39,061 bases of DNA from positions 1 through 39,061 of the forward strand of contig WREQ01000011.1 of NCBI GenBank assembly GCA_009779255.1, in the 5' to 3' direction. A program made the translations under genes and the position numbers. This document shows, piece after piece, positions 1 to 39,061 of the stretch; the stretch's first letter is position 1; each line of letters opens with the position of its first letter. Origin of the DNA: Dehalococcoidia bacterium. GTDB taxonomy: Bacteria; Chloroflexota; Dehalococcoidia; Dehalococcoidales; UBA1222. Below the pieces are notes generated by a model. That model was not told where the DNA came from. It was given only the letters and a program-made list of their open reading frames with translations, and did no database searches.

Positions 1-1
1 C

Positions 2-2701
2 ACTGGTGCTGATGGTGCGAATGGATTAACACCGAACATTGGAGCTAACGGCAACTGGTGGATAGGCACGAATGACACTGGTATTTCTGCGACTGGGCCT
101 CAGGGTGCTACTGGCGCCACTGGAGCTGATGGTGCGAATGGATTAACACCGAACATTGGAGCTAACGGCAACTGGTGGATAGGCACGACTGACACTGGTA
201 TTTCTGCGACTGGACCTCAGGGTGCCGATGGCGCTGATGGAGCCAAGGGTGACAAAGGCGACAAGGGTGACCCCGGCGAACCGGGTACTGACGGAGCCAA
301 AGGTGACAAAGGTGAAACCGGTGAAACCGGCCTGCAGGGTCCGATAGGACCTCAGGGTGCCGATGGTGCTACTGGCGCCACTGGAGCAACTGGTGCTACT
401 GGTCCCGCTGGTCCACAGGGTCCGACAGGCCCGCAGGGCGCGAATGGCTTAACACCGCACATTGAAGGTGGTACATGGTGGATAGGCACGAATGACACTG
501 GTATTCCTGCGACTGGACCTCAGGGTGCTACTGGCGCCACTGGAGCAACTGGTGCTACTGGTCCCGCTGGTCCCGCTGGTCCGACAGGTCCGCAGGGTGA
601 AACCGGCCTGTCGGCATATGCAACCTGGCTTGCCGCGGGCAACAGTGGCACCGAGACCGATTTCCTGAATTGGCTGAAGGGTGACCCCGGCGCCACTGGT
701 GCGAATGGCTTAACACCGCACATCGGGCTCAACGGCAACTGGTGGATAGGCACGACTGACACCAACGTGGCATCGCGTGGTGTGGATGGTTATACTCCAT
801 ACATAGGGTTAAACGGCACTTGGTGGATCGCTTCGAGCGATACTGGTGTGCAGGTTAGTGGACCGCAGGGCGAAAAAGGCGAGAACGCTATTTCTCCCCA
901 TAAGGGTTTCTTTGCCATGGTGTTGGATCTGGAGGATATTCCCACTGATGATTTGGACGTTGGTTTTTATGTCGACATAGGCGAAACGAATAGCCGGTGG
1001 GCATGGAACATCAGCTATCTTGGTGATGAGGATAACTATACATTCTCTGGCAACGCGGCGGTATTCGACTGGTATGCGTTCCCGTCGGTGCTGGACTTCT
1101 ACTATAACAGCAGCACCAATACGATATGGCAGTATACCTTTGATGGCGATCCTGCCACCGCAACCGTGAAGGACCTGCTCGACAGAGACAACTATTCTTT
1201 CAAGGATACCTTTGAGTCGTATCCGGATAAATCAACGGTGACCTTCAACGATGAAGGGTTGCCGGAGTGGGACGGGGTGAATCCGTTCAATCCTGAAAGC
1301 TACAGCTGGATAAACACACTATTTAATGTTGCCGTTGAAGGTCCCGCAGGTCCTGAAGGTCCTATCGGAGAGACAGGTCCCCAGGGCGAGCCCGGCAAGT
1401 CCGCTTTTGAGATATGGTTTGACCTTTACGGAGAACCTGGCGACACCGAAACGGACTTCATCGACTGGTTGACGCTGGCGGGTAAATATCACGGCTTCTT
1501 TAACATGGCAGTCGATCTGGAAGACATTCGGATGGATATACTTACCAGCCCCGGCCATTTCTCGGACATAGGCGAAACGAATAGCCGGTGGACATGGAAC
1601 ATCAGCTATCTTGGTGATGAGGATAACTATACATTCTCTGGCAACGCGGCGATATTCGACTGGTATGCGTTCCCGTCGGTGCTGGACTTCTACTATAACA
1701 GCAGCACCAATACGATATGGCAGTATACCTTTGATGGCGATCCTGCCACCGCAACCGTGGAGGACCTGCTCGACAGAGACAACTATTCCTTCAAGGATAC
1801 CTTTGAGTCGTATCCGGATAAATCAACGGTGACCTTCAACGATAAAAGACTGCCGGAGTGGGACGGGGTGAATCCGTTCAATCCTGAAAGCTACAGCTGG
1901 ATAAACTCGTTGTTCCCGTCGGCGATTACCGGACCCACCGGTCCGCAGGGTCCCGCTGGTCCGCAGGGTCCGCAGGGCGAGATGGACATGAGCCTGTTGC
2001 AAGCTCTGATCGATGAGCTTGCTGCAATAAAGTCATTCATGGGACTTTCGGACGTGGTGATAATTCAATCGTACTACTCGACTTTGGATCCTGTTTTTGG
2101 TATGGGCGGTGATAGTCGGTTAAGAGGTCTCAGCGTCTCCGTTACCCAGTCTGGACATACGTTTAACTTCTGGGGGTCGGGCGGGCTGACCGCCCAAACA
2201 AGCTTGAGCAACAGCAACACATATTATTTGTTGACCAACGACATTATTGGTACAAACCCGGATGGTTCAGCCAAATATCGGTATCAGCCGCTGTCATGGC
2301 ATTCAGGTAATCCAGTGGTGGGTTTCGTCTGGGTGAATGGTGTCAGTTTGATGTTGCAGGCCGATAAAAACGGAATTTATTTTAGGCCATCAAGTACCAT
2401 GAATAACATTCCGGCAGGTACGGTTTTCCAGTTCACGCTGACGATGACTCTGGTCCAAGACCTTGAAGTTACTTATGACGGGAACGGCGCTGACTCTGGC
2501 AGCGTGCCGGTGGACAACAACATATACCACCGCCTTGACAGCGTCTTGGTACAGGGCAATACCGGCAATCTGGTCAGAACCGGCTATACCTTCGGTGGCT
2601 GGACACGCAGTGACACTTCTGAGGTCCTGCAGCCAGACAGCACCTTCATGATTTACGGGGAGAATGTCACGCTCCGCGCAGTTTGGGTGCCGAACGTTTA
2701 G
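2..2701 (+). CDS. Collagen-like repeat surface protein, 5' end missing
   Basis: The frame is open from the window edge, so the start lies upstream; 899 codons are visible. A GTG at 767 in the same frame is internal. Visible residues 1-255 are mostly Gly-X-Y triplets (GPQGATGATGATG type), broken by a recurring NGNWWIGTTDTG module and one SAYATWLAAGNSGTETDF module; both are typical of bacterial collagen-like surface or fibre proteins. Two near-identical blocks without triplets follow (nucleotides 899-1323 and 1490-1914), joined by a short collagen segment. After a last GPQGPQG stretch comes a C-terminal globular part. It ends in an InlB B-repeat-like unit (VTYDGNG to GYTFGGW to LRAVW, about residues 820-895). 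Likely exported and displayed at the surface, but the N-terminus and any signal peptide are outside the window. Function is unknown; adhesion or a structural role is a guess. Confidence 0.85.
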   Translation, partial: TGADGANGLTPNIGANGNWWIGTNDTGISATGPQGATGATGADGANGLTPNIGANGNWWIGTTDTGISATGPQGADGADGAKGDKGDKGDPGEPGTDGAKGDKGETGETGLQGPIGPQGADGATGATGATGATGPAGPQGPTGPQGANGLTPHIEGGTWWIGTNDTGIPATGPQGATGATGATGATGPAGPAGPTGPQGETGLSAYATWLAAGNSGTETDFLNWLKGDPGATGANGLTPHIGLNGNWWIGTTDTNVASRGVDGYTPYIGLNGTWWIASSDTGVQVSGPQGEKGENAISPHKGFFAMVLDLEDIPTDDLDVGFYVDIGETNSRWAWNISYLGDEDNYTFSGNAAVFDWYAFPSVLDFYYNSSTNTIWQYTFDGDPATATVKDLLDRDNYSFKDTFESYPDKSTVTFNDEGLPEWDGVNPFNPESYSWINTLFNVAVEGPAGPEGPIGETGPQGEPGKSAFEIWFDLYGEPGDTETDFIDWLTLAGKYHGFFNMAVDLEDIRMDILTSPGHFSDIGETNSRWTWNISYLGDEDNYTFSGNAAIFDWYAFPSVLDFYYNSSTNTIWQYTFDGDPATATVEDLLDRDNYSFKDTFESYPDKSTVTFNDKRLPEWDGVNPFNPESYSWINSLFPSAITGPTGPQGPAGPQGPQGEMDMSLLQALIDELAAIKSFMGLSDVVIIQSYYSTLDPVFGMGGDSRLRGLSVSVTQSGHTFNFWGSGGLTAQTSLSNSNTYYLLTNDIIGTNPDGSAKYRYQPLSWHSGNPVVGFVWVNGVSLMLQADKNGIYFRPSSTMNNIPAGTVFQFTLTMTLVQDLEVTYDGNGADSGSVPVDNNIYHRLDSVLVQGNTGNLVRTGYTFGGWTRSDTSEVLQPDSTFMIYGENVTLRAVWVPNV
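899..1323 (+). repeat. Internal duplication, copy 1
   Basis: This block of the collagen-like gene encodes HKGFF...DIGETNSRWAWNISYLG...SWINTLF. It recurs exactly 591 bp (197 codons) downstream with only a few substitutions after the first 75 bases, and silent sites are also conserved. That indicates a recent in-frame duplication or ongoing gene conversion. Confidence 0.9.
1490..1914 (+). repeat. Internal duplication, copy 2
   Basis: Second copy of the 899-1323 block. The first 25 codons have diverged (MAVDLEDIRMDILTSPGHF in place of MVLDLEDIPTDDLDVGFYV). The remaining roughly 115 codons are almost identical at nucleotide level, with changes such as A to T, V to I, K to E and T to S. Confidence 0.9.
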
Positions 2702-2752
2702 TTCTTCGGCGACCATTACAATCGACAGTAAAACAGAACTAATTCTGAAGTG

Positions 2753-2790
2753 GAGGGAAGGCAGACCGCGGTCTGCCTTCCCTCTTTTGT
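2753..2790 (+). terminator. Rho-independent terminator of the collagen-like gene
   Basis: Positions 2753-2784 form a perfect 32-bp palindrome (arm gagggaaggcagaccg and its exact complement, so the loop comes from the central bases). It is followed by ttttgtt, and begins 52 bases after the stop codon. Confidence 0.85.
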
Positions 2791-3081
2791 TGGAGGGGCA
2801 TCTGCGTATTGTACATGCTGTTGTGACCTAAGCTTCGGAGTCTGAAGCGGGTGGGGTAACATGGAGTGGGCGTGCCGAGCGGGAAATTGCGAAAAAATAT
2901 CCTGATAACGAATGCGTGCTATTACTGCTACTCGGACAGTCGTTTTCTTCTGTCCGAAGCGCTGTACAAAACTCATAACTTAAAACCCCCGCAGTGCTTT
3001 TGTTGCTGTTCATACCTCTTTGGGGGAAACATGACAGAGATAGGTCAGACAGACTGGACTGTCGGTGTATTGCCAGCGTTG

Positions 3082-3090
3082 TGTTATAAT
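3082..3090 (+). promoter_or_regulatory. Extended -10 promoter element (TGT TATAAT)
   Basis: A consensus TATAAT at 3085-3090 is preceded by TG plus one base, the extended -10 form. No good -35 is visible at 16-18 bases. No gene starts downstream on this strand, which is why a non-coding transcript is considered. Confidence 0.4.
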
Positions 3091-3096
3091 GTGGCT

Positions 3097-3221
3097 TGAG
3101 GCTCCTCCATAGGTGGAGGAAAAAAATCGGCTTTTGCCTCGTCGCAAGGCGGGGTGGAAGTGGCTTCCGGGCGAGAATGACTTGGCCCCCCCCTGTTGTT
3201 CTCGTCCGGGAGTCTTTTTTT
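3097..3221 (+). ncRNA. Candidate small RNA, about 125 nt, family not recognised
   Basis: This is the interval between the predicted start site of the 3082-3090 promoter and the terminator ending at 3221. It contains several local stems: CCTCCA/TGGAGG with loop TAGG at 3105-3120, and GGAAG/CTTCC at 3156-3168. The second stem uses bases that also form the terminator stem, so the two are mutually exclusive. I could not match it to 6S, SRP, tmRNA, RNase P or a known riboswitch. No open reading frame with a ribosome binding site is inside. This is inference from promoter and terminator only. Confidence 0.25.
3164..3221 (+). terminator. Rho-independent terminator-like hairpin
   Basis: Arms cttccgggcgagaa (3164-3177) and ttctcgtccgggag (3199-3212) form 14 pairs including two G-U, with a loop of about 21 nt. 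A run of seven T follows (3215-3221). No plus-strand protein gene lies just upstream. Confidence 0.6.
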
Positions 3222-3493
3222 AAGACAGATGTCAGTATTCAGTTTAGCCCCATCCCCCAACGTCATAGCGGTCCACTTGGGCGGAAGCCGCAATCCCGAA
3301 GAGTCATAAACCTATCACGGAGGGAGCAATCCTGCGAGTGATGAATCAAAGTAGAGCGCCGCTCTTTTGACTGGAGAGGCTTTGGTGAGGGTGAAATCGC
3401 TGGATTGCGGGTCAAGCCGCGAGTGACGATGAGGCGTGGCGCCTCTCTCTTGGCTGGAGAGGCTTGGTGATGGTGAAAAGTCTCAAGCGGTTA

Positions 3494-5347
3494 TTAGCTG
3501 TCCGACATCATAGTCGCCAGATCCTCCTCGGCGCGAAGGGTGCGGTTGTCCCTCATCAGCCTCTGCATCAGCAGATACAGCCCCCAGGTAATGATCATTC
3601 CTACTATGGCGCTCACCGTCCATAGCATCGAAACCTCGGGGTGTCCCCATGGGGCGTCGCGGCTGACCAAGAAGCTGCGGAACCACTCGTATAAAACGAA
3701 ACGCATGACCAGCGCCGCGACGACGGCGGAGGCTGTGAACCGGAACAGGAATTGCCAGCCGAACTTCAGCTGTGCCAACATGAATATCAGCAGCGCCGTG
3801 CATATCGGTATGGACACCCACAGCTGCAGCGGCGAGATGACACAGAAGCACAGCAGATGAAACAGCAGTAAGGAGGCGATCCCCAGCATCAGGGCGTGTT
3901 TACCAAAGCCGCTTTTCGCCTCAGCTTTCTTCAGCATACCTGTGATGATTAACGCCGCACCTATGGCTACAGCGCCGATGGTGGGCAGGTAATAGAACAT
4001 GTAGGTGATGCGGTTGGTGGCCAGAAACAGCGGTATCCAGATTGCCCATGTGCCGATAATCCAGCAGATGACGAATGTCCAGGCGCTGTGCTTTTTGAAA
4101 GTCTTCCAGAGCGCCAACGGGATTACGACCAGTCCGGCCAGCCACATTGACGGGTTCTGGATGCCACTGTAAGCCGGCGTGTACCAGTAGGGCAGCAACA
4201 CGTTCCGGTTCGGGTCAAAATTTGGATCGAACAGCCACTGATAGAAATATAACGAGCCGGTTGGTGAAAGCACCCACTCCCACGGTTTGGAAACGAATGC
4301 TCCCGTGTATGTTGCTGGGTCATCGGGAAACTTGATGCTGCTGGTGGAGCTGAGCGCGTTCCGGATCAGTCCTACGATTCCCTGGTCCCATTGCCCCCAT
4401 ACCACGTAAGGGACGTATTCCTGCCGAATGATCATTTCGAAGATGCCGTAGAACAGGAAGAAGGCCAGCGGCGCCAGCAGCATTGAGCCGAGGAAAATCA
4501 TCGGACGGGAATAGGTCTGCCAGAAGGTGAGCTTCGGCTTGGTGGTCATCTCTTCCAGCACCGGTACCACGATGGCATCCGGTATGGCCTCTGCGGCAGG
4601 CGACTGCTCCATGTATGCCGCCTGTGCGGCAGTAGCAGGGATGCTGTCTTCAACCATTACAGGGACAGCCGCCTCCGTCATAAGCGTTTGCGGAACGGCG
4701 GGAGCGTCGCTAATGGTGGGATCCGGCGCATCGTCTTCAGCATCCGGCGGCGCGCCCATATTCTGCTTGTATCCGATGAATAACCAGTGCAGGCCGATGG
4801 GTATGATAGCCAGCACGCCGTTGAATTTGCACAGTCCGGCCAGTCCCACCATGACGGCCGCAGCCCACCACCACTTCGTCCCTCGCAGGTAGAACCAGAA
4901 GGCGAACATGGCGAAGACGACCTCGTAGATGTCCAGCATGGCGATGCCGCTGTGGATGAACATCAGGTTGTCGGTGCCCAGTAGCAGCACGGCAATCAGC
5001 GCCGTGCGCTGCGAGGTGCCAAGCCGGCGGCAGATGTCGTAAAGGGCGATCAGAGACACGCTTGACAGAATTACGGCCGGCAGCCGCCAGCCCCAAGGGT
5101 TGTCGCCGAACAGCGCCATGCCGCTGGCGATAATCAGGCGTGCCAGCGGCGGGTGTTCGTTGCGTATCGAACCTTCTCCGGTGAGGATGCGGCGTCCGTC
5201 CGGGACATAATGTAGTTCGTCGAAAAGCGGGGTGTCCGGGCGCGGGATGGCGGCCAGATGCAGCGCTACGATGCCAAGCATCACTACCAGCATCGGGAAA
5301 TGCCGCCAGCGGACCAGGCTCAGTCCCCAGTGTTTAATTTTTTCCAT
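3494..5347 (-). CDS. PMT/GT39-type membrane glycosyltransferase
   Basis: Integral membrane protein of about 617 residues resembling dolichyl-phosphate-mannose-protein mannosyltransferases, which move a sugar from a polyprenyl phosphate to a protein or lipid on the outer face of the membrane. It has an N-terminal membrane segment, then the acidic motif LFDELHYV (DE at 43-44) and NEHPPLAR (63-70), both characteristic of the family, then about ten further hydrophobic segments. Residues about 200-290 form an acidic, Ala/Pro-rich insert that may be a soluble linker. I chose the ATG at 5347, which overlaps the upstream glycosyltransferase by 28 bases; a GTG at 5377 would add ten residues. Neither has a strong ribosome binding site. 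The neighbouring GT2 enzyme probably makes the polyprenyl-linked sugar this enzyme uses, so the two look like one operon. Confidence 0.85.
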   Translation of the reverse strand: MEKIKHWGLSLVRWRHFPMLVVMLGIVALHLAAIPRPDTPLFDELHYVPDGRRILTGEGSIRNEHPPLARLIIASGMALFGDNPWGWRLPAVILSSVSLIALYDICRRLGTSQRTALIAVLLLGTDNLMFIHSGIAMLDIYEVVFAMFAFWFYLRGTKWWWAAAVMVGLAGLCKFNGVLAIIPIGLHWLFIGYKQNMGAPPDAEDDAPDPTISDAPAVPQTLMTEAAVPVMVEDSIPATAAQAAYMEQSPAAEAIPDAIVVPVLEEMTTKPKLTFWQTYSRPMIFLGSMLLAPLAFFLFYGIFEMIIRQEYVPYVVWGQWDQGIVGLIRNALSSTSSIKFPDDPATYTGAFVSKPWEWVLSPTGSLYFYQWLFDPNFDPNRNVLLPYWYTPAYSGIQNPSMWLAGLVVIPLALWKTFKKHSAWTFVICWIIGTWAIWIPLFLATNRITYMFYYLPTIGAVAIGAALIITGMLKKAEAKSGFGKHALMLGIASLLLFHLLCFCVISPLQLWVSIPICTALLIFMLAQLKFGWQFLFRFTASAVVAALVMRFVLYEWFRSFLVSRDAPWGHPEVSMLWTVSAIVGMIITWGLYLLMQRLMRDNRTLRAEEDLATMMSDS

Positions 5348-6420
5348 GTCCAGCGACTGTTGGCAAAGAAATTCCACATCATGGCGGCCGCGATGCCGAC
5401 CATGTTGAATACAAGATACGACAGATTGCCGGTGTTGGTCAACATGACGGTGGTCACCCAGTTAAGGGCGGCCCCCGGCAGGCTGAACAGGTTGAAGCGC
5501 AGGAAATTGGCGAGGAAGTGCTTCAGCCCCGGTTTATGGCGGTCAGCGAATGTGAAGTAGTTGTTGAGCAGGTAGTTGCTGACAATCGAAATTTCAATGG
5601 CGATTAAAAGCGCCAGGCGGATGTCCCAGTTTGCTTTTCCCTGGTCGTGCAGCAGCCACAGCATTCCGTTATTCACTATTACCCCGCTGGCGCCGACCAG
5701 ACAGAATTTGAAAAAATGGGTGATTACCCCGTTGCGTCGCATCAGGCTTAGCAGATGCTGTGCATATTCTATTTCCTGTTTAATGCTGAGTTTGCTCTTG
5801 CCCTTTTCACGCGGCACGAACATGAACGGCACTTCCCGGACGTTTTTGGCTTTGCCTGTTACCAGCATCTCCAGCAGGATTTTGTAGCCGATGGGCGCCA
5901 GCGTGACGCCTTCAATGACCCTGCGCCGGAAGGCAAAAAATCCGGACATGGGGTCTTTGACTCGGCGGCTGGACGGCAGGAAGAGGTGCGCCAACATAAT
6001 CGCGCCATCAGAGGTTATTTTGCGGAAGGTACTCCATCCATTCGTGCCGCCACCCGGCACGCGGCGGCTGGCGACGGCGATGTCTGCGCCTTCATCAATG
6101 GCGGTGATAACAGATGGGATCACTTCCGGCGGATGCTGCAGGTCGGCGTCCATCACCAATATGGTGTCGTGTTTTGCCCAACCGAAGCCGTCGATCACGG
6201 CGCTGGCCAGCCCCTTCTTGTTTTTGCGCACCTCAACCCGCGCCGGATATTTTGCGGACAGTCGGTTGATCAACTCTGCCGTGCCGTCTTTGCTGTCGTC
6301 GTCCACGAACAATACTTCGTAGTCGCGTCCTGGCAGGGCAGCGACGATGCGTGTCAGCAGCGGCTCAATATTTTCGCGCTCGTTGTAGGTCGGGATCAGA
6401 ATCGAAAAGGCTTCAGGCAT
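5320..6420 (-). CDS. Dolichol-phosphate mannosyltransferase-like GT2 fused to GtrA domain
   Basis: A 366-residue protein in two parts. Residues 1-225 are a GT-A glycosyltransferase of the Dpm1 type: IPTYNERENI (9-18), VDDDSKDGT (39-47), and the metal/nucleotide site DADLQHPP (91-98). Residues about 228-360 are a GtrA-like membrane domain with four hydrophobic segments starting at FFKFCLVGASGVIVNN. The family transfers mannose or glucose from a nucleotide sugar to polyprenyl phosphate, and the GtrA part is thought to help flip the product. It starts with ATG and overlaps the following PMT-type gene by 28 bases, consistent with translational coupling. The pair suggests cell-envelope glycosylation; the sugar cannot be told from sequence. 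Confidence 0.92.
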   Translation of the reverse strand: MPEAFSILIPTYNERENIEPLLTRIVAALPGRDYEVLFVDDDSKDGTAELINRLSAKYPARVEVRKNKKGLASAVIDGFGWAKHDTILVMDADLQHPPEVIPSVITAIDEGADIAVASRRVPGGGTNGWSTFRKITSDGAIMLAHLFLPSSRRVKDPMSGFFAFRRRVIEGVTLAPIGYKILLEMLVTGKAKNVREVPFMFVPREKGKSKLSIKQEIEYAQHLLSLMRRNGVITHFFKFCLVGASGVIVNNGMLWLLHDQGKANWDIRLALLIAIEISIVSNYLLNNYFTFADRHKPGLKHFLANFLRFNLFSLPGAALNWVTTVMLTNTGNLSYLVFNMVGIAAAMMWNFFANSRWTWKKLNTGD

Positions 6421-6679
6421 GCCTACTCCCGCTGAAGTATATCGTGTTTGACATTCAGGTTATTCTATCACAATAACGTATAACGTAAAACAGGTGAGAT
6501 GGTTAGTGAGTGATGAGCGGGCAGCATTCAGCTTTTGGCTTTTAGCACCGCCCTTCCATTCCCTATCACGCCGGTCTGCCTGGCGGACTGGAATCCAGTG
6601 TGGAGGGGACACTGAGTTGCGAGTTGTGAGTTCGGGTTCCGCAACGCCATCGAAAAGATCGTTCCTGAAGCCAGTTTGA
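6421..6679. other. Intergenic region, no gene seen
   Basis: The region lies between the divergent glycosyltransferase and uracil-DNA glycosylase genes. It is low-information sequence with short stem-forming stretches (ccggtctgcctggcgg near 6572). No ORF here has a ribosome binding site or a recognisable product. Confidence 0.6.
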
Positions 6680-6708
6680 TTGACTTGACATATCATGCGT
6701 GTTATTAT
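6680..6708 (+). promoter_or_regulatory. Promoter of the uracil-DNA glycosylase gene
   Basis: TTGACT (6680-6685), a 17-base spacer, then TATTAT (6703-6708) preceded by TG plus one base. Predicted transcription starts near 6715. That favours the ATG at 6750 over the upstream GTG-type start at 6699, which overlaps the -10 element. Confidence 0.65.
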
Positions 6709-6749
6709 GGGTTACAGGCACGAATAATCTTGATTCTACGGGTTGCGAT

Positions 6750-7361
6750 ATGTCTGCTCTGAACGAGCTTTACGCAGGCATCTGCGCCTGCCGCAAGTGT
6801 GAAATTTTCCGGACGCGGACGCGCGCCGTTCCCGGCGAGGGGCCGGAAAACGCCGAAATCATGTTCATCGGCGAGGCTCCCGGCTGGCACGAAGACCAGC
6901 AGGGGCGCCCCTTTGTCGGCTCGGCGGGGCAGTTTCTCGACGCATTGCTGAAGTCCATTGGTCTTTCGCGGCAGCAGGTGTATATCACCAATGTCATCAA
7001 GACCCGTCCCCCCGACAACCGCGACCCCCTGCCACAGGAGATCGCGAACTGTCGCCCATGGCTGGACCGACAGCTTGAAATCATCAAACCTAAAATGATT
7101 GTGACGCTGGGGCGCTTCTCGCTGGGGCAGTTCATGCCGGGGAGTGCCATCAGCAAGATACACGGCACGGCGGTCAAAAAAGACGGCGTGTTGTACTTTC
7201 CGATGTATCATCCGGCGGCGGCGTTGCATCAAGGCTCCCTACGCGGAGTGATACAGTCAGACATGCTGAAAATACCCGGCCTTCTGGCCGGTTTGCGCAA
7301 AGAAACTGAAGTGGCTCCCGTGGGCCAGAAGGAAGAAACGCAGCAATTAAAACTGCTTTAA
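6750..7361 (+). CDS. Type-4 uracil-DNA glycosylase, one Fe-S ligand replaced
   Basis: This 203-residue enzyme removes uracil from DNA as the first step of base excision repair. Motif 1 is GEAPGWHED (41-49), followed by GRPFVGSAG (52-60); motif 2 is the HPAAA segment (154-158). Family-4 members carry a [4Fe-4S] cluster held by four cysteines: a CxxC near the N-terminus, one in KCRPP and one about 16 residues later. Here C14, C17 and C101 are present, but the KCRPP position reads KTRPP, with Thr85 in place of the third ligand. An extra C12 gives CxCxxC. The ACC codon is unambiguous in the sequence. The gene lies 8 bases before the RNase J gene and is probably co-transcribed with it. Family assignment is secure; the cluster state is not. 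Confidence 0.9.
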   Translation: MSALNELYAGICACRKCEIFRTRTRAVPGEGPENAEIMFIGEAPGWHEDQQGRPFVGSAGQFLDALLKSIGLSRQQVYITNVIKTRPPDNRDPLPQEIANCRPWLDRQLEIIKPKMIVTLGRFSLGQFMPGSAISKIHGTAVKKDGVLYFPMYHPAAALHQGSLRGVIQSDMLKIPGLLAGLRKETEVAPVGQKEETQQLKLL

Positions 7362-7369
7362 GGAAAACC

Positions 7370-9037
7370 ATGCCAAAAGAAAAACTCAAACTTATTCCCT
7401 TGGGTGGACTTGGGGAGATAGGTAAGAATATGATGGCCGTCGAGTACGGCGAGGATATTCTTGTCGTTGATGCCGGTCTGATGTTCCCAGATGAGGAGAT
7501 GCTGGGCATAGATCTGGTCATTCCAGACATCTCTTATCTGGTCGAGCACAGTAGCAAGGTGCGTGGCATTGTGATTACCCACGCTCATGAAGATCATATC
7601 GGCGCCATTCCCTATGTCCTGCCCCAGCTCAACGTCCCGATCTACTGCACCAAGCTGGCCAAGGGGCTGATTTCGGTCAAACTAAAGGAGCGCAAAAACC
7701 TGGCGGCCAAAACCAAATTCAATGTTGTCGACCCAGGTGGCAGCTTCACCCTAGGGCGACACTTCAATGTGGAATTCTTTCCGGTATGTCACAGCATCCC
7801 TGATTCTGTCGGTTTTATCATTCGCACTCCCGCTGGCACTATAGTGCATACCGGAGACTTCAAGCTGGACTATACTCCTGTTTCCGGCCTTCCCACCGAT
7901 CTGGCGCGGCTGGCGCAGGCTGGCTCCGAGGGTGTGCTGCTGCTGATGGCGGATTCAACCTACGCCGAACTCCCCGGCTATACGCCGTCCGAACGGGTGG
8001 TGGGAGATGCTATTGACCGCATTGTTGCCAACGCCTCAGGGCGGGTGCTGGTGACCACCTTCGCCTCGCTGATCTCTCGCATACAACAGATTATCGACGC
8101 CGCCCACAGGCATGGCCGCCGCGTCTTCGTGATCGGCCGCAGCATGACGGAGAACGTGCGCATGGCTTCCGAACTGGGCTATCTGAAGTTGCCCGCTGGC
8201 GTCATGGGCAGGATGGATGAACTGGCGCGTGCCCAGCATGACAGGGTGGTGGTGCTTACCACCGGCTCGCAGGGCGAACCCACCTCAGGGCTGGTGCGCA
8301 TCGCCTCCCGTGCCAATCCGCACCTTTCGATTGTTCCCGGCGACACCGTGATTATTTCGGCTTCGCCCATCCCAGGCAACGAGTCGCTGGTCAACCGCAC
8401 TGTGGATTCGCTGTTCAGGCAGGGTGCGCAGGTGTTCCATGGCTCACGTACCCAGGTGCATGTGCATGGACACGCCGCGCAGGAGGAACTCAAACTGATA
8501 TTAAGTCTCACCAAACCGAAGTATTTCGTGCCGGTACACGGCGAATACCGCCATCTTACCCAGCACGCCCTGCTAGCACAGTCGGTGGGTGTTCCCGCTG
8601 CTCGTACCTTCGTGTTGGAGGACGGAGACGTACTCGAGTTGGATGCCTCTGGCGGCAAGGTCAGCGGCACCAAAGTGCCAGCGGGCAATGTCTATGTTGA
8701 CGGACTGTCGGTTGGCGATGTTGATGGCGTTATTCTGCGCAACCGCCGCATGCTTTCGCGTGACGGCATCGTGGTGGTGATTATAGCCATCGACAAACGG
8801 ACCGGCAAACTGGTCAGCCGCCCTGACATCGTCTCGCGCGGTTTCGTGGATGTGGTGGAAAGCAAAGATATTCTTGAGGGCGGACGCGATCTGGTGGCGG
8901 ATGTCCTCAACCATGGCAAATCGCATTCTTCGTCCCGGGGTTTCATTGATAATGAGGTCAAGAATGCGCTGGACAAGTATTTTTATGACAAGACCAAGCG
9001 CCGGCCGATGATATTGCCGGTGCTGGTTCAGGTCTAG
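7370..9037 (+). CDS. rnj: Ribonuclease J
   Basis: A 555-residue metallo-beta-lactamase/beta-CASP nuclease, the usual length for RNase J. These enzymes act in mRNA decay and rRNA maturation with 5'-to-3' exonuclease and endonuclease activity. The zinc site HAHEDHIGA lies at residues 71-79. Further metal-site stretches are VCHSIPDS, HTGDFKLD and, in the C-terminal part, PVHGEYRHL. The beta-CASP region around TTGSQGEPTSG and the C-terminal RNase J domain (DGIVVVIIAID onward) are intact. The ATG follows AAGGA at good spacing. It sits between the uracil-DNA glycosylase (8 bases upstream) and ftsK (9 bases downstream), so the three probably form one transcript. Confidence 0.95.
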   Translation: MPKEKLKLIPLGGLGEIGKNMMAVEYGEDILVVDAGLMFPDEEMLGIDLVIPDISYLVEHSSKVRGIVITHAHEDHIGAIPYVLPQLNVPIYCTKLAKGLISVKLKERKNLAAKTKFNVVDPGGSFTLGRHFNVEFFPVCHSIPDSVGFIIRTPAGTIVHTGDFKLDYTPVSGLPTDLARLAQAGSEGVLLLMADSTYAELPGYTPSERVVGDAIDRIVANASGRVLVTTFASLISRIQQIIDAAHRHGRRVFVIGRSMTENVRMASELGYLKLPAGVMGRMDELARAQHDRVVVLTTGSQGEPTSGLVRIASRANPHLSIVPGDTVIISASPIPGNESLVNRTVDSLFRQGAQVFHGSRTQVHVHGHAAQEELKLILSLTKPKYFVPVHGEYRHLTQHALLAQSVGVPAARTFVLEDGDVLELDASGGKVSGTKVPAGNVYVDGLSVGDVDGVILRNRRMLSRDGIVVVIIAIDKRTGKLVSRPDIVSRGFVDVVESKDILEGGRDLVADVLNHGKSHSSSRGFIDNEVKNALDKYFYDKTKRRPMILPVLVQV

Positions 9038-9046
9038 AGGCGGGTT

Positions 9047-11422
9047 ATGGTCAGCAAAAAGCCTTCTTCTGGCAAAAACAGCTACAATACCAAGCCGTCG
9101 GGCAGCGCCTATGTTCCCCCGCCCAAACGCGGCTTCTGGCGCCGTGTCCTGACTTCGGCGTGGACGTGGCGGATCCTGTTTATGATAGTTGTTGCCGTTC
9201 TGTTATGGTGGCAGTGGGAGAATGTCACCTCTGCCGGTGGCAATTTTATCATGGGTACTTACACTCTCCTCGGCTGGGGGCTGATTGTCATAATATTTGG
9301 CGTCATTGTGGCGCTGAGTGTGCTTTTCCGTGAGCGGCTGTCGTCATTCGCCCACAGCTGGACGCTGAATTACTGGTACCGCTGGCTGGGCGGACTGATA
9401 CTGATTTTTGTCATCTGGGGCATACTGGGCGCCATCAGTTCCGGCGACGGCTGGCTGGGGGGTAGTGTCGGTCGCAGCATCTTCGGAGAGAATACCGCGA
9501 CTGGCATCCTCAAGTTATCGCTGCTAGCGCTACTGGCCTTCATACTGCTTCTGCCAGCTGTGGTTTGGCGTATGCTCAGGGGTGCCGGTCGTGGGTTTTG
9601 CAGTCTGTTTAGGAGGCGGCCTCCGCGCTCCCGTCCTGAAACAGGTACTTCTGCCAGTTCGGTGTCGCGCAGTACCTTTGTCCCCGCCGGCACCGCGGAC
9701 GAGTCGGAACATGCGTCGCGGAAGAAGGAAACGCGCGGGCTTCCCTTCCAGCCGCCGTTGACGCCGCAGTCGGCCAAAAAGGCACCCGAAGCGCATCAAA
9801 AAGGCACTATACTGGGTGGTGCCGCCACTCCACGTCCAGCCGCTCCTGCCCCTGGTGCGGCGAAAGATGTCTGGCTCAAGTACGGCGAGGCCGACGGCGT
9901 GGTGATGTTGGACGGCTGGAAGTTGCCGCCCATTGATATTCTTGATGATACGCAGGATAAGGAGTTCGGGGATTCTGACAACCATCAGCGCGCCCGGTTG
10001 ATCGAGGATGCGCTTGCCAGTTACGGCGTTAACGGCAAGGTGGTCGAAATCAACGTCGGTCCTACGGTTACCCAGTTTGGCATTGAGCCGGGCTGGGACA
10101 TCAAGACGCGTCGCGTGCAGGAAAAGGACTCGAACGGCAATGTCGTCACTCGCGATGAGGAAATTTCGCGTACCCGCGTTAAGGTTGAGCGCATCGCCGC
10201 GCTGGGCAGCAATCTGGCGCTGGCGTTGTCCGCGCCGACCATCCGCATTGAGGCGCCGGTGCCTGGCAAACCCATCGTGGGACTTGAGGTACCCAATCGG
10301 GTTTATACCACCGTCAGTATGCGCAGCATTATAGAGTCATCCAGCTTTCAGAAAGTGCTGGGCAAGAGCAAGCTGGCGCTGGCGTTGGGTAAAGGTGCCG
10401 GCGGCGAGACCGTTTCCGACGACCTGGCCAAGATGCCGCATCTTCTGATTGCCGGCGCCACCGGCTCGGGCAAAACCGTCTGTCTCAATGCCGTAATTTG
10501 CTGTCTGCTGATGAACAATACCCCCTATGAAGCCAAGATGATTATGATTGACCCCAAGCGCGTGGAACTAACGCCGTTCAACAGTCTGCCGCATCTGGCG
10601 GCGCCGGTTATTGTTGACACCGACAAGGCGCTTTCTACCATGCGATGGCTCAATATGGAGATGGATAACCGTTACAAGAAGCTGGCCACCGTACAGGCGC
10701 GCAACATTGACGGCTACAACAAGAGTAGGACCGGCGCCGACCGGATGCCGTACTTGGTGCTGGTTATAGATGAATTGGCCGATCTGATGATGGCAGGCTT
10801 TGATGAGGTGGAGCATATTCTTTGCCGTCTGGCGCAGCTGGCGCGCGCCGTTGGCATCCACTTGGTGGTGGCCACTCAGCGTCCCTCGGTGGATGTAATT
10901 ACCGGACTGATCAAGGCAAACTTCCCCACCCGTATCAGTTTTGCTGTTACCTCACAGGTGGATTCGCGCACTATTCTCGATGCCGTAGGTGCCGAGAAGC
11001 TGCTGGGACGCGGCGATATGCTGTTTGCCCCACCAGACGCCGCCAAGCCCAAACGTTTGCAGGGCTGCTATGTTTCCGACCCGGAGGTGGAGCGGCTGGT
11101 GTACTTCTGGAACAGCCAGAAGAAACAGGAAGTCCAGCCGCTGAACGTTACCGAAATCGCCTCCGCGCCGCCGGTGACCAGAAAAGAGTCTCCTCCCGCG
11201 GACCCGATGATGGATTCGGTGCGGCAGCTGGCGGCGGAGCACAACCAGATATCAGCTTCTTTTCTGCAGCGCAAACTGGGCATCGGATATCCGCGCGCGG
11301 CACGCCTCTTTGAATTGCTTCAGGAAGAGCAGAAAACGAATAGAGACCTTGGCCTTGACGGCGGCGCCGAGGTTCCACGGGAAAAGCCGGGTTTTAACGC
11401 GCTGGATGATGAAGACGATTAG
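9047..11422 (+). CDS. ftsK: FtsK/SpoIIIE-type DNA translocase
   Basis: This 791-residue membrane-anchored motor pumps double-stranded DNA at the division septum and helps resolve chromosome dimers and segregate termini. The N-terminus has four or five hydrophobic segments (about residues 35-190). A Pro/Ser/Ala-rich, charged linker spans about 190-280. The alpha/beta motor domains follow, with Walker A GATGSGKT near residue 470 and Walker B VLVIDELADL near 570. A C-terminal winged-helix gamma domain (about 720-775; SFLQRKLGIGYPRAARLFELL) is the part that recognises polar KOPS-type sequences. The ATG is preceded by GAGGCGG. It is the third gene of the presumed udg-rnj-ftsK unit, which ends at a terminator 20 bases after the stop. 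Confidence 0.95.
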   Translation: MVSKKPSSGKNSYNTKPSGSAYVPPPKRGFWRRVLTSAWTWRILFMIVVAVLLWWQWENVTSAGGNFIMGTYTLLGWGLIVIIFGVIVALSVLFRERLSSFAHSWTLNYWYRWLGGLILIFVIWGILGAISSGDGWLGGSVGRSIFGENTATGILKLSLLALLAFILLLPAVVWRMLRGAGRGFCSLFRRRPPRSRPETGTSASSVSRSTFVPAGTADESEHASRKKETRGLPFQPPLTPQSAKKAPEAHQKGTILGGAATPRPAAPAPGAAKDVWLKYGEADGVVMLDGWKLPPIDILDDTQDKEFGDSDNHQRARLIEDALASYGVNGKVVEINVGPTVTQFGIEPGWDIKTRRVQEKDSNGNVVTRDEEISRTRVKVERIAALGSNLALALSAPTIRIEAPVPGKPIVGLEVPNRVYTTVSMRSIIESSSFQKVLGKSKLALALGKGAGGETVSDDLAKMPHLLIAGATGSGKTVCLNAVICCLLMNNTPYEAKMIMIDPKRVELTPFNSLPHLAAPVIVDTDKALSTMRWLNMEMDNRYKKLATVQARNIDGYNKSRTGADRMPYLVLVIDELADLMMAGFDEVEHILCRLAQLARAVGIHLVVATQRPSVDVITGLIKANFPTRISFAVTSQVDSRTILDAVGAEKLLGRGDMLFAPPDAAKPKRLQGCYVSDPEVERLVYFWNSQKKQEVQPLNVTEIASAPPVTRKESPPADPMMDSVRQLAAEHNQISASFLQRKLGIGYPRAARLFELLQEEQKTNRDLGLDGGAEVPREKPGFNALDDEDD

Positions 11423-11441
11423 CTCTACCCGCGTAAAGTAT

Positions 11442-11476
11442 AAAGAGGGATGCGCCAACGGCTCATCCCTCTTTTG
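11442..11476 (+). terminator. Rho-independent terminator between ftsK and degV
   Basis: Arms aaagagggatg (11442-11452) and catccctcttt (11464-11474) form 11 pairs around an 11-nt loop, and the right arm runs into a T-rich end. The reverse strand also ends in ctcttta, so the hairpin may serve both convergent genes. Confidence 0.85.
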
Positions 11477-11499
11477 TATGATTTTGCTGATGGTCTGTG

Positions 11500-12336
11500 T
11501 CAGCTTTTTGTCCGTACCGCTACCGCCAACACGCCCGGACCGGCATGCATCCCAACTACCGCTCCCAGCTGCGCCATTTGGATTTTCGACTGCGGCACAA
11601 CCCTGATGCTGGCAGTCAGTTCAGAGGCTTCATCCTTCGTGGTGCTGTACACCGTCCAGCACTCTTCGACGTCTTTGAACGCGTTAGCGAATTCCAGCAG
11701 TTTTTCTTTGCCTTTGTGGCGGTTGCGCACCTGTGTCACCGGTGTGAACTCGCCGTCCTTGATGGTGAGTAGGGGCTTGACGTTGAGCAATGAGCCTACC
11801 AGTGACCTAGCCTTGCCTATGCGTCCGCCGCGTGCCAGGTACTCCAGTGTATCGAACAGCACCAGACACTTGACATGGGAGCGCATCTCCTCTATCGCTG
11901 CGACAATCTCACTGACGCTCTTACCTTCTTTGGCCATGCTGGCGGCGGCTATTACCAGTATGCCTGCGGCAATGGTTACCATCTGGGAATCAACCACTGC
12001 GATTTCACGTCCTCCGGCGACGGTTTTAGCCGCCTGCTCGGCGGAGACTATTGTACCCGAAAACTTCGAGCCGATGGGGATGACCACGATGCCGTCGGCG
12101 TCCTTGCAGTCCTCTGCATACAGCTTGATGAGCTCACCGGGGGTTGGCTGTGAAGTGGTCGGCATGTTTTCTTCTTTTACCATCCGAGCGTAAAACTCGT
12201 CAGGAGTGATATCGATGTAGTCCCTGTAGCTCTCTTTGCCAATATTGAGATGCTGTGGGATTACGACTATTCCCAGTTTCTTTATAATCGGCGCCGGTAT
12301 GTCGGCGCTACTGTCAGTTACAATCTTGACCGTCAT
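11500..12336 (-). CDS. DegV family fatty-acid-binding protein
   Basis: A 278-residue protein matching the usual DegV length. DegV proteins (FakB in Gram-positives) hold a fatty acid chain for presentation to a FakA-type kinase; no FakA partner is in the window. The start is MTVKIVTDSSADIP, with the DSS motif typical of the family, and the lipid-site stretch IGSKFSGTIVSAEQAA is intact. A longer in-frame start exists at 12543. I chose the ATG at 12336 because AGGGAG sits five bases upstream and the family alignment begins here. The gene converges on ftsK across a shared terminator and lies downstream of uvrB and the small basic ORF on the same strand. Confidence 0.9.
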   Translation of the reverse strand: MTVKIVTDSSADIPAPIIKKLGIVVIPQHLNIGKESYRDYIDITPDEFYARMVKEENMPTTSQPTPGELIKLYAEDCKDADGIVVIPIGSKFSGTIVSAEQAAKTVAGGREIAVVDSQMVTIAAGILVIAAASMAKEGKSVSEIVAAIEEMRSHVKCLVLFDTLEYLARGGRIGKARSLVGSLLNVKPLLTIKDGEFTPVTQVRNRHKGKEKLLEFANAFKDVEECWTVYSTTKDEASELTASIRVVPQSKIQMAQLGAVVGMHAGPGVLAVAVRTKS

Positions 12337-12415
12337 GCATTCTCCCTTGTATGGTGGTCTACGGCAAAAAACACTGCCGGCAGTATACAAGCTGCCTTTG
12401 ATTTTGGCAAACCGC

Positions 12416-12592
12416 TCAAGTTTTGTTTTGGGTGGAAGGCGGTTTGCCGCCGGCGCGTTTGAGCACGGCGTTGCGGTAATGCTGCGCCAGTCCCTTACCG
12501 TGCTTGCGCATTTTGATTTCATCGGCCGCCTTGCGTTCGGCACGCCGCTCCTGCCGGGGCTGCGGATATTCGTCAGACGGTGCTGTTTCCAT
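12416..12592 (-). CDS. Small basic hypothetical protein, 58 residues
   Basis: A short, highly charged ORF just after the uvrB stop and on the same strand. The sequence runs METAPSDEYPQPRQE, then RRAERKAADEIKMRKHGKG, then AQHYRNAVLKRAGGK. It is rich in Arg/Lys with a predicted helical middle. A GTG at 12601 would add three residues; the ATG at 12592 has GGAG about 11 bases upstream. I do not recognise a family. Its position between uvrB and degV and its clean amino-acid composition favour a real gene, possibly nucleic-acid binding by charge alone. It could still be chance. Confidence 0.5.
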   Translation of the reverse strand: METAPSDEYPQPRQERRAERKAADEIKMRKHGKGLAQHYRNAVLKRAGGKPPSTQNKT

Positions 12593-12616
12593 GCTGTTCA
12601 CTGCTCCGTTAACCTT

Positions 12617-14614
12617 TCATGCCGGCGGCATGTTTTCAGTCACCAGCTCCCGCCGCAGCTCAATCACCCTGTCCCTTAGTAGCGCCGCTCGCTCGAAGTC
12701 GAGTTTCTTGGCGGCTTTCTTCATCTGGGTTTCCAACTCATTCGCCAGCCGTACCTTTTCCTCCCGCGAGAGCCTGATGATGGAGTATTCGGCGCGCTCT
12801 TCGGCCGCACCAGCCGTCACCCGCACCCGCTCGGTAATATCCTTGATGGCTTTCCTGATGCCCTGCGGCGTAATGTCGTTTTGCCGGTTATAGGCCTCCT
12901 GCACGGCGCGGCGGCGGTTAATTTCTTCCATGGCGCGCTGCATGCTGCCGGTAATTGTGTCGGCGTACATGAGTACATGCCCGTCCACATGGCGCGCGGC
13001 GCGCCCCATGGTTTGAATTAGCGCCTGCTCAGAGCGCAGGTAGCCTTCTTTGTCGGCATCGAGGATAGCCACCAGTGACACCTCTGGCAGGTCGAGGCCT
13101 TCACGTAGCAGATTGATGCCAACCACCACGTCATACACCCCCATACGCAGGTCGCGCAGCACTTCCACGCGCTCAAAGGTGTCCATCTCGGAGTGCAGGT
13201 AATGGGACTTGATATCCATCTCCTTGAGGTAATCCGCCAGTTTCTCCGCCAGTTTTTTGGTCAGTGTGGTAACGAGTACTCTTTGCCCACGGCTAGTTCT
13301 TTCCTTGATTCTGTCCAGCAGGTCGTCTATCTGCCCTTTGGTTGATTGGATTTCCATGGTCGGCTCCAGCAGACCGGTGGGCCGCACCAACTGCTCCACC
13401 ACCTGTGATGACCTCTGTAGTTCGTAATCGGCGGGGGTGGCCGATACATATATGGTTTGCACCATGCGCTGGTTGAATTCGTTGAAATTCAGCGGGCGGT
13501 TGTCCAGCGCCGATGGCAGGCGGAAGCCGAAGTCCACCAGCGTCCGCTTGCGCGAAAAGTCGCCGTGATACATGCCGCGAATTTGCGGTATGCTCATGTG
13601 TGATTCGTCGATGATGGTGATAAAGTCTTTGGGGAAATAGTCCAGTAACGTCCACGGCGCCGAGCCGGGCGCTCTTTCTGCCAGATGTCGCGAGTAGTTC
13701 TCCACTCCGGAGCAGTATCCGGCTTGCTCAAGCATTTCCAAATCGTAGTTGGTGCGTGCCTCCAGCCGCGCTGCCTCCAGCAGTTTTCCTTCTTCTTTGA
13801 GCGTCTCAAGCCGCCCCGCCAGCTCCTGCCGGATGCTGTCGATGGCCAGTTTGAGCTTGTCGGCTGATGTTACAAAGTGCTTGGCGGGAAAGATGTCTAC
13901 CTTGTCCTTTTCCGACAGGATTTCGCCGGTGAGCGGGTCTAGGGTGGCGATGCGCTCAAGTGTGTCGCCGAAAAACTCAAATCGCAGTCCCATCTCCTCG
14001 TATGCCGGCTGGATTTCAAGGGTGTCGCCGCGTACTCTGAACTTGCCGCGGGTGAACTCCATATCGTTGCGCTCGTACTGCATGTCCACCAGTCGCCGCA
14101 ACACCTCGCGACGGGGGTAATCCCCACCCTTCTCCAGTGTCAGTACGAAACTGCGGTATTCCTCCGGTTCGCCCAGCCCGTAGATGCAGGATACCGAGGC
14201 CACGATGATGGTGTCGCGCCGCTCCAGCAGCGCTTTGGTGGCGGCGTGGCGCAGTTTGTCGATTTCATCGTTGATGTCAGCGTCCTTCTCTATGTACATG
14301 TCCTTGCTGGGGACGTAGGCCTCTGGCTGGTAGTAGTCATAGTAGCTCACGAAGTATTCCACGGCGTTGTTGGGGAAGAACTCCTTGAACTCGGCGTAGA
14401 GTTGGGCGGCCAGCGTCTTGTTGTGGCTCATTATCAGCGCCGGACGTCCCAGGCGGGCGATGACGTTGGCCATGGTGAAGGTCTTGCCGCTGCCGGTCAC
14501 GCCCAGCAACGTCTGGTTGGAGAAGCCTTTTTGCAGGCCTTCGACCAGTTTGTCCACGGCCTGCGGCTGGTCGCCGGTGAGCCGGAAGTCGGCGGTAAGC
14601 TGAAAATCTGACAT
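12617..14614 (-). CDS. uvrB: Excinuclease ABC subunit B
   Basis: A 665-residue UvrB of normal length, the damage-verifying helicase of nucleotide excision repair that receives DNA from UvrA and recruits UvrC. Walker A is GVTGSGKT (about 38-45). The beta-hairpin region [12 protein letters not shown] is intact, as are the helicase motifs [18 protein letters not shown] and QTMGRAAR. The C-terminal UVR motif that binds UvrC is present (about 625-660, [19 protein letters not shown]). The ATG at 14614 is only about four bases downstream of the predicted transcription start, so the mRNA may be nearly leaderless. A decayed second copy of the first 30 or so codons lies at 16583-16676. Confidence 0.97.
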
Positions 14615-14632
14615 AACTTGCTTGAGTATAGG
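14552..14632. repeat. Direct repeat, copy 1 (uvrB 5' end)
   Basis: The functional uvrB start region. About 80 bases here, from inside codon 21 to 18 bases upstream of the ATG, recur in the same orientation at 16600-16676. The two copies bracket the yedE-rhodanese block. Confidence 0.85.
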
Positions 14633-14653
14633 TCAGCTCCGTTGGTAGGTCAA
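14625..14653 (-). promoter_or_regulatory. uvrB promoter
   Basis: On the minus strand, TTGACC (14648-14653), a 17-base spacer and TATACT (14625-14630). The -10 ends 11 bases before the uvrB ATG, implying a 5' leader of only a few bases. I see no obvious LexA-type operator. Confidence 0.7.
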
Positions 14654-14696
14654 TGCGGCGCATGAGTCCAACTATGTATTGGACATATACAGAGTA

Positions 14697-14726
14697 TTGA
14701 CAAAGTAACTATTCGTTGGTTAAGAT
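14697..14726 (+). promoter_or_regulatory. Promoter for the yedE-rhodanese unit
   Basis: TTGACA (14697-14702), an 18-base spacer and TAAGAT (14721-14726). Transcription would begin near 14733, leaving a leader of about 125 nt before the chosen ATG. I find no recognised riboswitch in that leader. Confidence 0.55.
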
Positions 14727-14856
14727 GTCAGCAATGATGCTCTCCGCGAAGTTTCATGTCAATGAGGGATTTCATTTTCAATTTTGTATTCTATGATTGT
14801 ATTGTCAACACTTCCATGGAATTTACGCGTTGGCAAAAGGTTTTGAACAACCAAAA

Positions 14857-16065
14857 ATGAGCGGACTAAACAGTTCCAGTAAACGTTTTAACTGGAAGCC
14901 TTGGGCAGCAGCCCTGGCCATAGCAGGCGTTTTTGCTGTCTTTTTTTGGCTCAACGCCTCCCTGCCGCGTCTGGCCATTTTCTGGATTTTTGGCCTAGCC
15001 TTAGGCTTTATCTTGCAGCGTTCTCGTTTCTGTTTTGTTTCAGCAATCAGTAACAGCTTTCTCTTCCGCGATACGCGCCTACTGGAAGGCATCTTGGGGG
15101 GGCTTTTTATCGCCACTATCGGTTTTGCCTTTATCATGTATCAAATATCCCCGCATCCCACCGATAACAACATCCCTTTCGCGGCCATTGTCTCTCCATT
15201 TGGCTGGCATCTTGCTTTGGGCGGATTACTCTTTGGTTGCGGTATGATGCTTGGCGGAGGTTGCATCGTTGGCAATCTTCACCGCATTGGCGAGGGTTCT
15301 CTTTCTGCCGTGGTGGCCTTTCTGGGCATTCTCCTAGGTATGGGCGCCCTCCAGTTTACCTGGCCGTGGTGGTGGCAAAACTATATTGGCACTCTTTCTC
15401 CCGTATGGCTGCCGGCTAAAATCGGTTGGTGGGGGGCAATCATACTCACCCTCCTTGTTATAACCGTCTTGTTTGTCATTGTGCGGCGGGTAAAAGCAAA
15501 AATGCCAGTCGTAGTTAGCCATCATGCTCAAAACACAAGGTTAAGCACTAAGTTTATCAATATCTCAAGAGCGATCTTTTGCAAAGCCTGGCCGCTTGCC
15601 CTTGGCGGTATCGTACTCGGTATTGTGAACGTACTCTTGTTCCGAGTTGCAGACCGTCCCTTGACAGTTACCGGCGAAACCATGTCCTGGGCACAAGGTC
15701 TTTTCACCTTAGTACAGCTGCCGCCACCGGCTTTCGATTCTGTTCCTGGCACCTGAGTTGCCGGTTCTACGCCGGGTCAGTTGACCTGGGGGCTTTTTCT
15801 TAATATCGGCATCATTGTCGGCTCGTTCGTCGCCGCCACTATCTCCGGCGACTTCCGATTGCGCCGCCCGCGCCAAGCGGCTGTTTACCTGCGCGTACTC
15901 GGTGGAGGACTATTAATGGGCTACGGGGCAGGGTTAGCTTCAGCCTGTACCATGGGCGGCTTTTTTTCCGCCGTGCCATCACTTGGCCTAAACGGGTTTG
16001 CATTTGGAGCCGCGGTACTCGCCGGAGCTTTCATAGGTCTGCAAATAATCAAACGAGCAAGCTAA
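14857..16065 (+). CDS. YeeE/YedE-family sulfur/selenium transporter with in-frame TGA (candidate Sec300)
   Basis: One continuous frame of 402 codons, interrupted by a single TGA at 15754-15756 (codon 300). Both sides belong to the same family. The first half has LQRSRFCF (Cys59) and GCGMMLGGGC (Cys128, Cys136). The second half repeats the architecture with GGGLLMGYGAGLASACTMGG (Cys364). The family is a multi-pass inner-membrane importer; TsuA-type members import thiosulfate, and YedE/FdhT-type members are linked to selenium and formate dehydrogenase. About nine or ten membrane segments are visible. The TGA falls in a loop (VPGT-U-VAGST), and a 7-bp hairpin with an AGTT loop starts 15 nt after it, as a bacterial SECIS would. 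I chose the ATG at 14857 for family fit; a TTG at 14797 is possible. Alternative: a nonsense mutation, making this a recent pseudogene. Confidence 0.7.
15757..15789 (+). promoter_or_regulatory. SECIS-like hairpin after the yedE TGA
   Basis: CCGGGTC (15772-15778) pairs with GACCTGG (15783-15789): seven pairs, one of them G-U. The apical loop is A-G-T-T. The loop begins 22 nt after the TGA, and G is its second base followed by T. These features agree with the general bacterial SECIS description: short apical loop, G in its first two positions, loop roughly 16-37 nt from the UGA. Confidence 0.5.
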
Positions 16066-16101
16066 TGGTGTATAATCAAAATAGCAAGGAGGGATAATAA
16101 G

Positions 16102-16557
16102 ATGAACCGTATATTGGCTATTATCACTGCTACAATTATCCTGTTCGCCGGCTGCAACGGGACACAGGACAATCCAGCAGTTACATCCACTGGGGGACTC
16201 GGTACGGAAATTGTTACAGGTAACGGCTCTTACTGGAGTGTAACACCTGTTCAGCTTGCCTCTGTAAGCAGAGCGAACTACTTTTTAGTCTGCGTAGACG
16301 ATCCGATATCCACGATTATTGGCAACACTACCACCGACCTCTTCGTTAAGGTTGAAGAGATTGATCAAAACCTGGATAAGTTCCCGGCAGATAAGAACCG
16401 CCGGATTGTCGTCTATTGTATCGTTGGCAACAAAAGCAGGCCTGCATCCGAGGCGCTTGTTGCCGCTGGTTACACTTTGGTCACACATTTAGAAGGCGGC
16501 ACGGCGCGCTGGCAACAACAAGGTTATCCTGTGGCCAACTACACCGGCACCCCATAA
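16102..16557 (+). CDS. Rhodanese-domain lipoprotein
   Basis: A 151-residue exported protein. Residues 1-18 form a lipoprotein signal with lipobox LFAGC (Cys18), so the mature protein is probably anchored outside the cytoplasmic membrane. Residues about 45-145 form a rhodanese-like domain with active-site loop YCIVGNKSR and the following GG.ARWQQQGYPV segment typical of the fold. Rhodaneses carry sulfane sulfur (or selenium) as a persulfide on the catalytic cysteine. A strong AAGGAGG lies nine bases before the ATG. It starts 36 bases after the YedE-family gene and probably shares its transcript. That suggests it relays or releases sulfur or selenium for the transporter. The substrate is inferred, not shown. 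Confidence 0.88.
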   Translation: MNRILAIITATIILFAGCNGTQDNPAVTSTGGLGTEIVTGNGSYWSVTPVQLASVSRANYFLVCVDDPISTIIGNTTTDLFVKVEEIDQNLDKFPADKNRRIVVYCIVGNKSRPASEALVAAGYTLVTHLEGGTARWQQQGYPVANYTGTP

Positions 16558-16582
16558 ACGCCAAGGTTGTTGAGTTGCTACC

Positions 16583-16676
16583 GGCCTCTTGTGCGCACGG
16601 TCCACGGCCTGCGGCTCGCCGGTAAGCCGGAAGTCGGCGGTAAGCTTAAAATCTGATATGCCTTGCCTGAGTTCAG
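16583..16676 (-). pseudogene. Decayed second copy of the uvrB 5' end
   Basis: Reverse-strand translation gives [21 protein letters not shown], matching Uvr[23 protein letters not shown]. The start codon has become ATA, one codon is deleted (GDQPQ to GEPQ), and the -10 element is lost (agtata to agttca). Similarity to 14552-14632 is clear from 16600 and weaker back to 16583. It is not a functional gene, but it marks the far side of the yedE-rhodanese block. Confidence 0.8.
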
Positions 16677-16910
16677 ATGAGGGACGGGAGGGGGCAAACT
16701 CAACGTCCACTGCGGGAGAGGTTGGGGGGTAGAGTATCAATACAGTGTATCCAATCTCTTTACCCTCCCGCTCCATGCGCCCGACCTTTTCCATGGTTAC
16801 CCGACATGAGTCGATAGCGGCACAGTTGTTTGGTGTGAGCAAGCGGCAGCCTTGAAAAAAAGCACATATTTAGGACAACTTATGGCAAGACCCAGAAAAT
16901 CAATGTCCAA
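16677..16910. other. Non-coding stretch, nothing recognised
   Basis: No convincing gene. A reverse-strand ORF running 16842-16489 passes through the uvrB fragment and antisense to the rhodanese gene, so it is probably a shadow. Confidence 0.5.
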
Positions 16911-16925
16911 GGAAGGAATGTGAAA

Positions 16926-17531
16926 ATGGAAGGTGTAGAACTCCAAATTGCTAGCACTGTAGGGCTTACTGCCGTTGCGTTAGTCGGTGTTGCTATTTTG
17001 TTGCTAAAGGATGTTTGGGGGGGGGTTACGCGATGTCGGAATAAAAATTGGTTGGTACATCCTCTCTTCCCAATGATAGCATGGGTATTTTTATTCATGG
17101 CTATAGTTGTACCTATAGGGGTGTTTATTGAAAGTGAAAATCCTGGTTCCATCGCTACGTGGCTTGTGCTTTATCTTTTCATGGTTTGTGCTGTAGCTAT
17201 TATCGCAGGATTGGTATATATTATAAATATAATCAAACGCAAGAAAGCTGAAATCAACGATGACGTATTTTATATAGCGTCTTTTATGTATCTATTGTCA
17301 AGTATATCAACTGTCCTGGCATCGCTTGTTGCAATAACTTTTCGATTGTTGGATTTTTCAGTATTCAGCCAATACTTCCAAGCAAGCTACAGCTGGGGAC
17401 GATGGCTGCTATTTTCGGGCATTATTTTTTTTGTATTCGGCGTTTTGTTTTTAGGGTTAGCCAAGTTGCAAGACAAGCCCCGTGGCGGTATAAAAAAGAG
17501 GCGTGCTTGGCGCGGTTCTACGCGGCGTTAG
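16926..17531 (+). CDS. Hypothetical multi-pass membrane protein
   Basis: A 201-residue protein with five predicted membrane segments: about residues 10-28, 44-66, 77-104, 117-142 and 157-180. It has a strongly basic C-terminus (KKRRAWRGSTRR). I recognise no family. The ATG at 16926 is chosen because GGAAGGA lies eight bases upstream; a GTG two codons earlier has poor spacing. Base composition is visibly more AT-rich than the flanking genes, with many ATA and TTT codons, and it follows the uvrB-fragment boundary of the inserted block. Both hint at acquisition by transfer. Confidence 0.7.
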   Translation: MEGVELQIASTVGLTAVALVGVAILLLKDVWGGVTRCRNKNWLVHPLFPMIAWVFLFMAIVVPIGVFIESENPGSIATWLVLYLFMVCAVAIIAGLVYIINIIKRKKAEINDDVFYIASFMYLLSSISTVLASLVAITFRLLDFSVFSQYFQASYSWGRWLLFSGIIFFVFGVLFLGLAKLQDKPRGGIKKRRAWRGSTRR

Positions 17532-17570
17532 CGTTGTGAGCGCGGGGAAATTATTGCGTTTTAGCTTGCT

Positions 17571-18140
17571 CTACGCCGGAGTTGCCACTATCAGATAGTG
17601 AAATCTGCCTGTCAGTGCGCTCGACAGAATCTTGTAGCCCGCCTGCGTGATAAGCAACTCAGCCTTCTCCTGGCTGAAGCGTTTGGCGAAGGACGGCCCG
17701 TGAAGCCGGTCTTGCTCCTTTCTCCAGTCAAGGTCAGCCAGCCTGCCGCCGGGCTTGAGCATACGGCTGGCGTTCCGCAGCGCGGCCAGCGGGTCGGCGA
17801 AATCGTGCAGGGCGTTGGCGATAAGCACCATGTCGGCACAGTTTTCGCAAGGGACGGTTTTTTCAGCTTCGCCAATCACTGTTTCGATGTTGGACAGACC
17901 AGCTTCGCGGGCGCGGCGCTCCAGTCCCGCCAGATTTTCAGTGGAGGAGTCGATGGCGTAAATCTTTCCTTTCGGGCCTGCCATTTGCGCGGCTGGGATG
18001 GAGAAATAGCCATCACCAGCGCCCATGTCCACCAGTGTCTGGCCATTTTTAAGACCGATTTTCAGCAGAAGCGCGCCGGCGTCGTCCCACAAGCGCCGTT
18101 CCGCGAAGTTGTAGTCGATGCGTGAACCGCTGACGGACAT
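17571..18140 (-). CDS. Class I SAM-dependent methyltransferase
   Basis: A 189-residue Rossmann methyltransferase of the UbiE/Methyltransf_11 type. Motif I is LVDMGAGDGYF (36-46). The acidic residue at the end of strand 2 is in YAIDSS, and the post-motif ALHDFADP and LKPGGRLADLDW stretches are typical. The substrate cannot be told. I chose the ATG at 18140, four bases after the mdh stop, with AGGGA inside the mdh end. It is the last gene of the leuC-leuD-idh-mdh unit. Confidence 0.88.
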   Translation of the reverse strand: MSVSGSRIDYNFAERRLWDDAGALLLKIGLKNGQTLVDMGAGDGYFSIPAAQMAGPKGKIYAIDSSTENLAGLERRAREAGLSNIETVIGEAEKTVPCENCADMVLIANALHDFADPLAALRNASRMLKPGGRLADLDWRKEQDRLHGPSFAKRFSQEKAELLITQAGYKILSSALTGRFHYLIVATPA

Positions 18141-18144
18141 TCGG

Positions 18145-19080
18145 TTATCCCTGCAACTCAATGGAGTCTATTTGCTTCCTGACCGCCGCCGCCGAGGCCG
18201 ACAGCACGGCTGATTCCCCGGCGGTGAGTCCGGCGTCCACAATTTGCTGGATGCCGCCTTTGCCCAGTTTCACCGGCACGCCGATGACTGTTCCGGTAAG
18301 ACCGTATTCACCGTCGAGGCAGGCGGCGCAGGGAATTACCTCGCTACTGTCCCGAATGACGGCCTCCGCCATGCGTCCGGCAGCGGCTGAAGGTGCGTAG
18401 AAGGCGCTGGAGGTTTTCAAAAGACCGACAATCTCGGCGCCGCCGTTGACAGCGCGCTGGACAAGCCGGTCGATGACCTCTTTGCTGAAGATTTCGGTAA
18501 TCGGTTTACCCTTGATTGTGGCAAAGCGCGGGAAGACCACCATACTGCTGCCGTGCTCGCCCATCACCCAGCAGTTGACATCGGTAACAGGTACATTTGC
18601 CTCCAACGCTATGAAGGTGGCCAGTCTGGCACCGTCCAGCGCTCCGGAGAGTCCCATTACGCGGCTGCGTGGGAAGCCGGAGGCTTGGCAGGCCACCCAG
18701 GTCATGGCATCCACTGGATTGGCCACCACTATGATGACGGCGTCCGGCGAATACCTAGCAATCTCCTTCGTCACGCTGGAGACGATGCCGGTGTTGATTT
18801 TGAGCAGGTCCTCGCGGCTCATGCCTGGCTTGCGCGCCGCGCCGGAGGTAATCACCGCCACGTCCGAGCCGGCGGTGTCGGCGTAAGAGTTGCTGCCGGT
18901 TATCCTATGAGTGAAACCCAGCACAGGGCCGCTTTCCAGTATGTCGAGCGCCTTGCCCTGCGGCAGTCCTTCGACGATGTCCAACAAAACCACGTCGGCG
19001 AAGTTTTTTTCAATGAGGCGCTGGCCGAGGGATGCTCCTACGTTGCCTGCGCCGACTACGGTGATTTTAACTGGTTTCAT
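18145..19080 (-). CDS. mdh: Malate dehydrogenase
   Basis: A 311-residue LDH-like malate dehydrogenase interconverting malate and oxaloacetate. The nucleotide site is VGAGNVGAS (9-17), and Asp34 at the end of strand 2 predicts NAD preference. The substrate arginines lie in AARKPGMSR (Arg83, Arg89), and the catalytic His176 is in MGEHGSSM. The Arg at the specificity loop supports malate over lactate. The ATG at 19080 is preceded by AAGGAG at seven bases; a longer in-frame ORF starting at 19161 has no such site. It lies 123 bases downstream of the isocitrate dehydrogenase gene, with a hairpin between them. Confidence 0.95.
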   Translation of the reverse strand: MKPVKITVVGAGNVGASLGQRLIEKNFADVVLLDIVEGLPQGKALDILESGPVLGFTHRITGSNSYADTAGSDVAVITSGAARKPGMSREDLLKINTGIVSSVTKEIARYSPDAVIIVVANPVDAMTWVACQASGFPRSRVMGLSGALDGARLATFIALEANVPVTDVNCWVMGEHGSSMVVFPRFATIKGKPITEIFSKEVIDRLVQRAVNGGAEIVGLLKTSSAFYAPSAAAGRMAEAVIRDSSEVIPCAACLDGEYGLTGTVIGVPVKLGKGGIQQIVDAGLTAGESAVLSASAAAVRKQIDSIELQG

Positions 19081-19162
19081 GTGCTTCTCCTTAATGACAT
19101 CCCCCTTGCTGGGAGAAGTCAGGTGACGGTGGGAAGATTCAATTATCGCGGGCTTGCCCACT

Positions 19163-19190
19163 CACTCCTGCCTCTTCACTGGCGGGAGTG
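19163..19190 (-). promoter_or_regulatory. Hairpin between the idh and mdh genes
   Basis: CACTCCTGCC (19163-19172) and GGCGGGAGTG (19181-19190) pair with one mismatch around an 8-nt loop. No T-run follows on the minus strand, so an mRNA processing or stability element is more likely than a terminator. Confidence 0.4.
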
Positions 19191-19203
19191 ATAATGCTGT
19201 TCT

Positions 19204-20280
19204 CTATTTTAATTTCTCAATTACGGCGTCAGCCACCTGCGCGGTGCCGACAGCCTCGTTCTGCCGGCCTTCCGATTTGATGTCATAGGTGACATACCTG
19301 CCCTCAGCAATCACGGCGGCGATGGCGGCTTCCATCCTGTTCGCGGCCTGCTCCTCGCCGATATGGCGTAGCATCAGCACCGCCGAAAGCATCTGCGCCA
19401 TGGGGTTGACCTTGTTCATCCCCTTGTATTTGGGGGCGGAGCCGTGGGTGGGTTCGAAAATGGCGATGCCGTCGCCGAGATTGGCGCCGGGAGCTACTCC
19501 CAATCCACCTACCAGCCCTGCACACAGGTCGGAGAGGATGTCGCCGTAAAGGTTGGGGCATACCATTACGTCGAATTGACGGGGGTTCTTTACCAACTGC
19601 ATGGACATGGCGTCCACGATGCGGTCCTCAAATTCGATATCGGGATAGTCCCTGGCCACTTCCCGTGCCATCGCCAGATACAGGCCGTCTGAGAACTTCA
19701 TGATGTTGGCCTTGTGTACGGCGGTCACCTTCCTGCGCCCGTGGCTTCTGGCATACTCAAAGGCGAAGGTGACAATCCGGCGTGAACGCGCTTCAGAAAT
19801 GGGTTTGATGCTAATGCCGGAGTCAGGGCGGATTTCAGCGCCCAGCCCGCCGATGAACTCTATGAGTTTGGCTGCGTTAGGCGTGCCTTTCTCGAATTCG
19901 ATTCCGGCGTACAGGTCTTCCATATTCTCGCGCACTATTACCAGATCTATGTCGGAATAGGGCGAAGGAACTCCCGCATAACTCTTGCAGGGGCGCAGGC
20001 AACAGTACAGCTCAAGCTCCTTGCGTAATGCAACGTTGACGCTTCTGAATCCTGAGCCGACGGGGGTGGTGATTGGTCCCTTGAGCGCTACCCTGTTCCT
20101 GCGTATGGAGTCAAGGACATGTGCAGGCAACGGTGTGCCGTACTCGGCCATGACGTCGACGCCGGCGTGTTGTATGTCCCATTCGAACTTGACGCCGGTG
20201 GCCTCCAGTACACGCTGTGTGGCTTCTGTCAGCTCCGGCCCGGTGCCGTCGCCGGGAATGAGTGTGATGGTATGAGTCAT
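19204..20280 (-). CDS. NAD-type isocitrate dehydrogenase (isocitrate/isopropylmalate dehydrogenase family)
   Basis: A 358-residue beta-decarboxylating dehydrogenase. The start is ITLIPGDGTGPE. The substrate segment GFRSVNVALRKELELY (78-92) has the Ser80/Asn82/Arg86 pattern of isocitrate enzymes; isopropylmalate enzymes differ here. The TAVHKANIMKFSDGL and CPNLYGDILSDL stretches carry the catalytic Lys and the metal Asp residues. With the aconitase-type LeuCD upstream and mdh downstream, it probably converts isocitrate to 2-oxoglutarate. The ATG at 20280 is three bases after the leuD stop, with GGAG at eight bases. An isopropylmalate or homoisocitrate role cannot be excluded. Confidence 0.9.
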   Translation of the reverse strand: MTHTITLIPGDGTGPELTEATQRVLEATGVKFEWDIQHAGVDVMAEYGTPLPAHVLDSIRRNRVALKGPITTPVGSGFRSVNVALRKELELYCCLRPCKSYAGVPSPYSDIDLVIVRENMEDLYAGIEFEKGTPNAAKLIEFIGGLGAEIRPDSGISIKPISEARSRRIVTFAFEYARSHGRRKVTAVHKANIMKFSDGLYLAMAREVARDYPDIEFEDRIVDAMSMQLVKNPRQFDVMVCPNLYGDILSDLCAGLVGGLGVAPGANLGDGIAIFEPTHGSAPKYKGMNKVNPMAQMLSAVLMLRHIGEEQAANRMEAAIAAVIAEGRYVTYDIKSEGRQNEAVGTAQVADAVIEKLK

Positions 20281-20283
20281 CAA

Positions 20284-20781
20284 TTACTCCAGCTTGAAAT
20301 CGTCGTATTTTTGAATGTACGGTATAAGTCCGCCTTCTTCCAGAATCGCCAGCATGGCCTTCGGAATCGGCTTGAATGTCAGCACCTCGCCGCTGGTAAC
20401 GTTCCTGACGGTACCCTTGGCCATGTCAACCTCAAGCTCTTCGCCGTCGGCTATCCGGTCTGTATCGCACAGCAACACCGGCAGGCCACGATTGATGGCG
20501 TTGCGGAAGAAGATGCGCGCCACGCTCTTGGCGAGAACCGCGCTTACGCCCGCCATTTTGATGACGATGGGTGCGTGTTCGCGTGATGACCCCAGCCCGA
20601 AATTGGATCCTCCCACAACGAAGTCGCCGGGTTTGACGCGGGAGGCGAAGGATGGGTCGGCGTCTTCAAGGACGTGCTTGGCCAGTTCAGGCAGGTTGGA
20701 GCGCAGTGATGCCAGGCGTCCCGGGACAATCAGATCCGTGGAGATGTTGTCGCCGAATTTGAATGCTTTGCCTTTTAGCAT
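20284..20781 (-). CDS. leuD: Aconitase/LeuD-type small (swivel) subunit
   Basis: A 165-residue swivel-domain subunit of the split aconitase family. The active-site stretch is GGSNFGLGSSREHAP, and the RIFFRNAINRGLP segment is conserved. The substrate-specificity loop near the N-terminus reads STDLIVPGRLAS rather than the arginine-bearing YLR of classical LeuD. With the isocitrate dehydrogenase next door, this makes aconitase or homoaconitase activity as plausible as isopropylmalate isomerase. GGAGG precedes the ATG, and only one base separates it from the large-subunit stop. The symbol names the family, not a proven substrate. Confidence 0.88.
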   Translation of the reverse strand: MLKGKAFKFGDNISTDLIVPGRLASLRSNLPELAKHVLEDADPSFASRVKPGDFVVGGSNFGLGSSREHAPIVIKMAGVSAVLAKSVARIFFRNAINRGLPVLLCDTDRIADGEELEVDMAKGTVRNVTSGEVLTFKPIPKAMLAILEEGGLIPYIQKYDDFKLE

Positions 20782-20782
20782 G

Positions 20783-22036
20783 TCAGAGTACCTCCCTGGG
20801 GTCGGTGACCACCCCTGTTAAAGCTGTGGCGGCGGCGGTGGCGGGTGATCCCAGATAAACGAAGGCGTTGGGATTGCCCATGCGCCCCTTGAAGTTGCGG
20901 TTGGCGGTGGAAAGACACGCCTCCCCGTCGCCCAGCACGCCCTGATGTATGCCGAGACAGGCGCCGCATCCGGGGGTAATCAGCGCGCCACCGGCTTCCA
21001 CCAGTGTGTGGATGTGTCCGGTAGCCATGGCCTGAAGCAATACGCGTTTTGAGGACGGGGCGATAATCAGGCGCGTGTTGGGGGAAATCTTTTTTCCACG
21101 CAGGATGCTGGCGGCCACGGCAAAGTCCTCCAGCCTGCCGTTGGTGCAGGTGCCGAGGAATACCTGATGAATTCTAACCCCTTTGAGGTCTTTGGCTGGC
21201 ACAGTGTTATCCACGGTGTGGGGGCGCGATACGGTAGGTTCAAGTGTGGCGGCATCAATTTCGATAATGCGTTCGTATTCGGCATCCTTGTCCGCCGATA
21301 TAGAGCGAAAATGCTCGGTGCGGTCCAGTTCGCGCATGTATTTCTCTGTAGTCGTATCGGAGGGGAACAGGCCGACCTTGGCGCCGGCCTCGACCGCCAT
21401 ATTGGCAATAGTCAGGCGTCCCGGCATAGTAATGCTGTCTACGCCTTTGCCGCCGAATTCCAGTGCTTTATAGGTCGCGCCGTCGGCGCCTATCATGCCG
21501 ATGAGGTGCAGAATCAGGTCCTTGGCGTTGACCAGCGGCCGGAAGCGGTTCTTGATTTCAATCCTGATAGTCTCCGGCACGCGGAACCAGGTCTTGCCCA
21601 TCGCCATGGCTACCGCGATGTCGGATGATCCCATGCCAGTGGCAAAGGCGCAGAAAGCGCCGGCGGTGACGGTGTGGGAATCCGCTCCTACGATAACGTC
21701 GCCGGGGCGCGCCATGTTTTCGGCGACCAGCTGATGGCACACGCCCGCGCCCACGTCTGACAGCACGGCGCCGCTTTCCCTGGCAAAATTGCGCAATGTG
21801 ATGTGGTCGGCGGAGAGCTGGGCGTTGGGTGACGGGGCGGCGTGGTCAAGAAAGAGTACCGTACGGCGCTTGTCGGCAAGCTGCTTGAAGCCGGAGGCCT
21901 GATACTCGCGCACGGTGAGCGGGCCGGTGGTGTCCTGGACGAAGGCCAAGTCAACCGGGCTGACCACGATCTCGCCGGCGCTGACGCTCCTGCCCAGCTT
22001 CTGGCTGAGAATCTTTTCGGCAAGTGTTTTACCCAT
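20783..22036 (-). CDS. leuC: Aconitase/LeuC-type large subunit
   Basis: A 417-residue large subunit of the split aconitase/isopropylmalate isomerase family, which isomerises a hydroxy-tricarboxylate through a [4Fe-4S] cluster. The cluster cysteines are Cys297 (GTCTNGR), Cys357 and Cys360 (GCGACLG). The FLDHAAPS (63-70) and GADSHTVTAGAF stretches are conserved. The ATG follows AAGGA at five bases. The cluster order suggests citrate to isocitrate, feeding the adjacent dehydrogenase; leucine biosynthesis is the alternative, but no leuA or leuB is present here. Confidence 0.9.
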   Translation of the reverse strand: MGKTLAEKILSQKLGRSVSAGEIVVSPVDLAFVQDTTGPLTVREYQASGFKQLADKRRTVLFLDHAAPSPNAQLSADHITLRNFARESGAVLSDVGAGVCHQLVAENMARPGDVIVGADSHTVTAGAFCAFATGMGSSDIAVAMAMGKTWFRVPETIRIEIKNRFRPLVNAKDLILHLIGMIGADGATYKALEFGGKGVDSITMPGRLTIANMAVEAGAKVGLFPSDTTTEKYMRELDRTEHFRSISADKDAEYERIIEIDAATLEPTVSRPHTVDNTVPAKDLKGVRIHQVFLGTCTNGRLEDFAVAASILRGKKISPNTRLIIAPSSKRVLLQAMATGHIHTLVEAGGALITPGCGACLGIHQGVLGDGEACLSTANRNFKGRMGNPNAFVYLGSPATAAATALTGVVTDPREVL

Positions 22037-22068
22037 AGCGTCCTTTCATGGCAAAAATGAGTGTGATT

Positions 22069-22077
22069 ATTTTAGCA
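22069..22077 (-). promoter_or_regulatory. Extended -10 promoter upstream of leuC
   Basis: On the minus strand TGC TAAAAT, with the hexamer at 22069-22074, about 33 bases before the leuC ATG. The same TGCTA(A/C)AAT form occurs upstream of yebC and rarA. Confidence 0.45.
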
Positions 22078-22087
22078 TAAAGGGCGG

Positions 22088-23506
22088 TTACAAAGGTATG
22101 TTCCCGTGTTTTTGGCGCGCCGGTTTCGGCTGTTTGTCCAAAAACCTCTCCAGCGCCTGAATTAAAAGCGGGCGCGTTTTACGTGGGTCGATAATGGCGT
22201 CTATGTGTTCCTCTTCGATCGCCCGCCGCGGGTCGGATTTGGCCCGGTACTCTTCCACCAGCTTCTTACGCGTCTCGTCAGGGGATGAAGATGCGGACAG
22301 CTCTTTGCGGTGGATGATATTGACTGCCGCTTCTGCTCCCATCACGGCGATTTCTGCCCCCTGCCATGCGTAATTGACATCGCTCCCCAATGAACGCGAA
22401 CCCAGGGCGATAAAGGCGCCGCCGTAGGCTTTGCGTGTAATAATGGTGATTTTGGGTACAGATGCCTCTGCGTAGGCATAAACCAGCTTGGCGCCGTGGC
22501 GGATGATGCCGCTGTGCTCTTGCGCCGCGCCTGGCAGGAACCCGGGGGTGTCCACCAGTGTCAGCAGCGGCAGATTGAAAGAGTCGCAGAACCGGACGAA
22601 GCGGGCGGCCTTTACCGCGGCGTCGCCGTCAATAGCGCCGGCCAGTACCTGCGGCTGCGACGCCACAACGCCTGCCGCATGGCCGCCTAGTCTGACAAAG
22701 GCGCAAATGATGTTGGGCGCGAATCCAGACTGCGTTTCCATGAAATCGTTTGTATCGGTGATGGCGGCGATAATCCTCTTCATGTCGTATGGTGTGTGTG
22801 TATCGGTGGGAACAAGCGGAAATGCCAAAGTGTCGCTGTCATATTGCGCTACATCAGGTGTCTTGATGTGGGGAGGCTGTTCGGCGTTGTTCTGTGGAAG
22901 ATACGACATCAACTGCCGTGCGCCATGGAGGCACTCCGCTTCACTGTCATAAATAAAGTGCGCCACGCCGCTTTTGCGGCTGTGCGCGGCGGCGCCGCCT
23001 AGGTCTGCGTGTGTGATCTCTTCGCTGTTTGCCGAACGTACCACGTCAGGCCCGGCAAGATACATATGAGTTGCGTTTCTGACGGCGAAGACGAAGTCGC
23101 ACAGAGCGGGGGCGTAGGCTGCACCTCCGGCGGCGTGTCCTAGCACCAGTGCTATCTGGGGGATAATCCCGGAGCACCTGACGCTGTGCGCCAACATTTC
23201 GCCTACGCCGCCAAGCGCCGCTGCCCCGTCCTGTATGCGGGCGCCTCCGGAGGCGTAAATACCGATCAATGGCACGCCGCGTTTCAGTGCCAAACTCATT
23301 AACCTTCCAATCTGGCGACCGGTTGCTTTTGAAATACTGCCTCCGCGCACGCTGAAATCCTGGGCAAAGACGCATATCGGACGTCCATTGATATTGCCTG
23401 AGCCGGTAATCACGGCATCGCCGGTCGTCTCCGTCTCGCGGAACGTGCCGGGGTCAAGCAGCAGCGCTAACCACCGGTACGCGGCAGATTTGTTGTGTCT
23501 GGTCAT
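22088..23506 (-). CDS. Acyl-CoA carboxyltransferase (PccB/MmdA-like)
   Basis: A 472-residue carboxyltransferase of the propionyl-CoA/methylmalonyl-CoA family, with two crotonase-like halves. The N half has DFSVRGGSISKATGRQI and ASGGARIQDG; the C half has TLVDTPGFLPG, RKAYGGAFIALGSRSLGSD and WQGAEIAVMGAEAAVNI. These bind acyl-CoA and carboxybiotin. No biotin carboxylase or carrier gene lies nearby, so the reaction (propionyl-CoA carboxylation or methylmalonyl-CoA decarboxylation) is open. The ATG at 23506 has GGAG at eight bases. An ORF extension to 23638 has none and runs into repeat sequence. The N-terminus is somewhat shorter than in typical members. Confidence 0.85.
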   Translation of the reverse strand: MTRHNKSAAYRWLALLLDPGTFRETETTGDAVITGSGNINGRPICVFAQDFSVRGGSISKATGRQIGRLMSLALKRGVPLIGIYASGGARIQDGAAALGGVGEMLAHSVRCSGIIPQIALVLGHAAGGAAYAPALCDFVFAVRNATHMYLAGPDVVRSANSEEITHADLGGAAAHSRKSGVAHFIYDSEAECLHGARQLMSYLPQNNAEQPPHIKTPDVAQYDSDTLAFPLVPTDTHTPYDMKRIIAAITDTNDFMETQSGFAPNIICAFVRLGGHAAGVVASQPQVLAGAIDGDAAVKAARFVRFCDSFNLPLLTLVDTPGFLPGAAQEHSGIIRHGAKLVYAYAEASVPKITIITRKAYGGAFIALGSRSLGSDVNYAWQGAEIAVMGAEAAVNIIHRKELSASSSPDETRKKLVEEYRAKSDPRRAIEEEHIDAIIDPRKTRPLLIQALERFLDKQPKPARQKHGNIPL

Positions 23507-23651
23507 AGCGGTGACTCCATCATAATCGGGGATATGGTAGCACAAATGTAATTCAGAGCGCGGCTGTCCTCCCGTGAATTCGTTGAGAAAGATGGGTAAC
23601 ACCTTAAAATCAGGTGTCATTCGAGGCTTGACCCGCAATCTAAAACAGCCG

Positions 23652-24130
23652 TAAATCCGTGCTGGAGGAACGAGCTTGCGAGTAACGAAGCATCCGGTGG
23701 GGCGGTGGATGATTGCTCCCCGCCACCAGATCCTTCGGTCGCTGCGCTCCCTCCAGGATGGACTTGATCATAAATCCATGCTGGAGGAACGAGCCTGCGA
23801 GTGACGAAGCATTTGGAGGGGGCGGGGAGTAGTAACTGGCACCACACTGCCAGATCCTTCGGTCGCTGCACTCTCTCCAGGATGGACTTGGTCGTAAATC
23901 CGTGCTGGAGGAACGAGCCTGCGAGTGACGAAGCATCCGGAGGAGGCGGTGGATAGTTGCTCCACACCACCAGATCCTTCGGTCGCTGTGCTCCCTCCAG
24001 GATGGACTTGCACATAAATCCATGCTGGAGGAACGAGCTTGCGAGTGACGAAGCATCCGGAGGAGGCGGTGGATAGTTGCTCCACACCACCAGATCCTTC
24101 GGTCGCTACGCTCCCTCCAGGATGGACTTG
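23652..24130. repeat. Tandem array of four palindromic units of about 120 bp
   Basis: Units begin at 23652, 23771, 23895 and 24015 (spacings 119, 124, 120). Each has a left arm (ctggaggaacgagc to gacgaagcatcc), a variable G/C-rich middle and a right arm (gatccttcggtcgct to cctccaggatgg). The right arm read in reverse resembles the left arm, so each unit can fold into a long hairpin, as in REP/BIME elements. The same unit recurs twice in opposite orientation at 38663-38915. Long reverse ORFs here arise because the period is near a multiple of three. Confidence 0.9.
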
Positions 24131-24400
24131 TGCGAGACTCATCACTCCAAACTCGTAACTGACCACTGAAAACTGACCACTTGTGACTCAAAACTTCACA
24201 CAATGTCACTCGCGGCTTGCCTCGCAATCCAGAATGATGCCCCACCAACTACCTCCCCGCTGGATTCCGGCTCGGAGGCCGGAATGATAACGAAAAAGAT
24301 CGGTATGACAGGAGGGGAGAATGGGCGTGCAAAACACCAAAAGCTAATCGCGGCCAGGCTCCATCCAACTATCAATAATCACTTGAACGAGTACATCCCG
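24131..24400. other. Non-coding flank of the repeat array
   Basis: Begins with short repeats of the type actgaccact-gaaaactgacc (24159-24181), also seen beside the other array near 38630-38660. A perfect 8-bp hairpin attccggc/gccggaat lies at 24264-24285. No gene is seen. Confidence 0.6.
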
Positions 24401-24429
24401 TTGAACATTGCAACCACGTTGTGTATAAT
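24401..24429 (+). promoter_or_regulatory. Promoter of the formate dehydrogenase operon
   Basis: TTGAAC (24401-24406), a 17-base spacer and consensus TATAAT (24424-24429). The start codon is 27 bases after the -10 end. Confidence 0.75.
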
Positions 24430-24456
24430 GCGGCTCTCTCCGCGGAGTGAGTAAGG

Positions 24457-24900
24457 ATGAAAATAGAGGCTATTTTAGCCAAATTCGGCAGGGAACGCTT
24501 GAATCTCATTCCCATTCTGCATGAGATTCAAGCGCAGTCCGGTTACGTTTCTCCCGAAGCCATGCAGGCAGTGGCCGTACATCTCGGCTTGTCTGACAGC
24601 GAGGTTTACGGAGTGGTTACTTTCTATACCGCTTACAAACTCAAACCCGCCGGGCGGCACAGCCTTAAGGTATGCCGCGGCACTGCCTGCCATGTAAAAG
24701 GCTCTGAAAAAATCATTGGCGAAATTGAAAAGCAGCTTGGCATCAGTGACGGCGGGACTACCGGTGATGGCGAATACAGCTTTGAAACCGTGGCTTGCCT
24801 TGGGTCGTGCGCGTTGGGTCCGGTGGTGGTGCGTGACGGGCGTGTTTACGGGCGTGTCACGCCGGCACAGGTAAAAGACATATTGCGGGGTGACGAGTGA
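24457..24900 (+). CDS. NuoE-like [2Fe-2S] subunit of NAD-dependent formate dehydrogenase
   Basis: A 147-residue thioredoxin-like ferredoxin of the NuoE/HymA family that passes electrons between the FMN subunit and the catalytic subunit. The four cluster cysteines are Cys73, Cys78 (CRGTACHVKG), Cys114 and Cys118 (CLGSCALGP). The N-terminal helical part (residues 1-60, ending GVVTFYTAYKLKP) is typical. GGAG lies nine bases before the ATG. It overlaps the next gene by GTGA and is the first gene of the operon. Without the neighbours it could belong to a hydrogenase or complex I; the Mo/Sec subunit downstream points to formate dehydrogenase. Confidence 0.92.
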   Translation: MKIEAILAKFGRERLNLIPILHEIQAQSGYVSPEAMQAVAVHLGLSDSEVYGVVTFYTAYKLKPAGRHSLKVCRGTACHVKGSEKIIGEIEKQLGISDGGTTGDGEYSFETVACLGSCALGPVVVRDGRVYGRVTPAQVKDILRGDE

Positions 24901-26765
24901 ATCTTGAAGCGCTCAGGCGCAGTGCTGAACAGGAATGGCAGGCGCTTAACCATCCATCACGTCCCCAGATTCTTATTGGGCAGGCCACCTGCGGCGAGGC
25001 CGCCGGCGCTGGCGCGGTGCGGCGGTCTGTGCTTGACACACTCGCGAGGCTTGGCATTGCTGCCGACGTGCATAGCACCGGCTGCCTTGGCACATGCTAT
25101 TGCGAACCATTGGTGGACATCATAAAGCCGGGCGCGCCGCGTATTTCCTATCACAGCATGACACCTGAAAAGGTTTCATCTCTGCTTGAAGATTATCTGG
25201 TAAAAGACAATCCCTGTCCTGATCTGGCGCTGGGGGTGTGGGGCGAAGCGCGCGGCGGTATTCCCGCGCTGCTCGACCACTCGATGCTCAAATCACAGGT
25301 CAGAATTGCGTTGCGCAACGCCGGTGTGATTGTCCCTGATAATCTGCTACATTATCTGGCGCGCGGCGGCTACAAGGGGTTGGAACGGGCGCTCTCCATG
25401 TCTCCGGACGCCGTTATCGCCGAGATTGAAAAGTCGGGGTTGAGGGGGCGTGGTGGAGCCGGATTTCCAACCGGCGCCAAGTGGAAGCTGTGCCGCAAGT
25501 CTCGGAGCGTACCCAAGTACGTCATTTGCAACGCCGACGAGGGCGACCCCGGCGCCTTTATGGATCGCGATTTGTTGGAGAGTGACCCGCACGCGGTTCT
25601 GGAAGGCATCCTTGTCGGGGCCTTCGCCATCGGGGCGTCTCATGGCGTAATCTACATCCGCGCCGAATATCCGCTGGCCATCAGGCGTCTTGAATCCGCC
25701 ATTGCCGACCTGCACAGGCATAACCTGCTGGGGGATAACATCCTCGGCTCCGGTTTTGATTTCAATCTGTCGATAGTAATGGGCGCCGGCGTTTTCGTCT
25801 GCGGTGAGGGGACAGCGCTGACTGCCTCTATCATGGGTAGGCGTGGTATGCCGCGCACTCGCCCGCCTTTCTCCTCCGAAGCGGGGTTGTGGGGCAAACC
25901 AACTTCCATCAACAACGTCGAGACATGGGCGTGCGTTTCGGCTGTCATGCTGAACGGTGCGGAGTGGTTTGCCTCATACGGCACTGAAAAAAGCAGGGGT
26001 ACCAAGACTTTCTCGTTGGCGGGAAAGGTCAGGCGCACCGGACTGATTGAAGTGCCTATGGGCATGTCTCTTGAACAGATTATCTTTGGCATTGGCGGAG
26101 GAATTCCATACGACAAAAAATTCAAGGCGGTGCAGACCGGCGGTCCGGCCGGCGGCTGCATTCCTGCGGAAAAACTCCACCTGCCGGTTGATTACGAGGC
26201 GCTCAAAAAGGCGGGTTCGTTCATGGGTTCGGGCGGTATGATTGTGCTGGACGAGGACAATTGCATTGTGGAAACGGCGCGCTATTTCCTGTCGTTCATT
26301 GTCGACGAGTCCTGCGGCAAGTGTGTCCCCTGCCGGCTGGGTACGCGTCAGCTCCTTGACACTCTCACCTGCATCACGCGGGGTAGCGGCACCGCTGCTG
26401 ATATAGACAAAGTGCTGGGACTGGGGCGTTCCATTATTGCCAGTTCGTTGTGCGGGCTGGGACAGGGTGCGCCTCAGCCGTGTCTGACCACCATCGACTA
26501 TTTCAGAGACGAGTATGATGAGCATATTTGCGATCATATTTGCAGGGCAGGGGAATGCCGTGCGCTGGTTGCTTATGCTATCTTGAAGGACCGGTGCGGT
26601 GGCTGCGGAATTTGCAGGCGCAGTTGCCCATCGGATGCCATTAGTGGGGAGAGGGGCAGGGCGCATGTTATCGATGTCGACAAATGTTCAAAGTGTGGCA
26701 ATTGCTTGGAGGTTTGCTCTGTCAAATTCTCTGCGGTAGCCAGAGTCCCGGCTGGTAAAGGATGA
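24897..26765 (+). CDS. NuoF-like FMN/NAD(H)-binding subunit of formate dehydrogenase
   Basis: A 622-residue NuoF/HymB-type protein. Residues 1-100 form a thioredoxin-like [2Fe-2S] domain (GQATCGEAAGAGA, then TGCLGTCYCEP). The FMN/NAD core contains GLRGRGGAGFPTGAKW (about 180-195) and CNADEGDPGAFMDRD. A [4Fe-4S] site is CGKCVPCRLGTRQ (about 470-482). Two more [4Fe-4S] clusters sit in the C-terminal ferredoxin (CGGCGICRRSCP and CSKCGNCLEVC, about 566-610). It exchanges electrons with NAD. Start is GTG at 24897, overlapping the previous stop. GEGTAL appears where complex I has GEETAL; from memory, related hydrogenase and formate dehydrogenase subunits also vary here. Confidence 0.93.
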   Translation: MNLEALRRSAEQEWQALNHPSRPQILIGQATCGEAAGAGAVRRSVLDTLARLGIAADVHSTGCLGTCYCEPLVDIIKPGAPRISYHSMTPEKVSSLLEDYLVKDNPCPDLALGVWGEARGGIPALLDHSMLKSQVRIALRNAGVIVPDNLLHYLARGGYKGLERALSMSPDAVIAEIEKSGLRGRGGAGFPTGAKWKLCRKSRSVPKYVICNADEGDPGAFMDRDLLESDPHAVLEGILVGAFAIGASHGVIYIRAEYPLAIRRLESAIADLHRHNLLGDNILGSGFDFNLSIVMGAGVFVCGEGTALTASIMGRRGMPRTRPPFSSEAGLWGKPTSINNVETWACVSAVMLNGAEWFASYGTEKSRGTKTFSLAGKVRRTGLIEVPMGMSLEQIIFGIGGGIPYDKKFKAVQTGGPAGGCIPAEKLHLPVDYEALKKAGSFMGSGGMIVLDEDNCIVETARYFLSFIVDESCGKCVPCRLGTRQLLDTLTCITRGSGTAADIDKVLGLGRSIIASSLCGLGQGAPQPCLTTIDYFRDEYDEHICDHICRAGECRALVAYAILKDRCGGCGICRRSCPSDAISGERGRAHVIDVDKCSKCGNCLEVCSVKFSAVARVPAGKG

Positions 26766-26768
26766 AAA

Positions 26769-29441
26769 ATGGCTGATATTGTCAAGATTGTCATTGATGG
26801 GCGTGAGATAGAGGCTTGCGCCGGCGCTACCGTGCTGGAAGCTGCGTTATCCGCCGGTATCTATATTCCTAACCTGTGTCATCATCCAGACCTTGAGCCT
26901 TATGGCGGCTGTCGTTTATGCATTGTGGAAATCGCCGGTATGCGCGGTCTGCCCACGGCCTGCACTACTCGCGTCACTGATGGCATGACGGTCAAGACAT
27001 ATGGCGGCGAACTTGATAGAGTGCGCCGTGATACCCTTCAGCTCATTATGGCCAATCACCCGTCGGACTGCCTCTCCTGCGCCAAAAATCAGCGCTGCGA
27101 ATTGCAAAAAGTGACGGCCTATCTGGGTGTCACCGAACGCACTATGGCGCGCACCATGCCGGAGCAGGAAGTCGACGACTCCAATCCCTTCTTCACGCTG
27201 GACCGCAACTACTGCATATTGTGCGGGCGTTGTACGCGCACTTGTGCCGAGATTGTCGGTGTGGGGGCTATTGAGCTTATGGGGCGCGGAGATCAAACCC
27301 GCGTCGGCGTTTTTGGTGATAAAACTCTGATGGAATCCGACTGCCGCTCCTGCGGTGAGTGCATGGCGCGTTGCCCTGTGGGAGCGCTGCGTCCCAAAGT
27401 GAATGTCGTTCCGGCCTATGAGGTGCTGACGACCTGCCCTTACTGCGCCGTGGGCTGTTCGATATATCTGGGTATGCGCGATGGCAGGCTGGTTTCGGCT
27501 CGCGGCAATAAGGACGGTGGCGCCAACCGGGGTATGCTGTGTGTCAAGGGGCGCTTTGGCGCCACTGAATTTGTACAGCATCCTGATCGACTGACCACGC
27601 CGCTGATTCGTGGCGATAACGGACAGCAGCCGGCGGATTGGGATTCTGTTCTTGATCTTGTCGCCGCCAGATTCAAGTCCTACGCTCCGGATGAAGTGGC
27701 AGTGGTGCCTTCATCACGCACTACAAATGAAGATGTATATGTGGCGCAGAAGTTGGCGCGGGCGGCGCTTAGGACGAACAATATCGACAACTGTGCCCGT
27801 CTGTGACATGCTCCCACGGTGGCCGGTCTGGCCACCCAGTTCGGCTCGGGAGCCATGACCAACTCCATCGGGGATATAGCGCAGTCGGCCTGCTTGCTCA
27901 ATATCGGCGCCAACACGGCGGACGCGCATCCGGTGATTGCTTACCAGATGGAACAGGCGGTGCGCCGCGGAGCCAAACTTATCGTTATCAATCCGCGTAG
28001 GGTGGGGCTGGTGCGTCACGCAGATCTGTGGCTCAGGCCGCGCGCTGGCACCAATGTGTCTTTGTTGATGGGGCTGTGCCGCGCAATCCTGGATAACGGC
28101 TGGCAGGATGACGCTTTTATCGCCGAACGCTGCGAAAACTTTGATGCCATGAAGCAATCGCTTGAGCAACACGACCTTGACTCGGTGGCGAAGATTACCG
28201 GCCTGAAAGTCTCCGAGATTACCGAGGCGGCGCGGATGTACGCCCTGAACGCGCCGGCGGCCATTTCATACGCCATGGGCATCTGCGAATGGAGCCACGG
28301 CACCGATGCCGTGATGGCGGTGGGCAATCTGGCGATGATTACCGGCAATATCGGCAAGCCGGGTGCCGGCGTCAATCCGCTCAGAGGGCAGAACAATGTG
28401 CAGGGCGCCTGCGATATGGGGGCGCTTCCCGGCATATACGTCGGCTATCAATCTGTGGCCGATACTGCCGCACATGAAAAGTTCGCCAAGGCATGGGGCA
28501 ATACCTCCGGATTTACTCCCGGTCTGACGCTGACCCAGATGTTCGATGCCGCAGCCGAGGGCAAAATCAAGGCAATGTATATTATCGGCGAAAACCCCAT
28601 GCTGTCAGACCCGAACAGCACGCATATTGAAAAAGCACTCAGGAAGCTGGATTTTCTGGTGGTGCAGGATATTTTCCGCAACGAGACTACAGCTATGGCG
28701 CATGTTGTCCTTCCGGGCGCCAGTTTTGCCGAAAAGGATGGCACCTTTACCAACACCGAGCGCCGCTTCCAGCGCGTCAGAAAGGTCATTGAGCCGCTTT
28801 CCGGCTGTCGTCCCGACTGGCTGATAACCGCGCAAATCGCTCAGAGGATGGGGGCCGCCGGCTTCGATTATGCCTCGCCGCAGGACATCATGCGGGAAAT
28901 CAACGCACTTGCCCCCGGCTTCGCCGGCATCACTTATGAGCGGCTGGAAACTTGCGGCGGGCTGCAATGGCCATGTCCTTCTGTCGAACACCCTGGCACG
29001 CCGGTGCTGCATACGCACTTGTTCGCCCGCGGGCGCGGCAGGTTCATGCCGTTGGAGTACAGGCCTCCGTTCGAAGTGCCGGATAAAGACTATCCGTTTC
29101 TTCTTGACACCGGGCGCGCCCTGTTCCAGTACCATACTGGCACTCAAACGCGCCGCGTGGCAGGGTTGAATAAGTTCATGAGCGAAGAAAAATTGCAAAT
29201 CAATCCGAAGGACGCCGCAAAACTGGGCATTCACGAAGGAGATATGCTGGCCATCTCATCGCGGCGCGGCAGTGTCAGGGCGCGTGCGGCACTTACTGAT
29301 GTCACGCCTGTCGGAACGGTTTACATGACGTTCCATTTCCGCGAAACGCCCACCAACCTGCTTACCAGCCCCGGGCGCGACCCTGTGACGCATACTCCTG
29401 AATTCAAGGCCTGCGCCGTGCGGGTGGAAAAAGTTCTCTGA
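26769..29441 (+). CDS. fdhA: Selenocysteine formate dehydrogenase, catalytic subunit
   Basis: One frame of 890 residues with an in-frame TGA at 27804-27806, read as Sec346. The context NCARL-U-HAPTVAGL matches the Sec site of formate dehydrogenases (E. coli FdhF has a CARV-U-HGPSVAGL-type sequence). N-terminal domains: [2Fe-2S] (Cys37, 48, 51, 65), a His-Cys3 site (HPSDCLSCAKNQRC), two [4Fe-4S] clusters (CILCGRCTRTC and CRSCGECMARC), then the TCPYCAVGC cluster of the molybdopterin domain. The rest is a complete bis-MGD Mo/W domain plus C-terminal dinucleotide-binding domain. With the NuoE- and NuoF-like subunits it couples formate/CO2 to NAD(H), probably in the cytoplasm; no signal peptide is visible. 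A SECIS hairpin follows the TGA. AAAGGA precedes the ATG. Confidence 0.96.
27807..27836 (+). promoter_or_regulatory. SECIS element of fdhA
   Basis: GGTGGCC (27818-27824) and GGCCACC (27830-27836) form a perfect 7-bp stem with loop GGTCT, starting 18 nt after the TGA. The GGUCU loop resembles the core of the E. coli fdhF SECIS loop, whose G and U contact SelB. Confidence 0.85.
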
Positions 29442-29459
29442 CGAAGCTGGAGTTAAACC

Positions 29460-29819
29460 GTGCAGTACATTGGCGTCGACATAATAGAGATTTCTCGTAT
29501 CGTGGATTCGGTCAGTAGTCTCGGAGATGCCTTTCTGGAGCGCATCTATACGCCGAAAGAAATCGAAGCCTACCGCGATAAAATCCCTTCCCTTGCGGCG
29601 CGCTTTGCCGCCAAAGAGGCGGCGATTAAAGCTCTTGGCGCCGCCGGCCTCAGCCTCCGTGAAATCGAAGTACTCTCTGCATTCGACGGCAAACCTGTCA
29701 TTACTCTTCACGGCAAGGCGTGGCAAAGGGCGGAGGAACTCAATATCGCTGGGCTTGAAATCAGCCTGTCGCATTCAAAGGAATACGCGGTGGCTTTTGT
29801 GGTGGGAATGTCTAAATAA
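29460..29819 (+). CDS. acpS: Holo-[acyl-carrier-protein] synthase
   Basis: A 119-residue AcpS-type phosphopantetheinyl transferase that activates acyl carrier protein from CoA. The N-terminal metal-site motif is IGVDIIEISRI, and the second is FAAKEAAIKALG; both are characteristic. The C-terminal LEISLSHSKEYAVAFV is also conserved. Start is GTG with GGAG nine bases upstream. It lies 18 bases after fdhA and may be co-transcribed, though its role is in fatty acid synthesis. Confidence 0.93.
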   Translation: MQYIGVDIIEISRIVDSVSSLGDAFLERIYTPKEIEAYRDKIPSLAARFAAKEAAIKALGAAGLSLREIEVLSAFDGKPVITLHGKAWQRAEELNIAGLEISLSHSKEYAVAFVVGMSK

Positions 29820-29898
29820 ATCATAGCTATAGCCGGGTTGTAGTCGGCGGAACGCATGGGTTCCCGGCCGGTCTGTTTTTACGCCCGTTTTTCAAACA

Positions 29899-29907
29899 TG
29901 CTAAAAT
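29899..29907 (+). promoter_or_regulatory. Extended -10 promoter of yebC-ruvCA
   Basis: TGC TAAAAT (hexamer 29902-29907), about 50 bases before the yebC ATG. No convincing -35 is visible, as is common for extended -10 promoters. Confidence 0.45.
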
Positions 29908-29929
29908 ACCTCGTAGAAGGAAAATGAAT

Positions 29930-29945
29930 CTTCCGCTCGCGGAAG
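29930..29945 (+). promoter_or_regulatory. Hairpin covering the yebC ribosome binding site
   Basis: CTTCCGC (29930-29936) and GCGGAAG (29939-29945) pair perfectly across two bases. The right arm includes GGAAG, the first part of the GGAAGGGGG ribosome binding site, so folding could lower yebC translation. Confidence 0.35.
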
Positions 29946-29956
29946 GGGGCTTTGCC

Positions 29957-30715
29957 ATGTCCGGACATTCTAAATGGGCTACCATCAAACACCAGAAGGG
30001 CGCTGCTGACGCCAAGCGCGGCCAGCTGTTCACCAAGCTTTCGCGTGAAATTATCTTCGCCGCCAGAGCTGGCGGCGGCAATCCCGAGGGCAACTCGCGA
30101 CTGAGGCTGGCTATTCAGAAGGCCAAGGATGCTCGTATGCCGGGTGACAATATCGAACGCGCTATCAAGAAGGGCGAAGGTAATCTGGAAGGCCAACAGA
30201 TGTTTGAGGCTTCCTATGAAGGTTATGGGCCGGGTGGTGCCGCAGTGATGGTGGATATTGTTTCTGACAACCGCAACCGCGCTGTGCAGGAACTGCGTTC
30301 GGCGTTCACCAGAGCTGGCGGCAATCTGGGCGAAACTGGTTCGGTGGCCTGGATGTTTGAAGCGAAGGGTATTATCGGTGTGCAGGCGGAAGGTAAGGAT
30401 ATTGACGACATAACGATGAAAGCCATTGATGCCGGTGCCGATGATGTCAGCCTGCAGGGCGAATACATTGAAATCTGTACCAAACCTGCCGAACTGGAAA
30501 GCGTGCGCAAGGGGCTGGAGCAGGCGGGGGTTGAGGTTGAGTCCGCCGAACTGGCCAAGGTTGCCAATACCACCATTTCCCTCGATGAGCACACCGCCTT
30601 CGGCGTGTTGCGCATGCTGGACCGGCTGGAAGAAATGGATGATGTGCAGAACGTATATCACAACGTGGATATTCCAGACGCAGTGATGGAGAAATACCAG
30701 TCGGAGATGAAATAG
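29957..30715 (+). CDS. YebC/PmpR family regulatory protein
   Basis: A 252-residue YebC-family protein. It starts MSGHSKWATIKHQKGAAD, the family hallmark, and continues with MPGDNIERAIKKG and GYGPGGAAVMVDIVSDNRNR. Members act as DNA-binding regulators or as ribosome-associated factors easing translation of proline runs. The ATG at 29957 is preceded by GGAAGGGGG. An earlier in-frame ATG at 29924 would place the hairpin inside the coding region and does not fit the family start. It is followed after 14 bases by ruvC, the conserved yebC-ruvC-ruvA order. Confidence 0.95.
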   Translation: MSGHSKWATIKHQKGAADAKRGQLFTKLSREIIFAARAGGGNPEGNSRLRLAIQKAKDARMPGDNIERAIKKGEGNLEGQQMFEASYEGYGPGGAAVMVDIVSDNRNRAVQELRSAFTRAGGNLGETGSVAWMFEAKGIIGVQAEGKDIDDITMKAIDAGADDVSLQGEYIEICTKPAELESVRKGLEQAGVEVESAELAKVANTTISLDEHTAFGVLRMLDRLEEMDDVQNVYHNVDIPDAVMEKYQSEMK

Positions 30716-30729
30716 AGGCGGGGGAGCGC

Positions 30730-31233
30730 ATGATAGTGCTTGGGGTTGACCCGGGGACCATCGTGCTGGGCTACGGCCTTATTGAGAGTCGCGGCGACGG
30801 GATGACTCCTGTTTGCTATGATTCGATAAAGTGCAAGGCGCGCTCCGCAATGTCGGAGCGCCTGCTTTTTTTATACGAAGGGTTGGGCGAAGTCGTCCGC
30901 AGGTACCGGCCGGACGTTATTGCGATTGAATCCCCATTTGTCGGCGATAACGTCAAATCGGCTTTTGCTATCGGCAAAGCGCAGGCCATAGTCTTTCTGC
31001 TTGCTGCCCAAAATGGCATTCCCATTTACGAATATTCGCCGGCGCAGGTCAAACACCATGTGGCTGACTACGGAGCTTCGTCGAAAGAGCAGGTACAGCA
31101 AATGGTCAAGATGCTGCTGGAGTTGGACGAAGTGCCTGAGCCAAACGACGCCGCCGACGCCTTGGCCGTTGCCATCTGCCATTTGAGGGAGAGCAGGCTC
31201 AGGGAAATTTTAGGCGAGGACAGGTATCGGTAG
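30730..31233 (+). CDS. ruvC: Holliday junction resolvase RuvC
   Basis: A 167-residue endonuclease that cuts four-way DNA junctions bound by RuvAB. The catalytic acids are visible: Asp7 in GVDPGT, Glu in IAIESPFVGDN, and the C-terminal pair in PNDAADALAVA. GGGGAG precedes the ATG. A terminator-like hairpin lies inside the gene at 30840-30872. ruvA follows; ruvB is not in the window. Confidence 0.95.
   Translation: MIVLGVDPGTIVLGYGLIESRGDGMTPVCYDSIKCKARSAMSERLLFLYEGLGEVVRRYRPDVIAIESPFVGDNVKSAFAIGKAQAIVFLLAAQNGIPIYEYSPAQVKHHVADYGASSKEQVQQMVKMLLELDEVPEPNDAADALAVAICHLRESRLREILGEDRYR
30840..30872 (+). terminator. Terminator-like hairpin inside ruvC
   Basis: GCGCTCCG (30840-30847) and CGGAGCGC (30854-30861) form a perfect 8-bp stem with a 6-nt loop. 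After four bases comes a run of seven T (30866-30872). It lies within codons about 37-48 of ruvC, so any termination would be partial. Confidence 0.35.
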
Positions 31234-31266
31234 CCGCTGCCATGGGGTACGCGGTATGGAGGGAAT

Positions 31267-31851
31267 ATGATTTCATCGCTCAGGGGCAACATAGAATCGC
31301 TTTCTGCTGAATACGCCGTCATCAACGTCAGGGATGTGGGATTCCAGGTATTCATGCCGGCTTCCGCTCTTCTTGCGCTTGGCAACATTGGTGACGCAGT
31401 GCGGGTGCATATTCATACTTATGTGCGTGAGGACGCCATCTTGCTTTACGGTTTCGCGTCCGAGGATGATAAGAAGCTGTTTGAGATGCTGATAAATGTT
31501 TCCGGTTTCGGGCCGAAACTGGCGCTGGCGCTGCTGTCTGCCATGAGCGTGGAGCAGCTGGTTTCCGCCATTGCCGCTGGCAGCGAGGAATTGCTCACCT
31601 CCATCCCTGGTGTGGGGAAAAAATTGGCGGGGCGGCTTGTTCTGGAACTTAGGGACAAGGTAAAGACCGGCTGGACGGGTGCCAGAGTGGTGCTGATTGG
31701 GGAGGAGGACGGAGAAGTGGTGGCGGCGCTACTGGGGTTGGGTTACTCCGCCTCCGAGGCGTCCAATGCGGTGGCAGCGTTGCCCAGAGGTAAAAAATTG
31801 ACGCTTGAAGAAAAAGTCAAGGCGGCGCTGGGGTATTTTGGTAAGAGTTAG
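31267..31851 (+). CDS. ruvA: Holliday junction DNA helicase subunit RuvA
   Basis: A 194-residue RuvA of normal length, which binds four-way junctions and loads RuvB. The N-terminal OB fold begins MISSLRGNIESL. The tandem helix-hairpin-helix region has NVSGFGPKLALALLS and SIPGVGKKLAGRLVLEL. The C-terminal domain III that contacts RuvB (EVVAALLGLGYSASEASNA) is present. GGAGG lies seven bases before the ATG. Confidence 0.96.
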   Translation: MISSLRGNIESLSAEYAVINVRDVGFQVFMPASALLALGNIGDAVRVHIHTYVREDAILLYGFASEDDKKLFEMLINVSGFGPKLALALLSAMSVEQLVSAIAAGSEELLTSIPGVGKKLAGRLVLELRDKVKTGWTGARVVLIGEEDGEVVAALLGLGYSASEASNAVAALPRGKKLTLEEKVKAALGYFGKS

Positions 31852-31920
31852 CCGGCTTTAGTTCATTGATATAAAATGTGAACATCATCAGGGAGAAACA
31901 ATGCAGCCGGAGGCGGCAGA

Positions 31921-32811
31921 GTGAAAAAAACAATCAGGGATTTTTTTAACGGGCTGGCATTTGGAATAACGGAAACCGTTCCGGGTGTAAGCGGAGGGAC
32001 CATTGCGCTTATACTGGGGTTTTACTTTGAACTGATTGAAACAATCAACCACTTTTCGGAAAATATCAAAAAACGGCTGAAATTTCTTATTCCGCTGGTG
32101 CTGGGCATCGCGGTGGGGATATTGCTGTTCAGTTCGCTGATAAATTTCCTGCTGGCCAATTATTCGTTTCCGACCATGCTGTTCTTTATCGGGCTTATCG
32201 CCGGTATCATTCCTCACATTTACGCGAAAGTCAAAGAACAGGGTCGTCGCCTGCAGTTTCGGGACATCCTTTTGATTGTAATACCGTTTGTGTTTCTGCT
32301 GGCGCTGTCCTTCCTGAGAACCGGTGATTCTGCCACCAGTCCGGAAGAGATGATACATACCATCGGCTTTCCTTACATGATTTTTATACTGGTTGCGGGA
32401 ATTGTCGCAGCCGCCGCGCTGGTTATACCCGGCATCAGCGGTTCTTTTGTTTTGCTTTTATTGGGGGTTTATCCTTTGGCAATCTATGCCGTCTCGTTAA
32501 TCAGGACACTGCTGACCGATATAACAAATATCGACCTGATGCTGAGTATATGCAAAGTGCTGATACCTCTGGCGATAGGCATAATAATCGGCGGGCTTTC
32601 CATGGCCAGACTGATTGGGAAGCTTTTAAAAAATCATTCCAGAACCACCTATTCGATAATTCTGGGCATCATGCTTGGTTCGCTCTGCGTCCTGTTCAAA
32701 AATCCTATAGTCTATGCAAGCGGTGTTTCTGCATGGATTATCGTCGCCGGTGTGATAACCTTCTGTCTGGGATGCGTGCTTTCCTTCAACATAGGAAAGA
32801 AGCGGCTGTAA
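31921..32811 (+). CDS. DUF368 family membrane protein
   Basis: A 296-residue membrane protein with about eight hydrophobic segments and the DUF368 signatures FGITETVPGVSGGTIALILGFY (internal, near residue 15) and LVIPGISGSFVLLLLG. DUF368/PopT proteins have been linked to polyprenyl-phosphate recycling across the membrane; that role here is by family only. GTG start with GGAGG eight bases upstream. It is 69 bases after ruvA and may have its own promoter. Confidence 0.9.
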   Translation: MKKTIRDFFNGLAFGITETVPGVSGGTIALILGFYFELIETINHFSENIKKRLKFLIPLVLGIAVGILLFSSLINFLLANYSFPTMLFFIGLIAGIIPHIYAKVKEQGRRLQFRDILLIVIPFVFLLALSFLRTGDSATSPEEMIHTIGFPYMIFILVAGIVAAAALVIPGISGSFVLLLLGVYPLAIYAVSLIRTLLTDITNIDLMLSICKVLIPLAIGIIIGGLSMARLIGKLLKNHSRTTYSIILGIMLGSLCVLFKNPIVYASGVSAWIIVAGVITFCLGCVLSFNIGKKRL

Positions 32812-32834
32812 GCGTTGTCATAAGCGGTACGCTA

Positions 32835-33161
32835 TTAACCATCGTTCCCAAAATCAAAGTGGCAAACAGACCTCTGGGTGCTTTTCATCGTTTTCGCTTC
32901 AAATGAAACCTCAATTTCCGCACCGAGTGATAGCTTTTCTTTGGAACGCACCTTTGCTGGCAGGGCGATAAAATGTGTGCCGTCACCCATCGGCAATAAT
33001 GATGTTTGCCACACCGAATTGCCCACTTTGGCGTTAACCGCGATCAATTCACGGTCTGCAAGATATTCGATGGGTTTGCTTAAAGCAGTCGGTACGGAAA
33101 CATAGTGCCAACCTTTTTCCCGCTCAAATAATTTAACTTGAGCGATGAACGAATTTTCCAT
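32835..33161 (-). CDS. DUF1905-domain protein
   Basis: A 108-residue small protein. FIAQVKLFEREKGWHYVSVP at the start and GNSVWQTSLLPMGDG, IALPAKVR and EIEVSFEAK later match the beta-barrel DUF1905 fold; biochemical role unknown. The ATG at 33161 follows a strong GGGAGGTGATA. The frame is open further upstream to 33203, but that start lacks a site. Confidence 0.8.
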   Translation of the reverse strand: MENSFIAQVKLFEREKGWHYVSVPTALSKPIEYLADRELIAVNAKVGNSVWQTSLLPMGDGTHFIALPAKVRSKEKLSLGAEIEVSFEAKTMKSTQRSVCHFDFGNDG

Positions 33162-33208
33162 TATCACCTCCCTATTTACCAAATTAGAACAATAATATGG
33201 CAATGGGG

Positions 33209-33463
33209 TTATGCGTTGTATTTAAGTTTGGCGATGATCAGTCCGCATGCCAGCGTTATCGAGACAGAGTTCCACAGGATGATGGGCGCCTGACCGTCAA
33301 GGATTCCGTAAATCAGCCACAGCAGGTTGCCGAAAGCCATACAGAGGATGAAAACGAGACTGAGTTCGCGGGCGCTCCTGAGGCGCAACACGCGCCATAA
33401 TTGCGGCGCCATGCTGAAAGTGGTGAAAATTCCGGCGATAAAGCCGAGAAAGTCGTAGTTCAC
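33209..33463 (-). CDS. SemiSWEET-type sugar transporter (PQ-loop)
   Basis: An 84-residue protein with three hydrophobic helices (about 5-22, 35-55, 62-78), the size of a SemiSWEET half-transporter that works as a dimer. The PQ motif is in MAPQLWRVLR, and GNLLWLIYG with its conserved Asn and Trp is in helix 2. GTG start overlaps the coaE stop (GTGA). Confidence 0.88.
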   Translation of the reverse strand: MNYDFLGFIAGIFTTFSMAPQLWRVLRLRSARELSLVFILCMAFGNLLWLIYGILDGQAPIILWNSVSITLACGLIIAKLKYNA

Positions 33464-34065
33464 GATGGCAACTTGCTCTGGATTTCTCTCCAGAGCGTCT
33501 CAACTCTGGCTTTGAGTTCATGGAGCGGCACGTTGGTATCAATGACGCAGGTGGCGTATTTCGTCTGTTCTTTCGGGGAATCCTGTGTTGCGAGACGCGC
33601 ATCCACCTGTTCGGTAGTCCAGTTCCACTTGGCGGCCATGCGGGCGTAGATAATTTCGCGGGGAGCCGTGGTGACCCACAATTCATCGACCATAGGCCTC
33701 CATCCGGCCTGCACCAGCAGAGCAGCTTCCACGGCTGCGGTGGCAGTGGCTCTCTCGTTCAACTCACCAAGCTGCCTGCTGACTTCATCCAGAATCAGCG
33801 GATGCACGATAGCGTTAAGTTTTTCGAGAGATGAGGCATCACTGAAGACAATATTGCCGAGGATTTTGCGGTCCACGGTCCCGTCTCCCGCCAGTATGTG
33901 TCTCCCAAATGCTGTTACAAGCGCTTTGTGCCCGACTGTGCCTGGCATATAGACTTGGTGGCCGACTCTGTCGGCGTCTATCACCGGCACGCCCAATTCG
34001 CGCAGAAATCCGGCCACGGTGCTTTTACCCGAGCCGAGTAAACCGGTTATGCCGATAACGAACAT
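33460..34065 (-). CDS. coaE: Dephospho-CoA kinase
   Basis: A 201-residue P-loop kinase that phosphorylates dephospho-CoA, the last step of coenzyme A synthesis. Walker A GLLGSGKST (residues 8-16), substrate segment VIDADRVGHQVY, LDEVSRQL region and the lid arginines (RLATQDSPKEQTKYA) are present. ATG start, weak ribosome binding site. Translationally coupled to the SemiSWEET gene. Confidence 0.95.
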   Translation of the reverse strand: MFVIGITGLLGSGKSTVAGFLRELGVPVIDADRVGHQVYMPGTVGHKALVTAFGRHILAGDGTVDRKILGNIVFSDASSLEKLNAIVHPLILDEVSRQLGELNERATATAAVEAALLVQAGWRPMVDELWVTTAPREIIYARMAAKWNWTTEQVDARLATQDSPKEQTKYATCVIDTNVPLHELKARVETLWREIQSKLPS

Positions 34066-34138
34066 GCTGAAAGTCTAGCGGTAAGCGCGGGGGCGGTCAA
34101 GGTGGAAACAAAAATCCTTGCTTGACAGAACCTATATT

Positions 34139-34285
34139 ACTTTCCCACTCGAGCTCCAAGACCGCTTTGCAGAGTTCGTTCAGGCTGTTGATAAGTCAAG
34201 GGTTGAGTTACAGCGAAGGGTAGATATGTTAGAATATTTGTATAAAGCGTTGATGCAAAAGTGTTTTAGCGGGGAGGTATTTTGA
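34139..34285 (+). pseudogene. C-terminal remnant of a type I restriction specificity subunit (HsdS)
   Basis: The frame translates to TFPLELQDRFAEFV, then QAVDKSRVELQRRVDMLEYL, then YKALMQKCFSGEVF and a TGA. This is the usual C-terminal helix of HsdS proteins (LQ.RFA.FV...DKS......LE.LYK.LMQ.CF.GE). No upstream HsdS sequence exists, because coaE occupies the other strand from 34065. Only about 48 codons survive, with no start. Confidence 0.65.
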
Positions 34286-34286
34286 G

Positions 34287-34355
34287 ATGGCTTGGAAAAA
34301 AGAATTTCATGAGTTATGGATTAGATTTCGACCATATACTATGAATCGAGTATAA
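34287..34355 (+). pseudogene. Truncated 22-codon reading frame after the hsdS remnant
   Basis: ATG with a near-perfect GGGGAGGT nine bases upstream, then MAWKKEFHELWIRFRPYTMN and two more residues to a stop. The strong ribosome binding site suggests this was the start of a gene following hsdS that is now cut short. I do not recognise it. Confidence 0.35.
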
Positions 34356-34374
34356 AATCGTGAGGTGACCCTCC

Positions 34375-34398
34375 ATGCCCACCAACTTCGATTTCCTC
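34375..34398 (+). pseudogene. Truncated start of an HsdR/DUF4145-like gene, copy 1
   Basis: A GAGGTGA ribosome binding site, then MPTNFDFL, after which the frame runs into tandem-repeat sequence. The same start (ccatgcccaccaacttc) recurs at 35036 in front of a longer fragment. Confidence 0.45.
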
Positions 34399-34419
34399 TC
34401 CCCCTGTCGCTGTGGCGAC

Positions 34420-34616
34420 ATCCCCCTCAAAACGAGGGGGACAAGGAAAAAGCCTCCATCAAGATGAGTGGGACAAGGGAAAAAGCCTCCCTCGAAACGA
34501 GGGGGACAAGGAAAAAACCTCTCTAAATGACGAGTGGGGCAAGGGAATAAGCCTCTCTCAAAACGATGGAGACAAAGGAAAAAGCCTCCCTCAAGATGAG
34601 GGAGGTGGCCGCCGAA
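34420..34616. repeat. 33-bp tandem repeats, about six copies
   Basis: The anchor (g/a)cctc(c/t) recurs at 34452, 34485, 34518, 34551 and 34584, an exact 33-base period. The units have the form cctcaaaacgagggggacaa-ggaaaaag with scattered substitutions. The period is a multiple of three, so one frame stays open (GKSLPQDEGDK-type 11-residue repeats, 34412-34645). No ribosome binding site supports it. Confidence 0.85.
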
Positions 34617-34663
34617 AGGCGGACGGAGGGAGAAGTACCCTCTAAGTATTGGAATGTAAAAAG

Positions 34664-35029
34664 ATGCCGCATAATCGAAAAATGAACCCTATTCTTACGC
34701 CGAACGCCAGAGAATTGCGAAAAAATATGACGCCACAGGAACGCCATCTGTGGTACGATTTTCTTCGTACTTATCCTGTCCGTGTCATGCGGCAAAGGGT
34801 TATAGGCCGGTTTATTGCTGATTTTTACTGCGCGAAAGCAAAACTTGTTATTGAATTGGATGGCAGTCAGCATTTTTCGAAAGATGGGATGCATTACGAT
34901 GTTGAACGTGAACAGTTTATGCAAAGCTTTGGGATTACAACGATACGTTACACAAACAGCGAGATTGACAAACAATTTGAAGCCGTGTGCAATGACATAG
35001 ATATGCAGATTAAAAGCCGTGTGGGGTAA
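34664..35029 (+). CDS. DUF559 endonuclease-like protein
   Basis: A 121-residue protein of the DUF559/Vsr-like restriction-endonuclease fold. It begins with the family-typical LTPNARELRKNMTPQERHLW. The core is GRFIADFYCAKAKLVIELDGSQH, with the acidic residues and Gln/His of a PD-(D/E)XK-like site, then ITTIRYTNSEI. Biochemical function is not established. The ATG at 34664 is one of several possible starts (a TTG at 34649, an ATG at 34682). It sits directly after the 33-bp repeats and is bracketed by two copies of ccatgcccaccaacttc, as if inserted into the start of another gene. Confidence 0.85.
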   Translation: MPHNRKMNPILTPNARELRKNMTPQERHLWYDFLRTYPVRVMRQRVIGRFIADFYCAKAKLVIELDGSQHFSKDGMHYDVEREQFMQSFGITTIRYTNSEIDKQFEAVCNDIDMQIKSRVG

Positions 35030-35036
35030 CTCCCCC

Positions 35037-35198
35037 ATGCCCACCAACTTCCCCTTCCTGAAAATCGACCCGCAGTTCGTCTCCTTCGCCGACATAGCGG
35101 AGCAGGCGGAGCTTGTGTTGCCCATAAATCCGGCACTGACGGCTCGGGATTTCATTCTGGAGTGCGGCGAAGGATCCGTGTGTAGATATTATGGATAA
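35037..35198 (+). pseudogene. N-terminal remnant of an HsdR/DUF4145-type protein, copy 2
   Basis: A 53-codon frame: MPTNFPFLKIDPQFVSFADI, then AEQAELVLPINPALTARDF, ending in a stop after CRYYG. The first about 35 residues resemble the N-terminus shared by many type I restriction R subunits and DUF4145 proteins (FDFL..DPQF..FAD....AE.......P). The remainder is lost and the frame stops just before rarA. Confidence 0.5.
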
Positions 35199-35200
35199 CA

Positions 35201-35209
35201 TGCTACAAT
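35201..35209 (+). promoter_or_regulatory. Extended -10 promoter at the rarA start
   Basis: TGC TACAAT (hexamer 35204-35209) lies directly before the ATG at 35211. Transcription would begin near 35216, which suggests that the in-frame ATG at 35220 or 35226 is used, nearly leaderless, or that another promoter exists. Confidence 0.4.
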
Positions 35210-35210
35210 C

Positions 35211-36578
35211 ATGGCGTTTATGGACATGTTCGACCATCAACTGGAGAAGGACAGACTGAAGGGGGCGCCGCTGGCCGCCCGTATGCGCCCTGCTACGCTT
35301 GCCGAATTTGTCGGCCAGGAACACATCATCGGGGAAGGGCGCGTTCTGCGTCGCGCCATCAATTCCGGCACGCTGCCGTCGGTGGTGCTGTGGGGGCCGC
35401 CTGGCTCCGGCAAGACTACTCTGGCCTATATCATGGCACAGGCCACATCTGCGCACTTTTCCTCGGTCTCGGCGGTCAGCGCCGGTGTGGCTGACTTGCG
35501 CAAGGTCATCGAAGAGGCGCGGGAGCGCCGCAAACTCTATGGGCAGAGGACATTACTCTTCATCGACGAGATTCACCGCTTCAACAAGGCGCAGCAGGAC
35601 GCTATCTTGCCCCACGTTGAGGACGGCACGGTAACCTTTATTGGCGCTACCACCGAAAACCCATCTTTTGAGGTGATTTCACCGTTGCTGTCACGCTCGC
35701 AGGTGTTCGTATTAAAACCTTTGGCTCCGCCCGAAATTGCCGCCATTGTCAGTCGCGCCATCGACGATCGGGAGCGTGGGCTGGGTGCATTCAATGTCGC
35801 GCTCGACGAACCGGCGCTGGACTATCTGGTCTCGATGTCCAACGCCGATGCCAGGACGGCTCTCAACGCTCTTGAGGTGGCGGCGATGACAACACCACCG
35901 GACGTGGAGGGGCGGCGGTTTATCACCCTGCCGGTCGTGGAGGACGCCGTTCAGCACCGCGCCATACTTTACGACAAGAACGGCGAGCAGCATTACGACA
36001 TCATTTCGGCTTTGCACAAGACCATGCGCGGCTCTGACCCAGATGCTGCGCTCTACTGGCTGGCACGCATGGTGGAGGCAGGTGACGACCCTCTGTACAT
36101 TGTGCGGCGGTTGGTGCGATTCGCCTCCGAGGATGTTGGCATGGCTGATCCGCAGGCGCTGGTGGTTGCCATGGCCGCCCAGCAGGCGGTGCATTTCATC
36201 GGCATGCCGGAAGGGAATCTGGCGCTTGCCCAGGCGGTGGTCTATCTCGCAACCGCTCCAAAGAGCAACTCGCTGTACACCGCTTACTCCAATGTCAGGC
36301 GCGAGGTGACGCACGGACGCAACGAGCCGGTGCCGCTGCATCTGCGCAACGCACCTACCAAATTGATGCGGGATATTGGCTACGGCGAAGGCTATAAATA
36401 CGCCCACGAGTTCAAGGGGCATTTTGTGCGTCAGCAAAACCTTCCCGATTCGCTCAAGGGGCGGCAGTTCTACGAGCCGTCAGAGCAGGGTTTTGAGAAA
36501 CAGGTGCTGGCGCGCCTCAAAAACTGGTGGCCGGAGAGATACGGCAATAAGTCGGACGAAAGCAAACCGGACAGGTAG
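35211..36578 (+). CDS. rarA: Replication-associated recombination protein A (RarA/MgsA)
   Basis: A 455-residue AAA+ ATPase related to clamp loaders, acting at stalled replication forks. RMRPATLAEFVGQEHI precedes Walker A GPPGSGKT (62-69). Walker B and sensor regions are LLFIDEIHRFNKAQQD and IGATTENPSF, and the C-terminal tetramerisation part has ALYWLARMVEAGDDP and KYAHEF. Residue numbers use the ATG at 35211; ATGs at 35220 and 35226 are possible and would lose three or five residues. It stands alone between the restriction remnant and the initiator tRNA. Confidence 0.95.
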   Translation: MAFMDMFDHQLEKDRLKGAPLAARMRPATLAEFVGQEHIIGEGRVLRRAINSGTLPSVVLWGPPGSGKTTLAYIMAQATSAHFSSVSAVSAGVADLRKVIEEARERRKLYGQRTLLFIDEIHRFNKAQQDAILPHVEDGTVTFIGATTENPSFEVISPLLSRSQVFVLKPLAPPEIAAIVSRAIDDRERGLGAFNVALDEPALDYLVSMSNADARTALNALEVAAMTTPPDVEGRRFITLPVVEDAVQHRAILYDKNGEQHYDIISALHKTMRGSDPDAALYWLARMVEAGDDPLYIVRRLVRFASEDVGMADPQALVVAMAAQQAVHFIGMPEGNLALAQAVVYLATAPKSNSLYTAYSNVRREVTHGRNEPVPLHLRNAPTKLMRDIGYGEGYKYAHEFKGHFVRQQNLPDSLKGRQFYEPSEQGFEKQVLARLKNWWPERYGNKSDESKPDR

Positions 36579-36693
36579 CGTTACTTCAAATTCTCATTGT
36601 ACGCCGGGCTGTTAAAACACATTCTTCGTGAATCTTGCTTCCGTCTGGCCGCATAAGGTGGTCTCCGCGGCAGTTGTAAACACCACGACGCGT

Positions 36694-36722
36694 TTGACAG
36701 GTCTTTGTTTACGGCATATACT
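36694..36722 (+). promoter_or_regulatory. Promoter of the initiator tRNA gene
   Basis: Consensus TTGACA (36694-36699), a 17-base spacer and TATACT (36717-36722), ending 14 bases before the mature tRNA 5' end. The best sigma-70-type match in the window. Confidence 0.85.
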
Positions 36723-36736
36723 GATAGGACTGGCGA

Positions 36737-36811
36737 CGCGGGGTGGAGCAGTGGCAGCTCGTCGGGCTCATAACCCGAAGGCCGTTGGTTCGAATCCAAC
36801 CCCCGCTACCA
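36737..36811 (+). tRNA. Initiator tRNA-fMet (anticodon CAT)
   Basis: A 75-nt cloverleaf with encoded CCA. The anticodon loop ctCATaa sits on three G-C pairs (ggg/ccc), the initiator hallmark. The T-arm is gttgg/ttcgaat/ccaac. Acceptor pairs 2-71 to 7-66 are intact (gcgggg/ccccgc), while position 1 is C and position 72 is T. This unpaired end is the expected initiator feature, though E. coli has C-A. Confidence 0.93.
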
Positions 36812-36814
36812 ATT

Positions 36815-38539
36815 TCACTTCCCTTCCAACAGTTTCCACTTTTTAATCATTTCAACAAGCGTGCTTAGATACCTTAGTCGTGTCAGTCCCATTGGCACCT
36901 TTATCTGACGTCGGTCAAGCGACTTCACGCCGTTAATCAGGTCTATTTCCGGCTTCAGCGCCGCGAGCCTGCCGTCATCTGAACCGCTTTTTACGATTTC
37001 CGATATGTGTTTCTCCATCTCCCGCACTTTGCGTATGCGGTCGGTCTGCCTGTCCGCTTGCCTCTGAGAAACCAGCCCGTACTGCTGCTTCAACCCCATG
37101 AGGCGTTCGATGGCGGTGTAGGTTGACTCAACTATCTGTGCGCGGGACATCCATTTCGTTTCGTAGTTGAGCGTCTCCCCCCAGGTGGGACGGACGAGCG
37201 CGTTGCGATGCTCTTCCAGCGTACGATGAATCAGGCGGTAGCCATATTTCTCTGGGTCTTCGAAACCGGGGCTGCCGGGGTCAAGAAAGGGCGATAACGG
37301 CCCGATGAAAAGCAGCAGCCGCTTGTCGGCGTGGAATTTGCGGTACAGGTAATCGCAGTAATCCAGAGTTTCCTCTACTGATTCAGGCGTCTGCTCAGGC
37401 AGTCCTATCATGAAATACACTTCGAAACGCGAAGCTCCGGCTGCCAGTGCCGCAGAAATGCCGGTCTCCAGTTCCTCGTTGGTATAGTCGAGTCCCATGG
37501 CGCGGCGCACGTTAATGTCGTGCGAGTGGGGCGAGATATCAATGGCGAAGCCGGGTTTGGCGTCGGCAATCGCCTCAATAAAGGCCGGCGTGGGTGGGGT
37601 GAACAGTTCAAAATCAATGGTGTTGCGCACTGGATGCCGCTTCAGCAGTCGCAGCAGTTCGTAGGCGCGTTCCTCCCCGCCCATGCGTATGTCGCTCAGC
37701 ACGAAGATTGGTCCGCGCGAGATTTTGGAAATATTTTTGATGTCGTTAAAAATATCCTGCGCGGTGCGGAAGGCTGTTCTTTCGCGCCCTACTGTGCGCC
37801 GCACCGCCGAGCGCGCCCCGCCGCAGAAAACGCAGTCGTTTTCGCAGCCTTTGCAAGTCAGCACGGCGGTTACAGGATAGTTCAGCCACTCCTTGACCGG
37901 AATCGTGCTGGTGAAGTCGAAAAAGCGCAGCACGCTCCTGGCCACCGCGAGGTAATGATTCTGCATTACGTTCGAAATGTTGTCCGGTACATGTGTCAGT
38001 CCGTTGTCGTGGATGCCGGAAGCGTCTTTCCATATCAGGTTAGGAATATTCCCCACGGCATCTCCCTTTGTTACCGCCCGCACCAGCCGCAGCATCAGTT
38101 CCTCTGTGGAATCGCCGCGCATTACGAAATCCACTTCCGGATAGTTAATCAACTCTCGGTGGAAATACGATGCGGAGAAGCCTCCCATGATGATTTTGGC
38201 CTTTGGATGATGTTTCCTGACCAGCTTCGCTACCTCAATGGCGCCGTGAGCATGTACAAGCCAATGCAAATCAATGCCGAAGACCGGTGCATTGAGGCCG
38301 GCAATGAACTTTTCGGCATCAAATCTGGCTGAACGCAGCATGCGTAGCGCAAGGTTTACCAGCCGTACATGGCAGCCGGACTGTTCGAGATGTTCGACAA
38401 TGCTGGAAAAGCCGATGGGGTACATCTCGAAAGCTGGTGTGGAAATAACCAGGTCGGAGGCTGGCCCATAGAGCTGTGGTACATTGCGGAAGTCATAAAC
38501 TGACGGCGCGTGTAGCAGTATTAAATCCGGTTTCGGCAT
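36815..38539 (-). CDS. B12-binding/radical SAM protein, Ta0216-like
   Basis: A 574-residue protein. Residues about 1-160 look like a cobalamin-binding Rossmann domain (PIGFSSIVEHLEQSGCHVRLVN, internal, and KAKIIMGGFSAS). The radical SAM cluster is CENDCVFC (Cys232, 236, 239) with an extra Cys229 just before it, followed by the usual TIM-barrel strands (PIFVLSDIRMGG, FAIDISPHSHD, FEVYFMIGLPEQTPE). The C-terminal 130 residues are charged and helical. The substrate is unknown; such proteins often methylate or rearrange unactivated carbons. ATG start at 38539 with a weak ribosome binding site. It converges on the tRNA gene, whose CCA end is only three bases from this gene's stop. Confidence 0.88.
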   Translation of the reverse strand: MPKPDLILLHAPSVYDFRNVPQLYGPASDLVISTPAFEMYPIGFSSIVEHLEQSGCHVRLVNLALRMLRSARFDAEKFIAGLNAPVFGIDLHWLVHAHGAIEVAKLVRKHHPKAKIIMGGFSASYFHRELINYPEVDFVMRGDSTEELMLRLVRAVTKGDAVGNIPNLIWKDASGIHDNGLTHVPDNISNVMQNHYLAVARSVLRFFDFTSTIPVKEWLNYPVTAVLTCKGCENDCVFCGGARSAVRRTVGRERTAFRTAQDIFNDIKNISKISRGPIFVLSDIRMGGEERAYELLRLLKRHPVRNTIDFELFTPPTPAFIEAIADAKPGFAIDISPHSHDINVRRAMGLDYTNEELETGISAALAAGASRFEVYFMIGLPEQTPESVEETLDYCDYLYRKFHADKRLLLFIGPLSPFLDPGSPGFEDPEKYGYRLIHRTLEEHRNALVRPTWGETLNYETKWMSRAQIVESTYTAIERLMGLKQQYGLVSQRQADRQTDRIRKVREMEKHISEIVKSGSDDGRLAALKPEIDLINGVKSLDRRQIKVPMGLTRLRYLSTLVEMIKKWKLLEGK

Positions 38540-38662
38540 ATGGTTTCCTGTCTGTGACTGATGGTTTTAGTTAACGACTCATTCTAACAGCAAACTATCC
38601 ATTGTGTCACAAAGAGTAGTTAATAAGTGGTCAGTTATCAGATTTCAGTTTTCAGTTTCGTA
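38540..38662. other. Intergenic region upstream of the radical SAM gene
   Basis: AT-rich. Contains ggtcagttatcagatttcag-type short repeats that also flank the array at 23652-24130. It presumably holds the minus-strand promoter of the radical SAM gene, but I cannot single out a hexamer pair. Confidence 0.5.
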
Positions 38663-38915
38663 CAAGTCCATCCTGGAGGGAGCATAGCGACCGAAGGATC
38701 TGGTGGCGGGGAGTAATCATCCACCACCCCACTGGATGCTTCGTCACTCGCAAGCTCGTTCCTCCAGCATGGATTTACGACCATGACCAAGTCCGTCCTG
38801 AAGGGAGCGTAGCGACCGAAGGATCTGGTGGCGGAGGGGTGTCAGTTACTACTCCCCGCCTCCTCCGGATGCTTCGTTACTCACAGGCTCGTTCCTCCAG
38901 CATGGATTTATGACC
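38663..38915. repeat. Two palindromic repeat units, inverted relative to 23652-24130
   Basis: Units begin at 38663 and 38788 (spacing 125) and match the first array in reverse orientation: caagtccatcctggaggg, gcgaccgaaggatctggt, variable middle, gatgcttcgtcactcgc, cctccagcatggattta. The variable middle differs in length and sequence between units. Confidence 0.9.
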
Positions 38916-39061
38916 TTTGCTACTGGCGCTTCAGCTTTTGACGCCTTCTTGCCTCTTTTCTTTCGGATAGGAACCATGACTCTTACAAGGTAATTCCTGT
39001 TATCCCCCATGCAGATTTCATTAAGCGGATATTCTTCATAAAAATCACCGCAGATTTCGTA
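38849..39061 (-). CDS. 3' end of an unidentified ORF running into repeat sequence
   Basis: The minus-strand frame is open from the window edge for 70 codons. The outer 49 codons read YEICGDFYEEYPLNEICMG, then DNRNYLVRVMVPIRKKRGK, then KASKAEAPVAK; this looks like real coding sequence with a basic C-terminus. The last 21 codons come from the palindromic repeat (VINPCWRNEPVSNEASGGGG then E) and end at a TAG inside it. I do not recognise the protein. Start and N-terminus are outside the window. Confidence 0.45.
   Translation of the reverse strand, partial: YEICGDFYEEYPLNEICMGDNRNYLVRVMVPIRKKRGKKASKAEAPVAKVINPCWRNEPVSNEASGGGGE

Follow-up and report, generated by a model that had tools for sequence, protein, structure and literature searches.

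A predicted selenocysteine in a YeeE/YedE-type importer of a Dehalococcoidia bacterium and its relatives

Does a TGA in the middle of a yedE-type transporter gene end translation, or does it encode selenocysteine (Sec)? Most predicted selenoproteins are redox enzymes, and few are transporters. Among the experimentally verified entries of a 2026 selenoprotein list there is no transporter, and no specific high-affinity selenium uptake system has been identified in prokaryotes (PMC13188914), a question on which a yedE selenoprotein would bear. A sequence-only reading had proposed that the YedE-family protein may itself contain Sec. Here the proposal is examined in the window (the whole stretch of 39,061 nucleotides that was analysed), in its source assembly (G000; 1.14 Mb, 60 contigs, about 77% complete) and in related genomes.

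Results

One in-frame UGA within a transporter gene

14857..16065, forward strand: yedE-type gene with an ATG start and 402 codons plus TAA, encoding a membrane protein of the Sulf_transp family (PF04143) with predicted Sec at codon 300
15754..15756, forward strand: UGA, the predicted Sec300 codon, found at one aligned site in 13 genomes, with Cys at or beside the site in homologues

The frame from the ATG at 14857 to the TAA ending at 16065 contains only one in-frame TGA, at codon 300, and the PF04143 match of the product (187 bits; 186 bits over residues 55-393) runs across it, which bears out the description of a single TGA within a 402-codon YeeE/YedE gene. Between G000 and its relative G004, dN/dS is 0.05 after the TGA and 0.10 before it, indicating strong purifying selection on the later half. 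Many other window genes of normal length, such as uvrB and genes of the fdh operon, end in TGA, so that TGA remains a normal stop here. A genome-wide reassignment of UGA to an amino acid would explain the open frame and nothing beyond it; given these stops, and since internal TGA codons in full-length genes were seen in yedE and in two known Sec genes, fdhA and selD, we rejected such a code change, to which we assign next to no probability.

Relatives carry UGA or cysteine at the same site

A search of one Chloroflexota order (156 genomes) at E 1e-20 or better recovered a yedE homologue in 18 genomes, and in 13 of these 18 a TGA stands at the identical aligned site, with no other stop in the matched region.

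Sec-form genomes: G000, G001, G003, G004, G005, G007, G008, G024, G028, G053, G055, G057, G058

These genomes, of uncultured Dehalococcoidales and relatives, come from four families of the order, with identities down to 44-47%. Among the matches listed from the wider class (393 genomes), no homologue outside the order carried the TGA. A pattern-based contig scan with the single yedE protein gave no match; an alignment-based scan succeeded, and the named genomes closest to G000 were those of uncultured Dehalococcoidales and Dehalococcoidia. A chance origin of the TGA is excluded because the site is conserved in 13 genomes and the later half of the gene is under purifying selection. Sequencing or assembly error might be suspected in a window from an incomplete, fragmented assembly, but the codon recurs in 13 separate, independently assembled genomes, which makes error vanishingly improbable and led us to rule it out. 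The sequence-only reading had also counted against Sec the G that follows the TGA; the base was correctly identified, but it is the same in 12 of the 13 Sec-form genomes and therefore carries little weight.

The Sec-site motif is PG[T/S]U followed by V, or GPUM in G028. Two homologues with 40-41% identity (G002 and G006) have Cys aligned exactly to Sec300 in the motif PGAC, and the corresponding loop of G042, a congener of Sec-form G028, contains Cys at SESC. Among roughly 50 other homologues, drawn from Chloroflexota and Gemmatimonadota, most or almost all have Cys in a GC motif of this loop, within one or two residues of the site; a few distant ones, for example of the Thermoflexus type (L066, L075, L087), are without the loop GC motif. 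No unrelated sense codon was found at codon 300 in close relatives, which have TGA or Cys throughout. The earlier reading had pointed to a recurrent TGA in related genomes and to Cys at codon 300 in close homologues as telling observations, and both were made.

In a maximum-likelihood tree for which the Sec positions were masked, Sec and Cys must have been exchanged at least three times. The Cys forms of G002 and G006 lie inside the Sec clade (95/93), so that their Cys most likely arose by reversion from Sec, as judged from this topology, and Sec-form G028 and Cys-form G042 are sisters (98/98). Because G002 and G006 retain the Sec machinery, Cys can evidently serve even where Sec is available, and Sec is not indispensable. 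An alternative interpretation is that Sec works chiefly as a selenium sensor that sets how much importer is made, with the residue itself chemically dispensable: a SECIS element inside the gene would tie the full-length protein to selenium, and Cys can replace Sec. We consider this improbable because most Sec-less homologues have Cys rather than some other residue, which argues that a chalcogen at this site matters in itself.

A constrained hairpin follows the UGA

15772..15789, forward strand: putative bacterial SECIS apical hairpin, CCGGGTC-AGTT-GACCTGG

The arms of the hairpin (CCGGGTC at 15772-15778 and GACCTGG at 15783-15789) enclose an AGTT loop (15779-15782) that begins 22 nt from the UGA and has G as its second base, the SECIS-like layout that had been described from the sequence. 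The 7-bp stem is kept in 12 of the 13 Sec-form genomes with 98.8% of cells paired; one pair alternates between GU and AU, and G024 has one mismatch (one unpaired cell). Among the 12 stem-keeping genomes the loop differs only in G053, where it is AATT, with no loop G. The stem is not kept in the Cys forms G002, G006 and G042.

No support was found for two-sided covariation in the stem, a test that is uninformative because the stem is almost invariant, and synonymous constraint was used instead. Since the hairpin overlaps the conserved peptide PGQLTWG, codon choice was tested for constraint beyond that on amino acids. Six invariant positions in the hairpin region are degenerate; their codon diversity was 0.28 of expectation, compared with 0.84 for 72 other invariant positions, and no other segment of equal size scored as low (permutation P about 1e-5; rank test P 1e-4). 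Of the 80 invariant positions, only three use a single codon, and two of these lie in the hairpin. Folding energies compared with codon-shuffled controls (z from -0.5 to -4.1) were suggestive but uneven, and we do not take them as proof. The exception to the conserved stem is G028, whose yedE (L011 / L146) has a short peptide insertion after the UGA and, at the corresponding place, an unrelated hairpin that is rich in GC and has GTT as its loop. This difference suggests either independent recruitment, that is, a separate origin of Sec at the same site, or strong remodelling of the hairpin.

The hairpin also bears on another reading of the UGA, namely that it is a true stop and that yedE is either a pseudogene or a split gene for two proteins. 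Other window genes do end at UGA in the ordinary way, but the same in-frame UGA in 13 genomes whose matched regions are otherwise free of stops, a downstream part more conserved than the upstream part, stop-free homologues with Cys at the site and a hairpin with constrained codons after the UGA together make this reading very improbable, and a split gene was rejected.

The genome encodes Sec machinery and further predicted selenoproteins

26769..29441, forward strand: fdhA, encoding the alpha subunit of a Sec-containing formate dehydrogenase (TIGR01591, 815 bits; cut-off 666)
G000 contig 21, 12346-14229: selB, full-length (349 bits, cut-off 242)
G000 contig 21, 14233-15627: selA, full-length, in tandem with selB and selD
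G000 contig 21, L134:15624 to about 16700, minus strand: selD, with an in-frame UGA (SGUGAK)

The Sec-containing formate dehydrogenase that had been noted in the window proved to be real: fdhA carries a TGA in frame (27804-27806, with the context CARL-U-HAP) and so gives separate evidence that UGA means Sec in this genome. With the UGA in selD, at least three selenoproteins are predicted in G000 (FdhA, SelD and YedE). As a check on whether the genome has sel genes the result was incomplete; selA, selB and selD are encoded, but no tRNA-Sec turned up in the assembly (77% complete), whether with Rfam models, with ARAGORN on contig 21 or in a search with the G004 gene. Since tRNA-Sec is present in G004, G001 and many other relatives, its absence here is most simply put down to the quarter of the genome that the assembly lacks.

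SelB scores above its cut-off in all 13 Sec-form genomes compared with 92 of 156 across the order. In Cys-form G042 there is no SelB (an elongation-factor score only), no SelD (71 bits, cut-off 125) and no tRNA-Sec (best match tRNA-Ser), so that loss of the machinery accompanies Cys at the site. In G053, yedE (with UGA), a rhodanese gene, selD and tRNA-Sec follow one another within about 3.1 kb (L145:595-3693), the only Sec-form neighbourhood with sel genes among those examined. The TGA or Cys in close relatives, the hairpin and the presence of SelA, SelB and SelD all support the proposal that this YedE-family protein is a selenoprotein, and on this comparative evidence the yedE product almost certainly has Sec at residue 300.

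Sec300 is additional to a known cysteine relay

15031..15033, forward strand: Cys59 codon, equivalent to TsuA Cys22 at the cytoplasmic end of the relay (6leo alignment)
15262..15264, forward strand: Cys136 codon, equivalent to TsuA Cys91 (6leo alignment; 6lep is the C91A mutant)
15946..15948, forward strand: Cys364 codon, equivalent to TsuA Cys293 at the outer end of the relay (6leo alignment)

In TsuA/YeeE the relay cysteines are C293 first, then C91 and, third, C22, which adjoins the cytoplasmic partner YeeD (PMC11073785). Their equivalents C59, C136 and C364 are kept in nearly all full-length homologues, and Sec300 comes in addition to these three. In TsuA the relay cysteines line the pore, and no residue in its aligned part corresponds to Sec300. 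An AlphaFold model of the yedE product (pLDDT 87, pTM 0.87) had its best Foldseek matches in the PDB with 6leo (E 6e-12, TM 0.74 by target), 8j4c, 8k1r and 6lep. In this predicted structure Sec300 lies ahead of a helix (311-330) in a loop (286-310) for which the model is less reliable (block pLDDT 60-69). The segment after the helix aligns with TsuA around E261, a residue described as lying at the cytoplasmic surface (PMC11073785), and has four arginines; loop 286-310 has no Lys or Arg. The E261 alignment and this distribution of arginine and lysine would place Sec300 on the outward side, and the loop very probably faces outward, just before a transmembrane helix that starts on the outer side.

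A rhodanese gene adjoins yedE

16102..16557, forward strand: rhodanese-domain protein of 151 aa (PF00581, 33 bits, cut-off 22) with a lipoprotein-type signal; likely partner

This gene lies 36 nt downstream of yedE on the same strand, and its product has the active-site Cys in VYCIVGNKS. A rhodanese gene lies downstream of yedE in 11 of the 13 Sec-form genomes and in both PGAC-form genomes (G002 and G006); none was seen in the sequence at hand for the loci of Sec-form G007 and G028. Rhodanese genes also often lie directly upstream or downstream of Cys-form homologues elsewhere in Chloroflexota, and DsrE or SufB-type genes lie upstream of yedE in some Sec-form genomes.

Three side observations concern these loci and their surroundings. 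The Cys-form yedE of G042 is followed by a gene for a TusA-DsrE fusion (L036:2382-3032) that is YedF-like but below cut-off (30 of 110 bits). G000 encodes more PF04143-type proteins on contig 13 (L002 and L004), including an apparently split pair of 184 and 208 aa, in which CP-x-R motifs replace the TsuA-type core cysteines. Open reading frames at 23640-24248 of the window and at L134:1255-1887 have repeated peptides (such as SWREHSDRRIWWCGATIHRLLRMLRHSQARSSS) and share GLRGKPRVTL...KWSVFS across contigs; from this pattern they look like an interspersed DNA repeat, not genes.

Discussion

Proposed route of chalcogen entry

Taken as a whole, these results are best explained, in our confident view, by a full-length YeeE/YedE importer with Sec300, made by SelB- and SECIS-dependent insertion, in which Sec provides an extra chalcogen site beside the three relay cysteines. 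SelB would insert Sec at the UGA with the SECIS hairpin behind it, giving the 402-residue importer. At the outer face, the rhodanese lipoprotein would carry sulfane sulfur (or its selenium analogue) on its own Cys and pass this cargo to Sec300, in this model the entry point of the relay, whose selenolate is more reactive; the chalcogen could then move from Sec300 to Cys364, Cys136 and Cys59 and on to a cytoplasmic acceptor or carrier. A selenolate is both a better nucleophile and a better leaving group than a thiolate, and this reactivity fits an acceptor role for Sec300; whether Sec300 does act as chalcogen acceptor is, in our estimate, evenly balanced. More tentatively, and with somewhat less assurance, we propose a two-component import system in which the rhodanese lipoprotein delivers sulfane sulfur or selenium to the exposed Sec of a channel-like transporter, with selenium chemistry driving chalcogen entry and, if selenium is the cargo, a self-reinforcing supply loop.

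A supply loop of this kind had been suggested from the sequence. In one alternative to our model, a dedicated selenium importer would be completed only when selenium is present and would then import more of it for FdhA and SelD. Such an importer would suit a predicted selenoprotein in a genome with Sec-containing FdhA and SelD, and is consistent with the G053 yedE that adjoins selD and tRNA-Sec and with the tie of YedE (TIGR04112) to selenium by genome context (PMC5322559). However, the yedE product falls well short of the cut-offs for the families tied to selenium (NF033796, 137 of 350 bits; TIGR04112, 50 of 200), the Cys form occurs in two genomes without detected SelD (G042 and the closed Tepidiforma flava genome), many homologues adjoin rhodaneses, which points to sulfur, and sel genes were present in one alone of the Sec-form neighbourhoods examined. 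The supply loop is thus possible but unproven, and we consider a dedicated selenium importer rather unlikely. Sulfur is favoured as the ancestral cargo because the Cys-form subfamily persists in genomes without detected SelD and has ties to rhodaneses; selenium may also be carried, particularly given G053.

A Sec residue in the probable outer loop of a structurally known cysteine relay, beside a conserved rhodanese, makes the loading of YeeE/YedE with sulfur or selenium testable, and the natural pairs of Sec and Cys forms among close relatives are ready comparisons. If true, the transporter would be one of very few that depend on selenium and would add a new step in the entry of sulfur or selenium into cells.

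Comparison with known systems

We found no published report of the PG[T/S]U Sec site in the open-access literature, which lacks most subscription papers. The earlier reading was not aware of a described YedE selenoprotein; a predicted YeeE/YedE selenoprotein (PF04143, WP_012471001.1) is already listed in a 2026 review (PMC13188914) and its 2022 forerunner (PMC9312934), although the site here is apparently another one. The listed protein, with the motif GUxSG (PMC13188914), shares with the yedE product its Pfam family and a predicted Sec, whereas here T or S precedes U and no SG follows two residues after it. GUxSG resembles the GCxxG core motif, which corresponds to Cys136 here, and so, in a comparison by listed motif only, it apparently marks a different site. 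Different Sec positions are treated in the review as distinct subfamilies (PMC13188914), and by that count the PG[T/S]U site would be a new one.

YedE/FdhT (NF033796) and seleno_YedE (TIGR04112) are related to the yedE product in sequence (137 and 50.5 bits, below the cut-offs of 350 and 200) and are defined by their linkage to selenium, not by Sec content. An identity with TsoY was rejected, with no NF047643 match in six genomes or in ten aligned proteins. In the sections of the Hyphomicrobium SoxT report considered here (PMC11582611), these importers are YeeE-like and have three conserved cysteines that are essential, and sulfur is proposed to reach them from a partner that handles it in the periplasm; DsbA-like or SoxS proteins are suggested for this donor role, whereas yedE adjoins a gene for a rhodanese lipoprotein, and those sections note no Sec, unlike in yedE here.

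The closest structural comparison is the thiosulfate transporter TsuA/YeeE of Spirochaeta thermophila (PDB 6LEO, 8K1R; PMC11073785), which shares its fold and three relay cysteines with the yedE product at 24% identity, although scores to the TsuA models are below cut-off (NF052577, 105 of 400 bits; NF041049, 82 of 645). Within the aligned part Sec300 is present only in the yedE product, and whereas the partner encoded next to TsuA is the cytoplasmic YeeD/TusA, the neighbour of yedE is a rhodanese lipoprotein.
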